Shown here: piece after piece, positions 1-64,000 of the stretch
How positions within the stretch are numbered: position 1 is the first letter of the stretch
Layout: every line of letters begins with the position of its first letter
NCBI RefSeq assembly: GCF_009741735.1
Contig: NZ_WHOH01000003.1
Span: 186,001 to 250,000 of the forward strand
Direction of reading: 5' to 3'
DNA length: 64,000 nucleotides
Source: Lentibacillus sp. JNUCC-1
Lineage (GTDB): Bacteria; Bacillota; Bacilli; Bacillales; Amphibacillaceae
Notes under the pieces: generated by a model
Told to the model about the DNA's origin: nothing
The model's input: only the letters and a program-made list of their open reading frames with translations
Database searches by the model: none
Made by a program: the position numbers and the translations under genes

Positions 1-1
1 A

Positions 2-52
2 TCAGAACAAACTGAGGAGCCTGCTGGTGTGAAAGAGGAGGAACCATCTTGA
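2..52 (+). CDS. C-terminus of an upstream gene (partial)
   Basis: The window opens inside an open frame whose last 16 codons are rich in glutamate and end SEQTEEPAGVKEEEPS. Its TGA stop at 50-52 shares one base with the ATG of the following sipW-like gene, so the two are translationally coupled and in one operon. An acidic tail before a SipW-type peptidase would fit a secreted or cell-surface matrix protein, but too little is visible to name it. Confidence 0.6.
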   Translation, partial: SEQTEEPAGVKEEEPS

Positions 53-618
53 TGAAAAAGCGGAAAGTGATGAAATGGGTCAATAATATTGTAACAACTG
101 TATTGTTTGTGCTGCTCATCAGTGTCGCCACCATGGTGATGGTGACCAAGATTTCGGGCGGAGAGCCTGAAATGTTCGGCTATCAGCTTAAGACTGTTTT
201 GTCAGGATCCATGGAGCCCGGTATTCAAACAGGATCAATCATTGCTGTCAAGCCTGGCGGCGATATGACACGATTCAAAGCGAATGACGTTATCACGTTT
301 CAGGAAGAAGACGGTAAGCTGATCACCCACCGCATAACAGAAGTTCAAAACAGTGGTGACCATGTGATGTACCGGACCAAAGGCGACAACAATAATGCTG
401 AAGATTCCAGCCCGGTATTATCCGGAAATGTGGTAGCAGAATACACGGGATTCACCGTTCCTTATGTTGGTTACCTTGTCAACGCCATTCAAACGAAGAA
501 CGGCGCATTCTTTATGCTGATCCCTGGTATCCTGATGTTGATTTACTCCGGATTCGTTATCTGGAAAGCGTTATCGGAACTTGAATTGAAACAAAAAAGA
601 AACCAGGAATCATCTTAA
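52..618 (+). CDS. sipW: SipW-type (ER/archaeal-type) signal peptidase I
   Basis: Membrane endopeptidase that removes signal peptides from a small set of exported proteins, typically TasA/camelysin matrix proteins. 188 residues: one membrane segment at about 13-31, the nucleophile in SGSMEP (Ser53), a histidine rather than a lysine as general base (His93 in THRIT), an aspartate in KGD (about Asp112), and a second membrane segment near 153-170. The Ser/His arrangement is the mark of the SipW subfamily as opposed to SipS/T-type Ser/Lys enzymes. ATG at 52 is preferred over the TTG at 49 because GAGGAGGA (35-42) lies 9 bases upstream. It overlaps the preceding gene by one base and is followed 27 bases later by a camelysin-like gene, its likely substrate. 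Confidence 0.9.
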   Translation: MKKRKVMKWVNNIVTTVLFVLLISVATMVMVTKISGGEPEMFGYQLKTVLSGSMEPGIQTGSIIAVKPGGDMTRFKANDVITFQEEDGKLITHRITEVQNSGDHVMYRTKGDNNNAEDSSPVLSGNVVAEYTGFTVPYVGYLVNAIQTKNGAFFMLIPGILMLIYSGFVIWKALSELELKQKRNQESS

Positions 619-645
619 ACGGGCGTTGTAAAAGGAGGGGTCGGG

Positions 646-1287
646 TTGAAAAACATCTTATCGGTATGCACGATGCTGGCATTAGGGATCTGTGTTTTGA
701 TGCTGCCGGGACATACAGCTTTTGCGGAGACGGAAGAGAGCAGAGATGTTGTGCTGGACCTTTCTCCCAGTGGCTCTCTATTTAATATTGAAAATATGAA
801 ACCTGGTGATTGGGCGCCGAGAACAGTGACGGTTGAAAACAACGGATCTCAGAATTTCAGTTATACCATGCAGCTGAAAAATCAGCCATCAGATTTGTTG
901 TTTGATGAATTATGGCTTGAAATTAAACAAGACACAGATGAATTGTACAATGGAAAACTCGCGGATTTTTCAAAGGTTACGGGCAGCTTGCAGTCAAAAT
1001 CACAGGAAACGCTGGATGTCACCATCCGCTTTCCGGAACATTTGGGAAATGAATTTCAGGGCCTTAACACTTCCTTTTCTTTTGTCCTTAAAGCAGAAGG
1101 AGATGCCATAGCAAGCGGAACAGATACCGCCTACATTGATGGTATGATCGACAGCGGCACATCTGGTTTTAAACTGCCGTACACAGCAACATCCATGTTC
1201 ATGTTTTTACTGGCAGGTCTTTTGACCCTGGCAGCTGGTCTGTTCATAGCAGTCTATCAGAGGAAAAGAGCCCTCAAAGCGGGTTAA
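646..1287 (+). CDS. TasA/camelysin-like secreted protein with LPXTA sortase anchor
   Basis: Exported protein, probably a cell-wall-attached matrix or fibre component. 213 residues: signal peptide 1-27 ending AFA, a beta-rich domain with NMKPGD near residue 50 and VENNGS near 63 (the pattern of camelysin/TasA-type domains), and a C-terminal sorting signal made of LPYTA (177-181), a hydrophobic segment (about 184-204) and the basic tail QRKRALKAG. LPXTA rather than LPXTG is typical of class D sortases. The TTG start at 646 is supported by AAAGGAGGGG 6 bases upstream. It directly follows the SipW-like peptidase, which probably processes it. A sortase-anchored TasA-like protein is less common than the free form; the exact family assignment is inferred from short motifs. 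Confidence 0.75.
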   Translation: MKNILSVCTMLALGICVLMLPGHTAFAETEESRDVVLDLSPSGSLFNIENMKPGDWAPRTVTVENNGSQNFSYTMQLKNQPSDLLFDELWLEIKQDTDELYNGKLADFSKVTGSLQSKSQETLDVTIRFPEHLGNEFQGLNTSFSFVLKAEGDAIASGTDTAYIDGMIDSGTSGFKLPYTATSMFMFLLAGLLTLAAGLFIAVYQRKRALKAG

Positions 1288-1343
1288 CGGGAATTATCGT
1301 CACAAACGTGACAAAACTAGTACACGATTGACAAAAGAAGACA

Positions 1344-1374
1344 GAAAATAAACATCCTTTCTATAGTATAATAG
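1344..1374 (+). promoter_or_regulatory. Probable promoter for the riboswitch-sinI unit
   Basis: A clear TATAAT (1367-1372) lies 15 bases before the base of the riboswitch. No good -35 is found 16-18 bases upstream; the TTGACA at 1328-1333 is 33 bases away and cannot pair with it. The promoter may be weak or activator-dependent. Confidence 0.4.
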
Positions 1375-1386
1375 TCTCAGTAGAAC

Positions 1387-1482
1387 ATTCCCTGACAAGG
1401 GCAAACTCATTGAAAAATGACGACGCAAAATCACAGGTCTAATGTTTAACTTTACACGATGACGGCTGGATTTCCAGGGGAT
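1387..1482 (+). promoter_or_regulatory. Cyclic di-GMP-I riboswitch (GEMM-I)
   Basis: The sequence carries the conserved GEMM-I core: GGGCAAAC (1399-1406), a UCAUU-GAAA-AAUGA hairpin, GACGCAAAA (about 1421-1429), AGGUCUAA (1435-1442) and a GAUGACGGCUGG 3' helix. The basal stem forms between ATTCCCTG (1387-1394) and CAGGGGAT (1475-1482), all eight pairs with one G-U. The 3' strand of that stem ends 3 bases before GGGG (1485-1488), the likely ribosome binding site of the downstream sinI-like gene, so c-di-GMP binding should act on initiation or on a nearby fold. No T-run terminator lies between aptamer and start codon. Identification rests on motif and helix fit; ligand response is inferred. Confidence 0.88.
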
Positions 1483-1495
1483 ATGGGGCGGGAAT

Positions 1496-1636
1496 GTGGA
1501 AAAGGTAACTTACAAACATGTATACGATGAAGAATGGGTCGAGCTGTTAAGGGAAGCCAAAGCGTTCGGGCTGACGCCCAAGGAAGTGAGGGCATTTCTG
1601 AACCGTGACAAAGAACCACAAGATATTATATGTTAA
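1496..1636 (+). CDS. sinI: SinI-like anti-repressor, 46 aa
   Basis: Small protein expected to bind and disarm a SinR-type repressor of matrix genes. The GTG start (1496) gives 46 codons; the centre reads DEEWVELLREAKAFGLTP followed by KEVRAFL, matching the Sin dimerisation helices of B. subtilis SinI (DQEWVELMVEAKEANISP, EEIRKYL). It has no DNA-binding domain, as expected for SinI rather than SinR. The start is set by the GGGG at 1485-1488; the ATG at 1494 is out of frame and stops after 4 codons. It lies directly behind a c-di-GMP-I aptamer and downstream of sipW and a TasA-like gene, which SinR/SinI control in relatives. No sinR is present in the window, so its partner must be elsewhere. 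Confidence 0.82.
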   Translation: MEKVTYKHVYDEEWVELLREAKAFGLTPKEVRAFLNRDKEPQDIIC

Positions 1637-1637
1637 A

Positions 1638-1686
1638 TAAAACAGGTGCAAACAGAAGGCCAATTCTTGTTTGCACCTGTTTTTTA
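1638..1686 (+). terminator. Intrinsic terminator after sinI-like gene
   Basis: Long stem AACAGGTGCAAACA / TGTTTGCACCTGTT with a short loop followed by six T. It begins two bases after the sinI stop codon, ending the riboswitch transcript. Confidence 0.9.
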
Positions 1687-1716
1687 ATGTACAGAAAAAT
1701 ATTAGTGCCGTCACTG

Positions 1717-1893
1717 TACGTTCTTGCTTATGCTTTTCGGGGGTGAGCAAGACGCCTGCGCTTTTGATTCCTCCAGCTCCGGCGCCTACCCCCTCGAGTC
1801 ATAAGCAAGAACGCTCCGTGGCACAGACCGCCACTGCACGTTCTTGCTTATGCTTTTCGGGGGTGAGCAAGGCGCCTGCGCTTTTGATTCCTC
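1717..1893 (+). repeat. CTTGCTTATG stem-loop repeat, two tandem copies
   Basis: Two near-identical 57-bp stretches (about 1717-1773 and 1837-1893) begin ACGTTCTTGCTTATG and run through CTTTTCGGGGGTGAGCAAG. The first is followed by CATAAGCAAGAAC (1800-1812), a perfect 13-bp inverted repeat of GTTCTTGCTTATG (1720-1732), so one unit can fold into a long hairpin. A further copy in opposite orientation lies at 61831-61946. This is a dispersed non-coding repeat; it accounts for most of the space between sinI and pcrB. Confidence 0.8.
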
Positions 1894-1916
1894 ATAAGTT
1901 ATCTGTGAAAGATATC

Positions 1917-1941
1917 AGGCACCCCAAACAGGTGCTTTTTT
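1917..1941 (+). terminator. Small terminator-like hairpin before pcrB
   Basis: GCACC (1919-1923) pairs with GGTGC (1931-1935) and is followed by six T. A TATAAT at 1944-1949 immediately after it may serve as the -10 of the pcrB promoter, so this hairpin may also insulate pcrB from upstream transcription. Confidence 0.55.
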
Positions 1942-1984
1942 GTTATAATGAATGAACGTACTACAATGATGGAGGCGTCAGCTG

Positions 1985-2677
1985 TTGAACTATGCAATGA
2001 ATGAGTGGAAACATATATTTAAGCTGGATCCGGCGAAAGAGATTTCGGATGAAGCGCTGGATGCGGTGTGTGAATCGGGCACTGATGCGGTCATTGTTGG
2101 CGGAACAGATGATGTGACGCTTGATGGTGTGCTTGATTTGCTGTCGCGCATTCGCCGTCACACTGTGCCGTGCATTCTGGAAATATCCAATGTCGAATCA
2201 GTGACACCGGGCTTTGATTACTATTTCATCCCGATGGTGATGAACAGCCAAGATAAGAAATGGATGATGGATGTTCAGCACGAAGCGATTAAAACGTTCA
2301 AGCCGATGATGAACTGGGAAGAGATTATGATGGAAGGCTACTGTATTTTAAATGAAGATGCAAAAGCCTTCACACATACGAACTGTCTGATGCCGGATGA
2401 AGACGATGTTCTGACCTATGCTTATATGGCAGAGCGGATGTTTCGTTTGCCGATTTTTTACATGGAGTACAGTGGTACATATGGGGATCCCGGTCTGGTG
2501 GAGCGGGTCAGCAATGAATTGGATGAAACCCTTTTGGTCTATGGGGGAGGAATTATAACACCAGAGCAGGCACAAGAGATGAAGACCTATGCAGATATCG
2601 TCGTGGTCGGCAACAGTTTATACACGAATTTAAAACAGGCCCTTAAAACGGTTAAAGCCGTTCAGGGTATGTCATAA
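1985..2677 (+). CDS. pcrB: Heptaprenylglyceryl phosphate synthase PcrB
   Basis: Prenyltransferase that joins heptaprenyl diphosphate to sn-glycerol-1-phosphate, making archaeal-type ether lipid precursors in Bacillales. 230 residues, a TIM-barrel close to B. subtilis PcrB throughout: EWKHIFKLDP near the N-terminus, ESGTDAVIVGGTD, the EGYCILN segment, FYMEYSGTYGD, and the phosphate-binding end VYGGGI and ADIVVVGNSLY. TTG at 1985 is chosen because GGAGG (1971-1975) is 9 bases upstream, while the in-frame ATG at 1997 is too far. First gene of the conserved pcrB-pcrA-ligA-camS block; pcrA follows after 18 bases. Confidence 0.95.
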   Translation: MNYAMNEWKHIFKLDPAKEISDEALDAVCESGTDAVIVGGTDDVTLDGVLDLLSRIRRHTVPCILEISNVESVTPGFDYYFIPMVMNSQDKKWMMDVQHEAIKTFKPMMNWEEIMMEGYCILNEDAKAFTHTNCLMPDEDDVLTYAYMAERMFRLPIFYMEYSGTYGDPGLVERVSNELDETLLVYGGGIITPEQAQEMKTYADIVVVGNSLYTNLKQALKTVKAVQGMS

Positions 2678-2695
2678 AGGAAGGTGTGTGATCAA

Positions 2696-4911
2696 ATGCA
2701 TGAATTACTGAAAGGTTTGAATAAAGAGCAGCAGGAAGCTGTTCAGCATACAGACGGTCCTTTACTGATTATGGCAGGGGCTGGAAGCGGCAAGACGCGT
2801 GTGCTGACACACCGAATTGCTTACTTGCTCGATGAAAAGGATGTCGCCCCGCGCAATGTGCTGGCGATTACGTTTACCAATAAGGCGGCCCGTGAAATGA
2901 AAGACAGGGTGGCACGCCTTGTCGGTCCGGAAGGCGCATATATGTGGGTCTCCACCTTTCATTCGATGTGTGTGCGTATTTTAAGACGGGATATCGATCG
3001 AATCGGGTATAACCGCAACTTTTCAATACTGGATTCAGGGATCAGCTGTCGGTCATTAAACAAATTCTTAAAAACCTTAATATCGACCCGAAAAAATTTG
3101 AGCCGCGGGCGATGCTCGGGCAGATCAGTTCTGCCAAGAACGAACTGATCACACCTGAAAAATACAGCGCGGAAGTTGGCAATTTTTATGAGCGTCAAGT
3201 GGCGCAAGTCTATGAAAACTATCAGAAAACATTGCAAAAGAATGAGGCACTCGATTTCGACGACCTGATCATGCAGACGATTCAGCTGTTCAACCGTGTG
3301 CCTGAAGTGCTTGAGTACTATCAGCGCCGTTTCCAATACATCCATGTGGACGAGTATCAGGATACCAACCATGCCCAGTACCAGCTCGTGAAGCTTCTGG
3401 CAGCGAGGTTTCAGAACCTGTGTGTGGTCGGCGATTCCGATCAATCGATTTATCGCTGGCGAGGTGCGGACATCCAGAACATCCTAACGTTTGAAAAGGA
3501 TTATCCGTCGGCAGAGACGATCTTTTTGGAGCAGAATTACCGGTCGACGAAAGCGATTCTTGAAGCAGCAAACACCGTTATAGACAACAACACCGGCCGC
3601 AAGCCAAAGAATCTGTGGACAGACAATCCCAGCGGCAAAAACATTCATTACTATCAAGGATCCACTGAACAGGAAGAAGCGTTCTTTGTGACTGAAAAGA
3701 TTCAGGAACTGACAGGATCAGGCGGATTCACGCCTGCAGAGATCGCCATTTTATACCGGACAAATGCGCAGTCCCGTGCGATTGAGGAAACACTCATGAA
3801 ATCCAATATGAACTATCAGCTGATCGGCGGCACCAAGTTCTATGAGCGCAAGGAAATCAAGGACATGACCGCGTATTTGCGCCTGATCGTCAACCCTGAT
3901 GATGACATCAGTTTCGAACGGGTGGTGAACGAGCCCAAGCGGGGCATCGGTGCTACATCGATTGAACGGCTGCGGGCCTATGCGAATGCACATGATATTT
4001 CTTTGTTTACAGCGACAAAAGAAGTGGATTTCACAGGTGTTCCGAAGAAGGCAGCTCAGGCACTGGCAGAATTCTCAGGCCTGATCAAATCCCTGTCCCA
4101 GCAACAGGAATTCCTGACAGCAACAGACATGGTGGAAGCGGTTCTGGAGCGGACAGGCTATGAAACGATGCTGAAAAATGAACGGACCATTGAAGCCCAA
4201 TCACGTCTTGAGAACCTGGAGGAATTCATGACCGTTACAAAGTCATTTGAAGAATCCAGTGAAGATAAAACACTTGTGGCCTTTTTGACAGACCTCGCTT
4301 TGATTGCGGATATTGACCGGGTTGATGCTAATGATCCCGATCATGAAGAAAAAATTACGCTCATGACGCTGCATTCAGCTAAAGGCCTGGAATTCCCGGT
4401 TGTCTTTTTGATTGGAATGGAGGAAAACGTCTTTCCCCACAGCCGGTCAATTTTTGATGAAGAAGAGCTAGAGGAAGAGCGCCGTCTTGCTTATGTCGGT
4501 ATCACCCGAGCAGAGCAGGAGCTATACATGACAAATGCGAAAATGCGTACGCTATATGGCAGGACGAATATGAACCCGATCAGCCGGTTTATCAGTGAAA
4601 TACCGGAACATTTAATCGAAGGCATAGAAGAAGCCCAACAAACGATGTTCGGCAGCCGTTCTTCGCAAACAGGCAGCGGGTTCGCCCCCGAAAAGCCCAA
4701 ACCGAAACGCGCCGCTAGAAAAGTACGAACAACCGGAGCAGAATCAGAAGTTTGGGCACCCGGAGATAAACTGAATCACAAAAAATGGGGAACAGGTACG
4801 GTGGTGAAAGTCCAGGGTGAAGGCGATGCAATGGAATTGGATATCGCTTTTCCTGCGCCGACCGGTTTGAAGCGTGTGCTGGCTCAGTTTGCCCCGATTA
4901 CAAAGCAGTAA
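2696..4911 (+). CDS. pcrA: ATP-dependent DNA helicase PcrA (frame broken once)
   Basis: UvrD/Rep-family 3'-5' helicase for repair and plasmid replication, essential in B. subtilis. The reading frame is split: codons from 2696 run to about 3037, then the protein continues one base out of frame to 4911. Walker A is AGAGSGKT (27-34); motif II is DEYQDTN; later [14 protein letters not shown], the [15 protein letters not shown] motif and the C-terminal [10 protein letters not shown] are intact. The junction reads TTCAATACTGGATTCA-GGG-ATCAG; one extra base in the G run (3038-3040) would restore an uninterrupted 738-residue protein (B. subtilis 739). ATG 2696 has AAGGAAGG 11 bases upstream; GTG 2684 overlaps that site. 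Sequencing error is more likely than loss of an essential gene. Confidence 0.93.
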
Positions 4912-6933
<2,022 letters not shown>

Positions 6934-6946
6934 GGAGCGACATAAT

Positions 6947-8074
6947 ATGAAAAAACTCGCAATCGGCATCATGAGCCTGTTCCTTGTTGTGACAGGCTGT
7001 GTACCGAATATGAATCAAGAAGAGGAAGTCGTGGAAAAAGAGGATGAACCAAAGGAAGAACCATCGATCGTTACAAGTTACCAGTTAAACGAAGAAAACT
7101 ACCGGACCATTTTGCCATACAAAACAAGCGCGGCGCGTGGTGTGATTACAGATCAGGTAGCCAATCGTGTCGATATTGATGAAATGGAAGAAGGGCTCAA
7201 GCGGCTTTCCAAATCACACTTTGATCCGGAGAAGTACTTTTTTAGAGAAGGACAGTACTTGTCAAATGTCAAAACATTAATTGACCAATTGAACCCGGAT
7301 AAAGACCCATTTGACGATAAAGAAGATGTAAGTCTTAAAGCGAAGGCAGATTATCAGAAAGAAAACCCACGCTATTTGTCTCATATTCTGGAGCAAAACT
7401 TTCTAAAGAAAAATGAAGATAATACTGTAGAAGTCGTTGGTGTATCAATCGCCCTCGCCCTAAAGTCTGTCTACCATTTTACAGTCGATGGTCACCAATA
7501 CTCCAAAAAGCTGGATAAGAAAAAAGCACTTCAGGCCGGAAAAGAAGACGCCCAAGCCATTCTTGAAGAATTGCGCAAAAACGAAGAACTTCAAAACGTA
7601 CCAATCATGATTGCTTTGTACCAAGAAGAAGACCAGGCCTCACCTGTACCGGGAAACTACGAAGCCGTTACCTATGCTGAGCCGCCCGGAAGAATGGTTG
7701 GGGATTGGGAACAGGTCAAGGAAGAAAATATTTTATTCCCTTCCAAAGAAGCTGAGGAAAAATATTTTGATGATTATCAAATGATGAAGCGTTTTGGCGA
7801 GGGCATTGCTGAATTCTTCCCAAACTATGTCGGATATGTCGGTAAAGGGTTTTATATCGATGAGAATCTAAAACAGTTGAATATCGAAATACCAATCGAG
7901 TTTTACGGCAAAGGTGAAAGTGTTGGGTTCACCCAATACGTATATGGACTTGTTAAAGAAACATTCGGCACACAGTATGATTTGCAAATTGAAGTCACAT
8001 CAGAAAATCGAACAGAAAGTCTCATTTACCGAAAAGCAGGTGAAGATGAACCAAACGTATATATTACCAATTGA
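6947..8074 (+). CDS. camS: CamS-family sex-pheromone lipoprotein
   Basis: Membrane-anchored lipoprotein of the CamS/YerH family, whose cleaved signal peptide yields pheromone-like peptides in staphylococci and enterococci; the function of the mature domain is unknown. 375 residues: lipobox LVVTGC with Cys18, an acidic linker (EEEVVEKEDEPKEEP), then the conserved domain with TSAARGVI, LKSVYHFTVDG and GNYEAVTYAEPPGRMV. ATG 6947 has AGGGAG 9 bases upstream and gives the correct signal peptide. It starts 13 bases after ligA, the same order as in B. subtilis. Confidence 0.9.
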   Translation: MKKLAIGIMSLFLVVTGCVPNMNQEEEVVEKEDEPKEEPSIVTSYQLNEENYRTILPYKTSAARGVITDQVANRVDIDEMEEGLKRLSKSHFDPEKYFFREGQYLSNVKTLIDQLNPDKDPFDDKEDVSLKAKADYQKENPRYLSHILEQNFLKKNEDNTVEVVGVSIALALKSVYHFTVDGHQYSKKLDKKKALQAGKEDAQAILEELRKNEELQNVPIMIALYQEEDQASPVPGNYEAVTYAEPPGRMVGDWEQVKEENILFPSKEAEEKYFDDYQMMKRFGEGIAEFFPNYVGYVGKGFYIDENLKQLNIEIPIEFYGKGESVGFTQYVYGLVKETFGTQYDLQIEVTSENRTESLIYRKAGEDEPNVYITN

Positions 8075-8086
8075 AAACGCATTTAA

Positions 8087-8115
8087 TTGAAGTACTTAAT
8101 GAAATACGTTAAAAT
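8087..8115 (+). promoter_or_regulatory. Sigma-A promoter of rocA
   Basis: TTGAAG (8087-8092), a 17-base spacer and TAAAAT (8110-8115). The untranslated leader to the rocA start is about 65 bases and contains no recognised riboswitch. Confidence 0.7.
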
Positions 8116-8185
8116 ATAGAGTGGAAAATGACTGGCCTAATCTACTTGAGCTGGTTTATAGATCAACAAGGGGAGGTTTTAAAAA

Positions 8186-9736
8186 ATGGTCGTACCTTAT
8201 AAACACGAACCGTTTACAGATTTCACAGTTGAAGAGAACAAACAAGCTTTGTTGAAAGCGATTAAAGCCGTTGAGGCAGACATGGGCAAAGAATACCCGC
8301 TGATCATTGGCGGCGAGCGCATTACAACTGAAGATAAAATTGTTTCAGTCAACCCTGCCAACAAAGAAGAGGTCGTTGGCTATGTTTCAAAGGCTGATAA
8401 AGATTTGGCTGAAAAAGCCATGCAAGTTGCTGATAAAACGTTTGAAACATGGAGAAAATCTGACCCGAAATTCCGTGCAGACATCCTTTTCCGGAGTGCT
8501 GCCATTATTCGTCGTCGTAAAGCTGAATTTACAGCGCACTTGATCAAAGAAGGCGGGAAACCTTGGAAAGAAGCCGATGCCGACGTTGCTGAAGGCATTG
8601 ACTTTCTGGAATATTACGGCCGTCAAATGCTTGAATTGAAAGATGGCGTACCAGTCAACAGCCGCCCAATTGAATCTAACCAGTATCATTATATTCCGCT
8701 TGGCGTCGGTGTTGTAATTTCACCTTGGAACTTCCTATTTGCGATTATGACAGGTACAACAGTTGCTGCCATGGTTACAGGCAACACTGTGCTTCTGAAA
8801 CCGGCAAGCGCTACACCGGTTATTGCTTATAAATTGATGGAAGTTCTTGAAGAAGCAGGTATGCCAGCAGGGGTCATCAACTACATCCCTGGCCCAGGCA
8901 GCGAGGTTGGCGACTATCTTGTAGACCATCCGCGCACCCGCTTTGTCAGCTTCACTGGCTCTCGCGATGTCGGCACACGCATCTTTGAACGTGCGGCCAA
9001 GATTCAGGAAGGCCAGAAGTGGCTGAAGCGCACTATTATTGAAATGGGCGGTAAGGATACAATTGTTGTAGATAAAGAAGCTGATCTGGAGTTAGCAGCT
9101 CAGTCAATCGTTCAGTCAGCATTCGGATTCTCAGGCCAGAAGTGTTCAGCATGTTCACGTGCCATCATTCACGAGGACGTGTATGACCAGGTGCAGAACC
9201 GTGTTGTTGAATTGACAAACGAATTGACAGTCGGCAACCCAGCAGATGAAAACAACCTATACATGGGTCCGGTTATTGACCAGGCAGCCTATGATAAAAT
9301 TACCGGGTATATTGAAATCGGTGAAAAAGAAGGCGAATTGCTTGCCGGCGGTAAAGGTGACGACTCCACAGGCTGGTTCGTAAACCCAACTGTATTTGGC
9401 AACTTGGACCCTGATGCACGTATTATGCATGAAGAAATCTTCGGACCTGTCGTTGCGCTTGCTAAAGCGAAGAACTTTGACGAAGCCATCGAGATTGCGA
9501 ACAATACAGATTATGGCTTGACTGGTGCTGTTATCACGAACAACCGTGAACACCAAGAGCAAGCACGCCAAGACTTCCATGTCGGTAATCTGTACTTTAA
9601 CCGTGGCTGTACAGCCGCAATCGTCGGCTATCACCCATTTGGCGGATTCAACATGTCAGGAACAGATTCCAAAGCTGGTGGCCCGGATTATCTGATCCAC
9701 CACATGCAAGGCAAGTCAACATCTGAAATGCTATAA
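8186..9736 (+). CDS. rocA: L-glutamate gamma-semialdehyde (1-pyrroline-5-carboxylate) dehydrogenase
   Basis: Oxidises glutamate-5-semialdehyde to glutamate with NAD+, the last step of proline and arginine use; in halotolerant bacilli proline is also an osmolyte. 516 residues, full length for the RocA/PutC group: PWNFLFAI (180-187), catalytic Glu286 in IIEMGGKD, nucleophile Cys320 in [10 protein letters not shown], and EEIFGPVV near the C-terminus. GGGGAGG stands 7 bases before the ATG. It has its own promoter and terminator; no proline dehydrogenase or putP is adjacent. Confidence 0.93.
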
Positions 9737-9759
9737 GCTAACAACCAAATAACTTTAAA

Positions 9760-9792
9760 ATGCCCCTTGCAATAAATGTAAGGGGCGTTTTC
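9760..9792 (+). terminator. Terminator of rocA
   Basis: GCCCCTT (9762-9768) pairs with AAGGGGC (9780-9786), followed by GTTTTC. Confidence 0.8.
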
Positions 9793-9814
9793 ATAACCGA
9801 TTTTCATAGATATA

Positions 9815-9926
9815 GGAAAGTAGGAAAGTTTTCAACGGGTTTAAAGGGGTTTATACCCCCTGACTTTCCCAATAACAGCCCATTAAATCTATGTTATGAT
9901 AGATATACAGGAAAGTTAAGGAAAGT
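9815..9926 (+). promoter_or_regulatory. GGAAAGT boxes and promoter of the RNPP regulator
   Basis: The heptamer GGAAAGT occurs at 9815-9821, 9823-9829, 9910-9916 and 9920-9926, and inverted (ACTTTCC) at 9863-9869. They flank TATGAT (9895-9900), the likely -10 of the regulator gene. The upstream pair has an 8-bp period and the downstream pair 10 bp. Five copies in 112 bp around one promoter suggest an operator, perhaps for autoregulation. Confidence 0.5.
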
Positions 9927-9962
9927 TCACCCGTCAAGAATTCAAAAGAGAGTGTGAACGCG

Positions 9963-11228
9963 ATGGGAATAGGAGCAAAAATTAAATGGACACGCCTTGA
10001 ACAGGGCATGACCCAGGAAAATCTAGCTGAAGGCATCGTATCCATGTCTTACCTGTCAAAAATAGAAAACGAACGCACCACTCCAAGCGTGGACATCGTT
10101 GAAATGTTATGTGCCCGACTTGGGATAGAAGCAGATGTCGACGTTGATGAGCGTTTGCATGAAAAAGTTCTTGAATGGTGTTCTTTATTAAGAGATATGC
10201 AAAACAGAGACAAAATTAAATACTTATACGAAGAAATTGTACAAATGCTGAGCATCAGCAGACTGAAAGCACATTTATTGTTTGAAATTCATCAGATTAA
10301 ATATTACTTGATTTTTGCAGAGTATGATGAAGCGCTGGTTCAAATCAATAAACTAAAAAAAATTGATGATAGTTTTGATCTGCTTCAAAAATATTACTGG
10401 TATAAATTTAGAGGCAACTACTATTCACTTACTGGAGACCATGTAGAAGCTCTCAGGTTATATGAACTCGCTGAAGAAAATATGAAGCGGATGGAATTAG
10501 AAGATGAGGAAGTCGCCGATACGCAATATACAATTGCAGTTTCTCATAGCAAATTGCGGCAAACCTTGGAAACTATTGAGTATACAGAACCAGCATTAGA
10601 TGTTTATCAAAAATCTTATAATTTCACTAGATGTGCACATTGTCATATTTTATTGGGAATCGCATATAGACGACTAAAAATGTATGATAAGGCAATTAAA
10701 AACCAGAATCTGGCAAAGCATTTGGGTGAGATGGTTAACAATAAACAAATTATACAGTTGTCCAATCAAAATCTTGGTTATTTACACTCAGTGCAAGGGA
10801 ATCCAACCGAAGCCATTAACCATTATGAGGAGGTAGCATTCGCTGATGATGTACAACTTATTGAGAAAATAGCGGCTACCACAGCTCTCATTAGGGAATA
10901 CCATAGTCTTAATAAATTAAAAGAAGCCAAAGAAATGATTAAAAAAAATAAGGAATTACTTGATACAAATATGTATAACGACGAATATAAGTATTTTTAC
11001 TTTACAACCTACACATATGATTATGCGTTAAATGATGAGATAGAAAAGTTCGAATCAATCATTAAAGACGATTTCTTACCTTATCTGCGCAAAAATAAGG
11101 ATTATGCAAACCTTGTAACTTATACAAGAATGATAGCTGATCATTTCGAAAGCCAGAAGAAATATAAGGAAGCATCTAAGTATTACAAGCTTGCTAATGT
11201 GAATTATGAGGAGCTTGTTGACATATAA
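9963..11228 (+). CDS. RNPP-family (NprR/PlcR-like) peptide-responsive regulator
   Basis: Cytoplasmic quorum-sensing transcription factor predicted to bind a re-imported peptide. 421 residues: XRE-type helix-turn-helix at about 5-58 (GAKIKWTRLEQGMTQENLA, then SMSYLSKIENERTTPS), followed by a long helical region of tetratricopeptide repeats (for example AEYDEALVQINKLKKI and KEASKYYKLANVNYEEL). ATG 9963 follows AAAAGAGAG; GTG 9954 overlaps that site. A signal-peptide-bearing 46-codon gene starts 12 bases after its stop, the usual RNPP receptor-peptide order. The gene is visibly more AT-rich than its neighbours and is flanked by terminators, so it may have been acquired as a unit. Target genes are unknown. 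Confidence 0.85.
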   Translation: MGIGAKIKWTRLEQGMTQENLAEGIVSMSYLSKIENERTTPSVDIVEMLCARLGIEADVDVDERLHEKVLEWCSLLRDMQNRDKIKYLYEEIVQMLSISRLKAHLLFEIHQIKYYLIFAEYDEALVQINKLKKIDDSFDLLQKYYWYKFRGNYYSLTGDHVEALRLYELAEENMKRMELEDEEVADTQYTIAVSHSKLRQTLETIEYTEPALDVYQKSYNFTRCAHCHILLGIAYRRLKMYDKAIKNQNLAKHLGEMVNNKQIIQLSNQNLGYLHSVQGNPTEAINHYEEVAFADDVQLIEKIAATTALIREYHSLNKLKEAKEMIKKNKELLDTNMYNDEYKYFYFTTYTYDYALNDEIEKFESIIKDDFLPYLRKNKDYANLVTYTRMIADHFESQKKYKEASKYYKLANVNYEELVDI

Positions 11229-11240
11229 AGGGGGATATAA

Positions 11241-11381
11241 ATGAAGAAATTTGTTGCAGCAATTTTGCTGGGGTCCATGCTGACAGTTGCATTGTCACTA
11301 ACAACAGGCCATTACACGGATCAAACGATTGAGCGTGAACCGCCAATCATCATTCAAGATGGCGTTACCACCGCTTCATAG
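11241..11381 (+). CDS. Exported signalling peptide precursor of the RNPP system, 46 aa
   Basis: Short gene with AAAGGGGGAT 4 bases before its ATG. The product has a basic start MKKF, a hydrophobic core (VAAILLGSMLTVALSL) and a hydrophilic C-terminal part containing EREPPIIIQDGVTTAS. This is the shape of NprX/PapR/Phr-type precursors, in which a C-terminal penta- to octapeptide is cut out after export and re-imported by an oligopeptide permease. PPIIIQDG is a plausible mature region, by loose analogy with the proline-containing C-terminus of NprX; the true boundaries cannot be read from sequence. It is in one operon with the regulator before it. Confidence 0.75.
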   Translation: MKKFVAAILLGSMLTVALSLTTGHYTDQTIEREPPIIIQDGVTTAS

Positions 11382-11410
11382 CCTATGAAGTGCTGGTAGT
11401 AGTTTTTTTA
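11366..11410 (+). terminator. Terminator overlapping the peptide gene stop codon
   Basis: TACCACCGCTTCATA (11366-11380) folds onto TATGAAGTGCTGGTA (11384-11398), followed by GTAGTTTTTTTA. The 5' arm is made of the last five codons of the peptide gene, so translation to the stop would interfere with folding. Confidence 0.75.
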
Positions 11411-11434
11411 CCCTATTACTATATGATGTTTTTG

Positions 11435-11469
11435 CCTGAAATAGCTGTTGCTGTTTCAGGTCTTTTTTT
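11435..11469 (+). terminator. Second terminator downstream of the peptide gene
   Basis: CCTGAAA (11435-11441) pairs with TTTCAGG (11454-11460), followed by TCTTTTTTT. Between here and gatC (11470-11634) only the gat leader lies; a weak TTGCTA/TATTAT promoter pair with an 18-base spacer is possible near 11500-11530. Confidence 0.75.
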
Positions 11470-11634
11470 GCTCTGGGATGCGCTGTGCGACTGTCAATAG
11501 TTGCTAAAGAGGCGTTCATTCTGCTATTATCAATAGTGTTGCATCAGTTTTTTTAGCGGAAAACTGATAGGTGATACAGTTATTTGGTTAAACTGTCTAT
11601 AAACGATTAAACATAATAAATGGAGGTGCTGTTC

Positions 11635-11925
11635 ATGGCTCATATTACTCGGGATCAAGTCATGCACGTGGCCGACTTGGCGAGGCTTGCGATCACTGAA
11701 GATGAAGCAGATGTCTTTGCTAAAGACCTGGACAATATTATCAGTTATGCTGAACAGTTAAATGAATTGGATACAGAAGGTGTAGAACCGACAACGCATG
11801 TACTTGATTTGAAAAATGTGATGCGGGAAGACGAAGCGAAAAAATGGGAACACCGTGACGCCGCTCTGGAAAATGCACCTGATGCACATAACGGTCAATT
11901 CAAAGTACCATCAATCCTGGAATAG
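11635..11925 (+). CDS. gatC: Asp/Glu-tRNA amidotransferase subunit C
   Basis: Small subunit of GatCAB, which converts Glu-tRNA(Gln) and Asp-tRNA(Asn) to the amide forms. 96 residues with the family pattern: [21 protein letters not shown] at the start, the [26 protein letters not shown] core and the C-terminal [19 protein letters not shown] 11635 is preferred because GGAGGTG (11622-11628) precedes it by 6 bases; the ATG at 11620 overlaps that site. First gene of gatCAB. Confidence 0.95.
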
Positions 11926-11937
11926 GGAGGGACAACG

Positions 11938-13407
11938 ATGTCATTATTTGATTTAAGCTTTAAAGAACTTGAAGAGAAGTTACATACCAAAGAAATCACA
12001 GCCCAGGACCTTGTCGATACGTCTTACAGCAGAATTCAGGAAGTTGACAGCAAAGTCCAGGCTTTTTTATCCCTGAATGAAGAACAAGCACGGGAAAATG
12101 CCCGCAAACTGGATGAAAATGGGCATGATGCACAGGCCAAGTTATTTGGTATTCCTGCAGGCATTAAAGATAACATTGCCATTCAAGGTCAGCCATTAAC
12201 GTGTGCCAGCCAATTTTTGAAAAACTTTAACGATCCTTTGTATGACGCAACAGCTATCCAAAAGCTAAAGCATCATCAGTCGGTGACAATCGGTAAATTA
12301 AATCTTGATGAGTTCGCCATGGGCTCATCCAACGAGAATTCCAGTTTTACACCAACACGTAATCCATGGGACCTTGAGCGCGTGCCAGGCGGTTCAAGTG
12401 GTGGCAGTGCAGCATCTGTTGCAGCTGGTGAAGTCTTGTTTGCCCTTGGATCTGACACAGGTGGCTCTATCAGACAGCCGGCCTCTTTCTGTGGTGTTGT
12501 AGGTATGAAACCGACATATGGCCGTGTGTCCCGTTACGGACTGGTAGCCTTTGCTTCTTCACTTGATCAAATTGGTCCCATCACACGCCGTGTTACCGAT
12601 AACGCCCGGGTTCTAGAGGTGATCGCAGGACATGACAAGATGGATGCGACCAGTGCAGATGTCGAAGTTCCTGATTACACCTCTTCTTTGAACGGAGACA
12701 TAAAGGGTTTGAAAATCGCTGTTCCAAAAGAATATTTGGGTGAAGGTGTTTCCGAAGAAGTCAGAAATACGATTTTAAACGCCTTAAAAACGTATGAATC
12801 CATGGGAGCGACATGGGAAGAAGTATCCCTGCCCCACTCAAAATATGCGGTTGCAGCCTATTACTTATTGTCCTCATCAGAAGCATCAGCCAACCTCGCC
12901 CGTTTTGACGGTGTCCGGTATGGTGTACGTTCCGAGAAAGCTGAAAACATGATTGATATGTTTAAAATGTCCCGCAGTGAAGGGTTTGGCGATGAAGTGA
13001 AACGCCGGATCATGCTTGGAACATTTGCACTCAGCTCCGGGTATTACGATGCGTATTACAAAAAAGCCCAGCAGGTTCGCACGTTGATCAAACGTGACTT
13101 TGACGAAGTGTTGGCCAACTATGATGTAATTGTTGGACCGACCGCACCGACAACGGCTTTTAAAATCGGGGAAAAAATAGACGATCCGCTGACTATGTAT
13201 GCAAACGACATTTTAACCATTCCTGTGAACTTGGCCGGAAACCCGGCATTGTCCGTTCCGGGTGGATTTTCGGAGGATGGCTTGCCAATTGGCTTGCAAA
13301 TCATTGGACGACCATTCGCTGAAGGAACCGTCTATGAAGCGGCTTATGCCTATGAACAGGCGACAGAATTTTGTCTTAAAAAGCCTCATCTTGGAGGTGA
13401 CGCATAA
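11938..13407 (+). CDS. gatA: Asp/Glu-tRNA amidotransferase subunit A
   Basis: Amidase subunit that releases ammonia from glutamine. 489 residues with the amidase-signature triad: Lys77 in GIKDNI, and the serines of [10 protein letters not shown] (151-160) and TGGSIRQ (Ser177). Full length for the family (B. subtilis 485). GGGAGGGAC precedes the ATG. It begins 12 bases after gatC and its TAA overlaps the gatB ATG by one base. Confidence 0.97.
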
Positions 13408-14837
13408 TGAACTTTGAAACGATTATCGGACTTGAAGTCCACGTTGAACTCAAAACCGATTCTAAAATCTTCAGCTCGAGCCCGAATGCGTTTGGCGATC
13501 AACCGAACAGCAATGTGAACCCGATTGACCTTGGGTATCCAGGAACATTGCCGGTTTTGAACGAGGAAGCTGTGAATTTTGCCATGAAAGCAGCTATGGC
13601 GCTTAATTGTGACATTGCGACAGATACGAAATTTGACCGGAAGAATTATTTCTATCCGGACAACCCGAAAGCCTATCAGATCTCGCAATTCGATAAACCG
13701 ATCGGCGAAAATGGCTGGATTGAAATTGAAGTTGGCGGGCGCAAAAAGCGCATCGGCATTACCCGTCTGCACTTAGAGGAAGATGCCGGTAAGCTGACAC
13801 ACGGTGACGATGGTTATTCACTTGTTGACTTCAACCGTCAGGGCGCACCATTAATTGAAATTGTCTCAGAACCCGACATGCGTTCACCGGAAGAAGCGTA
13901 TGCCTACTTGGAGAAATTGAAGAATATTATCCAGTATACTGGTGTCTCTGATTGTAAGATGCAGGAAGGCTCACTGCGCTGTGATGCGAACCTTTCCTTG
14001 CGTCCAATTGGTCAGGAGGCATTCGGAACCAAGACGGAATTAAAGAACCTAAACTCGTTCACTTTTGTGCAAAAAGGTCTTGAATTTGAGGAAAAACGTC
14101 AGGAAAAAGAACTTTTATCAGGCGGTGTCATCGGTCAGGAAACCCGCCGCTATGACGAGAAAACAAAAGAAACTATTCTAATGCGTGTTAAAGAAGGTTC
14201 AGATGACTACCGTTATTTCCCGGAACCAGACCTTGTGCCGTTATATATTGATGAAGCATGGAAAGAACGGATCCGTCAGTCCATTCCGGAATTGCCGGAT
14301 GCCCGTAAACAGCGGTTTGTTGAGGAACTTGGGTTGCCGGAGTATGACGCAGAAGTCTTGACCAATTCCAAGGAAATGGCTGACTTCTTTGAAGGGGCCG
14401 TTGCAGAAGGCGCCGATATTAAGCAAGCGTCCAACTGGCTGATGGGCGAGATCTCAGGCTATATGAACAAACATCTTAAAGAATTGAATGAGCTTGCGAT
14501 TACCCCTGAATCACTTGGCAAGATGATCAAGTTAATCGAAGACGGCACCATTTCATCCAAAATCGCAAAGAAAGTCTTTGCTGAGCTTGTTGAAAAAGGT
14601 GGCGATCCTGAGAAAATCGTTAAGGAAAAAGGTCTTGTACAGATTTCTGATGAAAGCGAATTGACCCCGATCATTACGAAGATTCTGGATGAAAATGAAC
14701 AATCCATTATAGACTATAAAAACGGTAAAGACCGGGCTCTTGGATTCCTGGTTGGACAGGTCATGAAAGCAACTAAAGGCCAGGCCAATCCGCCTATGGT
14801 CAATAAAATTCTCAAGCGAGAAATGGATCAACGGTGA
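13407..14837 (+). CDS. gatB: Asp/Glu-tRNA amidotransferase subunit B
   Basis: Kinase/transamidase subunit that binds the misacylated tRNA and receives ammonia from GatA. 476 residues: the N-terminal cradle begins [15 protein letters not shown], continues through [29 protein letters not shown] and the [17 protein letters not shown] motif, and ends with the helical YqeY-like tail ([20 protein letters not shown]). The ATG overlaps the gatA stop, and GGAGGTGACG upstream serves as the binding site. Confidence 0.97.
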
Positions 14838-14846
14838 CATGGGAGG

Positions 14847-14875
14847 AGCGGCTGCTGAACAAACCGGCAGCCGCC
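14847..14875 (+). repeat. GC-rich hairpin between gatB and dgkB
   Basis: GCGGCTGC (14848-14855) pairs with GCAGCCGC (14867-14874) across an 11-base loop. No T run follows, so it is more likely a processing or stability element than a terminator. Confidence 0.5.
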
Positions 14876-14903
14876 GCTTATGTCTGAAATTGGAGGGATC
14901 TTT

Positions 14904-15812
14904 TTGAAACGAGCCCGTGTTATATATAACCCTACATCAGGGCGAGAGTTACTTAAAAAGGAACTCGCACATGTGCTTGAGCAGTTGGAAATCGCTGGGT
15001 ATGAGGCAAGTGCCCATGCCACCATTGGGGAAAGTGATGCCATTCATGCGGCGCGAACAGCTGTGGAGCGGAAGTTTGATCTCGTGGTTGCTGCTGGTGG
15101 TGATGGCACGATTAACGAGGTCATTAATGGGATCAGTGAACAGGAATGGCGGCCTAAATTGGGCATCCTTCCAGGCGGAACGACCAACGACTTTGCTAGA
15201 GCCTTAAATATTCCCCGCGATATTAAAAAAGCACTTGAAGTGATTGTGGCCGGTGAAACGATGAAACTGGATGTGGGCCGTGTGAACGAGCAATATTTCA
15301 TTAATATCGCAGGCGGCGGCAAACTGACAGAACTCACCTATGATGTGCCCATTAAACTGAAAACCATGCTGGGCCAACTGGCGTATTATATGAAGGGGAT
15401 TGAGATGCTGCCCTCACTGAAACCGATTCGGGCGCGGATCGAATACGATGGAAACGTTTTTGATGAGAACATTATGCTGTTCCTCGTGTCCAACTCAAAT
15501 TCAGTGGGCGGTTTTGAAAAACTCGCTCCGACTGCAAAACTGAATGATGGTTATTTTGACCTCATCATTTTGAAGGAAGCTAACCTTGCTGAATTCATTC
15601 GAATTGCGACACTGGCTTTACGTGGTGCACACCTTGAGGATAAGCACGTGATCTACACCCAAGCAAAGCATATCAAAGTGGACACCGAAGAAAAAATGCA
15701 GCTCAACATCGATGGTGAATACGGCGGACTTTTGCCAGGTGAATTTATTAATCTGCAAGAACACATTGAATTCTGTGTCCCAACTTCATTTATCGAAAAA
15801 CAAAACACCTGA
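14904..15812 (+). CDS. dgkB: Diacylglycerol kinase DgkB
   Basis: Phosphorylates diacylglycerol, returning the by-product of lipoteichoic acid synthesis to phosphatidic acid. 302 residues, close to B. subtilis DgkB (YerQ): KRARVIYNPTSGRE at the N-terminus, the nucleotide loop AAGGDGTINEVINGI, LPGGTTNDFARAL, and INIDGEYGG near the end. TTG 14904 is the likely start: GGAGGGA (14892-14898) is 5 bases upstream and it yields the conserved MKRARVIYN; the ATG at 14880 lies before that site. Same position after gatB and before rlmCD as in B. subtilis. Confidence 0.92.
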   Translation: MKRARVIYNPTSGRELLKKELAHVLEQLEIAGYEASAHATIGESDAIHAARTAVERKFDLVVAAGGDGTINEVINGISEQEWRPKLGILPGGTTNDFARALNIPRDIKKALEVIVAGETMKLDVGRVNEQYFINIAGGGKLTELTYDVPIKLKTMLGQLAYYMKGIEMLPSLKPIRARIEYDGNVFDENIMLFLVSNSNSVGGFEKLAPTAKLNDGYFDLIILKEANLAEFIRIATLALRGAHLEDKHVIYTQAKHIKVDTEEKMQLNIDGEYGGLLPGEFINLQEHIEFCVPTSFIEKQNT

Positions 15813-15858
15813 CCGGGGTGACTCGGGCGGGTGTTTGATGTTGTTTTGAGTTTTTTGC
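15803..15858 (+). terminator. Likely terminator of dgkB
   Basis: AACACC and GGGTGTT can pair across a GC-rich loop just after the dgkB stop; a T-rich tract (GTTGTTTTGAGTTTTTT) follows a few bases later. Confidence 0.5.
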
Positions 15859-15924
15859 CCCAGCATGAGATATGATAAGATATACATCATACACGTATGA
15901 CAGCATATCTAAAAGGAGTTTCCA

Positions 15925-17301
15925 ATGGCTAAACAGACCACACCTGTTCAAAAAAATGACCGACTGACCCTTAATATAGAAGACCTGACCCATGAAGGAA
16001 ACGGCGTTGGCAAAATTGATGGCTATCCATTGTTTATCCCGTACGCCCTTCCAGGTGAAAAAGTAAATGTGCACGTCGTCAAAGTTAAGAAAAATTTTGG
16101 TTTTGGCAAGCTGCTTGACGTTCTGGAAGCAAGTCCTGACCGGGTAGAACCACCTTGCAATGTGTTTTACAAATGCGGTGGCTGTCAAATTCAGCATATG
16201 AGCTATCCGATGCAGCTCGACATGAAGCATAATCAGGTTAAAAATGTCATGAAAAAGATCGCTCACCTTGAACATGTGCCCGTTCACCCGGTTATCGGCA
16301 TGGAAGATCCGTGGCGCTATCGCAATAAGGTCGCGATTCCGGTGGGAGAACATGAGGATGAGCTCATCACTGGGTTTTACCGCATGCGCAGCCACGATAT
16401 CATTACCGATATGGATACTTGTGTTGTCCAGGACGAGGTAAATGATCGGATGATTGAAGCGGTTAGACGCATTGCTGACAGTCTCGGTATTTCTGCTTAC
16501 GATGAAAAGACAGATCGTGGTGTACTGCGGCATATTATGGTGCGAACCGGGCAGGCCACAAGCGAAACAATGATCGTTTTAATTACCCGTACGGAAAAGT
16601 TGCCTCACCAGGATAAGCTCATCAAGGAATTGACTGAAACCTATCCTCATGTCAAATCGATTGCTCATAACATCAACAACAAGCGAACGAATGTGATTAT
16701 GGGCAAAAAGACGCATGTCATCTGGGGCGAGGAATATATTTATGATACGATTGGCGACATCCGGTTTGCCATTTCCGCCAAGTCATTTTATCAAGTCAAT
16801 CCTACTCAGACGAAAAATTTATACGACAAAGCACTGGAGTACGCTCAGGTCGGGCATAAGGATATCGTGATCGACGCCTACTGCGGGATCGGTACCATTG
16901 CATTGTTTCTGGCTCAGTCTGCCAAAAAAGTTTACGGTGTTGATGTCGTTTCCGAAGCTATCAGTGATGCCAAGAAAAACGCACACCTGAATCACATTGA
17001 TAACGCAGAATTTTACGTGGGCGAAGCAGAAAAAGTGATGCCTTGGTGGCAGGCACAAGGTTTGAAACCGGATGTAATTGTCGTGGATCCGCCTCGCAAA
17101 GGCTGTGACGAAGCATTGCTCGAGGCTATGACTACCATGAAACCGAAACGTATCGTCTACGTATCCTGCAACCCATCAACATTGGCAAGAGACCTGCGAA
17201 TACTAGAGGATGGCGGCTATGAAACCAAAGAAGTACAGCCGGTGGACATGTTCCCACAGAGCATGCACATTGAATGTGTAACAAAACTTGAGATAAAATA
17301 A
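15925..17301 (+). CDS. rlmCD: 23S rRNA (uracil-C5)-methyltransferase, RlmCD type
   Basis: SAM-dependent RNA m5U methyltransferase; the B. subtilis orthologue in this position (YefA) methylates both U747 and U1939 of 23S rRNA. 458 residues: N-terminal TRAM domain (about 10-68), iron-sulfur cysteines Cys78, Cys84 and Cys87 ([10 protein letters not shown]) with a fourth near CVVQDE, SAM site [14 protein letters not shown], and the catalytic loop [21 protein letters not shown] lies before the ATG. Dual specificity is inferred from synteny; a single-site RlmD/TrmA-like role cannot be excluded. Confidence 0.9.
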
Positions 17302-17311
17302 CAAAAGATAG

Positions 17312-17340
17312 TTCGACATCATTCGGGGGTGACAGGCACC
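17312..17340 (+). repeat. GTGACAGGCACC-type repeat, copy 1
   Basis: This 29-bp stretch (TTCGACATCATTCGGGGG then TGACAGGCACC) matches 18366-18395. It ends two bases before the dus ATG, and its GGGGGTGA (17325-17332) is the only plausible ribosome binding site for dus. Confidence 0.7.
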
Positions 17341-17342
17341 TT

Positions 17343-18299
17343 ATGGAAAAGAATAATTTTTGGGCTGATTTGCCGCGGCCGTTTTTTGTGTTGGCGCCGA
17401 TGGAGGATGTGACACATGTGGTTTTCCGTCATGTGGTAAGTGCGGCAGCGCGGCCTGATGTGTTTTTTACGGAGTTTACAAATACAGAGAGTTTCTGCCA
17501 TCCGGAAGGGATCTTCAGTGTGCGTGGTCGTCTGACCTTCACTGAGGATGAGCAGCCCATGGTTGCTCATATTTGGGGAGACAAGCCCGAACACTTCCGT
17601 GAAATGAGCATTGGTATGGCAGAGCAAGGGTTTAAAGGACTGGATATCAATATGGGGTGCCCTGTGCCAAACGTTGCTACTAAGGGGAAGGGCAGTGGTC
17701 TGATCCGGCGCCCGGATGTCGCTGCAGAGATTATCCAGGCAGCAAAAGCTGGTGGCCTGCCCGTTAGTGTGAAGACACGCCTTGGTTATACAAGTTTGGA
17801 TGAATGGCGGGATTGGCTGACACACTTATTCAAACAAGACATCGCCAACCTGTCCATCCATCTGCGTACCCGAAAAGAAATGAGTAATTATGAAGCACAT
17901 TGGGAGCTGATTCCTGAGATTAAAAAGTTGCGTGATGAAGTCGCGCCTGACACGCTGCTTACAATCAATGGAGATATCCCTGACCGTCAAACCGGCTTAG
18001 AGCTTGTGAATCAGTACGGCGTCGACGGCGTGATGATTGGCCGGGGGATTTTTAAAAATCCATTTGCCTTTGAAAGAGAACCGAAAGAGCACAGCAGTGA
18101 TGAACTCCTGGGTCTTTTAAGGCTGCAGCTTGACCTCCACGACCAGTATTCCGAATTAGAACCACGTCCGTTCAAGCCTTTACGCCGCTTTTTTAAGATT
18201 TATGTGCGTGGATTTCGTGGCGCAAGCGAACTGAGGAACCAGTTGATGGATACTGAGTCTACAGATGAAGTGCGTGAGTTGCTCGACAGCTTTGAATAA
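17343..18299 (+). CDS. dus: tRNA-dihydrouridine synthase
   Basis: FMN-dependent enzyme that reduces uridine to dihydrouridine in tRNA loops. 318 residues in the Dus fold: [11 protein letters not shown] at the N-terminus, [20 protein letters not shown] with the catalytic Cys106, [19 protein letters not shown], and the phosphate-binding [15 protein letters not shown]. The ATG has no SD of its own; GGGGGTGA within the preceding dispersed repeat lies 10 bases upstream. It follows rlmCD by 41 bases. Which uridine it modifies cannot be told from sequence. Confidence 0.9.
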
Positions 18300-18365
18300 A
18301 AGTCATATCATTCACGACCCTAAATTAAAGAACATACACTTAACAATAAAACACTCTCGACAGGA

Positions 18366-18395
18366 TTCGACATAGTTCGGGAAGTGACAGGCACC
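18366..18395 (+). repeat. GTGACAGGCACC-type repeat, copy 2
   Basis: TTCGACATAGTTCGGGAA then GTGACAGGCACC, in the same orientation as the copy at 17312-17340, with about four differences over 30 bp. The two copies bracket dus. Confidence 0.7.
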
Positions 18396-18401
18396 ATATC
18401 G

Positions 18402-18437
18402 ACCCCGGTTTTCTCTTAAGAGGAAGCTGGGGTTTTA
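18402..18437 (+). terminator. Terminator downstream of dus
   Basis: ACCCCGGTTTTCTC pairs with GAGGAAGCTGGGGT, followed by TTTAGTT. Confidence 0.7.
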
Positions 18438-18525
18438 GTTGGTTTAAATATGAGGGGTGTGATATTGTATTATTGTGAAAATAATGTAATCATCATGCGT
18501 TAAAAAACGGTGAAGGAGCAGGGGG

Positions 18526-19260
18526 ATGAACATTCGCGGTGGCAGGGCTGGTCTTAATTCTGTGAGTTTTGCTGGAGACAATTATTATGTGATTTCTAGA
18601 TTGAAAAAAGGACAGGTTGTAACTAAGAAAAAAAAGATCAAGAAATATGAAAACAAACTAACCAGTATCATTGATGGTATTCCTTTTGTTCGCTCGCTCT
18701 CACTAATGCTTCGGTTCTTGCTAACAACCTGGAAAGTCTATTTGTTTGGTTTCCTGTTTATTATTCTAAGTTCCCTTCTGTTTAAGGGAAGCAGGGACCC
18801 TATTACGACGATTATAATCCAGATTAACGATTATATTGTGCTAATATTCCTCGTGATCGGTGTGGGGTTGGTCTTTAAAGTAACCTCTATTGCAAAATAT
18901 CATGCTGCTGAACATATGGTGGCTAATGCTTATGTGGTGGATTCCGATCTGACAGTTGATAAAGTTAGAGTTCAGCCTAGAACACATAATCATTGTGGGA
19001 CTAATCTGGTTGTCACAATTCTTTTCTTACTCGCTATCCTTCACATGTTCTTTGGCAGTACACGATGGATTTATTTGGGAGCTTGGGTGGTTGGATATGA
19101 AATTTGGAGATTTGAACCTAAATTCATATGGACTGTTATTCTGGCGATTAGCAAGACTGCACAATACATACTTTTTACATCCCCTCCGAGTGACAAGCAC
19201 ATTGTTGTTGCGATGGCAGCTATGCAGGGACTTGAGAAGGCAGAATTGAAAAATGATTAA
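18526..19260 (+). CDS. DUF1385 (YqhQ-like) membrane protein
   Basis: Integral membrane protein of unknown function. 244 residues with features of the DUF1385 family in order: RGGRAGLNSVSF near the start (family pattern RGGQAV.EGV), membrane segments at about 60-85 and 100-123, KYHAAEHMVANAYVV (family HGAEH..I.AYE), RTHNHCGTNLVV (family P.CGTS), further membrane segments at 165-205, and the ending SDKHIVVAMAAMQGLEKAE (family .D.Q.EVAI.AL..). AAGGAG is 7 bases from the ATG. It is divergent from typical members and lies alone between terminators. Confidence 0.7.
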   Translation: MNIRGGRAGLNSVSFAGDNYYVISRLKKGQVVTKKKKIKKYENKLTSIIDGIPFVRSLSLMLRFLLTTWKVYLFGFLFIILSSLLFKGSRDPITTIIIQINDYIVLIFLVIGVGLVFKVTSIAKYHAAEHMVANAYVVDSDLTVDKVRVQPRTHNHCGTNLVVTILFLLAILHMFFGSTRWIYLGAWVVGYEIWRFEPKFIWTVILAISKTAQYILFTSPPSDKHIVVAMAAMQGLEKAELKND

Positions 19261-19343
19261 CGGTTCCCTTTATACATACACCAGTTAATTCAACATCTTA
19301 TGTTATAATAATTATACAATCTTACAAGCGAGAGGTGAGTTAA

Positions 19344-19586
19344 ATGGAAAGAAAAATAACTAAGATTGGCAATAGCTATGGGATCACTTTGCCGAAGCAA
19401 TTGCTCAAGGAAGCCAATATGAATTATGGGGATCAATTACAAATGAAAGTGAAAGATGGTGACATCGTTCTTTCAAAGAAAAAAGAGGTCAAACTTCCAG
19501 AAGGGTTAAGTGAGGACTTTTTTGAGGTGCTGGAGCGGAATACACAGAAGCACAAATCGACAATAGAGGATCTCGTTGACAGATGA
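19344..19586 (+). CDS. AbrB/MazE-type antitoxin
   Basis: Predicted DNA-binding antitoxin of a type II toxin-antitoxin module. 80 residues with a SpoVT/AbrB swapped-hairpin domain: ERKITKIGNSYGITLPKQLL, then GDQLQMKVKDGDIVLSKKK. The C-terminal half (LPEGLSEDFFEVLERNTQ and on) would wrap the toxin. AGAGGTGA precedes the ATG and a TATAAT lies at 19304-19309. Its TGA overlaps the ATG of the Doc-like gene by three bases (ATGA), as is usual for such pairs. Confidence 0.85.
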   Translation: MERKITKIGNSYGITLPKQLLKEANMNYGDQLQMKVKDGDIVLSKKKEVKLPEGLSEDFFEVLERNTQKHKSTIEDLVDR

Positions 19587-19978
19587 CGAGATATTTGACG
19601 TATACAGAAATTGCAGCTATCAACCAATACACCATCCAGAAATTCAGCCCGTCCGAACAAATCGGAATTCATTCACCGGGTTTGCTGGATTCTGCTGTAC
19701 ACCGACCTCAACAATCCGCTTTCGGTAAAGATGCGTATAACACCATCTTTGAAAAAGCAGCCGCGTTGTTTGAATCAGTCGCACAAAATCACGCTTTTCA
19801 CAATGGTAACAAGCGGACTGCCTTTCTATCCCTCACACAATTTCTCTTCTATAATGGCTATGATTTTGCAATGGAAACGCCAAAGAAACAAGCTGATTTT
19901 ACTGTGGATGTTGTCAATAAACACTACACGACTACACAATTGGTGACTACAATTGAGGCGTATAGCTCACCCTTATGA
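19583..19978 (+). CDS. doc: Doc-family toxin (Fic/Doc fold)
   Basis: Doc toxins phosphorylate EF-Tu and stop translation. 131 residues with the Doc signature HAFHNGNKRT (70-79, consensus H.F...GNKR), preceded by the LLDSAVHRPQQSAFG segment that aligns with the N-terminal Doc region. The Doc form of the motif argues for kinase rather than AMP-transferase activity; the phenylalanine expected at the second position is kept as HAF. It is translationally coupled to the AbrB-type antitoxin upstream, a combination known besides Phd-Doc. Confidence 0.88.
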   Translation: MTRYLTYTEIAAINQYTIQKFSPSEQIGIHSPGLLDSAVHRPQQSAFGKDAYNTIFEKAAALFESVAQNHAFHNGNKRTAFLSLTQFLFYNGYDFAMETPKKQADFTVDVVNKHYTTTQLVTTIEAYSSPL

Positions 19979-20094
19979 AGTTCTCATTACACCCATGAGC
20001 ATATAAGTAACCGTTTTCATGAGAGAATGCTACACTAAAGGTGGTAAATATTTACCTTAGAGAGCTTTTTAAAAGCAGAGAGGGGAAATTTATA

Positions 20095-20775
20095 TTGGGT
20101 AAGTTAGACGGCAAAGTCGCATTGGTGACAGGTGCAGGAACAGGACTTGGACGTGCGATAGCCATTACCTTTGCGAAAGAAGGCGCAACAGTCGTCTTAA
20201 ATGGAAGACGCGAAGACAAATTGCGTGAGGTTGAAAAGGAAATTGGTGACCACGCGATTGTGATTCCTGCCGATATGGCCGATGAAGCTGGTGTTAAAGG
20301 CTTGGTGGAAAAGCTTCAGACACAAACAAACGGTAAGTTGGATATTCTGGTCAATAATGCCGGTGGCGTTAATGCGATGGGCAAGGTTGACGAGATGACA
20401 CTTGAGCAGTGGAAAAAGATGCTTGATCTGAATCTGTTCACCCAAGTTCTGGCAACTCGAGAGCTTCTGCCTATCTTGCGTGAAAGCAAGAGCGGTAAAT
20501 TGATCTCTGTCACTTCAGGTATGGTTAACTTCTTCATGGAAGGTATGGGTGCTTATTCGGCAACCAAAGCCGCTGCTGAAAAAATGATGAAGACCGTGGC
20601 TGAGGAAGAAAAAGATACAGGCGTACAGGTTAATATGTTTGATCCGTTAAATGCGATATCAGAGGGGAACCCGCAAGGCCAATACGATCCGATGGATATT
20701 GTCGGAGTGTTGGTGGACTTAGCGGCTGCTCCTGGTGTGGAAAAACACGGTGAAATCATTAAGCCTGAAGTTTAA
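20095..20775 (+). CDS. Short-chain dehydrogenase/reductase
   Basis: NAD(P)-dependent oxidoreductase of unknown substrate. 226 residues: Rossmann motif TGAGTGLG (12-19), NNAGG, and the catalytic YSATKAA. The TTG start at 20095 gives MGKLDGKVALVTG and has AGAGGGG 9 bases upstream; the longer frame from 20041 adds an unlike N-terminus. The body is shorter than the usual 245-250 residues and ends IIKPEV with no C-terminal dimer motif visible. It stands alone between the TA module and a bidirectional terminator. Confidence 0.85.
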   Translation: MGKLDGKVALVTGAGTGLGRAIAITFAKEGATVVLNGRREDKLREVEKEIGDHAIVIPADMADEAGVKGLVEKLQTQTNGKLDILVNNAGGVNAMGKVDEMTLEQWKKMLDLNLFTQVLATRELLPILRESKSGKLISVTSGMVNFFMEGMGAYSATKAAAEKMMKTVAEEEKDTGVQVNMFDPLNAISEGNPQGQYDPMDIVGVLVDLAAAPGVEKHGEIIKPEV

Positions 20776-20783
20776 ATAGTAAG

Positions 20784-20825
20784 AGCCAGCCAATAAGTCA
20801 TGTGACTTGTTGGCTGGCTTTTTTA
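20784..20825. terminator. Bidirectional terminator between SDR and hisC
   Basis: AGCCAGCCAATAAGTCA pairs with TGACTTGTTGGCTGGCT, followed on the plus strand by TTTTTT. It separates two convergent genes. Confidence 0.88.
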
Positions 20826-20831
20826 GCATGG

Positions 20832-21896
20832 TTAGGCATCGTTTAATATTTCACTAAGAACGGATAACAAGCGTGCCATATCCGTGCTTGTGCCAATGGT
20901 GATGCGCAGGTAATCTTTGGTTCTCGGTTTGTTGAAGTGTCTTACAATGATGCCCCTTTTTTTCAATTCCTCATATAATCTTGCTCCTGCGAACGTTGGA
21001 TGCTGTACGAACAGGAAGTTTGTTTGGGACGGCAGTACTTCAAACCCTAATGTTTTCAAACTTTGAGCAAACGATTCCCGCGTGTCTATGATCTTGCTCG
21101 TAGTGGTCTTGAAATAATCAACATCCTCTATAGCGGCTTCAGCTCCTGCAATGGCCAGACGGTCAATTGTATAAGAATTAAAGGAGTCTTTGATACGCAT
21201 TAACCCTTCAATCAAGTCTGGATTTCCCATTGCAAAACCTATGCGCAGGCCTGCAAGCGATCTTGACTTGGACATCGTCTGGACGACTAGAAGGTTATCA
21301 TACATTTTGATGAACGAAACAGCAGAAGCCGCTGCAAAATCAACATAGGCTTCATCAATAATGACAACTTGATCAGGATTGTTCTGCAAAATTGCTTCAA
21401 CATCCTGCAATGATAAAAACACGCTGGTCGGAGCGTTCGGATTTGGAAAAATAACACCGCCTTTTGAATTGAAGAATGTATCTGGCCGCAAGCTGAAATC
21501 AGGATTTAAAGGGGCAGTTTCATAAGGTATATTAAATAATTTCGCATAGACGGGATAAAAGCTATAGGAAATTTCGGGAAATATAATCGGCTGATTTGGT
21601 TCAAAAAAGGCCATAAATGAAAAGGCGAGCACTTCATCTGAACCATTCCCAATAAACACGTTTTCTTTGTTCAAATGATGATAGGCAGCTATTTTCTCCC
21701 GCAGATGGTCAACTGTTGGAGATGGATAAAATTGCATTCCGTTTTGTACGGTTTCCTGTATTGCTTCAATCACTTTGGGTGACGGGGGATACGGGTTTTC
21801 ATTTGTGTTTAATTTTAATATGTCGGATCGGTCAGGTTGTTCCCCGGGGATATAGGGTTCTGTGCGCCTGAGCACTTCACTCCAGTATTTAGTCAC
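20832..21896 (-). CDS. hisC: Histidinol-phosphate aminotransferase
   Basis: PLP enzyme converting imidazole-acetol phosphate to histidinol phosphate. 354 residues: LKLNTNENPYPPSP at the N-terminus, VFIGNGSDEVL, FPNPNAPTS, VIIDEAYVDF, the PLP lysine in TMSKSRSLAGLRIGF, and the C-terminal DYLRITIGT. GTG 21896 (VTKYWSEVL) is taken as start since it overlaps the end of hisIE by 8 bp and lies just after GGTGG; a longer frame would run far into hisIE. Last gene of the his operon here; in B. subtilis hisC lies in the trp-aro cluster. Confidence 0.93.
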   Translation of the reverse strand: MTKYWSEVLRRTEPYIPGEQPDRSDILKLNTNENPYPPSPKVIEAIQETVQNGMQFYPSPTVDHLREKIAAYHHLNKENVFIGNGSDEVLAFSFMAFFEPNQPIIFPEISYSFYPVYAKLFNIPYETAPLNPDFSLRPDTFFNSKGGVIFPNPNAPTSVFLSLQDVEAILQNNPDQVVIIDEAYVDFAAASAVSFIKMYDNLLVVQTMSKSRSLAGLRIGFAMGNPDLIEGLMRIKDSFNSYTIDRLAIAGAEAAIEDVDYFKTTTSKIIDTRESFAQSLKTLGFEVLPSQTNFLFVQHPTFAGARLYEELKKRGIIVRHFNKPRTKDYLRITIGTSTDMARLLSVLSEILNDA

Positions 21897-22524
21897 CCGG
21901 ACCACCTTCTTTTTCGATATGGCGACGATAGAGTTCAGTTTTGATGTCGCTTGAGGAAACACCGAGCGCTTCCATTAACACGAGTGTATGATAAGTCAGG
22001 TCAGCGATTTCCCAAGTAACTTCTTGTCGATCATCATTTTTAGCCCCAATAATGACTTCGCTCGTTTCTTCACCGATCTTCTTCAGTATTTTATCGATTC
22101 CTTCACGAAACAGATAGCTTGTATAGGCGCCTTCTTTCGGGTTTTGGCGGCGGTCACGAATGTTCTGCGTGATTTGCGTCATGATATCTGCTGATGGAGA
22201 GTCGGTGGTATATAAGTTTTTATGAAAACAGGTATGTGCTCCGGTATGGCATGCTGGCCCATGTCGTTCAACTTGTACAAGCAAGGCATCGTTGTCGCAA
22301 TCATAGCTTATATGTTTGACAGACTGCGTGTTACCGGATGACTCTCCTTTGAGCCATAGAACCTGTCTCGATCGGCTGAACAACCAAGTTTCGCCTGTTT
22401 CGAGCGTTTTATCCAGTGCAGCCTGATTCATATAGGCGAGTGTGAGCACACGACCATCTTGTACGTCTTGGATAATCGCAGGAATTAAGCCGTTTTGATT
22501 AAAATGAAGCTCGTCCATTGTCAT
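21889..22524 (-). CDS. hisI: Bifunctional phosphoribosyl-AMP cyclohydrolase / phosphoribosyl-ATP pyrophosphatase
   Basis: Steps 2 and 3 of histidine synthesis in one protein. 211 residues: cyclohydrolase domain at 1 to about 118 with metal-binding CDNDALLVQV and the ERHGPACHTGAHTCF cluster, and pyrophosphatase domain from about 120 with EETSEVIIGAKN and WEIADLTYHTLVLM. The ATG overlaps the hisF TGA (ATGA) with AAGGAGG inside the end of hisF as binding site. Confidence 0.95.
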   Translation of the reverse strand: MTMDELHFNQNGLIPAIIQDVQDGRVLTLAYMNQAALDKTLETGETWLFSRSRQVLWLKGESSGNTQSVKHISYDCDNDALLVQVERHGPACHTGAHTCFHKNLYTTDSPSADIMTQITQNIRDRRQNPKEGAYTSYLFREGIDKILKKIGEETSEVIIGAKNDDRQEVTWEIADLTYHTLVLMEALGVSSSDIKTELYRRHIEKEGGPGD

Positions 22525-23288
22525 GAAAGGGGCCTCCTTATTTCTACACCATTTGCTGTTAACGCGGTTTTTAATTCATGCATGTCTATTTCATTGTAGT
22601 GAAAAACAGAGGCTCCAAGTGCTGCATCTGCTCTTCCAGGCTGGAGCACTTCGACAAAATGGTCAATTGTACCGGCTCCTCCACTCGCGATGATGGGAAT
22701 GCTGACACTGGCGGCGGTGGCTTCAATCAATTCTAGATCATAACCATTTTTAGCACCATCCTCATTAATGGCATTTAAGACAATCTCACCCGCTCCAAGG
22801 GCTTCACCTTTTTTGGCCCACTCGATAACATCCATTCCAGCTGGCTCCTGACCGCCGTTAATATAAACGTCCCACTGGCCTTCCTTCATTTTTTTGGCAT
22901 CAATTGAAAGGACGACCCGCTGAGATCCAAATCGTTCAGCTGCTTCTTTGATCAAAGAAGGATTTCCTACAGCAGCACTGTTGATGGATACTTTATCAGC
23001 GCCTGCATCAAGCGCTTCTTGAATATTATTTAAAGAGCGGATGCCACCACCGATAGTAAACGGGATTGTGATGACCGCAGCGATTTGTTGTGCAACACTC
23101 AGAAAAGTTGGCCGGGAATCGGTCGAAGCGGTAATATCATAAAAAACCAATTCATCTGCTCCTGCATCATTATACCGTTTGGCTGATGACACGGGGTCTG
23201 CCACATCCGTAATATCTAGGAACTTTTTTCCTTTTACAACCCTTCCATTGTCTACGTCAAGACACGGGATAATCCGTTTAACTGCCAT
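22521..23288 (-). CDS. hisF: Imidazole glycerol phosphate synthase cyclase subunit
   Basis: Forms imidazole glycerol phosphate and AICAR from PRFAR and ammonia. 255 residues, intact barrel with catalytic Asp in [15 protein letters not shown] and in VVLSIDAKK, and phosphate sites TIGGGIRS and IIASGGAGT. The partner glutaminase gene hisH, normally just upstream of hisA, is missing from this operon, so the ammonia source is open. It starts 3 bases after hisA, whose end supplies GGAGGT. Confidence 0.95.
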
Positions 23289-23291
23289 AGG

Positions 23292-23999
23292 TTATACCTC
23301 CAATAATTTTTTGAGTGTCGTGGTGCCATCGTAAAGCGCTCTCCCGACAATTGCCCCGTATAAACCCATTTGACGCAAGGCGCGTATATCGTCTTCAGTT
23401 GTAACGCCCCCCGAGGCGATTATGTCAACGTCGACTGTGCTTTGGATGGCTTCGAGTTCTGTGAGATTGGGACCTTCCAGCATCCCGTCCTTGGATATGT
23501 CTGTATATATGACGGTTTGAACGCCAAGGTCTCGCAGCTTCTTGACAAAGTCCAAAGCGCGGACATCACTTGTTTCCGTCCAGCCTTCTGTTGCCATATA
23601 ACCATTGCGTGCATCAATTGAGACGGCGATACGTGCCCCGTATCTGTCGCCTGCTGTTTTTAACAGGTGATCATCCTGAAGCGCGGCAGTTCCTAGAATA
23701 ACGCGGTCAACGCCGGCATTTATATACGCATTTATCTGGGCTTGTGTGCGAATACCGCCTCCGACCTGGATTGGAATCGAGATTTGTTTAGCAATGTCTG
23801 TAATCAGGTTTTCGTTGACAGCTTGCGCGTTTTTCGCCCCATCTAAGTCAACAATATGGAGATACGCAGCATTTTCACGTTCCCATGTTTTTGCCATTTC
23901 AACGGGTGAGTCACTATATATTCTTTCTTGGTTATAATCACCTTGAATCAAGCGAACGCATTTGCCGTTTCGTATATCAATCGCTGGAAATAATATCAT
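23292..23999 (-). CDS. hisA: ProFAR isomerase HisA
   Basis: Isomerises ProFAR to PRFAR. 235 residues, a barrel with catalytic Asp in [15 protein letters not shown] and in [16 protein letters not shown], plus VGGGIRTQ and IIASGGVTT phosphate loops. Slightly shorter than the usual 240-245, with all motifs present. An AAAGGGATG stretch precedes the start. It follows hisB after only 24 bases, where hisH would be expected. Confidence 0.95.
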
Positions 24000-24023
24000 A
24001 GAATCATCCCTTTTTAATGTGTT

Positions 24024-24608
24024 TCAGATCATCCCTTTTGTACTTGGGATACCTTCAATACGACCTTTGATACTGGTTGCTTCATCAAGTGCTCGACCAA
24101 ATCCCTTAAAAATTGATTCGATCATGTGATGGGTGTTATGGCCATAGGAGAGGGTGATGTGGAGTGTGACCTTCGCATGGCTTGTAAATCCGCGGAAAAA
24201 TTCTTCCACCAATTCTGTGTCAAATTGGCCGGCTTTATCTTTTAAACCATCGACATGATAGACAAGGTAAGGGCGTCCGCTTATATCAAGGGATACCGTG
24301 GAAAGGGCTTCATCCATTGGAGTCGTAACACTGGCATACCTGGTAATGCCGTTTTTATCCCCTAAGGCTTCTGCAAATGCTTGTCCTAGAAGGATCCCAA
24401 TATCCTCAACGGTATGATGCTGGTCGACTTCAAGATCGCCTTCGCAAAAAAGGGACAGATCAAATAATCCATGCTTGGTCATAAGAATGAGCATATGGTC
24501 AAAAAAACCAACGCCAGAGTTTATGTCAGCTTTGCCTTCACCGTCAATTGCCCAGTTCAATCGTATAGCTGTTTCTGAGGTGTTACGACTTTTCTTTGCT
24601 TGTCTCAA
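24024..24608 (-). CDS. hisB: Imidazoleglycerol-phosphate dehydratase
   Basis: Dehydrates imidazole glycerol phosphate; Mn-dependent. 194 residues, the same as B. subtilis HisB when started at TTG 24608 (MRQAKKSRNTSETAI against MRKAERVRKTNETDI). An AAAGGA 9 bases upstream supports it; the ATG at 24617 sits directly on that site. Metal motifs FFDHML, DQHHTVEDIG, YGHNTHHMIE and the C-terminal GIPSTKGMI are intact. It overlaps the end of hisD by 26 bp. Confidence 0.94.
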   Translation of the reverse strand: MRQAKKSRNTSETAIRLNWAIDGEGKADINSGVGFFDHMLILMTKHGLFDLSLFCEGDLEVDQHHTVEDIGILLGQAFAEALGDKNGITRYASVTTPMDEALSTVSLDISGRPYLVYHVDGLKDKAGQFDTELVEEFFRGFTSHAKVTLHITLSYGHNTHHMIESIFKGFGRALDEATSIKGRIEGIPSTKGMI

Positions 24609-25884
24609 AACGTTCATCCTTTCTGATTTGAATGGCATTGGCATGAGCGGTCAGCTGCTCAGAACGGGCCAACGTGGTAATCATGTCTGCGGCCTGAAGC
24701 AAGGCGGTTTCGCTATATTGAATGATGCTCGATTTTTTCACAAAATCATACACCCCGAGTGGGGAAGAAAATTTAGCTGTCCCTGATGTTGGCAATGTAT
24801 GATTGGGGCCTGCAAAGTAATCTCCTAAAGCCTCAGGAGAATAGTTTCCAAGAAATATCGCCCCTGCATGTTCTACGGCTTCTGTATATTTATGAGGGTC
24901 ATCGATCATGAGCTGCAAATGTTCGGGGGCCAGGTCATTTACGATATTAATAGCCTCATCCATATTGTCGGCGATTATGATTGCCCCGTGACGCTCAAGT
25001 GACGTTTCGATAATCGCTTGCCGCTCCAGTTGTGCGGTTTGTTTTAAAATTTCTTTTTGAATCGCTTCTGCCGTTGCGAGAGATGTTGTGATGCAGATCG
25101 CTGCGGCGTCTTCATCGTGTTCTGCCTGTGATAGGAGATCGGCGGCGACAAAAGCTGGCGGGGCTGATGGTTCAGCAACAATACAAATTTCACTCGGCCC
25201 GGCAATCATATCGATGGCAACATCTCCATACACCCACTTCTTGGCACGAGCGACATACGCATTGCCCGGGCCGACAATTTTATAAACCTTTTCAACACTT
25301 TCGGTCCCATAAGCTAAGGCTGCAATTGCCTGGGCCCCGCCCAACTTGTAAATGGTTTTCACGCCTGCGAGATCAGCAGCTACGAGAACTTCGGGTGAGA
25401 CCGAGCCGTTTTCGTCAGGTGGCGTTGTCATAACCAGATTTTTAACCCCGGCAATCTGCGCTGGAATAGCATTCATTAAAACAGTGGAGGGATAAGCTGC
25501 TTTTCCGCCGGGGACATACACACCGACTTTTTCAATCGGGGTTACCTTTTGGCCAAGCCACTTTTGATGTGTTTGTTCAAGAAACCATGACATTTCTTTT
25601 TGAGCTTCATGAAATGCTTTAATATGATCGCTTGCCGTTTTCAGGGCATGGATAAAATCTTTCGAAACATTGGTCCAGGCTGCTTCAATCTCTTTATCTG
25701 AAACCGTGAGCTGGTCCAAACGCGCGCCATCAAATTGCTCGGTTAAGGCAAATAAGGCTTGATCACCATCTGCTTGCACCTGACGAATGATGGTTAATAC
25801 GGACTCATCCAATTGTTCATTTTGGTTCGACGTTTGACGAACCTTTTGCCGCTCAGCAAATTCTTTTCCACTAATAATCCTCAT
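24583..25884 (-). CDS. hisD: Histidinol dehydrogenase
   Basis: Zn-dependent NAD+ enzyme oxidising histidinol to histidine, the final step. 433 residues, full length: EKVGVYVPGGKAAYPSTVLM, IAGPSEI, LLSQAEHDEDA with the catalytic Glu-His, APEHLQLM, and GPNHTLPTSGTAKF. It lies 6 bases after hisG, so they are tightly coupled. Confidence 0.96.
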   Translation of the reverse strand: MRIISGKEFAERQKVRQTSNQNEQLDESVLTIIRQVQADGDQALFALTEQFDGARLDQLTVSDKEIEAAWTNVSKDFIHALKTASDHIKAFHEAQKEMSWFLEQTHQKWLGQKVTPIEKVGVYVPGGKAAYPSTVLMNAIPAQIAGVKNLVMTTPPDENGSVSPEVLVAADLAGVKTIYKLGGAQAIAALAYGTESVEKVYKIVGPGNAYVARAKKWVYGDVAIDMIAGPSEICIVAEPSAPPAFVAADLLSQAEHDEDAAAICITTSLATAEAIQKEILKQTAQLERQAIIETSLERHGAIIIADNMDEAINIVNDLAPEHLQLMIDDPHKYTEAVEHAGAIFLGNYSPEALGDYFAGPNHTLPTSGTAKFSSPLGVYDFVKKSSIIQYSETALLQAADMITTLARSEQLTAHANAIQIRKDERFETSKEKS

Positions 25885-25890
25885 ATATGC

Positions 25891-26517
25891 TCACTCCATC
25901 ACCCTTTTGAGGTTGTTTATAAAAGTATGAATGTCTTTTGATTTTGTCGTAAAACTGGCCTTATTTACAATGAGTCGTGTACTGATCGCTTCTATCTGGT
26001 CCAGGACGACGAGGCCATTTTCTCGTAAAGTGGCTCCAGTTTCCATAATGTCGACGATGACATCAGACAGTCCGATTAAAGGGGCAAGCTCCACAGACCC
26101 GTTAAGTTTGATCAACTCAGCCGGAATGCCTTGTTTCTTAAAGTGTCTTTTAGCAACTTCAGGATATTTTGAAGCGATGACGACTTTGTTGTTTGAGTTA
26201 AGATCAGTATCTGGTTTTCCGGAAATAACAAATTGACATTCACCGAGTTTTAAATCCAGAATTTCGTATATATCAGCGCCTGCTTCAAGTATGTGGTCCT
26301 TGCCCGCTATGCCGATGTCTGCAGCTCCTTTTTCAACGTAAGTAGGAACGTCATCTGCTTTGACAAGGATCAATTTAACAGTATATTCCTGGTCAAAAAA
26401 GATTAACTTTCGATTGTTGGAAAGCAGATCTGGAAAAGTGTACCCCGCTTGTTCAAGAAAATTGATTGCATGTTCTGCTGTGCGTCCTTTGGCAAGCGCC
26501 AGTGTGATTTCATCCAT
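25891..26517 (-). CDS. hisG: ATP phosphoribosyltransferase, short form
   Basis: First, feedback-controlled step of histidine synthesis. 208 residues, i.e. the short form lacking the C-terminal regulatory domain, which needs HisZ as partner; hisZ is directly upstream. Motifs: LALAKGRTAE, KADDVPTYVEKGAADIGIAGKD and the PRPP loop SDVIVDIMETGATLREN. Its ATG abuts the hisZ stop, and GGAGATG at the end of hisZ is the binding site. Confidence 0.95.
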   Translation of the reverse strand: MDEITLALAKGRTAEHAINFLEQAGYTFPDLLSNNRKLIFFDQEYTVKLILVKADDVPTYVEKGAADIGIAGKDHILEAGADIYEILDLKLGECQFVISGKPDTDLNSNNKVVIASKYPEVAKRHFKKQGIPAELIKLNGSVELAPLIGLSDVIVDIMETGATLRENGLVVLDQIEAISTRLIVNKASFTTKSKDIHTFINNLKRVME

Positions 26518-27762
26518 TTATTCATCTCCAATTGCGATTTTTAACAGGCTCAGCAATTCTGATGCACTGGTGAAACGCTGGATCGTTTCTTTGCTGTAAA
26601 ATTGATTGCCAGTTTGATAGAAATAAGCTGTGGTCGAACTGGAATCAGCTGGTCCTTCATGTTTTTCACCTAAGTGGGTGATCACCGAATACCCAGCGTT
26701 TCGTATGCAGCTGGCATATTTTAAAGCAGAGTTCTGTTGGCTTTGGCTATAGAATATGACCATATCTGTTTTTGAAGATGTATGGTCGATATGGGCATTA
26801 TTTTGTTTCAGTGCTTTTAAGAGCCGATCGATTTCAAAGGCAAATCCTACAGCTGGAAGTGCTGTTCCGAACTGCTCTGCCAACTGGTCGTATCGGCCTC
26901 CCATCATAATCGGTTTGCCGTATCCGGCGACAAACCCTTGAAAGATCACGTCAGAATAATAATCCATGTTATTGATTAAGCCGAGATCGAAAACAACAGA
27001 ATCCGTGACGTCGTATATCTCTAAAAGTGTGTATAAGGTGCTTAAATACTGTATTTTATCTTGCATGGCAGACGTTAAAGGGAGGCGCAAGACCTGTTTC
27101 AGCACATTTTGCGGATCGCCATATAGTAACGGGATAGCCTGCAAAATCTCCCTTGTGTCATTTGGAATGTTTAATTCAGACAGATAGGGCTGAATCTCGG
27201 CCAGGTTTTTTGATTGAATGATTGTTGTCAGGTGGTCTTTTTGATTGGGATTTAAATCAAGCTGTTTCATAACCACTTTTAAAAATCCTGCATGGCCTAT
27301 TTCAACTTTAAAATCTTTAAAACCAAGATCCTTTAAAGCGTGAATAGCAAGGGCCATCACTTCAGCGTCCGTTTCGGGAGTCCCATTGCCAAAATGTTCA
27401 ATTCCCGCTTGCAGGCGTTCTTTCAATTCCGCAGCTTCCTGATACTGACGAAAGACATTCAAAACATAAAACAAACGTGTTTCGGCTTGGAGCGATAATG
27501 CGTTCATACGGGTGATAGGGATGGTGACATCTGGCCTCATCACTAAGACCTCTCCTGATTGATCAATAACCTTAACCATGTTTTCTCGTTTAACCGTCCC
27601 GCTTACTGAATGGTATAAATCATAGTTTTCAAATGTTGACGTGCGTACCTGCTTGTAGCCATATGTTTGAAAACGATGTTTCAGTTTGGAGATCAGACCA
27701 TAATAAGCTTGGAATTCGATCGATTCTGTTTCACGTGTGTTGTCAAATAAGTAGGGCTGCAT
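26518..27762 (-). CDS. hisZ: ATP phosphoribosyltransferase regulatory subunit HisZ
   Basis: Histidyl-tRNA synthetase paralogue that activates short HisG and confers histidine inhibition. 414 residues with the class II synthetase core (MRPDVTIPITRM as motif 2, YYSDVIFQGFVAGYGKPIMMGGRYDQL) but a diverged C-terminus. AAAGGAGG stands 7 bases before the ATG. First gene of the operon; no T-box or long leader is present between it and the promoter. Confidence 0.92.
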   Translation of the reverse strand: MQPYLFDNTRETESIEFQAYYGLISKLKHRFQTYGYKQVRTSTFENYDLYHSVSGTVKRENMVKVIDQSGEVLVMRPDVTIPITRMNALSLQAETRLFYVLNVFRQYQEAAELKERLQAGIEHFGNGTPETDAEVMALAIHALKDLGFKDFKVEIGHAGFLKVVMKQLDLNPNQKDHLTTIIQSKNLAEIQPYLSELNIPNDTREILQAIPLLYGDPQNVLKQVLRLPLTSAMQDKIQYLSTLYTLLEIYDVTDSVVFDLGLINNMDYYSDVIFQGFVAGYGKPIMMGGRYDQLAEQFGTALPAVGFAFEIDRLLKALKQNNAHIDHTSSKTDMVIFYSQSQQNSALKYASCIRNAGYSVITHLGEKHEGPADSSSTTAYFYQTGNQFYSKETIQRFTSASELLSLLKIAIGDE

Positions 27763-27819
27763 AGGACGCCTCCTTTCACTTTATTACTTTATCACTTTAA
27801 TTAGGTGAAGTTTTATAGT

Positions 27820-27848
27820 AGTATAATAGCCATATTGATTCATGTCAA
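27820..27848 (-). promoter_or_regulatory. Promoter of the his operon
   Basis: On the minus strand TTGACA (27848-27843), a 17-base spacer and TATACT (27825-27820). The -10 overlaps a plus-strand TATAAT (27822-27827) that probably serves hisJ, so the divergent promoters share DNA. Confidence 0.85.
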
Positions 27849-27867
27849 CACATCAGGAGGTTTTATT

Positions 27868-28671
27868 ATGTTAGATTATCACATACACAGTCATTTTTCG
27901 GCTGATTGCGAAGCACCGATGGAAGCGGTGATTCAAGCTGCTATTGAAAAAGGACTCACAGAAATATGCTTCACCGAGCACATTGATTATGAGTATCCGG
28001 ATCCATCCATCGTATTTGAATTCGATTTGAAACACTATGATCAGACGATCCGGCACTTTCAAAATATGTATGACGGCAGGATAAAAGTAAAAAAGGGAAT
28101 AGAAATTGGTGTCCAACCTCATCTGCTGGAACGATATGAAACGTTAATGGAAGAGGAGGTCTTTGATTTTGTCATATGTTCCATGCACACAGTGGCTCGG
28201 CAAGATCTGCATTCGAAGGCTTTTTTTAAGGGGAAAACAATAGAAGAAGCACATGAGGTGTATTATGAAGAACTGCTGGATTGTGTCCGGCGTTTTAAAG
28301 GTTTCAATGTACTCGGTCATGTGGACTTGATTAAGCGCTATTCGGAACGGCCAAGTGAAAAGTCGTTTCAGCCTGTCATTCGTGATATTTTTAAAGAGAT
28401 TATTGCTGATGGAAAAGGAATTGAATTAAATACATCGGGCACACGTTATGGGCTTAACAGTGGCATGCCGAGCTGCGATATTTTACAATTATATAAGGAT
28501 AGTGGAGGCGAGATCATTACACTTGGTTCGGATGCGCATACCGAGAAAAACTTGGGGTATGATTTTCAGAACGCCCTTATTTTGTTAAGGGATATCGGAT
28601 TTCGTTTTGTTGCATCTTTTGATGGTGGTGAGCCTGAATTTCATACGATTGAAAAGTTAATACAGCGTTGA
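27868..28671 (+). CDS. hisJ: Histidinol-phosphatase, PHP family
   Basis: Removes phosphate from histidinol phosphate. 267 residues, PHP-domain metal motifs MLDYHIHSHFSADCEAP, CFTEHIDYEYP, DFVICSMHTV, NVLGHVDLIKRYS and LGSDAHTEKNLGYDF. ATG 27868 has AGGAGG 6 bases upstream. Transcribed divergently from the his operon from an overlapping promoter region, which puts the two under common control. In B. subtilis hisJ is unlinked. Confidence 0.92.
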   Translation: MLDYHIHSHFSADCEAPMEAVIQAAIEKGLTEICFTEHIDYEYPDPSIVFEFDLKHYDQTIRHFQNMYDGRIKVKKGIEIGVQPHLLERYETLMEEEVFDFVICSMHTVARQDLHSKAFFKGKTIEEAHEVYYEELLDCVRRFKGFNVLGHVDLIKRYSERPSEKSFQPVIRDIFKEIIADGKGIELNTSGTRYGLNSGMPSCDILQLYKDSGGEIITLGSDAHTEKNLGYDFQNALILLRDIGFRFVASFDGGEPEFHTIEKLIQR

Positions 28672-28712
28672 ACCTATGCTTATTTTGAGAAATTTAATAG
28701 GAAGGTGATGGT

Positions 28713-29153
28713 ATGGCGGAACATACTTTTCGTTTGAAAGCAGATTGGCCGGGTGGCCGAAACAGTGTGGGGAGAATTGCGGCAGGGCATTTGCAGACGC
28801 AAATATCCATACCACCTGAAATGGACGGGCCTGGAGTCGGAACCAATCCTGATGAAATGTTGCTTGGCGCAGCGGCCACCTGTTATATCATTACTTTGGC
28901 TGCCATGATTGAACGCGCTGATTTGCCCCTTCAGGAAATGGAATTGCAGTCAGAGGGAATTGTCGACGTGACAAAAGGTGTCATCACATATAAACAGATC
29001 ATTCACAAGCCTGTCATTGCTTTGACCAGTGCAGCTGGGGAACAAGATTATGTAAAACTAAATACTCTTATTGAAAAAGCAGAAGCCAATTGCATGATCT
29101 CTCGAGCTGTAAGAGGGAATGTGGATGTGTCCGTATCACCGACAATTCGATAG
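28713..29153 (+). CDS. OsmC/Ohr-family peroxiredoxin
   Basis: Thiol peroxidase reducing organic hydroperoxides. 146 residues with the two redox cysteines Cys57 (LGAAATCYIITLAA) and Cys127 (AEANCMISRAVRGNV), and the NPDEMLLGA helix. The central domain fits OsmC more than Ohr; substrate is unknown. AGGAAGGTGATGG precedes the ATG. It lies 41 bases after hisJ and may share its transcript. Confidence 0.88.
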   Translation: MAEHTFRLKADWPGGRNSVGRIAAGHLQTQISIPPEMDGPGVGTNPDEMLLGAAATCYIITLAAMIERADLPLQEMELQSEGIVDVTKGVITYKQIIHKPVIALTSAAGEQDYVKLNTLIEKAEANCMISRAVRGNVDVSVSPTIR

Positions 29154-29161
29154 AGAGCCTA

Positions 29162-29189
29162 TTGCTTTTTTCACGTTTTCATATATAAT
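29162..29189 (+). promoter_or_regulatory. Promoter of the preQ1 riboswitch-queT unit
   Basis: TTGCTT (29162-29167), a 16-base spacer and TATAAT (29184-29189), 26 bases before the aptamer. Confidence 0.7.
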
Positions 29190-29214
29190 GAAATCGTTTG
29201 GTACACGATCCAAA

Positions 29215-29252
29215 CCGTGGTTCGAAACCATCCCACGATAAAAAACTAGGGA
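29215..29252 (+). promoter_or_regulatory. PreQ1-I riboswitch
   Basis: Stem CGTGG (29216-29220) / CCACG (29233-29237), loop TTCGAAACCATC, then the A-rich tail ATAAAAAACTAGGG, which matches the conserved tail of preQ1-I aptamers. The pseudoknot strand runs into AGGGAG (29248-29253), the ribosome binding site for queT, so preQ1 would hide that site and switch translation off. Confidence 0.88.
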
Positions 29253-29261
29253 GTGAAACAC

Positions 29262-29753
29262 TTGAATATCAAAACTTTGGCTATCAATGCATTGGTAGCG
29301 GCTGCTTATGTCGCTTTATCCTTAATTGCGGCACCGATTGCCTTCTCGAACATTCAGTTTCGTATACCTGAGATGTTTAACCATCTCATCGTTTTCAACA
29401 AAAAATACTTTTTCGGCATTATATTAGGTGTTCTTTTGACGAACCTATTCTCGCCAACTGGGGTATATGACCTGGTATTTGGAGTGGCACATTCGGCTCT
29501 ATCGCTTGGAATTGTTATCTTTTTTGCCTATTTTATTAAACATAAACTGACACTGCTTGTGATTAACACACTTGTCTTTACGTTTAATATGTTTATCATT
29601 GCTTTTCAGCTTTATCTGGCAGCTGATTTACCGTTTCTTTTAACATGGCTGACAACAGCTGTAGGCGAATTTGGCATTATGGCGATCGGTATTCCGGTCA
29701 TGTATGCTTTGAATAAAAAATTAAATTTTAATCAGCTTATGGAAAGGCGTTAA
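29262..29753 (+). CDS. queT: QueT-family queuosine precursor transporter (ECF S component)
   Basis: Membrane substrate-binding component for uptake of preQ1/queuosine precursor, working with a shared ECF module. 163 residues with five or six membrane segments; IQFRIPEMFNHLIVF and the TNLFSPTGVYDLVFG loop are characteristic of QueT. TTG 29262 (MNIKTLAINALV) is chosen since AGGGAG lies 8 bases upstream; the GTG at 29253 overlaps it. A preQ1-I aptamer directly upstream supports the substrate. Confidence 0.92.
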   Translation: MNIKTLAINALVAAAYVALSLIAAPIAFSNIQFRIPEMFNHLIVFNKKYFFGIILGVLLTNLFSPTGVYDLVFGVAHSALSLGIVIFFAYFIKHKLTLLVINTLVFTFNMFIIAFQLYLAADLPFLLTWLTTAVGEFGIMAIGIPVMYALNKKLNFNQLMERR

Positions 29754-29755
29754 TA

Positions 29756-29793
29756 AAAACCCAGTTCAGGACAATACCTGGACTGGGTTTTTT
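29756..29793 (+). terminator. Terminator of queT
   Basis: AACCCAGTTCAGG pairs with CCTGGACTGGGTT across a 6-base loop, followed by TTTTTAT; a usable bidirectional terminator before the convergent cupin gene. Confidence 0.9.
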
Positions 29794-29801
29794 ATAACAG
29801 T

Positions 29802-30143
29802 TTAAACGTCTTGAGCGTATGAATCATCTGGTGTTTTACTTAAAATTACATGGATGCTTGTGTTGGTAAGACTGTTATTTGAAAATGACAGGTTCTCGTC
29901 ACCGTTCACAAAAAAGACGTCACCTTGGACAGCGGGCGTAATGCTGCCATCAAAGGTAAATTCTCCTTCGCCTTCAATGACGTGCAAATGAACATTAGAG
30001 CCAGGATGTTTATGTTCTGGAAGCTTTTGGCCGGGCTTAAAGTTCAAAACGAAAACAGTGTCTTTGTTCTCTTTGTAGATGACACGCTTAGTAAAACGGT
30101 CATCATTGTATTCCATATACTGTTGAATATTTTCTTGCTTCAT
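29802..30143 (-). CDS. Cupin-domain protein
   Basis: Single-domain cupin of unknown function, 113 residues. Metal motif 1 is PGQKLPEHKHPGSNVHLHVIEGEGEF and motif 2 GDVFFVNGDENLSFSNN; the histidines of motif 1 are present, motif 2 lacks the usual histidine. Such small cupins include regulators and isomerases. GAAGGAGG stands before the ATG. It is convergent to queT. Confidence 0.8.
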   Translation of the reverse strand: MKQENIQQYMEYNDDRFTKRVIYKENKDTVFVLNFKPGQKLPEHKHPGSNVHLHVIEGEGEFTFDGSITPAVQGDVFFVNGDENLSFSNNSLTNTSIHVILSKTPDDSYAQDV

Positions 30144-30288
30144 CTGTGATTCCTCCTTCTTTAAAATGGTGTACCCGTTTAAGGGTATTGGTATTCACGT
30201 CTCCTAGTATACGCGATCCATTGGTTGTGATCTCTTACTCGATAAAATTTTGGTAGAACGAAAACACCCAAAAATGTTCTTCTGTCGG

Positions 30289-30459
30289 CTTCAACCAGGC
30301 AGCCTTTTGAGGCGGATCCAACAATGTTTGAGAAAATGGAAGAGATCGCGCGCAGCAATCCTGAAACCGACTTTTACATGGGTGGCGATGGCGTACAATC
30401 TCATTTATGAATCAGGCTGGATTTCCTTCACAGAAGATATTCATGAAGTTATTCAATAA
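30289..30459 (+). pseudogene. Degenerate coding fragment, unidentified
   Basis: Two overlapping frames read like the end of one protein: FEADPTMFEKMEEIARSNP then ETDFYMGGDGVQ in one frame, and LIYESGWISFTEDIHEVIQ and a stop in the next. A single-base shift near 30400 would join them. No start codon with a binding site is seen upstream, and I do not recognise the family. Apart from this fragment, the stretch 30144-30537 holds only the katE upstream region. Confidence 0.35.
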
Positions 30460-30537
30460 GTAAGTCATTAACACCGTTTCTCAAACATATGTATATGAGT
30501 GGAATTTAAATATGCTGAGAGGACAGGTGAATACATC

Positions 30538-32598
30538 ATGGATGAGTCTTCAAACAACAGGAAACACCATGCCAAAGACGAAAAGGATGAGCAACTGGAG
30601 CAGTATCGTGAGCAAAATACAGGCGGTGATATGACAAGTGACGCCGGTATGAAAATATCTAATGACAGATGGTCGTTACGTGCTGGCAAACGGGGGCCAA
30701 CACTGTTTCAGGACTTTCATTTTTATAAAAAACAATCGCATTTTAACAGAGAGCGCATACCGGAAAAGGTTGTCCATGCAAGAGGTGACGGGGCGTATGG
30801 GGAGTTTGAACTTTATAAATCAATGAAGCATGTGACAAAGGCGCACTTTTTGCAAGAGCCAGGTTGCAAAACGCCTGTATTTGTGCGTTTTTCTACTTTT
30901 ATAGGCAGTAAAGGGGCAAAGGACACAGCTATAGACATACGCGGATTCGCAACGAAATTTTATACCCAGGAAGGCAACTATGACATGCTGGGGCTTTCGT
31001 TCGCGATTTTCGCCATTATGGATGCGATGAAATTCTCTGATTTAACACATGCGGTAAAACCAAATCCGCGTACAGGTGTGCCACAAGCGACCGTGGCTCA
31101 TGATAATGCTTGGGATTACATCACAAGCAATCAGGAAATTGCTCATTTTGTGATGTGGCTGATGTCCAATCGCGGTCGGCCAAGAAGCTGGCGCATGATG
31201 GAAGGGTATCCCGTCAATACATTCCGGTTGATCAATGATCAGGGCAAATCTACCTTTGTCCGATTTGTGTGGAAACCGGTGCTCGGTGTCCATTCGCTGT
31301 TGCTTGACGAGGCTAATATTATTGGTGGTGTGGACCCTGACTTTCATAGACGTGATTTGCATGATGCTATTCGGAAAGGGGCCTATCCCGAGTATGAACT
31401 GGGTGTCCAGCTGATTGCTGAGGAAGATGAATTTAAATACGACTTCGACATCCTGGATGACACGAAGTTCTGGCCGGAAAATGTGATCCCTGTTGAGATC
31501 ATCGGTAAAATGACATTGAATCGGTTGGTTGATAATCATTTTGCGGAAGAAGAGCAGTCTTCATTTGACCCGTCCACCCTTGTGCCGGGGATTGACTTTT
31601 CCAATGATCCTGTCCTGCAGGGAAGGTCTTTTGCCTATAGGGATACGGATTATCATAGGCTGGGTACTGCGAACATCAACCAAATTCCAGTCAATAAACC
31701 GATTGTTGAAACAAACTTCAACCAAAGAGAAGGCGTTGCCCGTCACCGCATTGATGTTGATTCTGTCCATTATCATGAGAATGCCTTAGCTGACAATACC
31801 CCTTCAGAAACACCTCCCGAAAAGGGCGGGTATGCGCATTATCCAGAAAAGGTTGAGGGCCATAAAACAAGAGAGAGACCAAGTGAATCGTACTTTGACT
31901 TCTTTTCGCAGCCAAGGCTCTTCTGGAACAGTATGTCCTCGGTTGAAAAGCAGCATATCGTTGAAACGTTCATTTTTCATCTTGGGTATGTTCAAAGTGA
32001 AATGGTCAGGCAAAAAGTTGTAGATATGTTTGCGAATGTGGATCAGGAGATGGCGGCGGCGATCGCTGCTGATGTGGGTGTGAATCCGCCAAGCCATGGA
32101 AATGTCCCTGTGTCAAAAAGCTCTCCGGTTCTCAGTGAGTCTAATTCACCGAGTTATGCTTATACACGCAAAGTGGGAATCTTAATTGCGGATGGCTTTA
32201 ATGGTGAGGAAGTCAGGCGGACGCTGGATGCCTTTAAGCAGCACGGCGTGTTTACCGAGGTGGTCAGCAGCAAGCTTGGTCCGATTAAGGGGTCTGATGG
32301 CACAACGGTTAAAGCAGAAAAAACGTTTGTTTCAACATATTCTGTTCTGTATGATGCTCTTTATATTGTCGGTGGGAGCACGCACAACCAGGCCAATTTT
32401 GATCACCATGTGAAACATTTTATGAATGAAGCCTACAAACATTATAAACCGATTGGCATCGCCACAACTGCGCAGAATTACCTTCAAACCTCCCAGGCAA
32501 ACAACCTGGCTGGCGTTGTGTTTGCAGCAAACAATCCCGACTTCGCTAAGGACTTTGTAGCAGCGATTGCAAAAGCAAGGTTTTGGGATCGGAAATAG
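30538..32598 (+). CDS. katE: Large-subunit catalase KatE homologue with altered distal pocket
   Basis: 686 residues, the same length as B. subtilis KatE, with an N-terminal extension, catalase core and C-terminal DJ-1/GATase-like domain (KVGILIADGFNGEEVRR, then DALYIVGGSTHNQA). The distal histidine is kept (VVHARG, His80) and so is the heme-ligand tyrosine segment (RSFAYRDTDYHRLG), but the region that carries the distal asparagine, GNNIPVFFIQD in relatives, reads GLSFAIFAIMD (about 152-162), so the asparagine and the neighbouring phenylalanine are lost. GSGAHG-type residues are also changed (GDGAYG). The frame is continuous here. It may have low or different activity. Start ATG has AGGTGA 6 bases upstream. 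Confidence 0.88.
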   Translation: MDESSNNRKHHAKDEKDEQLEQYREQNTGGDMTSDAGMKISNDRWSLRAGKRGPTLFQDFHFYKKQSHFNRERIPEKVVHARGDGAYGEFELYKSMKHVTKAHFLQEPGCKTPVFVRFSTFIGSKGAKDTAIDIRGFATKFYTQEGNYDMLGLSFAIFAIMDAMKFSDLTHAVKPNPRTGVPQATVAHDNAWDYITSNQEIAHFVMWLMSNRGRPRSWRMMEGYPVNTFRLINDQGKSTFVRFVWKPVLGVHSLLLDEANIIGGVDPDFHRRDLHDAIRKGAYPEYELGVQLIAEEDEFKYDFDILDDTKFWPENVIPVEIIGKMTLNRLVDNHFAEEEQSSFDPSTLVPGIDFSNDPVLQGRSFAYRDTDYHRLGTANINQIPVNKPIVETNFNQREGVARHRIDVDSVHYHENALADNTPSETPPEKGGYAHYPEKVEGHKTRERPSESYFDFFSQPRLFWNSMSSVEKQHIVETFIFHLGYVQSEMVRQKVVDMFANVDQEMAAAIAADVGVNPPSHGNVPVSKSSPVLSESNSPSYAYTRKVGILIADGFNGEEVRRTLDAFKQHGVFTEVVSSKLGPIKGSDGTTVKAEKTFVSTYSVLYDALYIVGGSTHNQANFDHHVKHFMNEAYKHYKPIGIATTAQNYLQTSQANNLAGVVFAANNPDFAKDFVAAIAKARFWDRK

Positions 32599-32625
32599 AA
32601 AAGAATATGATCAAAAGCAGAGAAA

Positions 32626-32666
32626 ACGGCAAAAGTGCTCATATGACGAGCGCTTTTGCCGTTTTG
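32626..32666 (+). terminator. Terminator of katE
   Basis: ACGGCAAAAGTGCTC pairs with GAGCGCTTTTGCCGT, followed by TTTGG. Confidence 0.8.
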
Positions 32667-32708
32667 GATCATTCGAGAAAACACGCCGCTTTTCGAGGAG
32701 GCTATGTT

Positions 32709-32798
32709 ATATCGGCGATTTCGGCAGGGATATCGGCGTTTTTGCGACGTATATCGGCGAAATCACCTTATTTATCGGCGATTTGATGAATATATCGG
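32709..32798 (+). repeat. 21-bp-period ATATCGGCG array downstream of katE
   Basis: ATATCGG starts at 32709, 32730, 32751, 32772 (as TTATCGG) and 32792, i.e. spacings 21, 21, 21 and 20. All five are followed by CG. Sequence between motifs is not conserved. A similar array in the opposite orientation lies at 38571-38660. The rest of 32599-32876 shows nothing else. Confidence 0.85.
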
Positions 32799-32876
32799 CG
32801 AATCCCATTTAATGCGTCAAAACTTAATGGGACGATGACACCATCGCAAATATCTTCAGCGTGTGAGGGGGATTGA

Positions 32877-33044
32877 TCAGTTGTGTTCGGGTCGTTTTTC
32901 ACACAACAGCAATGCCAGTGTTGCGATGGGGCCGAGGAGTAATGACAGCAGAAACCAGTTCAGTCCGCTTCTGTTCTTCCCCTGGGCGAGTCCGGCATTA
33001 ATTAATGACAAGGTGCCCCACCCTACAAAATAACCGTCGTTCAT
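32877..33044 (-). CDS. Small membrane protein, 55 aa
   Basis: A 55-residue protein, MNDGYFVGWGTLSLINAGLA at the start, then a short basic stretch GKNRSG and a single membrane segment (NWFLLSLLLGPIATLALLLC). The GKNRSGLNWFLL pattern resembles small Firmicute membrane proteins with an R-S-G-x-x-W-F motif before the helix; function is unknown. GAGGAGTG stands 8 bases before the ATG, which makes it a likely real gene. It is divergent from cheW. Confidence 0.65.
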   Translation of the reverse strand: MNDGYFVGWGTLSLINAGLAQGKNRSGLNWFLLSLLLGPIATLALLLCEKRPEHN

Positions 33045-33134
33045 CTGTTTCACACTCCTCTTGAACTATTATATCGATATGTATGCAATTATAATAACAG
33101 AAATTTTCCTCTTTCACATATCCCTTGAATTAAC

Positions 33135-33161
33135 TTGAAATTAATGGAATCTATCCGATAT
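33135..33161 (+). promoter_or_regulatory. Candidate promoter of cheW-mcp (sigma-D-like -10)
   Basis: TCCGATAT (33154-33161) matches 7 of 8 bases of the sigma-D -10 GCCGATAT. The -35 TAAA is not clear: GAAA ends 13 bases upstream, shorter than the usual 14-16. Alternatively TTGAAA (33135-33140) with an 18-base spacer and TATGAT forms a sigma-A promoter. Sigma-D would suit chemotaxis genes. Confidence 0.45.
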
Positions 33162-33229
33162 GATTAATAGGTCAAAAGAATGAGAGTCTATTGAGATTAC
33201 ATAAAGTTTGTCAAAAAGGAGTAGGGCGG

Positions 33230-33715
33230 ATGGATGAGATGATCAAAGTGATTGTGTGCCAACTGGACAACCAGACATATGGGGTAGACGTGCAGCATGT
33301 GTTATCAATTGAAGAAATGACCTCTTTAACCCCTGTGCCAAAAGCATCTGAGTTTATCAAAGGGATTCTTTATCTGCGGGGAGATATGATTCCTGTGATT
33401 GATTTAAAAGAAAGGCTTGAAATCAGAGGACAGAAGAATGCATCCACTCAACGGATTGTTATAGTGATGCTGGATGATGTTCAAGCCGGCTTTATTGTTG
33501 ACGCAGCGACAGATGTAATTGATATTGAGACGTCAACAATCGAGGAGGCACCTGAATTACTGGGGAGTATTGACAAGACATTTATTCAAGGTGTGGCTAA
33601 GCGCGAGAATGACATACTGATCTTGCTGGATCTTGTCAAAGTTCTTAATTTCGAGGAAACCAATGAAGTGAAGCAGCTTGAAGAAGATCTATCGGAAGCA
33701 CAGGAAACCAATTGA
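33230..33715 (+). CDS. cheW: CheW chemotaxis adaptor
   Basis: Couples chemoreceptors to the CheA kinase. 161 residues in a single CheW domain: KVIVCQLDNQTYGVDVQHVLSI, KGILYLRGDMIPVIDLKERL, RIVIVMLDDVQAGFIVDAATDVI, and the C-terminal ILILLDLVKVLNFEE. ATG 33230 has AAAGGAG 8 bases upstream. It is followed 30 bases later by a methyl-accepting protein, so the pair form an accessory chemotaxis operon outside the main che locus. Confidence 0.92.
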   Translation: MDEMIKVIVCQLDNQTYGVDVQHVLSIEEMTSLTPVPKASEFIKGILYLRGDMIPVIDLKERLEIRGQKNASTQRIVIVMLDDVQAGFIVDAATDVIDIETSTIEEAPELLGSIDKTFIQGVAKRENDILILLDLVKVLNFEETNEVKQLEEDLSEAQETN

Positions 33716-33745
33716 TATAGAAGTGGATTAACAGGGGGATACATC

Positions 33746-35437
33746 ATGAGAAAGATATTTAATTTTAAAAGTGTGCGGACGAAAATTCTATTTGGTTTTG
33801 GCGTTGTCATCGTCTTGGCCGTTGCCATTATGAGTTTGGCTTTTTTGGCTTTCAGTGATATTAGCGAAGAAACAGAGGCCATTGTGGAAGATCAGTTACC
33901 CCTGATCAAAGCAGGTGAAGGCGTAACATTGAATATGTCTGAATCAAATGCCCTTTTAAGAGGTTATTTTATTTATAAAGATGATTCAATTAAAGAAACT
34001 TTACGCGATGCTCTTGATGAAGGGGAACAATTGGAAAAACAGTATATGAAAATGACGGATGACCCCGAAGCGAAAGCATTATTTGCACAAAAGGAAGAAT
34101 GGGAAGGGCTGGTGCAAAAAGCTATACGGGATATCGATTTCGGTTATCAGGATAGTGTCAGTTCCCTTATGTCTGAAATGAAGCCCATGTCAGATGAAAT
34201 TATGGTCGGTTTTAAAGAACTGTCTGATCGGGAAATGGCTGCAATCGAATCGGCTGGCGAGGGTGTGCAGTCCACTTTAAAAGATGCTTCCTTTGTCATA
34301 CTTGTGATCGCTATTGTGGTGCTGCTGGTCAGCATCATTATGGCGTTTATAACTTCCCGCGCCATTACCAAGCCTGTTAAAACAGTGGTGGAACGCATGA
34401 GTGCTTTGGCTCAGGGGGATCTCAGCCAAGAGCCGCTTACGACGCGTTCACGAGATGAGATTGCCGAACTGGTCCATGCCACAAACACCATGAATGCAAA
34501 TAATCGCGAATTGATGCAGCATATTGCTTCTGTGTCAGAAACTGTATCGACTCAAAGTAAAGATCTGAACCAATCCGCCTATGAGGTGAAATCAGGCAAC
34601 GAACAGATTGCGTCTACAATGGAGGAGCTTTCAACAGGTGCCGAAACCCAGGCTAACAGTGCAGGTGAACTCGCAAGTGTGATGAATTCATTTGCCGATA
34701 AAATTGAAGCAGCTCATCAGCATGGGGCACAGATTGAAGAACGTTCTCAAAGTATGACAGACCTGAGCGGTGAAGGCCGTGACATGATGAGAGCTTCGAC
34801 AGAACAGATGACACGTATTAATGACATAGTGAAGAACGCTGCGGAAAAAATGCATGATCTGGATCAGAAATCCCGTCAAATTTCCACACTTGTTCAAGTG
34901 ATCAATGATATTGCTGATCAAACGAACTTGCTGGCGCTAAATGCTGCCATTGAAGCTGCGCGTGCAGGAGAGCATGGAAAAGGGTTTGCGGTGGTTGCGG
35001 ATGAGGTTCGTAAACTAGCTGAACAGGTCAGTCATTCTGCTGAAGATATTACGGGGATTGTCACGGATATCCAAACAGAATCCCAGTCAATGACCGTTTC
35101 TCTTAATGACGGGTTTTCTGAAGTGGAGCAGGGCACGAAGCAGATTGAATCCACTGGCAGTACCTTTGAAGAGATTCGGTCTGGTTTGTCTGGCATGGTT
35201 GAAGCCATTCATACGATATCAGATCATTTGGATGATATCGCTGGTGGTGGTCAGCAGATGAATACTGCTGTGGAAGATATTGCATCTGTTTCAGAAGAAT
35301 CTGCTGCCGGTGTTGAAGAGGCAGCTGCTTCTGCTCAACAAGCAAGCAGCTCCATGGACGAAGTAGCCACAAGCGCCCAACAGCTCGCACATTCCGCTGA
35401 AGAACTAAACGGACTGCTGCAGCGGTTTAAACTATAA
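33746..35437 (+). CDS. Methyl-accepting chemotaxis protein
   Basis: Transmembrane chemoreceptor, 563 residues. N-terminal membrane segment (about 15-37), an extracytoplasmic four-helix-bundle sensor ([20 protein letters not shown] and on; about 38-185), a second membrane segment (about 186-208), a HAMP domain ([20 protein letters not shown]), and the signalling hairpin tip [21 protein letters not shown] then [19 protein letters not shown]. The 4HB_MCP-type sensor gives no ligand. GGGGG precedes the ATG. Confidence 0.93.
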
Positions 35438-35601
35438 CCCTAAAAACCCATTACAACCGCACTGCGTCAACGTGGATATTTCATTCAGCAAAAATCTTAT
35501 ATCTATAAACGTTTCAAGCCTATAATGCATAATAGATACAAACTGCGAACTAATGAAAATTTGAATGACTGCTTCTGGCAACTAACCACATTGAGAGTAT
35601 C

Positions 35602-35729
35602 GTGATTTGCACTCCGGGAAGTCGCTTTCCGCGGGCACGGCCTCAGCCTCCTCGCGGAAAGACCACCGCTGTGGGGTCTTCGGACTCGTGCTGTTCCCGC
35701 AGGAGTCGACTTCCCTCCGCTCCAATCAC
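35602..35729. repeat. Repeat A (MITE-like palindromic element), copy 1
   Basis: 128 bp starting GTGATTTGCACTCCGGGAAG and ending CTTCCCTCCGCTCCAATCAC; the ends are imperfect inverted repeats of about 20 bp. Nearly identical to 52651-52778. The interior has nested GC-rich palindromes (CTTTCCGCGGG / CTCGCGGAAAG). No coding capacity. Confidence 0.8.
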
Positions 35730-35963
35730 TATATGTTAATGTGGTGCTTGGACGGTTCTGCTCAAAATTCAAGTAAGAACGTAACCGCTTCTTTAGTAGT
35801 TAGTACTAGGTCCACATATGCATATTAATTCGATTTATGCGTAACCACGGCTTACTTATGAGCATTTATTTCCGGTTATAAGTGATTTCAGCTCCTATAT
35901 GCGCATTCGCACCTCCAACCGTTCTGCTTACGCAAGAGAAAGAAGGTGAGCATTCCACACCTA

Positions 35964-36076
35964 GCTCGGGGAAAACACGGAGACTCCCGTGGGAGCAAAA
36001 GCCTAGATGAGACCCACAGCGCGCAGCGCGAGGAGGCTCATCAGCGCCCACTGGACGCGGAGTGTTTTCCCCGAGC
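35964..36076. repeat. Repeat B (MITE-like element), copy 1
   Basis: 113 bp with perfect 15-bp terminal inverted repeats GCTCGGGGAAAACAC / GTGTTTTCCCCGAGC. Longer relatives lie at 44980-45154 and 54944-55121, which carry an extra internal segment. Confidence 0.8.
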
Positions 36077-36150
36077 GGTTGCCAGTGGCAGTCATAAGTT
36101 AGTTCGCAGTTTACTTATATTGCGTCTTTGAGGATGGTGTACGTTATGCG

Positions 36151-36184
36151 AAAAACCCCTGTCACTACAGACAGGGGGCTTTTG
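36151..36184 (-). terminator. Terminator of yidC2
   Basis: On the minus strand GCCCCCTGTC pairs with GACAGGGG(T), followed by TTTTTC, 11 bases after the yidC2 stop. Confidence 0.85.
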
Positions 36185-36194
36185 TGTGTTTGTG

Positions 36195-37013
36195 TTATTG
36201 TTCTGTGACGGCTTCTCGTTCTTTTTGGCGTTTGTGGGCCAGGAAGATGCGTTTTGATATTAGGGTTTGAACGATGATGAACAAGCCGCCGACTGCCCAA
36301 TACAATGGAAGGGCCGCTGGTGCATTTAAAGAAACGAACCCGATCATAATCGGAGAAATCAGCCCAATCATGGCCATTTGTTTCTTCTGCTGAGGGTCAA
36401 GCCCGATTTGTGAAACTCTGAATTGCAGGAAGTAAATGATCACAGCAAGGGCCGTTAACAGCAAATCGGTTTCGCCAAGATTAAACCAAAGAAAATTGTG
36501 TGTTGCAATTTCCGGGGTTTTGCGAATGGCATAATAAAAACCGATTAATATCGGAAACTGAATCAGCATGGGCAAACAGCCTGCCATTGAGGCCAGCGGA
36601 TTGAAATTGTGTTTCTGATACAGCTGCATCGTTTCCTGCTGCATTTTCATTTGGGACTCTTTATCTTTCTTGCCTTTATATTTCTTTTGGATTTCGTCTA
36701 ATTCAGGTTTGATGAATTTCATTTTGTCTTGCATTTCCAGACTGCTTCTTGTCTGTTTCAGCATAAACGGCATAACCGCCAGACGTATGAGAAGCGTAAT
36801 AATGATAATCGCCAGTCCATAACTGTCATTTAAAAAATGGGCCAGACCTTTAATCAAGACTGAGAATGTGTAGACAAAATAATGGTTAAACCAGCCTTCA
36901 GTGTCTGAATTGATTGGTTCGTTCAGATCTGTACAGCCCGTCAGGACAAGCAGTAACAGGAGTCCGATCAGACCGTATTTTTTAACGAGCGTGAATATAG
37001 ATGAGTGTTGCAT
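36195..37013 (-). CDS. yidC2: Membrane protein insertase YidC2 (YqjG/SpoIIIJ family)
   Basis: Inserts and folds membrane proteins with or without Sec. 272 residues: lipobox LVLTGC (Cys27), then five membrane segments; the conserved groove arginine is in IITLLIRLAVMPFML, followed by the coiled cytoplasmic loop (KPELDEIQKKYKGKKDKES), NPLASMAGCLPMLIQFPILIGFYYAI, and a basic tail. AAGGAGG lies 7 bases before the ATG but is complementary to a sequence inside the upstream leader gene, so its translation is probably conditional. The gene is the inducible paralogue in B. subtilis, where MifM controls it; the same arrangement is visible here. Confidence 0.93.
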   Translation of the reverse strand: MQHSSIFTLVKKYGLIGLLLLLVLTGCTDLNEPINSDTEGWFNHYFVYTFSVLIKGLAHFLNDSYGLAIIIITLLIRLAVMPFMLKQTRSSLEMQDKMKFIKPELDEIQKKYKGKKDKESQMKMQQETMQLYQKHNFNPLASMAGCLPMLIQFPILIGFYYAIRKTPEIATHNFLWFNLGETDLLLTALAVIIYFLQFRVSQIGLDPQQKKQMAMIGLISPIMIGFVSLNAPAALPLYWAVGGLFIIVQTLISKRIFLAHKRQKEREAVTEQ

Positions 37014-37333
37014 AATAGTCCTCCTTGTATTTTCCGAGTTGGGTTGGAAATCAAGAGGACTTGGTCATCTCTATCATCATCAGGCGCATCTATTCGCTTG
37101 AAGATGTGTGTGAGTCTTGTTTGAATGCTCATGTTTTCTGTGAATGGCTGCTGGGAAAATACCGTGTTTTCATAGATCCCGGGGCTTTTCCTAAAATGCA
37201 ACCGTTGTTTGATTGAAACAGGCTTGTGCATGTGGATGAGCTTCACAGCTCCCGCAGCAGCCCAGAACATACTGATATAAAAGTAAAACGGTGATGTGTC
37301 ATTTAAAATTTCATTCAGCAACTCAATAAGCAT
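36968..37333 (-). CDS. mifM: MifM-like regulatory nascent chain upstream of yidC2
   Basis: Membrane leader peptide predicted to monitor insertase activity by translation arrest. 121 residues with AAGGAGGTGA 6 bases before the ATG. One N-terminal membrane segment (about 14-33, SPFYFYISMFWAAAGAVKLI), a basic linker, and RLTHIFKRIDAPDDDRDD at 73-90, which lines up in position and type with the arrest region of B. subtilis MifM (RITTWIRKVFRMNSPVNDEED as I recall it). It overlaps the start of yidC2 by 46 bp. In the model, failed insertion prolongs the stall, melts the hairpin and lets yidC2 be translated. The overall sequence has diverged, so the identity rests on architecture. Confidence 0.78.
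   Translation of the reverse strand: MLIELLNEILNDTSPFYFYISMFWAAAGAVKLIHMHKPVSIKQRLHFRKSPGIYENTVFSQQPFTENMSIQTRLTHIFKRIDAPDDDRDDQVLLISNPTRKIQGGLLCNTHLYSRSLKNTV
37017..37061 (-). promoter_or_regulatory. Hairpin sequestering the yidC2 Shine-Dalgarno
   Basis: On the minus strand AGTCCTCTTG (37061-37052) pairs with CAAGGAGGACT (37027-37017) with one bulged G, enclosing a 24-base loop. The 3' arm contains the yidC2 binding site AAGGAGG. The 5' arm is codons 91-94 of the leader gene, just past its acidic stretch, so a ribosome stalled there would open the stem. Confidence 0.82.
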
Positions 37334-37470
37334 CTATATTCACCTCCTTCGATTTAAGCTATAAATCATATTATATCATAGAATGAAAGCTTTCTTCGAG
37401 ATTTCCTTCAATGCCGAGTGGACAAAATAACAACATTTTTGTGAACATATGGGAACTTGGTCGAGATTGG

Positions 37471-37499
37471 TTGGCGTTTGGATAGAATCGTGATATATT
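37471..37499 (+). promoter_or_regulatory. Promoter of ctaB
   Basis: TTGGCG (37471-37476), a 17-base spacer and TATATT (37494-37499). Confidence 0.65.
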
Positions 37500-37550
37500 T
37501 ATACATGTATGCACTGTTCTATTGCTGTTAATTATAAGGAGCTGCAATTA

Positions 37551-38489
37551 ATGAATAAAATTGAAACCTTATCGACTGAAACAAATCAGATCAGCCAGGG
37601 AAAGCAGGATGTGGGGATGATACTGACAGACTTGAAATCTTTGTTTAAAGGACTTGTATTGGTCTTGAATGTGCTGCCAGTGGTAGTAGGTTTTTGGCTG
37701 GCAATTTATTTTACAACAGGCACTTTTTCAGGACAATGGGAGACATTTTTTCTAACCATTATTGGAAGTACGCTAGTGATGGCCGGTGCACTTGCGCTGA
37801 ATAATTGGTATGAAGTGGATCTTGACCAGAAGATGGAACGCACGCAAGCACGCCCGACTGTAACTGGCAATTTTAATATGAAAACTGTTCTTTATATAGG
37901 GATCGGGTTAAGTGCTGCCGGGATGCTCCTGCTTTTATTTACGACTCTTGAAGCGGCTGTTTATGGGTTGATCGGCTGGTTTACGTATGTGGTTTTGTAC
38001 ACGTTCTGGTCGAAACGGAAGTATACATTGAACACAATCATTGGAAGTGTGTCTGGTGCGGTGACGCCGCTTATCGGCTGGGCAGCAGTAGATTCGGCTT
38101 TTCATATTGTGCCGATCACACTGGCATTGATTATTTTCGTTTGGCAAGTGCCACATACATTTGCGATTGCGATTAAAAGACATGATGAATATAAAGCTGC
38201 AGGTGTGCCAATGCTTCCGGTCGTTTACGGATTTGATATTACGAAGCGGCAGATGCTGATTTATATTATCGCATTGTTCCCATTGCCATTTTTTGTAGTG
38301 GGGCAGATCGGTGGGCTTTTTGCAGCAGTTGCTTCGGTACTGAACATAGCCTGGATTATGCTTTCGGTTAAAGGGTTCAAAGCAAAAGATAACCGGGCCT
38401 GGGCCCAGCGCATGTTTATATACTCACTAGCCTATCTTACAACCGTATTATTACTTATGTTTATCGTCACAGTTCCTTCGTTTAGTTAA
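37551..38489 (+). CDS. ctaB: Protoheme IX farnesyltransferase (heme O synthase)
   Basis: Adds a farnesyl group to heme B, giving heme O for cytochrome oxidases. 312 residues, polytopic UbiA-family protein: NNWYEVDLDQKMERTQARP carries the first aspartate motif, and KRKYTLNTIIGSVSGAVTPLIGW, then WQVPHTFAIAIKRHDEYKAAGVPML the second. ATG 37551 has AAGGAG 9 bases upstream. It stands alone here, without ctaA or ctaCDEF. Confidence 0.95.
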   Translation: MNKIETLSTETNQISQGKQDVGMILTDLKSLFKGLVLVLNVLPVVVGFWLAIYFTTGTFSGQWETFFLTIIGSTLVMAGALALNNWYEVDLDQKMERTQARPTVTGNFNMKTVLYIGIGLSAAGMLLLLFTTLEAAVYGLIGWFTYVVLYTFWSKRKYTLNTIIGSVSGAVTPLIGWAAVDSAFHIVPITLALIIFVWQVPHTFAIAIKRHDEYKAAGVPMLPVVYGFDITKRQMLIYIIALFPLPFFVVGQIGGLFAAVASVLNIAWIMLSVKGFKAKDNRAWAQRMFIYSLAYLTTVLLLMFIVTVPSFS

Positions 38490-38505
38490 AGAATTTAAAT
38501 AAACC

Positions 38506-38543
38506 CACACAAAAACCTCCGGAGACGGAGGTTTTTGTGTTTC
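38506..38543. terminator. Bidirectional terminator after ctaB
   Basis: ACACAAAAACCTCCG and CGGAGGTTTTTGTGT form a near-perfect palindrome with a GAGA loop, functional on both strands. Confidence 0.88.
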
Positions 38544-38570
38544 AATATGAAGGGTGTTTTATGTGATTTT

Positions 38571-38660
38571 CCGATATATGGGTCTAAGTCGCCGATATAG
38601 GTGTCAAAATTTCCGATATAACACACAGAATTCCGATATCGACAGTGAAATTTCCGATAT
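38571..38660 (-). repeat. 21-bp-period ATATCGG array downstream of cutC
   Basis: On the plus strand CCGATAT starts at 38571, 38592, 38613, 38633 and 38654 (spacings 21, 21, 20, 21); on the minus strand each is ATATCGG. The array lies 52 bases past the end of cutC and reads in the sense of that gene, as the 32709 array does for katE. Confidence 0.85.
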
Positions 38661-38711
38661 ATTAGTTGAACGTCAAATATATTTGGAAAAGCACAGTGCA
38701 AAAGGTGTTTG

Positions 38712-39404
38712 TTATTTGCCGAGTATTGTCTTGACCTGATCCATCAGTGCAGGGTCAAGGGGATGGTTGAATGCGCCGCTGGTGCGGACGCCTGAGCCGA
38801 TGTGATAATCTTGGGCGCCGACTTGCTTATGCAGTTCGGCCAGGTTGTCTGTGTTGATTCCGCTCCCGGGCATGATCCGGGGGCCGCCTGTTGCTTCTGA
38901 CAAGGCGACCAATTGTTTGAGTTCGTTCGCTGCTTCCGTGGACTTGTCTTTTCCGCCTGAAGTGAGAATGCGTGAGACATGCGGCGTGTATTTTACCAGT
39001 GTATGATAGGCTTCTGTTAGATCGTCTGTCTGATCGAACGCGCGATGAAAGGTGATGTCCATATCAGGGGCAAGTTCTATCACGCGGGAAAGCAGTGACT
39101 CGTCGATCTTTCCCGCCTCTGTTAAACAGCCAAAAACGATATGGGTTCCGCCCAGCTGCTGGATCATTTGAACATCTTCTGCAATGGCTTCTGCATCTTC
39201 GTCATCGTACACAAACCCGTAAGCGTGGGGGCGGACCATGACGTGTACGGGCAGTGGTGCGCCTGGAAGGATGCGTTTAAGGGTTCCGTAGCTTGGTGTC
39301 AGACCGCCAGCCTCCATAGCGCTGACGAGCTCTACGCGTGATGCGCCGAGTTGTGCGGCTTGTGCGGTGTCTTGCTTGTTTAGTGTAATCACTTCAATGT
39401 TCAT
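38712..39404 (-). CDS. cutC: CutC-family protein
   Basis: TIM-barrel protein first linked to copper tolerance; real function uncertain. 230 residues: QLGASRVELVSAMEAGGLTPSYG, PVHVMVRPHAYGFVYDDED, HIVFGCLTEAGKIDE, ITFHRAFDQTDDL, ILTSGGKDKS and IMPGSGINTDNL are the family blocks. It lies 19 bases after the P1 peptidase gene on the same strand. Confidence 0.9.
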   Translation of the reverse strand: MNIEVITLNKQDTAQAAQLGASRVELVSAMEAGGLTPSYGTLKRILPGAPLPVHVMVRPHAYGFVYDDEDAEAIAEDVQMIQQLGGTHIVFGCLTEAGKIDESLLSRVIELAPDMDITFHRAFDQTDDLTEAYHTLVKYTPHVSRILTSGGKDKSTEAANELKQLVALSEATGGPRIMPGSGINTDNLAELHKQVGAQDYHIGSGVRTSGAFNHPLDPALMDQVKTILGK

Positions 39405-39423
39405 TTTCTGTCACCTCGTATTG

Positions 39424-40424
39424 TTAGTCGCTTTTTACATTCGGTAAGGGGGCTTTCTTGACAATGCGTCCTTTTCTTCCTTGCGTTGTTTCAGCATGCA
39501 AGAGTGCATTCATAATCGAGGCTTCCGTTGTTTCGACGGCTGCTTGAAACAGTTTGTCCATTAGAGGGTTATCGTCTGGGATAAAATGCATCTTTTCTGT
39601 GCTGCCAGAGCCTCGACTGACAGTTTGAGCGGTCGAAAAAGCGATGGCAATATCGCCGCTGCCATTGGCAATGATGCTGCCGGTACGAGCCAAACCTGCG
39701 CCAGACCGTTTGGCGAGACGCTTAAGCTGGCGATCATAGAGCGGTGCGTCGGTTGCCAGGATGATCATGATGGAACCATCGGGCATCTTTGTGTCCTGAG
39801 GGGTCCAATCGGCAAACAAGGCATGTTCAGGCTTTCCGAAGTTCGTCAGCACCAGGCACCCGACGGTATAAGCGTGTTCATCTGTTTCTGCGAGTCGTGA
39901 AGCGGATCCGATTCCACCTTTAAACCCAAAGCAGACCATCCCTTTGCCAGCTCCGACTGCGCCTTGTTCAACTGAGCCGGCATGAGCATTTTCGATGGCG
40001 GATATGGCGTGCTCTGGTCTCACAGCCATGTTGCGCATGCTGTTCAAATAGCTGTCATTGCATTCACCTGTCACAACATTAAGAGAACTGGCAGTGTCCC
40101 GATGGTTTCATTTTGATCAAACATGTATTGCAGCGTGCCTTCCAGGACTGCGCCCACACTAAACGTATTCGTCAACATAATCGGCGCTTCCAGCAAACCG
40201 AGTTCGTCCAGCTGGACCAATCCGGTTGTTTTGCCAAAGCCGTTGATGACATGTGCGGCAGCAGGTACCTTATGTTCGAATAAGTCTTTTCCATGCGGCA
40301 TGATTGCAGTAACACCTGTGCATATGGCATCAGTGCCGTTTAACGTGTCTTCAAGCGTAACATGGCCCACTTTCACGTCGGAAACATCTGTTAAACTGTT
40401 CGACGGGCCTTTTTTTAGTGTCAT
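39424..40424 (-). CDS. P1 (DmpA/BapA-type) aminopeptidase, frame broken once
   Basis: Ntn-type family S58 peptidase that cleaves itself and acts on N-terminal D- or L-amino acids. The first part (117 residues, SLTDVSDVKVGHVTLEDTLNGTDAICTGVTA and on) and the second (from NVVTGECNDSYLN to the end) are in different frames. One more G in the minus-strand run opposite 40098-40100 would restore a 333-residue protein reading IGDTASSLNVVTGECNDSYL. The autoproteolysis/nucleophile site PDGSIMIILATDAPL is intact. Start ATG 40424 has AAGGGGAA upstream. A pseudogene or a sequencing error. Confidence 0.85.
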
Positions 40425-40569
40425 TGACGTGATTCCCCTTCAGCCTGTATTCCTATGATCAGCTTATCACCCATGCACGCAAATGGGAAATGATCATGAA
40501 TGAAAGCGGCTGATACAGACATATATATGCAGTGTACAGGCTGATTTCATATATGCAGGGGGTTTTGTC

Positions 40570-41016
40570 GTGTGGAATGAATTTAAGGAATTTGCTGTCA
40601 GAGGGAATGTGATGGATCTTGCCATAGCAGTGGTGATCGGGGCTGCTTTTGGTAAGGTTGTATCGTCTCTGGTGGAAAACATAATGACACCGCTGCTCAG
40701 TCTCGTGCTGGATGTTGTCGATGTGTCCCATTTGTTTTTCACCATTGGGCATACAGACATTCTTTACGGTGAGTTTATGCAATCCATTCTTGACTTTGTG
40801 TTTATTTCGATGGCGACCTTTTTTCTAGTACGCCTCATTAATCGTTTTAGAAAAGAAGAAGAGAAGAAGGCTAAAACGAAAGAAAACCCAGAAGTAAAAG
40901 TTTTGAAAGAGATTCGAGAGCTTTTGAAACAAGACCAGAAACCGACGCATGTAAGCCAGAAACACATGGTTATCAATATTGCTGGTCGAAAAGATGAGCA
41001 CAACCGGACACTATAG
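40570..41016 (+). CDS. mscL: Large-conductance mechanosensitive channel
   Basis: Opens under membrane tension to release solutes during osmotic downshift. 148 residues: FKEFAVRGNVMDLAIAVVIGAAFGKVVSSLVENI is the amphipathic helix and pore-lining TM1, TM2 near FMQSILDFVFISMATFFLV, then a charged cytoplasmic helix (RFRKEEEKKAKTKE) and a C-terminal bundle (VKVLKEIRELLKQ). The GTG start follows GGGGG by 7 bases. The extra 20 residues after the bundle are not typical. Confidence 0.94.
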   Translation: MWNEFKEFAVRGNVMDLAIAVVIGAAFGKVVSSLVENIMTPLLSLVLDVVDVSHLFFTIGHTDILYGEFMQSILDFVFISMATFFLVRLINRFRKEEEKKAKTKENPEVKVLKEIRELLKQDQKPTHVSQKHMVINIAGRKDEHNRTL

Positions 41017-41171
41017 CGTACAGTCAAGCGGTTAGATAACGTTTGGAAGCTCAATCGTGATAGAATGGCAGAGAGGTTCTGATACAATCCAAAAAATTAA
41101 ACAGGCTTTCATCAAATTTTCATAAACGTGTTTTATAATAAGGCTGAATGCGTGTTTCGGGAGGAAGATTT

Positions 41172-41819
41172 ATGCCAGCAGCCTGGGTGTTGAAATCAAT
41201 TGCCGTATTAGCCGGCAGTATTGCAGCGGGTTTTGTATTTTATATGTTGTTGAGTGCACTCGGCAAACAAGAGCGCAAACAGATGATGGAGGATGTGCTC
41301 GGAAGTATCATTAATTTCATTATTTACATATGGCTGGGGAAAATTTTGCTGAACCTGCCGACCATGTTCGGTGATCCGTTTGCTGTCTTGGCCTATCCGA
41401 GTGATTCCAAAGCGTTTTATCTGGCAACACTTTTCAGTGCCGTGCATATCGCTATCAAAGTGTACAAGGGCAAGCTGAACGCTTGGTCACATCTGCACGC
41501 ATTGTTGTACGTTTTGGTTGGTGCGATGTTTACATTTGAGTTTATTGGCATGGCTACAGAGGATGGGGACAGCATTGGGGAGTTTGGCCCTGTTGTTTGT
41601 GCTGTTGTTGCTGATGGTGTTTCTGCATAATCGCATGGCGAAAGCGTTGCAGGTGCCATTGTATATGTTTGTATGGGGGCAGGCTATTTGGTCTTGAGTC
41701 TGAGCCTTTCTTATGTCGCCGTTTTTGATTATATGCTTGCCTGGTGGTACTTTGCCATAATGGCTGCTGGCGGCGGCATCATGTTTGTTTTGAGTTTTAG
41801 AAAGAAGGTGTCTGTATGA
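41172..41819 (+). pseudogene. Polytopic membrane protein before ccdA, frame disturbed twice
   Basis: A 216-codon stretch that would encode a membrane protein (start MPAAWVLKSIAVLAGSIAAG; GGGAGGAAG before the ATG). It reads in one frame to about 41570, then in a second frame (LALLFVLLLLMVFLHNRMAK), then again in the first (YLVLSLSLSYVAVFDYML, ending FRKKVSV and a TGA that overlaps the ccdA ATG). One surplus G in a GGGG run near 41557-41580 and one missing G in the GGGGG at about 41675-41680 explain both shifts; the net length is a multiple of three. About six membrane segments. I do not recognise the family; coupling to ccdA suggests a role in thiol redox or cytochrome assembly. Confidence 0.6.
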
Positions 41820-42559
41820 CAGGAGCAGCGGATTTATCTATATGGTTAGCGCTTGGTGCAGGGATGTTATCTTTTCTGTCACCATGTACACTGCCGATTT
41901 TTCCGGCTTATTTATCTTATATTACCGGGGTGAGTGTTAAAGAGCTGCAGGGGAGTAAGGACGTTAAGATTCGCAGTAAGCTGCTTGTGCATTCGGTCTT
42001 TTTCCTGATTGGTGTCTCTTTGGTGTTTATCGGACTTGGTGTTGGTGTGTCCTTTCTTGGCTCGTGGATTCAAGGGTTGATGACTGGTGCATCAGGTGTG
42101 TTATTGCAGCGGGTTGCCGGGATCTTTATTATTGTCATGGGTCTTTTTGTGGGCGGCTGGCTGAATATCGGCGCATTTATGAAAGAGAAACGCATGAAGG
42201 TAACGAAAAAGCCTGTTGGCTACTTAGGAACGATTTTTGTCGGCGTCGGATTTGCGGCTGGATGGACGCCTTGTATCGGACCGATCTTCGCCTCTATCCT
42301 ATTTCTGGCTGCAAGCAATCCGGGACAGGGCACATTGTATACGATTATGTATGTGATCGGGTTCGCTCTGCCATTCTTGATTCTAACCTTTTTCATTGGA
42401 TCATCACGCTGGATTGTGCGATACAGCGGAATCATCATGAAAGTCGGCGGCGTGGTTATGATCATCATGGGTGTGCTGTTATTTACAGGACAGCTGACAC
42501 GGATTTCAGAAGTGCTTCTGGACCTTGTTGAAGATACTTGGCTTGGGAATCTGGGCTAA
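41816..42559 (+). CDS. ccdA: CcdA/DsbD-type thiol electron carrier
   Basis: Carries reducing power from cytoplasmic thioredoxin across the membrane to extracytoplasmic thioredoxin-like proteins, for cytochrome c maturation or spore coat steps. 247 residues, six membrane segments; the two redox cysteines are in LSFLSPCTLPIFPAY and AAGWTPCIGPIFASI. Its ATG overlaps the stop of the upstream membrane gene, and a thioredoxin-like partner follows 18 bases later. Confidence 0.94.
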   Translation: MTGAADLSIWLALGAGMLSFLSPCTLPIFPAYLSYITGVSVKELQGSKDVKIRSKLLVHSVFFLIGVSLVFIGLGVGVSFLGSWIQGLMTGASGVLLQRVAGIFIIVMGLFVGGWLNIGAFMKEKRMKVTKKPVGYLGTIFVGVGFAAGWTPCIGPIFASILFLAASNPGQGTLYTIMYVIGFALPFLILTFFIGSSRWIVRYSGIIMKVGGVVMIIMGVLLFTGQLTRISEVLLDLVEDTWLGNLG

Positions 42560-42577
42560 ACTGGGAGGAATTTAACG

Positions 42578-43122
42578 ATGAAAAAAGCAATTATCGTGAT
42601 TGTGATTGCCGCGATGTTCGGCTATGCAATATATGAATTTGTTGGCAGTTCAGGCGCGGACACAGGCGGTGAAACGTTTGATGAGAGTGAATATGATGTC
42701 GGTTTAGAGGTTGGCAATCTGGCGCCTGACTTTGAACTGACAACCCTTGAAGGGGAGAACCGCAAAAGCTGTCTGATTTCCGCGGTGAGCGTGTCTTTCT
42801 GAATTTCTGGGCTTCCTGGTGCGGCCCGTGCCGCTCGGAAATGCCGGATATGGAGAAGCTTCATAACGAAAAAGACGTCCAAATTCTGGCGGTGAATTTA
42901 ACCCAAACCGAGAATAACCGTGAAAATGTCGAGAACTTCGTGGATGAATACGGATTGACTTTTAAAATTTTAATGGATGAAGAGACAACGGTTGCGAATA
43001 AATATCAAATCCAGCCGATCCCGACAACGTTCCTGATTGATTCTAATGGTTTGATTCACCGAAAAGCGATGGGTGCCTTAAATTATGAAATGATGGTTCA
43101 GGAATTGGATAAAATGGATTGA
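42578..43122 (+). CDS. Membrane-anchored thioredoxin-like protein (ResA/StoA type), frame broken once
   Basis: Extracytoplasmic thiol-disulfide oxidoreductase, the expected partner of CcdA. N-terminal anchor (KKAIIVIVIAAMFGYAIYEF), then NLAPDFELTTLEGEN; in the next frame follow SDFRGERVFLNFWASWCGPC with the active-site WCGPC, then IQPIPTTFLIDSNG with the cis-proline. One more A in the run at 42774-42777 restores a continuous 181-residue protein. AGGAGG lies before the ATG. Pseudogene or sequencing error, as for the other broken frames. Confidence 0.87.
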
Positions 43123-43151
43123 TAACCTGACTTGAAACCGAGGTGGCCGCA

Positions 43152-43835
43152 ATGAAACAAACGATTATGGTTGTTGAAGATGATCGTATGATCCGGCATC
43201 TTATCAAGCTTTATCTGGAAAAACATGACTACCGTGTTGTGGAAGCGGCTGATGGCGAGGCAGCCAAAACCGTCTTCCTCGATCACCGTCCATGTCTTGT
43301 GATTTTGGACTTAATGCTTCCCAAAGTAAGTGGGGAAGCATTTTGTCGTTGGATGAAAGACGTCGCTGAAGATGATGTGGCCATTATCATGCTGTCTGCC
43401 AAAGTTCAGACCGAGGATAAAATAGCCGGACTGAAAATGGGGGCTGACGGGTATATGACAAAACCGTTTGAACCGGAAGAACTGATCGCCCAGGTTGAAG
43501 CTGTTTTAAGGCGGACAGGTCAATTCTGCCAAAAGGTTGTCCATGACGGGTTATGTCTGATGCCGCGGAAGGGACGGGTGCTGCTTTATGATCAAGAGCT
43601 GGATTTGACCAAACATGAATTTACGCTTTTGTATCATTTTATGCAGCAGCCGAATGTTGTCTTTTCCAGGGAAGCACTGATGGATGAACTGTATCCCCAC
43701 GAAGAAACGGCTGTTTTGGACCGGACGATTGATGCCCATATCAAAAAGCTGCGCAGCAAAATTGAGAAAGAGCCATCACAGCCGAAACGGATTGTGACCG
43801 TTAGAGGGATGGGGTATAAATATGCGACTGATTAA
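43152..43835 (+). CDS. OmpR/PhoB-family response regulator
   Basis: DNA-binding regulator of a two-component system, 227 residues. Receiver domain with VVEDDRM, the phosphorylated aspartate in CLVILDLMLPKVSG and the lysine in GYMTKPFEPEEL; winged-helix domain from about 130 (LTKHEFTLLYHFMQQPN, then DRTIDAHIKKLRSKIE, then RGMGYKYA). ATG 43152 has GAGGTGG 6 bases upstream; GTG 43143 overlaps it. It overlaps the sensor gene by 14 bp and follows the thioredoxin by 29 bases. Confidence 0.93.
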   Translation: MKQTIMVVEDDRMIRHLIKLYLEKHDYRVVEAADGEAAKTVFLDHRPCLVILDLMLPKVSGEAFCRWMKDVAEDDVAIIMLSAKVQTEDKIAGLKMGADGYMTKPFEPEELIAQVEAVLRRTGQFCQKVVHDGLCLMPRKGRVLLYDQELDLTKHEFTLLYHFMQQPNVVFSREALMDELYPHEETAVLDRTIDAHIKKLRSKIEKEPSQPKRIVTVRGMGYKYATD

Positions 43836-44916
43836 CCGATTCCTGCCCCACAGTCTGATTGGGCGGCTGACATTCATGAACGTTGGCGTGATTGCGGTGG
43901 TGATCATCGCGAGCAGCTGGGGTGTTTATAATACGGCTTGTTTTTTGGCAGAAGGGCTTGGAGGCTTGGATGAGCAGCGGCAGCTTATGTTCAACCGGAC
44001 ACTGGCGAATTATTTAATTACCTTTATCATCACGTCACTGATCGCTGGCGGTGTGCTCCATTTTTATTTAACGAAAAAGCTGATTAAGCCGGTCCGCGAA
44101 TTGCTGGAATCAACGAAGCAGCTCCGGGGCGGCCAATATCCTGAGCCACTGCCGGTAAATACGCGTGATGAGCTTGGCTTATTTGTCGAACAGTATAACG
44201 CACTGATTGCCCAGTTGAAAACAACCGAGGCACAACGAGTGAAACTGGTGCAGGATTTGTCCCACGAGTTTCGCACACCGCTTTCCAATTTAAATGGTTA
44301 TTTAAATGCCCTCTCGAAAGGCGATATTGAGGGAGATCCGGAGTTATTTGCTTCCCTTCACGAAGAGGCAAAGCGGTTGACGTCCATGGTCGAGCAGTTG
44401 GACCGTTTAAAGGAATGGGACCAAGCTGCCCTGAGTCTCTCGTCAAAACGTGAACAGACCAACATGAAAGACTTGATCCATCAATGTGCAGTCATATTCG
44501 ATTGGACCTTGAAGCAACAGGGATTGAACATGGAAATTTCCGCTTCTGAACAAGTGTTGTCCGTTCATCAAGAGGGAATTCAACAAGTTCTCAGCAACCT
44601 ATTGGACAATGCCATTCGTTATTACGACGGAAGCGGCCCGATCAAAGTAGAAGGACAATGGCTGCACAATGCGTACCAGATTAGGGTGGCGGGTCCAAGT
44701 GCCCCCCTATCAGAAGAACAGCAAGAACATATATTTGAACGGTTTTACCGGTTAGACCCTTCACGCAGTCGTGACACTGGCGGGAGCGGCCTAGGCCTGT
44801 CCATTGCGCAGGAAATCGTGACACAGCACGGCGGCACGATTAAAGCAACTCACGACACAGGAACGACCACGGTGACGTTCACATTGCCAGACAGTAAAAC
44901 AACACCTGAAATATAA
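43822..44916 (+). CDS. Sensor histidine kinase
   Basis: Membrane sensor partnered with the response regulator just upstream. 364 residues: two membrane segments (about 13-33 and 65-84) around a very short extracytoplasmic loop of about 30 residues, a HAMP domain (KKLIKPVRELLESTKQL), the H box DLSHEFRTPLSNL, N box LSNLLDNAIRYY, F box EHIFERFYRLD and G box GGSGLGLSIAQEIV. The short loop argues against a large ligand and for sensing in or near the membrane. Linkage to ccdA and a thioredoxin hints at thiol-redox or envelope stress. Confidence 0.93.
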   Translation: MRLINRFLPHSLIGRLTFMNVGVIAVVIIASSWGVYNTACFLAEGLGGLDEQRQLMFNRTLANYLITFIITSLIAGGVLHFYLTKKLIKPVRELLESTKQLRGGQYPEPLPVNTRDELGLFVEQYNALIAQLKTTEAQRVKLVQDLSHEFRTPLSNLNGYLNALSKGDIEGDPELFASLHEEAKRLTSMVEQLDRLKEWDQAALSLSSKREQTNMKDLIHQCAVIFDWTLKQQGLNMEISASEQVLSVHQEGIQQVLSNLLDNAIRYYDGSGPIKVEGQWLHNAYQIRVAGPSAPLSEEQQEHIFERFYRLDPSRSRDTGGSGLGLSIAQEIVTQHGGTIKATHDTGTTTVTFTLPDSKTTPEI

Positions 44917-44979
44917 TTGTTTTAATGGAAATAACGCGCACCCTCCGTTAAAATCAATATAGTTAACACTTCTTATTCG

Positions 44980-45154
44980 CTCGGGGAAAACATGAAGACT
45001 CCTGTGGGATGCAAAGCCCCGGTGAGTCCCCGGAGCGCGGTATAGGGGAAGGAAGGCTAAGAACGCGACGTCAATCGCCACTTCTTCATGACCCACGTCC
45101 TGTGGGCCCGAGGCTCGTGCCGCGCCCACGGAAAGCGTAATGTTTTCCCCGAGC
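44980..45154. repeat. Repeat B, copy 2
   Basis: 175 bp between GCTCGGGGAAAACAT and ATGTTTTCCCCGAGC (perfect 15-bp inverted ends). Compared with 35964-36076 it has an extra segment containing AGGGGAAGGAAGGCTAA and CATGACCCACGTCCTGTGGG, shared with 54944-55121. It fills most of the gap between the sensor kinase and the next gene. Confidence 0.8.
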
Positions 45155-45207
45155 GGCTGCAAGGGGTAGGCAAAAAAGCGATGTGTGACAGACAGGAGGG
45201 GCTGTTG

Positions 45208-45405
45208 ATGAAATTTCTTCTGTATCAAATACTGGCAATCGGTGTGATCTGGGGAGGCATGTTCTTTTTCAGAGAGCACTTCGGCAGTGTGGAAAAAGCA
45301 ATTTTTTACGTTGTGACCGCTTGGCTGATCTTTCTGGTTCTGATACTGATTAAGAATATCTTGACTGGGCAATGGAAACACAATGACCAAGACCCTGAGC
45401 GCTAG
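45208..45405 (+). CDS. Small two-helix membrane protein, 65 aa
   Basis: 65 residues: KFLLYQILAIGVIWGGMFFF and VVTAWLIFLVLILIKNILTG are two membrane helices separated by a short charged loop, with a hydrophilic tail. AGGAGGGG lies 6 bases before the ATG. A longer frame starting at 45088 reads through repeat B and is not credible as protein. Function unknown. Confidence 0.65.
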   Translation: MKFLLYQILAIGVIWGGMFFFREHFGSVEKAIFYVVTAWLIFLVLILIKNILTGQWKHNDQDPER

Positions 45406-45415
45406 GGTCTTTTTA
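45389..45415 (+). terminator. Terminator overlapping the small gene's stop
   Basis: AAGACCCT (45389-45396) pairs with AGGGTCTT (45404-45411), followed by TTTAAA; the stop codon TAG lies inside the hairpin. Confidence 0.8.
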
Positions 45416-45441
45416 AACTGTGAATTAAAGAGGGATAAGGA

Positions 45442-46494
45442 ATGAAACAGATCTACAGTGATGTGATTCAGTTTAGAGGCAGCCACTATGATTTCGGTTA
45501 TAAACAAGGCGAGTTGCTCAGAAATTCACGGCTCATGACCAATCGTGAGAAACAATGGCGTACGAGACGCCCCAGATTCGAGATCAAGCCTGATGAAACG
45601 AAGGCAGCCTTTGAACAATTTGCCCCACAAATATGGGACGAGCTGATCGGACTTAGGGATGCTTTAGAGCTCCCGTTACATGATGTACTGCAGGAATTCA
45701 GCGGGTACCGCACGGAAATTACCAAAAGCGGCTGTTCTGTCGTAACCGGCACTGATTATATGGTGCGTAATTATGATTACCATCCGAAGACCTATGAAGG
45801 GCGTTTCGTCATGTATGCACCGAATGATGGCGGTTATGCGGTGATTGGCCCCTCACAGCGCATTACGGGCCGAATGGATGGCATGAATGAAAAAGGGCTT
45901 GTCATGGCGTATAATTTTGTCCATCGCAGACAGCCCGGGGACGGTTTTATTTGCAGTGCGATCGGGCGGCTGGTTCTGGAAAGGTGTGCGACAGTTGATG
46001 AAGCTGTTGACATGCTTCAAGAAATCCCCCATAGGCATTCGTTCAGTTACACCGTCTTCGATAGAAGTGGCCAGGCGTATGTTGTGGAAGCGACCCCTAG
46101 AGACACGAGCGTCCGAACAGCTTATGCCTGTACCAATCACTTTGAAGAGCTGAGACATGAAAACCGCCACCATTTGGATGATTCATTTAAACGGATGAAG
46201 GCGATTGAGCAACAAAGTGATGGTGGGCTGGAAGCTTATGAGGCGTTCAGGCTGATGAATGACAGGAATAGAGGTGTGTTTTCCGATCAATATAAGAATT
46301 GGTCCGGAACCATCCATACGTCTGTTTATTTGCCTAGTGCAGGGAAGGTGTGGTTTGCGCTTGGCGGTGATCGAGAGCCGCTTGTTTTTGATTTCAAAAC
46401 ATGGCTTGAAGGCAAAAATATACTGACAAAGCGTATCACCGGGGAGGTTGACACCGATCTGCCATTTGGTCATATGGACCGGAACGCCAGATAA
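45442..46494 (+). CDS. C45-type Ntn-hydrolase (acyltransferase/amidohydrolase-like)
   Basis: Member of the penicillin acyltransferase/choloylglycine hydrolase superfamily. 350 residues: Cys98 in TKSGCSVVTG is the probable nucleophile, freed by self-cleavage, followed by MVRNYDYHP (family RN.D) and GRMDGMNEKGLVMAYN. Members cleave amide bonds of N-acyl amino acids or related compounds; the substrate here is unknown. It lies 28 bases before an EamA-type transporter gene, which could export a product. Confidence 0.82.
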   Translation: MKQIYSDVIQFRGSHYDFGYKQGELLRNSRLMTNREKQWRTRRPRFEIKPDETKAAFEQFAPQIWDELIGLRDALELPLHDVLQEFSGYRTEITKSGCSVVTGTDYMVRNYDYHPKTYEGRFVMYAPNDGGYAVIGPSQRITGRMDGMNEKGLVMAYNFVHRRQPGDGFICSAIGRLVLERCATVDEAVDMLQEIPHRHSFSYTVFDRSGQAYVVEATPRDTSVRTAYACTNHFEELRHENRHHLDDSFKRMKAIEQQSDGGLEAYEAFRLMNDRNRGVFSDQYKNWSGTIHTSVYLPSAGKVWFALGGDREPLVFDFKTWLEGKNILTKRITGEVDTDLPFGHMDRNAR

Positions 46495-46522
46495 TGAACA
46501 GACACCAGGGAGATGAACAGCA

Positions 46523-47443
46523 GTGAACAAATTTTTGACCAAAAAGTGGAGCGTCATCACGATTGCGATCTTTTGTGCCGTGCTCTGGGGCAGTGCATTT
46601 CCGGTTTTGAAAATCGGTTATGTGGAAATGGAAATGGCTCAAGATGATACCATTGCAAAAGTCGTGTTTGCCGGTATCCGCTTTCTGATGGCAGGACTTA
46701 TTTTATTGATTGCATTATTTTTCATGAGCCGGCGTCATTTGAAAGTCACTGGCAAACAGTGGCCTATTCTGATTTTATTCGGGATTATCCAGACAGCCGT
46801 TCAATATTATTTCTTTTATAATGGACTCGCCAATACATCTGGGATTCAGGGTGCGATTCTTGTGTCGAGTGGTACATTTTTCACCGTCCTGCTGGCTCAT
46901 TTCTTCTATCGTAACGATCGTTTGAACTGGCAAAAGGGTGTTGGCCTAATCGCCGGATTTGCTGGAATCATTGCGGCGAATTGGGGACAGAACTGGTCGT
47001 TTGGTTTTGATTGGAACGGGGAAGGTTATATGATTATGGCTGCCTTAACTGGAGCGATTGGTACCATTATGGCCAAGGAGATGGCAGTTGGGATTCATCC
47101 CTTTGCGTTAACAGGATGGCAACTGACAATTGGATCTGTACTGATGCTGGCCATCGGTTTGCCGCAAATGGCACCTGGCGCAATTGTATTTACACCTTTT
47201 GGCTGGGGACTGATTATTTATTCAGCACTGCTTTCGGCGGTGGCCTTCGCATTGTGGTATTCACTTCTTAAGTACAATAAAGCAGGGGAAATCAGCATTT
47301 ATAAATTTATGACGCCTGTTTCGGGGGCGTTGTTATCGACTTGGTTTATTGAAGGAGAAGTCCTGAATCTCATGGTCATTGCAGCGCTTGCACTCGTTGC
47401 TGTCGGGATTATTGTCATCAATTATAAGCCGGCTGGACATTAA
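46523..47443 (+). CDS. DMT-superfamily (EamA) transporter
   Basis: Metabolite exporter of the drug/metabolite transporter superfamily. 306 residues, ten membrane segments in two EamA repeats, e.g. AIFCAVLWGSAFPVLKIGY in the first and YMIMAALTGAIGTIMAKEMAVG opening the second. GTG start; GGGAGATGA lies somewhat far upstream. Substrate unknown; probably co-transcribed with the Ntn-hydrolase gene. Confidence 0.88.
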   Translation: MNKFLTKKWSVITIAIFCAVLWGSAFPVLKIGYVEMEMAQDDTIAKVVFAGIRFLMAGLILLIALFFMSRRHLKVTGKQWPILILFGIIQTAVQYYFFYNGLANTSGIQGAILVSSGTFFTVLLAHFFYRNDRLNWQKGVGLIAGFAGIIAANWGQNWSFGFDWNGEGYMIMAALTGAIGTIMAKEMAVGIHPFALTGWQLTIGSVLMLAIGLPQMAPGAIVFTPFGWGLIIYSALLSAVAFALWYSLLKYNKAGEISIYKFMTPVSGALLSTWFIEGEVLNLMVIAALALVAVGIIVINYKPAGH

Positions 47444-47522
47444 ATTTGAAAATGGCTGGTTAATTTCGTCCAATTATGGGAAAATGAGTATTAGAGTATA
47501 AGCATTTGCAAGGAGGGCGTAT

Positions 47523-48194
47523 ATGAAACTTTTCCAAGTAAGAAAAGGACAATTTGTATTTTATCAAAATGAGCTCCATAAAGTGTATTCGGTGAAGCCG
47601 ATGTTCCGTAAGTCCGTGCATTTATACCGTCTGAAAGATATGAAACAGATTTTGACGAGTGCTCCGGAGATTCATTACTATAAACCGAAGCACGGGGATA
47701 CGTTTATCTTTTATGGGAAAAGATACACGATTGATAAGGATGTAAAGCCAAGCTCCGGCGATTACATCTTAATCACGAAACCAGCACCAGATTTTCTTGA
47801 TCATTATTCGTTGAATGATATTGAGAAGGTTGACAGTGTTGAAAACGGAAACGTCGTAACCACGCGTGATAATGGGGTCAGACATCATGAGTATGTCGTT
47901 CTTGTCCCCGGGCGTGAAGAAGGTTCAACAGAAATTGCTTATTACGATAAGACCCTTGTCCCTGAGGAGCAGCAAATAGAAGACGAGTCGATCTCTTATC
48001 TGGCTGAAAACGATGAAACGTTGAAACCGTCCGTCGGTGATATTTATTATGATATTCATCAGGAAACCAAAACTATGATCGTCGCGATGACAGTTGATGA
48101 GGTGATCTTTGGCCACGGTGTCAAAGTGCACATCAGCGAGATCCTGGACGACACCAAATTTGAACTTGTCTATCAGGCAAGCGAAGATATCTAG
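47523..48194 (+). CDS. Conserved hypothetical protein
   Basis: Soluble, beta-rich, acidic protein of 223 residues with no signal peptide or membrane segment. KLFQVRKGQFVFYQNELHKVYSVKPM is repeated in outline by KPKHGDTFIFYGKRYTIDKDVKP, suggesting two or three small beta barrels of SH3 or Tudor type. I do not recognise a named family. AAGGAGGGCGT precedes the ATG, and a strong terminator follows. Confidence 0.7.
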   Translation: MKLFQVRKGQFVFYQNELHKVYSVKPMFRKSVHLYRLKDMKQILTSAPEIHYYKPKHGDTFIFYGKRYTIDKDVKPSSGDYILITKPAPDFLDHYSLNDIEKVDSVENGNVVTTRDNGVRHHEYVVLVPGREEGSTEIAYYDKTLVPEEQQIEDESISYLAENDETLKPSVGDIYYDIHQETKTMIVAMTVDEVIFGHGVKVHISEILDDTKFELVYQASEDI

Positions 48195-48209
48195 AAAAAC
48201 TGCACAAAA

Positions 48210-48250
48210 AAGAAGGAGAGTCGTTAGTTTAACGGCTCTCCTTCTTTTTA
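48210..48250 (+). terminator. Terminator of the hypothetical gene
   Basis: AAGAAGGAGAGTCGTTA pairs with TAACGGCTCTCCTTCTT, followed by TTTAAA. Confidence 0.88.
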
Positions 48251-48268
48251 AAATGATATCAGAGGATC

Positions 48269-48295
48269 GTGATTTCCGCTCTGGGAAGTCGCTTT
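48269..48295. repeat. Truncated repeat A
   Basis: GTGATTTCCGCTCTGGGAAG and TCGCTTT match the first 27 bp of repeat A and then stop, so this is a remnant of the element at 35602 and 52651. Confidence 0.6.
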
Positions 48296-48406
48296 AACTT
48301 TATAACAGCTCAAGTGCGACATCTGTTCAAAAAAACCACTTTCACAGTGTCTTCTAGCCGCGGGCGGCTGCACGTATGAGTTATATACGCCTTTAGAAAT
48401 TACCGG

Positions 48407-49750
48407 TTATCTCACAAGCTTGGCTTGGGCTTTGTAGGCAATAATGTTGATTGGGTCTTTTGGTCCTGAGTAGGGTGGGGCATAGCCGATTTCGAGTTCG
48501 GTTAAGTCTGTGACGCTCATGCCTGCTTTAACGGCTGTGGCAAATACGGCGAGTCGTTTATCAACGCCATCTTTTCCGACAACTTGCCCGCCGTAAATTT
48601 CCCCGTTTTCAGTATCAAATAACATTTTTAGCGTGAGTGGCTCGGCACCTGGGAAATAGCTGGCGTGTGAGGCGGCTTCCAGTGTTGCACTTGAATAATC
48701 TCGGCCAAGGTCGTCGAGTGCGGCACTGTTCAGCCCTGTCGCACCGGCATCAAGATCGAACGCTTTAAGAATGCCTGTACCAATTGTGCCGCCGTATGGA
48801 TACCCTTCGCCTGCAATATGGCTGGCAACAATAAATGCCTGACGGTGGGCAGGGCCGGCAAGAGCGACATGTCGAGGCGTGCCGGTTTTAGCATCGGGAA
48901 TTTCCACAGAATCACCGATGGCATAAATGTTATCATCATTTGTTTGCATATGCTGATTGGTTTTTATGCCGCCGGTTGATCCGATTTCAAGATCAGCTGC
49001 TTCAGCCAATGCCGTGTTTTGCTTGATGCCGACAGCAAGTATTGTCATATCAGCTTCAAGCTGCTTGCCGCTGGATAAGTGTACTGTTTTTCCGTCATTG
49101 GAGAAGGATTCAAGCCCTTCTTCCAAGAGCACATCCACCCCTTTTTCCTCCAAATGGTCTTGAATGAGTGCTCCCATGTCTGGGTCAAGAAGTTTAAACA
49201 CAGAGGAAGACCGATCGACCATGGTACACTTGAGTCCGCGGGCCACGAGATTCTCAGCCATTTCCAGCCCGACAAAGCTTGCACCGACAATTACCACGTT
49301 TTGCGGATCTTTTCCCCGGATAAACGCATCCATTTTGTCCATGTCTTCGAGGTCATGCAGGGTGAATGTTCTTTCCATATTGATTCCGTCAAGAGGGGGC
49401 ACGCTCGCGGTTGCCCCAGGGGAAAGAATCAGTTTGTCGTAATGAATGGTGTCTTTTTCATCTTGAGACGTAACAGAGACTTCATGCTTAGAACGGTCGA
49501 TCCCAGTAACCTTTGTGCCGGTCCTGACATCGACATTGAAATGTTCTGCAAAATCCTTTCCGTTCATATATAAATCATCACGGCTCTCGACAACGTCACC
49601 TATGTAATATGGCAATCCACATGTCGATACAGCGATCTCTTCATTTTGATCAAGTAAAATAATATGTGAGACGTCATCCATACGTCTGAGTTGAGCTGCG
49701 GTAGTAGCACCACCGGCAATTGCGCCTACAATAACAATGGTTTGTGACAT
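48407..49750 (-). CDS. CoA-disulfide reductase / NAD(P)H oxidase-like flavoprotein
   Basis: FAD-dependent pyridine-nucleotide disulfide oxidoreductase. 447 residues: N-terminal VIVGAIAGGATTAAQLRRM (FAD site, with the second glycine of GxGxxG shifted), redox Cys44 in AVSTCGLPYYIGD, VVIVGASFVGLEMAENL for NAD(P)H, IYAIGDSVE, and the C-terminal EIGYAPPYSGPKDPIN. The single cysteine in STCGLPYY is shared by CoADR and Nox enzymes; the tyrosine-rich tail favours CoADR. It is alone, with no rhodanese domain. Confidence 0.87.
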   Translation of the reverse strand: MSQTIVIVGAIAGGATTAAQLRRMDDVSHIILLDQNEEIAVSTCGLPYYIGDVVESRDDLYMNGKDFAEHFNVDVRTGTKVTGIDRSKHEVSVTSQDEKDTIHYDKLILSPGATASVPPLDGINMERTFTLHDLEDMDKMDAFIRGKDPQNVVIVGASFVGLEMAENLVARGLKCTMVDRSSSVFKLLDPDMGALIQDHLEEKGVDVLLEEGLESFSNDGKTVHLSSGKQLEADMTILAVGIKQNTALAEAADLEIGSTGGIKTNQHMQTNDDNIYAIGDSVEIPDAKTGTPRHVALAGPAHRQAFIVASHIAGEGYPYGGTIGTGILKAFDLDAGATGLNSAALDDLGRDYSSATLEAASHASYFPGAEPLTLKMLFDTENGEIYGGQVVGKDGVDKRLAVFATAVKAGMSVTDLTELEIGYAPPYSGPKDPINIIAYKAQAKLVR

Positions 49751-49831
49751 ATTTGCTTCCTCCCAATGTCTGTCATACTCTTAATCTTCCCTATTTCGAT
49801 CAGGGAAAAACTAGGGGAATAACAGGTGACA

Positions 49832-50671
49832 TCACAATTCAGTCCGAATCGCCCACAGTTCTGGGAAGAAAGTGTGGTCGAGGACTTTTTTCAAATAGCC
49901 GACACCGGAAGAGCCGCCCGTTCCTTTCTTATGCCCGATAATCCGCTCAACGGTCTTCATATGCCGGAAACGCCACTGCTGGAAAGCATCCTCAATATCG
50001 ACAAGTTTTTCTGCGAGTTCATACAGCTCCCAATGTGTCTGCACGTCTTTGTAGACGGCTTTCCATGCTTCCTGAACACTCTCGTTCCCACGGTAGGTTT
50101 GGGACATATCACGTTCAAGCACGGCTTCGTCGATGTCAAACCCGGCTTTGGCCAGAGCTTCGATCGCAGCGTCATATAATCCCGGCTTATTGTAAGCTTC
50201 TTGAAGTTTGGCATGCAGTTCAGGCCGTTTTTCATAGATCTTGAGAATGAACGGGGTTTTATAACCGAGTACAAATTCTACCATCCGGTACTGGTACGAT
50301 TGAAACCCTGATGCATTGCCAAGGTCGTCGCGGAATTCCATGTATTCGCTTGGGGTCAAGGTGGCCAGCACGTCCCACGCGTGGATAATTTGGGTCTGGG
50401 TTTTGGACACGCGGGCAAGCATTTTGAACGATGCTTGGAGATCACCTTTTTGAATGGCTGAAATGGCCCCTTGAATTTCGTGAATGATCAACTTCATCCA
50501 CAGCTCGCTCACTTGGTGGATGATGATGAATAGCATCTCATCATGGTGATTGGATAACGGCTTTTGGCTGGATAGCAATTGCTCAAGTCCGAGGTAATCA
50601 CCATAAGTCATTTTGTCGGTGAAATCGGTATGAATGTCTTGTTCTGATTTAAAGGTTTTATTGTCATTCAT
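49832..50671 (-). CDS. kynA: Tryptophan 2,3-dioxygenase
   Basis: Heme enzyme opening the indole ring of tryptophan to N-formylkynurenine. 279 residues, standard length: [58 protein letters not shown], and the heme-binding end [27 protein letters not shown] 50671 has GGAGGG upstream; it overlaps kynB by 8 bp. The order kynU-kynB-kynA gives a complete path from tryptophan to anthranilate and alanine. Confidence 0.95.
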
Positions 50672-51311
50672 TTGCGTGTCCCTCCGATCTGACGGGTTTA
50701 ATGACAGCGCGCACTGGGCTTCCGTCGGCATCTTGGATGGCGAGGGGCAGGGCGATCAGCTCATACAAACCAGGATCAACATGGTCGAGCATTAAGTTTT
50801 CCAGGATAAGTATGCTGTGCTCATGAAGCGCATGATGCATCGCCAGGCTCTTGCTTTCCGGTGGATCAACGGAGGGGATATCGACACCGAGCAGTTTCAC
50901 CCCTTTTTCATGTAAGAATCCAGCGAGTGACGGGTCAAGAATGGGCATATCTTCTGGGAAAACTTTTGGGTCATTCGGTAGAGAAGTCCGCAACAGTACA
51001 CGTTCAACCTCAGAAAAGTCAACGTTTTTCAGAGCCTCTGGTGTGACGGGATCAAACACACTGACGTCAACGATAAGAGCCTTCCCGATATAGGTGTTGA
51101 TGTCGAGCGCGTTAATCGTTGTACCCTTGTCGTCAAAGTGAAATGGTGCATCCACATGTGTCCCGATATGCAAACTTGTCGTGATCTGACCAATGTTTAC
51201 GGATCCGGTGTCTTCTTTAGAATAGGTGAGTCCATATTCAAAAGGCGTATCACCCGGCCAATGGGCCATGTCGTTGGTGAGCGGCTGAGAAATATCGATC
51301 CATCTTGTCAT
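50664..51311 (-). CDS. kynB: Kynurenine formamidase
   Basis: Zn-dependent cyclase-like hydrolase turning N-formylkynurenine into kynurenine. 215 residues with the metal motif [14 protein letters not shown] and the C-terminal [18 protein letters not shown]. Its ATG overlaps the kynU stop by one base and its end overlaps kynA, so the three genes are strictly coupled. Confidence 0.94.
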
Positions 51312-52582
51312 TATGCAATCACTCCTCGTTTATTTTCGAATTCAAGATAGCGTTTTTCCTGCATGATTGTTTTTAAAATACCAACAGCGTCATACACGTC
51401 CTCAAATGTGTTGTATAAAGCGACTGGTGCCAATCTGATGCCGTTTGGTTCTCTGTAATCTGGTATGACTCCGTCTGCCTTGAGAGCTTTACAGATCCGT
51501 GCAGCTTCTTTGTGCTCCAGAAATACATGGCCGCCGCGTTCGTGATCGTCCCGTGGGTTGACAATCGTGAAGTCGTATTCAGATAGCTCTTGTTCAACCA
51601 AGTTCATTAAAAACGCTGTGAGTTGTAGTGATTTGGTGCGAATATGGGTCATCCCGGCTTCCTGGAACAATTCCAATGCGCCCACAAGCGGTGCTGCACT
51701 GAAAAGGTGGGGGGTGCCAATTTGAAAAGCGCCTGCAGTTTCAGCCGGTGTGAACGTATGGGACATATCGAATTGCTTAGCTTTATCGGAACCGAACCAA
51801 CCTGCAAGCCCAGGCTGCTGGTCAAAATGCTTCTGGTTCACATATAATCCGCCTACACTGCCGGGACCGCCGTTCAAATGCTTGTACGTACACCAGAAAG
51901 CGAAGTCTACATCCCAAGCTGATAAGTGATGCTCGATCGCACCAATTGAATGGCATAAATCAAAGCCGATTAAAATCCCGCGCTCATGCGCAGCTTTGGT
52001 TAAAGCTTTCATATCGAGAATTTGTCCACTTCGATAAAGCACAGCGGGTAATACGATCAATGCAACATCTTCATTCATCTTGGCAATAATGTCGTCAGTG
52101 GTGAGTGTATGACCATCGCGGCTTTTCACCTGAACAAGGTGGGTTTCAGGATCGAGTCCTTTAATCTGCAGCTGACTTTTGAGTGCATAAATGTCTGAGG
52201 GGAAATTCAGTTCATCCGCCAGAATTTTGTTTTTCTGTCCCTCGGGTTTGAAAAAGGTGGCTGCGAGCTGATGCAGATTGGTTGTCGTCGATCCGGTGGT
52301 TATGACTTCTTCGGGGTGCGCACCGATGAGCGGTGCTGTCATGTTTCCGAGCTTTTCAGATAGGTGAAACCATGGTTGCGCTTCGTTTGTCCAGCCGTCT
52401 ATAGCAAACTTTTTCCAGCTCTCCACCATGTCATAAAGCGTCGCCTCTGCTCGTTTTGACAACAGCCCAAGCGAATTTCCATCAAAGTAAATCGCATCTT
52501 CCGGTATGTAAAATTCCTTTCGAAACCGACCAAGCACATCCGCCCGATCCAACTCCTGAGCACACAAACGATCCATATCCAA
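51311..52582 (-). CDS. kynU: Kynureninase
   Basis: PLP enzyme splitting kynurenine into anthranilate and alanine. 423 residues: [56 protein letters not shown], the PLP lysine in [18 protein letters not shown], and [18 protein letters not shown] 52582 ([11 protein letters not shown]) with AAAAGGA 6 bases upstream is the likely start; ATG 52576 is the alternative. First gene of the kyn operon. Confidence 0.94.
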
Positions 52583-52650
52583 AACACATCCTTTTAATAT
52601 ACTTATTTTCATTTAAAAACCTAAATCCACTATAATTTTATGAGAGCACC

Positions 52651-52778
52651 GTGATTTGAGCTGCGGGAAGTCGCTTTCCGCGGGCACGGCCTCAGCCTCC
52701 TCGCGGAAAGACCACCGCTGTGGGGTCTTCGGACTCGTGCTGTTCCCGCAGGAGTCGACTTCCCTCCGCTCCAATCAC
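52651..52778. repeat. Repeat A, copy 2
   Basis: 128 bp, almost identical to 35602-35729, with the same GTGATT...AATCAC ends. The sequence beyond it (ATATG-like, then GACGGCTCTGC) also matches the region after copy 1, so the longer composite element was once present here before the insertion sequence. The rest of 52583-53060 is the kynU upstream region and the left end of the insertion sequence. Confidence 0.8.
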
Positions 52779-52824
52779 TCTATGTAAATCAGAGACTTAG
52801 ACGGCTCTGCACACATATTCATCT

Positions 52825-54919
52825 AGGAGCCCTGGACAGAAGTAAATTGCGAAACTTCACTAATATACGTATTAAAATTATTGTGCGGTGTTTATCATGA
52901 TTTGGACATAGAAAAAAGCACTCCTTTGATGATACAATGTTTTTTGGGAAAAACATACCAACGAAGAGTGCTTTATACCGTTCATTATACCTTGTTTTGC
53001 CCAAAAAAACCATCGTTTTTAGGTACTCTTTGTTGGGATTAAAAAATGAGGAGAGATTTTATGGCACATCGCAGCCCGAATTGTCCAAATCAGATTGTTC
53101 TTTTTGAGGAATTATTACAGGAGAGAGTTGAACACAAGCCACACGCTGCCCGTTTCTTTATGTACTTAGCAAATGTACTGGATCTAAGGTACTATGCATC
53201 TCTATCTATGGGAGCTCCACGCTATTCCCGCCGGGAATTGACAGCAGTTATACTTTACGCCATGTATCATGGTCATTATGCGGCGCAGAAAATCCAACAA
53301 TTTGCTGAAGACAGCATTGGCGCACAATGGATCTTATCCGGCATGCGAATGCCCAGCTATAAAACGGTGGAACGCACAATTGATGCCTTATTCGAAGAAG
53401 TTGATCATCTCTTCATTCAGATCATCGGAATTTGTGATGGGTTATTCCTGGTTGGTTGGAAACGTATGTATATTGATGGTACAAAGATTCAAGCTAATGC
53501 CTCTAAACACAAGGCGATGAGTTATGAACGTCTAACAAAGAAAATTGATAATCAATCAATTAATATTGAGTCGTTATTTGAAACGATGAAGCCATACATC
53601 AGCAGCTTGGAACAGGTACCGGATGATAAGTTAAACGCTTGTATCCATGATCAGGCCCAATTAGTTAACCACATTTTACGACAACAACACGAAAGAGAAC
53701 TTCGGAAAAAAGAACAGCAAGTGTTCAACCTTGACCTTGATGAGGCTGAGAAAACGCAGGGCTTGAATTTGGAAGAAACGTTAAAAGCGTCTTCTATGCT
53801 TCTGAATAACGTTCCATCTGAAACATTTAACCAGGTGGTAAATGTGTTAAACGATATTGCGATCACAAGTGATCGACTCAACACGATGGAGCAGGCAAAA
53901 ACAGCTCTGGAGCAAAGATGGAAAGAAGAGAAGGGGAACAAAAAAATCCCACCGGAAAAGCAAATCAATTTTACGGACGCAGACTCTAACATTATGATGA
54001 CAAAACATCAAGGAGTGCAGCAGTGTTACAACAATTTTGCCTGGGTGGATGATAAGACCCATATTATACTTGGTACACACACGGGCAACAGCGCTTCTGA
54101 TCAACTTGAATTACAGCCAACACTACTTGATGCGCAAAACATGTGCGGCTCATTGGAAGGGATGCAGGCTGGTGCCGATGCCGGATTTTTTTCCGCCGAG
54201 AATATTCGTTTCATGAAGGATAAAGGCATCGACTTTTATGTATCCTATCCAGAGCTAAAGAGTCCGTTTGGAAAAGATAAATTTGATTATGACCCGGCAT
54301 CTGATACATACACATGTCCAGAAGGAAGTACATTGGGGAGAAAAAAAATAAAAAAGTCCGGAAAAATTGGGGAGTACAGTAATTTAGAAGCTTGCCAAAA
54401 ATGTCCTCTCAGTGCGCAATGTACGAAAGCAACAGACGGTATTCGCAGAATAGAGAGGCATTTGGAAGATGATAGTCTTCGTGAAGATGCGAAGGCAAAG
54501 GCCAATAGTGAGAAAGGCAAGGAAATTTTAAGACAAAGAAAAAGCGTACCAGAACCAGTGTGGGGAAATATCCAAACACAAGATGGCTGGAAACAGATGC
54601 ATATGCGGGGGAAGAAAAATGCCTCCCGTGAGTTCAAATTACACTGTGTGATGCACAACATTCGAAAAATAGTCAAGCTCTACTTGAATAGTTTGTCATA
54701 TCAGCAGGTGGTCCAAGAGAAAGAAAACAGCCTACGGTATCCCGCCTGATGGAAGAAGCCCGAGAGGAGGTGCTGAACGTTTAGTCGCAATAGCAGAAAG
54801 TTTAAAATCGTGATGTTTATTTGTCATACCTATTTTTTTCTTGATTTATTTTATGTCAATAAAAAAGTTAAATAACGCCATCTTTAGCTTTTTAAAAAAT
54901 ACTTTTGTCTAGGGCTCCT
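52825..54919 (+). mobile_element. IS1182-family insertion sequence
   Basis: The ends AGGAGCCCTGGACAGAAGTA (52825-52844) and TACTTTTGTCTAGGGCTCCT (54900-54919) are inverted repeats with 18 of 20 matches. CT immediately before the left end and AG after the right end make both termini read CTAG, either a 4-bp target duplication or part of the repeat. The single gene is a full-length transposase. A hairpin (AAAGCACTC ... GAGTGCTTT, about 52914-52973) lies before it. The element sits between repeat A and repeat B, as if inserted in a composite repeat like the one at 35540-36112. Confidence 0.88.
53061..54749 (+). CDS. IS1182-family transposase
   Basis: DDE transposase, 562 residues. N-terminal DUF772-like domain (YSRRELTAVILYAMYHG, then MPSYKTVERTIDALFEE), first catalytic aspartate in MYIDGTKIQANASK, a long coiled insertion, second aspartate near GADAGFFSAENI, a cysteine cluster (CPEGSTLGR ... 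CQKCPLSAQC), and the C-terminal acidic residue in the EFKLHCVMHNIRKI region. ATG 53061 follows GAGGAGAG (53048-53055); ATG 53046 is before that site. Intact, so the element may be active. Confidence 0.92.
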   Translation: MAHRSPNCPNQIVLFEELLQERVEHKPHAARFFMYLANVLDLRYYASLSMGAPRYSRRELTAVILYAMYHGHYAAQKIQQFAEDSIGAQWILSGMRMPSYKTVERTIDALFEEVDHLFIQIIGICDGLFLVGWKRMYIDGTKIQANASKHKAMSYERLTKKIDNQSINIESLFETMKPYISSLEQVPDDKLNACIHDQAQLVNHILRQQHERELRKKEQQVFNLDLDEAEKTQGLNLEETLKASSMLLNNVPSETFNQVVNVLNDIAITSDRLNTMEQAKTALEQRWKEEKGNKKIPPEKQINFTDADSNIMMTKHQGVQQCYNNFAWVDDKTHIILGTHTGNSASDQLELQPTLLDAQNMCGSLEGMQAGADAGFFSAENIRFMKDKGIDFYVSYPELKSPFGKDKFDYDPASDTYTCPEGSTLGRKKIKKSGKIGEYSNLEACQKCPLSAQCTKATDGIRRIERHLEDDSLREDAKAKANSEKGKEILRQRKSVPEPVWGNIQTQDGWKQMHMRGKKNASREFKLHCVMHNIRKIVKLYLNSLSYQQVVQEKENSLRYPA

Positions 54920-54943
54920 AGGGCATTTGCAAGCTCTACCCAA

Positions 54944-55121
54944 GCTCGGGGAAAACACGGAGACTCCAGCGGGAGGACAAGCCTCGGTGAGACCCCGCAG
55001 CTCGCAGTAGGGGAAGGAAGGCTAAAACCGCGACGTCCTGTCGCAACGCCTTCATGACCCACGTCCTGTGGGCCCGAGGCTCAGCAGCGCCCGCGGAAAG
55101 CGCAGTGTTTTTTTTTCGAGC
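54944..55121. repeat. Repeat B, copy 3
   Basis: 178 bp from GCTCGGGGAAAACAC to GTG(T)9CGAGC; the right end has a T run in place of TTTTCCCC. Internally like 44980-45154. It lies 25 bp outside the right end of the insertion sequence. The remainder of 54750-55377 contains only the aminotransferase promoter. Confidence 0.78.
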
Positions 55122-55298
55122 GATTGCCAGAGGCAGTCATTCAAGTATTTAGCAATTGTTTTTAAGGCTGTTTAAATGTGAGCGCTTTATAAGAGGCTTA
55201 GTTATATCTTAACAATAATTCACTTGTTTGTGATGTTTTTGGGGGTAAAAACATAGATTGGTTGTATGGGTCGTTTTCATGAGTTTTTTTAGAAAGCA

Positions 55299-55327
55299 TT
55301 GATTAATTAAAAAAGATGCATTATACT
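55299..55327 (+). promoter_or_regulatory. Promoter of the lysine-type catabolic cluster
   Basis: TTGATT (55299-55304), a 17-base spacer and TATACT (55322-55327), about 50 bases before the aminotransferase start. Confidence 0.7.
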
Positions 55328-55377
55328 TGAGTTATGCAAATGAAATGACATTTCAAACAATGAAACGGAGGGTGTTC

Positions 55378-56559
55378 ATGGCACTCGTTTCGCGCAGAGT
55401 TAAGCATTTGCCGCCTTATTTGTTTTCAAAGTTTCAGAAGCGTAAAGAAAGTCTGCAGGCCAAAGGGGTCGATGTGATTGACCTTGGTATTGGTGCGCCC
55501 GATTTGCCCACACCGCAATTTGTTGTGGACGAATTGATTAAAGAAGTCGGCAACAGTGCAAATCACCGTTATTCCACATACCATGGCGATGCCGTTTTCC
55601 GCGAGGCAGTTGCGGAATTTTACTCGCGTCAATACGGTGTTGAGCTGGACCCGGAAAAAGAGATTCTCGCTTTAATAGGCTCCAAAGAAGGAATCGCCCA
55701 TCTGCTGCAAGCGGTCATTGACCCGGGTGACCGAGTGCTGGTACCTGACCCCGGTTATCCTGTGTATAGAACAGGCGTGCAACTTGCAGGCGGTAAGGTT
55801 GTGGATTTGCCGCTGGATTCAAAAGCCGGCTATGTGCCCTCGTATGATCAGGTATCGCTCGTTGATGCTGAGCATGCCAAACTGATGCTGCTCAACTACC
55901 CAGGCAATCCGACAGCTGCAACGGTTAATTTGTCGACTTTTGTGGAAGCGGTTGCATTTGCGCGCCGGCACCGGTTAATGATTGCACATGACGCCGCTTA
56001 TGACTTGGTAACGTTTGGTGATTACACGGCACCGAGTCTTATGCAAGTTGAAGGGGCGAAGGATGTTGCAGTGGAATTCGGTTCCCTGTCAAAAGGTTTT
56101 GGAATGACAGGGTGGAGAATTGGTTATGTGGTGGGGAATCCGACGTTAATCAGTGCCCTCACGCGGTTGAAAAGCAATATTGACACCTGCCAATTTTTAC
56201 CGATTCAAAAGGCAGCTGCAAAAGCTTTAACAAGTGATTTATCTGAAGTGAAAGCGCACAATGCCATCTATGAGGAGCGGATGGAAGTGTTGCATCAGGC
56301 CCTTACCCAATTAGGGTTACAAGCTGAAAAGCCAAAGGGAACCATTTTTATTTGGTGTAAGGTGCCACAAAGCTTTTCTTCCATTGACTTTGCCGACTAT
56401 CTGCTGGAAACGGCAGGTGTGATTGTGACACCTGGGACAGCGTTTGGTCCTTCTGGAGAGGGCTATGTCCGTATATCGTTATCGGTGGACAAAGACCGGC
56501 TTAAGGAAGTGGCAGACCGTCTCGCTCAACTTGATTTCAACAAGGGGGGATCAAACTGA
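55378..56559 (+). CDS. Class I/II PLP aminotransferase (LL-DAP-aminotransferase-like)
   Basis: Fold-type I aminotransferase, 393 residues: VIDLGIGAPDLPTPQFVVDEL, the HRYSTYHGDAVFREAVA substrate-region block, LLNYPGNPTAATV, IAHDAAYDLVTFG, and the PLP lysine in EFGSLSKGFGMTGWRIGYV. GGAGGGTG precedes ATG 55378; a longer frame exists but lacks a site. It opens a run with a TPP enzyme, an aldehyde dehydrogenase and lysine 6-dehydrogenase, so 2-aminoadipate is a more likely substrate than diaminopimelate. That assignment is by context only. Confidence 0.85.
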   Translation: MALVSRRVKHLPPYLFSKFQKRKESLQAKGVDVIDLGIGAPDLPTPQFVVDELIKEVGNSANHRYSTYHGDAVFREAVAEFYSRQYGVELDPEKEILALIGSKEGIAHLLQAVIDPGDRVLVPDPGYPVYRTGVQLAGGKVVDLPLDSKAGYVPSYDQVSLVDAEHAKLMLLNYPGNPTAATVNLSTFVEAVAFARRHRLMIAHDAAYDLVTFGDYTAPSLMQVEGAKDVAVEFGSLSKGFGMTGWRIGYVVGNPTLISALTRLKSNIDTCQFLPIQKAAAKALTSDLSEVKAHNAIYEERMEVLHQALTQLGLQAEKPKGTIFIWCKVPQSFSSIDFADYLLETAGVIVTPGTAFGPSGEGYVRISLSVDKDRLKEVADRLAQLDFNKGGSN

Positions 56560-56567
56560 CCATTAAA

Positions 56568-58210
56568 ATGAAAACGGTAACAGCTGCACAAGCTGTTGTC
56601 AGTTGTATTGAGAAAGAGTCGATTGAACACGTTTTCTGTGTGCCGGGTGAAAGCTACTTGCCCGTACTGGACGCTTTATACGATACACCTTCCATTAACG
56701 TAATTGCAGGCAGGCATGAGGGCGGCGCCTCGTTCATGGCTGAAGCCTATGCGAAGGCCAGTGGCAAGCCCGGCGTGGTTATGGCAACCCGTGGGGTAGG
56801 GGCTGCCAATCTGTCAATTGGCGTTCATACAGCATATCAGGATTCGACGCCGATGGTTGTGTTTTTGGGACAGGTTCATCGTAAGTTCCGCGGAAGGGAG
56901 GGCTTTCAGGAGGTTGATCTGGATCAGCTTTTTCAGCCAATCAGCAAGTGGGCTGTTGAAGTAAATGATCCTGAGCGCATGCCAGAGCTGGTCCAAAGAG
57001 CCTTTCGCATTGCTCAGACGGGCAGACCGGGGCCTGTTGTTGTCTCGCTGCCGGAAGATGTTTTGCCGGTAGAAGTGGCTTCCGTTGATTTGACGCCTAT
57101 TGTAAAACCCGCGCCTGCCCCAGGAAAAAAGGAAGTGGAGCAGGTGTCTCAGCTGCTCAGCAAGTCCAAACGACCGGTGATGATTGCCGGGGGAGGGGTG
57201 AAGAGCGCTGGTGCTGAAGAAGCCCTTCAAATCTTTGCCGAAAAATACACATTGCCTGTTGTGTCGGCGTTTCGTCGTCATGACGTGTTTCCGAATAATC
57301 ATCCGCTTTATACAGGTCATCTTGGGCTGGGAACACATGCGGATATTTTGGATACGGTGCGTCAGGCTGATACAGTGCTGGCGATCGGAACCCGCCTATC
57401 AGAAGTGACCACCCAGGATTATCAATTGTTACATCCGGATCAAACGCTGATTCACATTGATATTGCTGAATCTGTACTCGGCAAGTCGTTTCCGCCGTCG
57501 CTAGGAATTGTAGCTTCAGCTGATGAGGCTTTGGAGGCTTTAAAAGAAATGCATGTACAGTGTGCCTGGGGCAAGTGGACCGAAAGTCGGCGTCTGGCTT
57601 ATGAACAGGTCAGCCTGCTCGGTGATGCGGTCAGAGAGAGCGATATGATGCGCGGTATGATCGCATCTATGCAGGAACAACTGCCCGCGAATACTGTGAT
57701 CACCAACGATGCGGGCAATTTTGCCAGTTGGCTGCACACATTTTATCAGTTTAAAGAAAAGCAGACTTATGTCGGTCCAACATCAGGCGCAATGGGATAT
57801 GGCATGCCGGCAGCGGTCGGGGTGAAACTTGCTCGTCCTCATAAAACAGTTGTTTCCCTCTCAGGGACGGAGGTTTTATGATGACAGCAAATGAATTGGA
57901 AACATCTATCCGCTACAACATTCCGGTTATTGCTTTGGTTTTCAACAACCAGTCCTATGGCACCATTCGCATGCACCAGGAGAAAGTGTATCCGGAAAGA
58001 GTAATGGCAACCGATTTAGGTCATATTTCTTTCGTGGAGTTGGCCAAGAGTCTTGGGGCAGACGGGAAACAAGTCAGGTCAGCTGCAGGTTTTTCTCAAG
58101 CGCTCGAGTGGGCTCTTGCACAGAAGAAGAGTGTTGTGATCGAAATCATGACGGACGTCGAACAGATTTCACCGCGAGCGACGATTACCGACATACGCCA
58201 GAAGTCATGA
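56568..58210 (+). CDS. Thiamine-diphosphate enzyme (acetolactate synthase/2-oxoacid decarboxylase-like), frame broken once
   Basis: 547 residues after joining two frames. The Pyr domain has the catalytic glutamate in AGRHEGGASFMAEAYA; the central domain has VMIAGGGVKSAG; the PP domain should read SGDGGFMMTANELETSIRYN and on to FNNQSYG, the ThDP/Mg motif. In the sequence the frame breaks inside it: TCA-GGG-ACGGAGG at 57864-57866 lacks one G. The C-terminal 110 residues follow in the next frame. The gene resembles IlvB but no IlvN follows. In this cluster it could decarboxylate 2-oxoadipate. ATG 56568 is 17 bases from AGGGGGGA; an in-frame CTG at 56556 is better spaced. Confidence 0.82.
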
Positions 58211-58254
58211 ATGAAGGGAACGTTCAATACTTATTATTTCAGGAGGGTTTTTAA

Positions 58255-59751
58255 ATGACACAAACATTATTACAAGAAAAGACTTTAACGAACTTCATCG
58301 ATGGGAAGTGGGCAGAAGCGGGCGAAACAACGCCTGTGAACAATCCCGCAACTGGTGAAACGGTTGTCCATGTACCGCTTTCAACAGCCAAAGATGTGGA
58401 CCAGGCAGTGGACGTGGCTAAAAAAGCCCAGAAGGAATGGGCACGTGTTCCTGCTCCACAGCGTGCGGACGTGCTTTACCGGGTTGGCCAGCTCATGATT
58501 GAACGTAAAGAACGGTTGTCACAGCTGCTTACAATGGAAAACGGTAAAGTGCTTGAGGAAGCACGCGGTGAGGTGCAGGAAGGCATTGACATGGCATTTT
58601 ATATGGCAGGTGAGGGCAGACGTTTGTTTGGCCATACCACACCGGCTGAGCTTGATAACAAATTTGCCATGAGTGTCCGTGCCCCGGTGGGCGTTGTCGG
58701 GATTATTACACCTTGGAACTTCCCAATTGCAATCGCCACATGGAAGTCTTTTCCGGCTATTGTCGCGGGGAATGCTGTAATTTGGAAACCCGCAACTGAA
58801 ACACCGATCATGGCATATGAACTGGCCAAGATTTTTGAAGAAGCCGGTCTCCCAAGTGGTGTTGTAAACGTTGTGTTCGGTTCGGGATCAACTGTTGGGG
58901 ATGCCATGGTTCATCACAAGGACATTCGCGTGATTTCTTTTACAGGGTCCAACGATACAGGCCGGAGCATCGCGGCTAAATGCGGTGAACAGCTGAAGAA
59001 GGTGTCGCTCGAAATGGGCGGTAAGAACGCGGTCATCGTAATGGATGATGCTGATCTTGACTTGGCAGCTGACGGAATCATTTGGAGTGCATATGGCACG
59101 AGCGGCCAGCGGTGTACGGCAGCGAGCCGTGTCATTGTCCACCAGGCTGTGAAGGCGCAACTGGAAGAAAAGTTGCTGACGAAAATGCAGGATCTCAATA
59201 TCGGCAATGGCCTTGATGAAACGAACAAAGTCGGACCGATTATCAACAAAGCAGGTCTCGATAAAATTAAAAAATACATCGATATCGGTAAAGACGAAGG
59301 AGCCGAGTTATTGGCTGGCGGTTACGAGCTGACAGACGGCGATTATAAGGGCGGATTTTATTTTGCACCGACGTTGTTTACAAATGTAACCTCAGAAATG
59401 CGCATCGCTCAAGAAGAGATTTTTGGACCGGTGATCTCGCTGATTTCGGTGGAAAGTTTTGAAGAAGCCATTGAAGTGAACAACGGTGTCTCTTACGGTC
59501 TGTCCAGTTCGATATTTACAGCGGATGTGAACCGGGTGTTCAGAGCTCAGCGTGACCTTGATACTGGAATTGTATATGTCAATGCCGGTACGACAGGTGC
59601 TGAGATCCATCTGCCATTTGGCGGCACAAAGGGAACAGGGAATGGGCACCGTGATTCTGGTGTTCAGGCGCTCGACGTCTTTACTGAATGGAAAGCGGTT
59701 TATGTTGACTACAGCGGTAAATTACAGCGTGCTCAGATAGACGTTGAATAA
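58255..59751 (+). CDS. NAD(P)+-dependent aldehyde dehydrogenase, candidate 2-aminoadipate-semialdehyde dehydrogenase
   Basis: 498 residues of the ALDH superfamily: FIDGKWAEAGETTPVNNPATGE, ITPWNFPIAI, FTGSNDTGRSIA for the cofactor, Glu253 in SLEMGGKN, Cys287 in SGQRCTAASR, QEEIFGPVISL, and the end INVNAGTTGAEIHLPFG-type block (here VYVNAGTTGAEIHLPFGG) then KGTGNGHRDSG. The TTGAEIHLPFGG form is unlike plain betaine or succinate-semialdehyde enzymes and fits dehydrogenases of amino-acid semialdehydes. AGGAGGG precedes the ATG. It lies between the TPP enzyme and lysine 6-dehydrogenase, whose product is 2-aminoadipate-6-semialdehyde. Confidence 0.85.
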   Translation: MTQTLLQEKTLTNFIDGKWAEAGETTPVNNPATGETVVHVPLSTAKDVDQAVDVAKKAQKEWARVPAPQRADVLYRVGQLMIERKERLSQLLTMENGKVLEEARGEVQEGIDMAFYMAGEGRRLFGHTTPAELDNKFAMSVRAPVGVVGIITPWNFPIAIATWKSFPAIVAGNAVIWKPATETPIMAYELAKIFEEAGLPSGVVNVVFGSGSTVGDAMVHHKDIRVISFTGSNDTGRSIAAKCGEQLKKVSLEMGGKNAVIVMDDADLDLAADGIIWSAYGTSGQRCTAASRVIVHQAVKAQLEEKLLTKMQDLNIGNGLDETNKVGPIINKAGLDKIKKYIDIGKDEGAELLAGGYELTDGDYKGGFYFAPTLFTNVTSEMRIAQEEIFGPVISLISVESFEEAIEVNNGVSYGLSSSIFTADVNRVFRAQRDLDTGIVYVNAGTTGAEIHLPFGGTKGTGNGHRDSGVQALDVFTEWKAVYVDYSGKLQRAQIDVE

Positions 59752-59763
59752 TCATGCAACACC

Positions 59764-59796
59764 AGCCGATGCGCTTTAGTATAGGGCGCATCGGCT
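59764..59796 (+). repeat. Hairpin between aldehyde dehydrogenase and lysine 6-dehydrogenase genes
   Basis: AGCCGATGCGC (59764-59774) and GCGCATCGGCT (59786-59796) are perfect 11-bp complements. No T run follows, so it may set relative mRNA stability within the operon rather than end it. Confidence 0.6.
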
Positions 59797-59822
59797 CCTA
59801 AACAAACAGAAGGGGTGGTTGA

Positions 59823-60995
59823 ATGAAAATAGGGGTACTTGGTTCAGGATTAATGGGAAAAGAGGCTGCGCGTGACCTGGCAGCACAAGACGCCGTTGAA
59901 AAAGTTGGACTGGCTGATATTGATCTGGAACGGGCCCAAGCGGTCTGTGACCAGCTAGCTTCACCAAAATTGCAAGCCTATCAGGTGAATGCCAGTGATG
60001 AAGAAGAACTCGCCAATTATATGCGTCAATTTGACGTCGTTATCAATGCTCTATTTTATTCCTTCAACGAAATTGTGGCCAGAACGGCGATCCGTGTCGG
60101 TGTGAACTCTGTAGATCTTGGCGGTCACATCGGTCATATTACAGACCATGTGCTTGCGATGAAAGACGATGCGGAAACGGCCGGGGTAACCATCATCCCT
60201 GACCTTGGGGTGGCACCGGGCATGATTAATATTCTTTCAGGTTACGGGGTGTCAAAGCTTGATCAAGCTGAGTCCATTCGGCTGTTTGTCGGGGGCATTC
60301 CTGTTAAACCGGAACCGCCGCTTGAATACAATCATGTTTTCTCAATGGAAGGGCTGCTGGATCATTACACAGACCCGTGCCTGATTATCCGTAACGGGGT
60401 TAAGCAGGAGATCTCTGCCTTATCGGAAGTGGAGCGGCTTCATTTTGAACGTTTTGGGCCTCTGGAAGCCTTCCATACGTCAGGGGGCACTTCAACACTG
60501 CCGCATTCCTATCCGGATTTAAATACCCTTGAGTACAAAACGATTCGGTACCCTGGTCATGCGGAAAAGTTCAAATTGCTTGTTGATCTGAATTTGACCC
60601 GTACGGACTTTGAAGTCGAAGTGGACGGTCAGTCGATCAATCCGCGCAAAGTCTTACTTAAAACGCTCGATCCGATTGTGGAATTGAAAGATAAGGAAGA
60701 TGCGGTCCTGCTCCGTGTGGAAGTTTCAGGCGTGAAAGACGGGCAGCCGACGACATACACATATGAAATGACAACAGTGAAAGATGGAGAAAATAACGTT
60801 ACAGCCATGGCGCGGGCTACAGCGAATACCATTTCAGTTGCAGCCCAGATGATCGCACGGGGAGACATTACCGCACGCGGCGTCCATCCCCCGGAAAGGG
60901 CCGTGCCTGGAGCCGTCTATATTGAAGAGATGAAGCGGCGCGGGGTTGTGATTAAAGAATATAAGCACGTGCATCACGAAACGCTCAACGTCTAG
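59823..60995 (+). CDS. L-lysine 6-dehydrogenase (saccharopine-dehydrogenase family)
   Basis: Oxidatively deaminates the epsilon-amino group of lysine with NAD(P)+ to 2-aminoadipate-6-semialdehyde, which cyclises to piperideine-6-carboxylate. 390 residues, very like the Geobacillus enzyme as I know it: [17 protein letters not shown] for the nucleotide, [86 protein letters not shown] and TARGVHPPE. The [16 protein letters not shown] block separates it from saccharopine reductases. GGGGTGG precedes the ATG. Confidence 0.87.
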
Positions 60996-61002
60996 ACGCT
61001 CA

Positions 61003-61049
61003 TGAAGGCTGGTCCACAAACATGAAAGGTGTGGCTCAGCCTTCTTGTC
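61003..61049 (+). terminator. Hairpin/terminator after lysine 6-dehydrogenase gene
   Basis: GAAGGCTGG and CCACA pair with TGTGG and CAGCCTTC across a short loop, followed by TTGTCT; a weak terminator. Confidence 0.55.
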
Positions 61050-61076
61050 TATACAGAACGATAAGGAGACGGGACT

Positions 61077-61820
61077 ATGAACCAAAGCGTGCACAAAGCT
61101 CTGAAGCTATTGGACCAATTTACTGAAGATACGAAGGAACTCACACTGAAAGAGCTTGCAGAACAGACCAATATGCCCAAACCCACTGTGTACCGGCTTT
61201 TAACAACTTTGGAAGCCCGCAATTACGTTTATAAGATAAAACGCAATGATCATGACAGCAGGTACCGTCTGGGGCTCAAACTGTTGGAGCTTGGTTCGCT
61301 TGTATCGAGTCATATGCAGCTGAGAGAAATTGCCCGGCCGTTTATGGAACAGCTTGTTGGTGACATTAATGAAGTTGTCCACCTTGTCATTGTCAATCAC
61401 AGTCAGGCAACCTATATTGAAAAGGTTGAAAGCACACGAGCCCTAAGGCTTCATACAAGAATCGGCAAAACCTTGCCGCTCTACATCGGTTCAGGACCAA
61501 AATTGCTGCTGGCCTATTTAGAGGAAGAGGCGCAAGCTGCTATCTTTGAACAGATTCATCCAGCTGATAAGCGTCCAGAAACGTTGAAAAAGGAGTTGCA
61601 GCAGATCCGCCGGCAGGGTTATGCTTTAAGTATCAGTGAACAAGACCCGGACACAACCGGATTGTCGTTTCCGATTAAGAATCACACCGGGGAAGTTGTT
61701 GCGGCTTTGGCTGTCAGTGGCTTGTCCAGTTATTTTGAAGGTGAAGGTTTGACAGATATCAAAGAAAAAACAAGGCAGACAGCCGAACGGATTTCCGCTA
61801 AACTGGGCTATACGGGTTAA
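61077..61820 (+). CDS. IclR-family transcriptional regulator
   Basis: Regulator likely to control the catabolic cluster before it. 247 residues: winged-helix domain at 1-65 (KALKLLDQFTEDTKELTLKEL, then MPKPTVYRLLTTLEARNYV), then the IclR effector domain (GLKLLELGSLVSSHMQLREIARPFMEQL, RIGKTLPLYIGSGPKLLLAYL, SFPIKNHTGEVVAALAVSGL). AAGGAGAC precedes the ATG. IclR proteins bind small acids; the inducer is not visible. It lies in the same direction 81 bases after the dehydrogenase. Confidence 0.92.
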   Translation: MNQSVHKALKLLDQFTEDTKELTLKELAEQTNMPKPTVYRLLTTLEARNYVYKIKRNDHDSRYRLGLKLLELGSLVSSHMQLREIARPFMEQLVGDINEVVHLVIVNHSQATYIEKVESTRALRLHTRIGKTLPLYIGSGPKLLLAYLEEEAQAAIFEQIHPADKRPETLKKELQQIRRQGYALSISEQDPDTTGLSFPIKNHTGEVVAALAVSGLSSYFEGEGLTDIKEKTRQTAERISAKLGYTG

Positions 61821-61830
61821 AATCATTAAC

Positions 61831-61946
61831 AAAAGCGCAAGCGCCTTGGTCAGCCCCGAAAAGCATAAGCAAGAACGGGTAGTGGCGATCTTTGCCACGA
61901 AGCGGTATTGCTTATGACTCGAGGGGTAGGCGCTGGAGCTGGACAT
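61831..61946 (-). repeat. CTTGCTTATG stem-loop repeat, inverted copy
   Basis: AAGCGCAAGCGCC ... CCCCGAAAAGCATAAGCAAGAAC is the reverse complement of the repeat at 1717-1893, followed by ATTGCTTATGACTCGAGGGG, which matches the other arm of that repeat. Confidence 0.8.
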
Positions 61947-62022
61947 GGCTATTGCTGACAGATAGAGTCATTAAGCCTAAATTTTATACTTTGTTATCTT
62001 TCAAGAGAAACGGGGACGTCTT

Positions 62023-62334
62023 ATGAACACAATTTTCATTGCTGGTCATTCCAGATTGCCATCAGGCATGGCAGCGAAAAGCATGTACGATATGCTGACG
62101 ATTACGGCCGAAATTGATAAGAAATACGGGGTGATTGTCGCGGCAAATTGCACGCTGGCCACTGAACATGGCCGGGCTTATATTCAGCAGCTGCTGCGAG
62201 GCTACAGTCTGGAAGATGGTATTGAACACCCAGTGCGTGAGGTGAAAGATCATTATCTGGGTAAAGCAGGTGGCGCGTTGGCATCTGCACTGCACGATTT
62301 GTATAAGCAATATGAGACTTATAAAGACGCTTGA
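62023..62334 (+). CDS. DUF3870 protein
   Basis: 103 residues, a small soluble domain of unknown function: TIFIAGHSRLPSGMAAKSMYD, DKKYGVIVAANCTLATEHGR, then VKDHYLGKAGGALASALHDLYKQY. Members often lie next to catabolic genes for amino or hydroxy acids, which fits here. The binding site GGGGACG is modest. A hairpin without T run (GGGCGCTA / TAGCGTCC, 62386-62416) follows. Confidence 0.82.
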   Translation: MNTIFIAGHSRLPSGMAAKSMYDMLTITAEIDKKYGVIVAANCTLATEHGRAYIQQLLRGYSLEDGIEHPVREVKDHYLGKAGGALASALHDLYKQYETYKDA

Positions 62335-62588
62335 TCAAGTATAGAAAAGACATAAGTCATCCCTAATGGGGAAAAGGTCAAGCATGGGCGCTAGTCATTA
62401 TTCAGGATTAGCGTCCGTTAGTTAATATACGAGATTCAGTTCAAGTTTTACAAGACAATCGGGCATGATGACTGATTAGTCTTTTCGTATGTACATAATT
62501 CTATAATATATAATCAATAATTTATTTGTATTTTTAATTCAAATTAAATGCGCTCCCCAATCTATTAAAGACAGGGGAGATTCTATGA

Positions 62589-62915
62589 TCAATGGTAGAC
62601 TATTTCATTTTTTTTAGGATCTCTAGTAAATTTTGGTTCAATATCCTCTAAACCGCCTAAGACATTGAATATTTTATCATATGTTTTAGACGTGATGTTA
62701 TCGTCCCCACACTCTACTTTAGATAAAGTGGCTTGTGTTATTTTTGCATTATTAGAGCGAATGGCTTCGATTACCTCTTTTTGGGTTAGCCCCAATTGGA
62801 GTCTACGCTTTAATATTTTCTTTCCCATTATGACTGAATGTTTATTAAGATGTTCACTAACACCTGGTGCTGTTTTTAATGTAGCCATTAAATCTTCATA
62901 AGACTTCTTGCTCAT
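62589..62915 (-). CDS. higA: HTH (XRE/HigA-like) antitoxin
   Basis: 108 residues with an XRE helix-turn-helix: GKKILKRRLQLGLTQKEVIEA, then ITQATLSKVECGDDNITSKTYDKI. AAAGGAGATGG precedes the ATG. It lies 18 bases after a RelE/HigB-like gene, the toxin-first order of higBA. A hairpin (CTCCCC/GGGGAG, about 62552-62580) lies downstream. AT-rich relative to its neighbours, which suggests acquisition. Confidence 0.82.
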   Translation of the reverse strand: MSKKSYEDLMATLKTAPGVSEHLNKHSVIMGKKILKRRLQLGLTQKEVIEAIRSNNAKITQATLSKVECGDDNITSKTYDKIFNVLGGLEDIEPKFTRDPKKNEIVYH

Positions 62916-62933
62916 AGTACCATCTCCTTTTAC

Positions 62934-63386
62934 TCAGTCGTTTAAGAAACCTTCAAGCATTTTTAAGCTCTCGTTCACAATTTGATTAAATTCCGGTGGA
63001 TTGTTCTCCTTTTTAATAATTGCTTTTGTAAAATATATGTGATGCTTATCATTTATATCCTCATAGAAAAACAAAGCTCTGAATGCTCCGTATCCACGTC
63101 TGTTAGCTCGCAGTTCCAACAAGGGAGGTGCGTGGTTTAATTCCTTTACTACATTTGCAATAGTGATTGGATCGCCACTTAAGTTTTCCCCGGTAAAGAG
63201 CCTCTCATGTTTAGGGGGAACACCTACATATTCTAAATAATCAAATGCTTGAGCTACCAAATGGGCAAGTTCTGCAGCGTTCGTGTCACGCTTGGCGTCT
63301 GCTGAGAGTTTTGCTACCACGTCGAATAGTTGCTGATTTCCGTTTTTATCTTCTAATATTGTAATTATAGCTTTAGTATTATCCAT
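62934..63386 (-). CDS. higB: RelE/HigB-like (Gp49-type) toxin
   Basis: Predicted ribosome-dependent mRNA interferase. 150 residues; the C-terminal half has the Gp49/HigB outline: LELRANRRGYGAFRALFFY, HHIYFTKAIIKKENNPPEF and an ending helix. About 75 N-terminal residues (LAHLVAQAFDYLEYVGVPP) are more than in the shortest HigB proteins. No ribosome binding site precedes ATG 63386, and a TATAAT lies directly against it (63392-63387), so translation could be leaderless or start further in. Confidence 0.75.
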   Translation of the reverse strand: MDNTKAIITILEDKNGNQQLFDVVAKLSADAKRDTNAAELAHLVAQAFDYLEYVGVPPKHERLFTGENLSGDPITIANVVKELNHAPPLLELRANRRGYGAFRALFFYEDINDKHHIYFTKAIIKKENNPPEFNQIVNESLKMLEGFLND

Positions 63387-63717
63387 ATTATATTGTTTAG
63401 AATATAAATTGTCTAATTACTAATATCCTATACAATATATTCCCCCTTTGTGCAGAAATTATTCATTGAGTTTAGATATTAAATCCATAAAACAAACCTT
63501 TCTTGTTATCACACAAAAGACAGAACGTTTTTGTTAAAGGAGATAATGACATTAAACAAAAGTCCATATAAGAATTGATCTCTCCAAACAGTGATGGTTA
63601 GCTCTGACGGTGTGTAGTTAATCGAATTATATTGGGTGTCATTCCTTTAACGCTATAAAGCTTTAGCCAAAGCGTAGGAACGACACCCAGGGTTGCTCTT
63701 TTTTTAGGTAACTGTTA
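63387..63717. other. Intergenic region with a long hairpin
   Basis: AT-rich sequence without coding potential. Near its right side TGGGTGTCATTCCT (63633 on) pairs with AGGAACGACACCCA (to 63689), enclosing a second AT-rich stem (CGCTATAAAGC / GCCAAAGCG); on the plus strand a CTTTTTTT run follows 9 bases later. It probably ends transcripts between the convergent and tandem genes here. Nothing else recognised. Confidence 0.5.
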
Positions 63718-64000
63718 CTACGACTCAATTCCAAGCGATACAAGTTTCTTCTCGAGAAATTCATCCATGCCGTGGTGTCCGCCTTCTTTGCCTGTGCCCG
63801 ATTGTTTGACCCCGCCAAAAGGGGCTTCGGGAACGGCAGGGAAGACGTCGTTGACACCGATGATGCCATAATCCAGTGCCTCTGAGACTCTGATCGCCCG
63901 GCTGGTGTTTTCGGTGAAGAAATAGGCGGCCAATCCATAGTCTGTGTCATTGGCTTTTTCAATCACAGCCTGCTCATCTGAGAAGATTTGAATTGGCATG
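63718..64000 (-). CDS. Aldehyde dehydrogenase, C-terminal part (succinate/glutarate-semialdehyde type)
   Basis: The last 93 residues of an ALDH whose start lies beyond the window. The GPxxPI-type segment begins MPIQIFSDEQAVIEKANDTDYGLAAYFFT and the end reads APFGGVKQSGTGKEGGHHGMDEFLEKK, which is the GabD/DavD form (PFGG.K.SG.G.EGG..G..E). It differs from the 58255 enzyme. A glutarate-semialdehyde dehydrogenase would be the missing last step of the lysine route, but this is inferred from a fragment. Confidence 0.85.
   Translation of the reverse strand, partial: MPIQIFSDEQAVIEKANDTDYGLAAYFFTENTSRAIRVSEALDYGIIGVNDVFPAVPEAPFGGVKQSGTGKEGGHHGMDEFLEKKLVSLGIES

Follow-up and report, generated by a model that had tools for sequence, protein, structure and literature searches.

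A c-di-GMP-I riboswitch aptamer in front of sinI in Lentibacillus sp. JNUCC-1 and its relatives: a predicted translational ON switch for biofilm matrix genes

A close and well-known system is the sinI-sinR, tapA-sipW-tasA and eps circuit of Bacillus subtilis, with which the locus described here shares homologues of SinI, SinR, SipW, TapA and TasA as well as SinR-type palindromes next to matrix genes. Several differences are evident: the c-di-GMP-I aptamer family RF01051 has no match in B. subtilis or in any other of the 14 control genomes searched, the sinI gene studied here follows a tasA operon and lies approximately 408 kb from sinR on the same contig, and a whole-genome search for the SinI domain found no third regulator such as SlrR. 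Cyclic di-GMP usually promotes matrix formation, and in B. subtilis it appears to be only weakly tied to the matrix switch. The arrangement itself is already on record once, since a putative (c-di-GMP)-sinI riboswitch was listed by Rfam comparison in the 5'-UTR of sinI (BMMGA3_08510) of Bacillus methanolicus MGA3 (PMC4342826, 2015). That entry, which in the accessible text of the paper consists of one table row and one sentence with no mechanism, resembles the present locus by its description and reduces the novelty of the arrangement; in the accessible open-licence literature we found no other riboswitch on sinI. Bc1 and Bc2 of B. thuringiensis (PMC11218506, PMC4933901) belong to the same aptamer class and also occur in a Bacillus. 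According to the accessible parts of these papers, the platform of Bc1 is long and includes two terminators, and Bc2 regulates a collagen adhesion protein, whereas the present locus has a short leader before an anti-repressor gene. What is new relative to the searchable literature is the extent of the arrangement, its predicted ON logic, and its occurrence together with candidate SinR targets in a single genome.

The DNA analysed here, called the window, is a stretch of 64,000 nucleotides of Lentibacillus sp. JNUCC-1 (C3:186001-250000 of a 3.69-Mb assembly); the genes and signals of the sinI locus described below lie on its plus strand. Positions 1390-1478 are a c-di-GMP-I (GEMM-I) aptamer, matched by the RF01051 covariance model over positions 1-87 of 87 with 67.6 bits against a gathering threshold of 35 (E 4.3e-11 for 64 kb). 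The core carries GGC on the 5' side and UUCC on the 3' side, so that the ligand-contacting G and C, presumably G20 and C92, are in place. The basal stem P1 consists of eight pairs between AUUCCCUG (1387-1394) and CAGGGGAU (1475-1482), and with it both the aptamer and the stem length are as the first-pass annotation had read them. This aptamer probably binds c-di-GMP. Only 13 bases separate the end of P1 from the start codon of sinI (1496-1636, GTG start, 46 codons), and the Shine-Dalgarno (SD)-like sequence GGGGCGGG occupies 1485-1492. The annotation had placed the stem 3 bases from the ribosome binding site; the closeness stands, and the distance was corrected to 2 bases, counted to the SD-like GGGG at 1485. 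Its statement that no terminator intervenes was borne out by a terminator scan of 1270-1720, in which no terminator-like site appeared, and none was seen by eye between aptamer and sinI in the printed sequences of relatives. A stem-loop with a T run behind sinI (1641-1686), read by eye, is a probable terminator whose loop exceeds the loop limit of that scan. The 46-residue product, short and devoid of a helix-turn-helix (HTH), scores 44.7 bits with PF08671 (SinI; cut-off 31.4), as expected of the SinI-like gene first described, and its match to B. subtilis SinI in PDB 1b0n_B (E 8.4e-5) covers residues 9-40. The NCBIfam SinI equivalog NF046031 (cut-off 80) was not reached, either by this protein (34.2 bits) or by the second copy in the genome (34.5 bits). 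By homology the window SinI would bind and inactivate SinR.

The genes before the aptamer are of matrix type. The sipW signal peptidase gene (49-618), beside the switch as first annotated, reaches 293.9 bits with NF046067, above the equivalog cut-off of 190. The next gene (646-1287), first described as TasA-like, encodes a short protein with an LPxTATN sorting signal and is itself only a weak M73/camelysin match (PF12389 24.7 bits, cut-off 22.5; NF058670 37.9, cut-off 32), but clearer homologues of tasA (L007 12461-13075, wholly outside the window) and tapA (L007 13148-14053, nearly wholly outside; TapA 127 bits, cut-off 80) lie upstream, so that the aptamer-sinI unit follows a tasA-tapA-sipW-M73 gene row. 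The tasA homologue beside sipW and a second copy elsewhere carry SipW-type signals and score 290.3 and 144.3 bits with Peptidase_M73, and since neither reaches the NCBIfam TasA cut-off of 450 (NF046066; 97.2 and 104 bits, respectively) both are called tasA-like here. Just 3' of sinI lies a dispersed repeat, of which 1708-1773 and 1828-1893 are 95% identical and 61830-61943, close to the end of the window, matches at 90%. Farther on, pcrA (2684-4911) is split into two open reading frames in different frames, covering UvrD N-terminal positions 1-121 (2684-3148) and 141-271 (3112-4911); because pcrA is essential, a sequencing error is the likely cause. The window also holds a PreQ1 riboswitch (RF00522, 29211-29255) and two Bacillaceae-1 RNAs (RF01690, 45041-45106 and 55006-55072).

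Two c-di-GMP-I aptamers were found in the genome, with 150 of 300 candidates scored, and each stands directly 5' of a sinI gene. The second (C1:1977914-1978005, minus strand, 76.5 bits) precedes a second sinI whose start site carries GGGGCGGGAATGTGG, identical to that of the window gene. SinI-domain matches number three genome-wide, namely the two sinI genes and a full-length SinR (L008 8353-8682; HTH PF01381 64.7 bits, C-terminal PF08671 48.2 bits), 65 of whose 108 residues are identical to B. subtilis SinR; its nearest NCBIfam model, the SlrR equivalog, was not reached (79 of 250). Seven GGDEF matches are present. The first-pass annotation had proposed a c-di-GMP input into the SinR/SinI matrix switch, a reading that depended on the aptamer score, on the SinI domain of the product and on a SinR in the genome; all three are in place, and the proposal is supported.

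For SinR boxes, which it had proposed to search for in the genome, the picture is less even. With an operator consensus of the GTTCTYT type, the loose pair GTTCTYT(0-60)ARAGAAC occurs at 8 places in the genome against 16 for a reversed-pattern control, and is therefore not enriched. Tight 16-bp palindromes are limited to two in the whole genome, and both lie by matrix-type genes. One (C1:726604-726619) precedes by approximately 47 bp the likely start (MKKVKK) of a galU-like gene, falls inside a longer reading of the same frame, and has a divergent gene starting approximately 145 bp on its other side. This galU-like gene heads a minus-strand exopolysaccharide cluster that also encodes a dTDP-glucose dehydratase (501 bits, cut-off 365) and a fusion of a polysaccharide tyrosine autokinase with a Wzz domain. 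The galU-like frame (L170 4139-4633) spans only positions 1-135 of the 261 of TIGR01099 and thus looks cut short. The other palindrome (C3:439714-439729) stands approximately 205 bp before the second tasA-like gene. In the 114 kb covered, three single sites fall within 200 bp only once, upstream of tasA-tapA-sipW. The two palindromes may serve as SinR operators. Among relatives, the sinI-sinR gap of many class A loci (e.g., L072) has GTGCTTTATATAGAACC recurring ahead of the sinR start; it is imperfectly palindromic, one half resembling a SinR box, which could point to autoregulation of sinR.

The unit is widespread in the family to which Lentibacillus belongs. RF01051 is found in 120 of its 159 genomes and SinI-type matches in 103. 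From approximately 155 listed SinI matches we examined 89 loci, 84 in rank order and 5 picked since their coordinates already coincided with an aptamer, using an aptamer model built from 24 sinI aptamers. An aptamer lies directly upstream of sinI in 51 of the 89 (46 of the 84 rank-ordered and 5 of the 5 picked), 22 of these 51 being members of the training set. Rfam alone gives an aptamer in 17 of the top 29, including one through the related RF03167, and 10 of 10 named records (Virgibacillus, Lentibacillus, Oceanobacillus and Aquibacillus), all from genomes already counted, carry it. In eight of the 51 sinI aptamers (L041, L047, L061, L081, L087, L091, L095 and L114) A replaces the first G of GGC, presumably G20, a position that changes in cGAMP-sensing variants. 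Outside the family, the best sinI locus of each of 26 genomes, picked by SinI similarity among 398 sampled Bacilli, yielded an aptamer in 10 cases, no two from the same family. Of the 8 submitted to Rfam, 7 were confirmed, L151 (43 bits) being called by the custom model alone, as were L164 and L168 outside this comparison; the unit thus spans nine or ten further families. sinR follows the unit in 41 of the 51 family cases, in 5 of the 10 out-of-family cases, and in 16 of the 38 aptamer-negative family loci, 5 of which were not resolvable. Seen from the other side, 41 of 57 sinI-sinR pairs have the aptamer (38 of 54 once the picked loci are set aside). In the sister species G055 the sinI-sinR pair lacks an aptamer, and its one c-di-GMP-I aptamer is on a different contig from every SinI match. 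On a poorly resolved SinR tree, aptamer presence requires 12 changes against 14.0 for shuffled labels, with 49 of 500 shuffles as low. The aptamer-sinI wiring is common in the examined relatives of Bacillus and absent in the model species.

Upstream of the aptamer, the tandem repeat TGACAAAACTAGT (1309) and TTGACAAAAGAAGAC (1328) occupies 1309-1342 with its ACAAAA cores 20 bp apart, followed by a -10-like TATAAT (1367-1372) in TATAGTATAATAG, a motif with counterparts in the listed class A units; the nearest match of the promoter scan pairs AAGACA at 1338 with TATAGT ending at 1367 (9 of 12). Two ACAAAA boxes 18-22 bp apart occur in 38 of 53 aptamer-sinI units, exactly 20 bp apart in 36, and the pair stands ahead of a -10 like that of TATAGTATAATAG. 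TTCGACAAAA, read in five units, is presumably the reverse complement of a Spo0A box (TGTCGAA-type consensus), and the boxes of the window have TG where the TTCGACAAAA type has CG. The repeat resembles reversed Spo0A boxes, and Spo0A may control the sinI promoter, in which case two signals may meet at sinI. In 37 of the 38 units with the box pair sinR lies downstream, as is usual for sinI in relatives, and the window unit is the exception; the simplest reading is that its promoter-riboswitch-sinI module and sinR were separated. It is conceivable, though on balance doubtful, that aptamer-controlled sinI under a Spo0A-type promoter is the old, shared sinI-sinR form of Bacilli, a two-input gate in which starvation would act through Spo0A on transcription and c-di-GMP on translation, that B. 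subtilis lost it, and that the module of the window left sinR and now sits by the matrix operon that it controls. A second kind of aptamer-sinI unit is devoid of tandem boxes (L070, L073, L118, L126 and L127; L075, L078, L086 and L112); none of the eight scored ones is followed by sinR, and in several, local hairpins lie close to the SD.

How might such an aptamer act on sinI? We propose that the sinI transcript, probably starting near 1379, carries the aptamer with P1 as part of a translational ON switch. In the ligand-free state, the P1 5' strand would take other partners and the start codon would be hidden; one such partner could be the start site itself, through ACAUUCCC (1385-1392), a possible anti-start strand, pairing with GGGAAUGU (1490-1497), which overlaps the start codon. 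With c-di-GMP bound, P1 would close, the SD and start region would open, and SinI would be made, bind SinR and derepress tasA and the exopolysaccharide genes, so that high c-di-GMP would mean more matrix. The anti-start duplex has eight Watson-Crick pairs and, at -13.2 kcal/mol, ranks first in strength among the 51 loci; the start regions of the other 50 pair no better with the window strand. Shuffled versions of the window start region were as low in 19 of 2000 cases and reached eight Watson-Crick pairs in 24 of 5000, while 4 of 2000 other 18-mers of the window reached eight pairs with the anti-start strand. Across the 51 loci, own pairings averaged -6.66 against -6.10 for swapped ones, with 171 of 20000 permutations as low in a comparison uncorrected for relatedness.

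The effect of P1 was modelled by imposing P2 and P3 and comparing folds with and without an anchored P1, all predictions being made without ligand energy or folding during transcription. Of 53 units, 51 entered with hand-chosen start codons (L101 and L112 had none assigned), and 37 were scored, 9 of the remaining 14 having a P1 of under 3 pairs and 5 lacking anchors. An initial automatic P1 finder had taken SD pairings for P1 in many loci and showed no net shift (24 of 51 up, 23 down); as it misassigned P1 it was replaced by the anchored P1, and the supportive result thus comes from the second method. With P1 imposed, openness of the SD rises from 0.27 to 0.64, increasing in 34 of the 37 loci and decreasing in 1. 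For the stretch that runs from the SD through the start codon, openness goes from 0.42 to 0.59, with 30 loci up and none down; by itself the start codon has no trend in these 37 (13 up, 10 down). Shuffling the 5' flank outside P1 cuts the SD gain from 0.37 to 0.21, the native gain being larger in 27 of 37. In the window, SD-to-start openness is 0.59 with P1 and 0.24 without, the start codon alone being indifferent (0.34 and 0.33); the flank-shuffle control is uninformative here, 83% of shuffles being as closed, and the second copy has no clear change (0.39 and 0.37). The imposed window folds are nearly equal, -25.7 kcal/mol with P1 and -26.2 with the anti-start helix. When the window is folded freely with 49 choices of transcript ends, the outcome depends on the ends chosen: the 5' strand of P1 mostly pairs elsewhere, and the probability of the anti-start helix exceeds 0.5 in 4 and that of P1 in 1. 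In all 49 the probability of an unpaired start codon stays at or below 0.35, so that a hidden start is predicted without ligand, although no fixed helix accounts for it throughout. Some loci appear to use the 3' strand of P1 as the anti-SD instead, e.g., CCUGAAAUAC with GUAUUUUAGG in L070, which would give the ON logic in a different way. UUCUU is accompanied by GGAGG in 8 of 8 loci and UUCC by GGGG in 18 of 19, a covariation that drops the 24 of 51 loci in neither class and corresponds to one change on the SinR tree.

The absence of a terminator, together with the alternative pairings of the start region, favours translational control, as the first reading of the locus had suggested. Unlikely by comparison is a switch acting mainly through mRNA stability or transcription rather than ribosome access; the c-di-GMP-I riboswitch Vc2 reportedly controls RNA stability and the window free folds single out no one start-site helix, but nothing terminator-like lies between aptamer and sinI, P1 is so near the start codon, and alternative pairing extends to the start site. 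The opposite direction, a translational OFF switch in which ligand-closed P1 blocks the ribosome and c-di-GMP lowers SinI, is rather improbable: the 2-base spacing between P1 and the SD-like run would suit it, but imposing P1 opens the SD in nearly all scored loci, and promotion of matrix by c-di-GMP is the usual direction. It also sits poorly with B. thuringiensis, where overexpression of the cyclase CdgF gave higher sinI in array data that the authors call unpublished, in a paper whose accessible text mentions riboswitches twice, on mcpA and cbpA (PMC7793685). That the aptamer is degenerate or ligand-shifted and no longer senses c-di-GMP is very improbable, since the substitution in eight relatives, which might shift specificity towards cGAMP, is absent from the window and its second copy, both of which retain G and score well above threshold. 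A translational ON switch that relieves SinR repression of the matrix genes therefore appears, as the whole explanation, fairly probable, its ON direction being predicted from the folding models.

With a riboswitch on SinI, c-di-GMP would feed directly into the SinR switch, which would offer a concrete way for it to act on matrix genes in Gram-positive spore formers. That the unit recurs in the family of Lentibacillus and, beyond it, in nine or ten other families of Bacilli gives reason to doubt the generality of the B. subtilis wiring.
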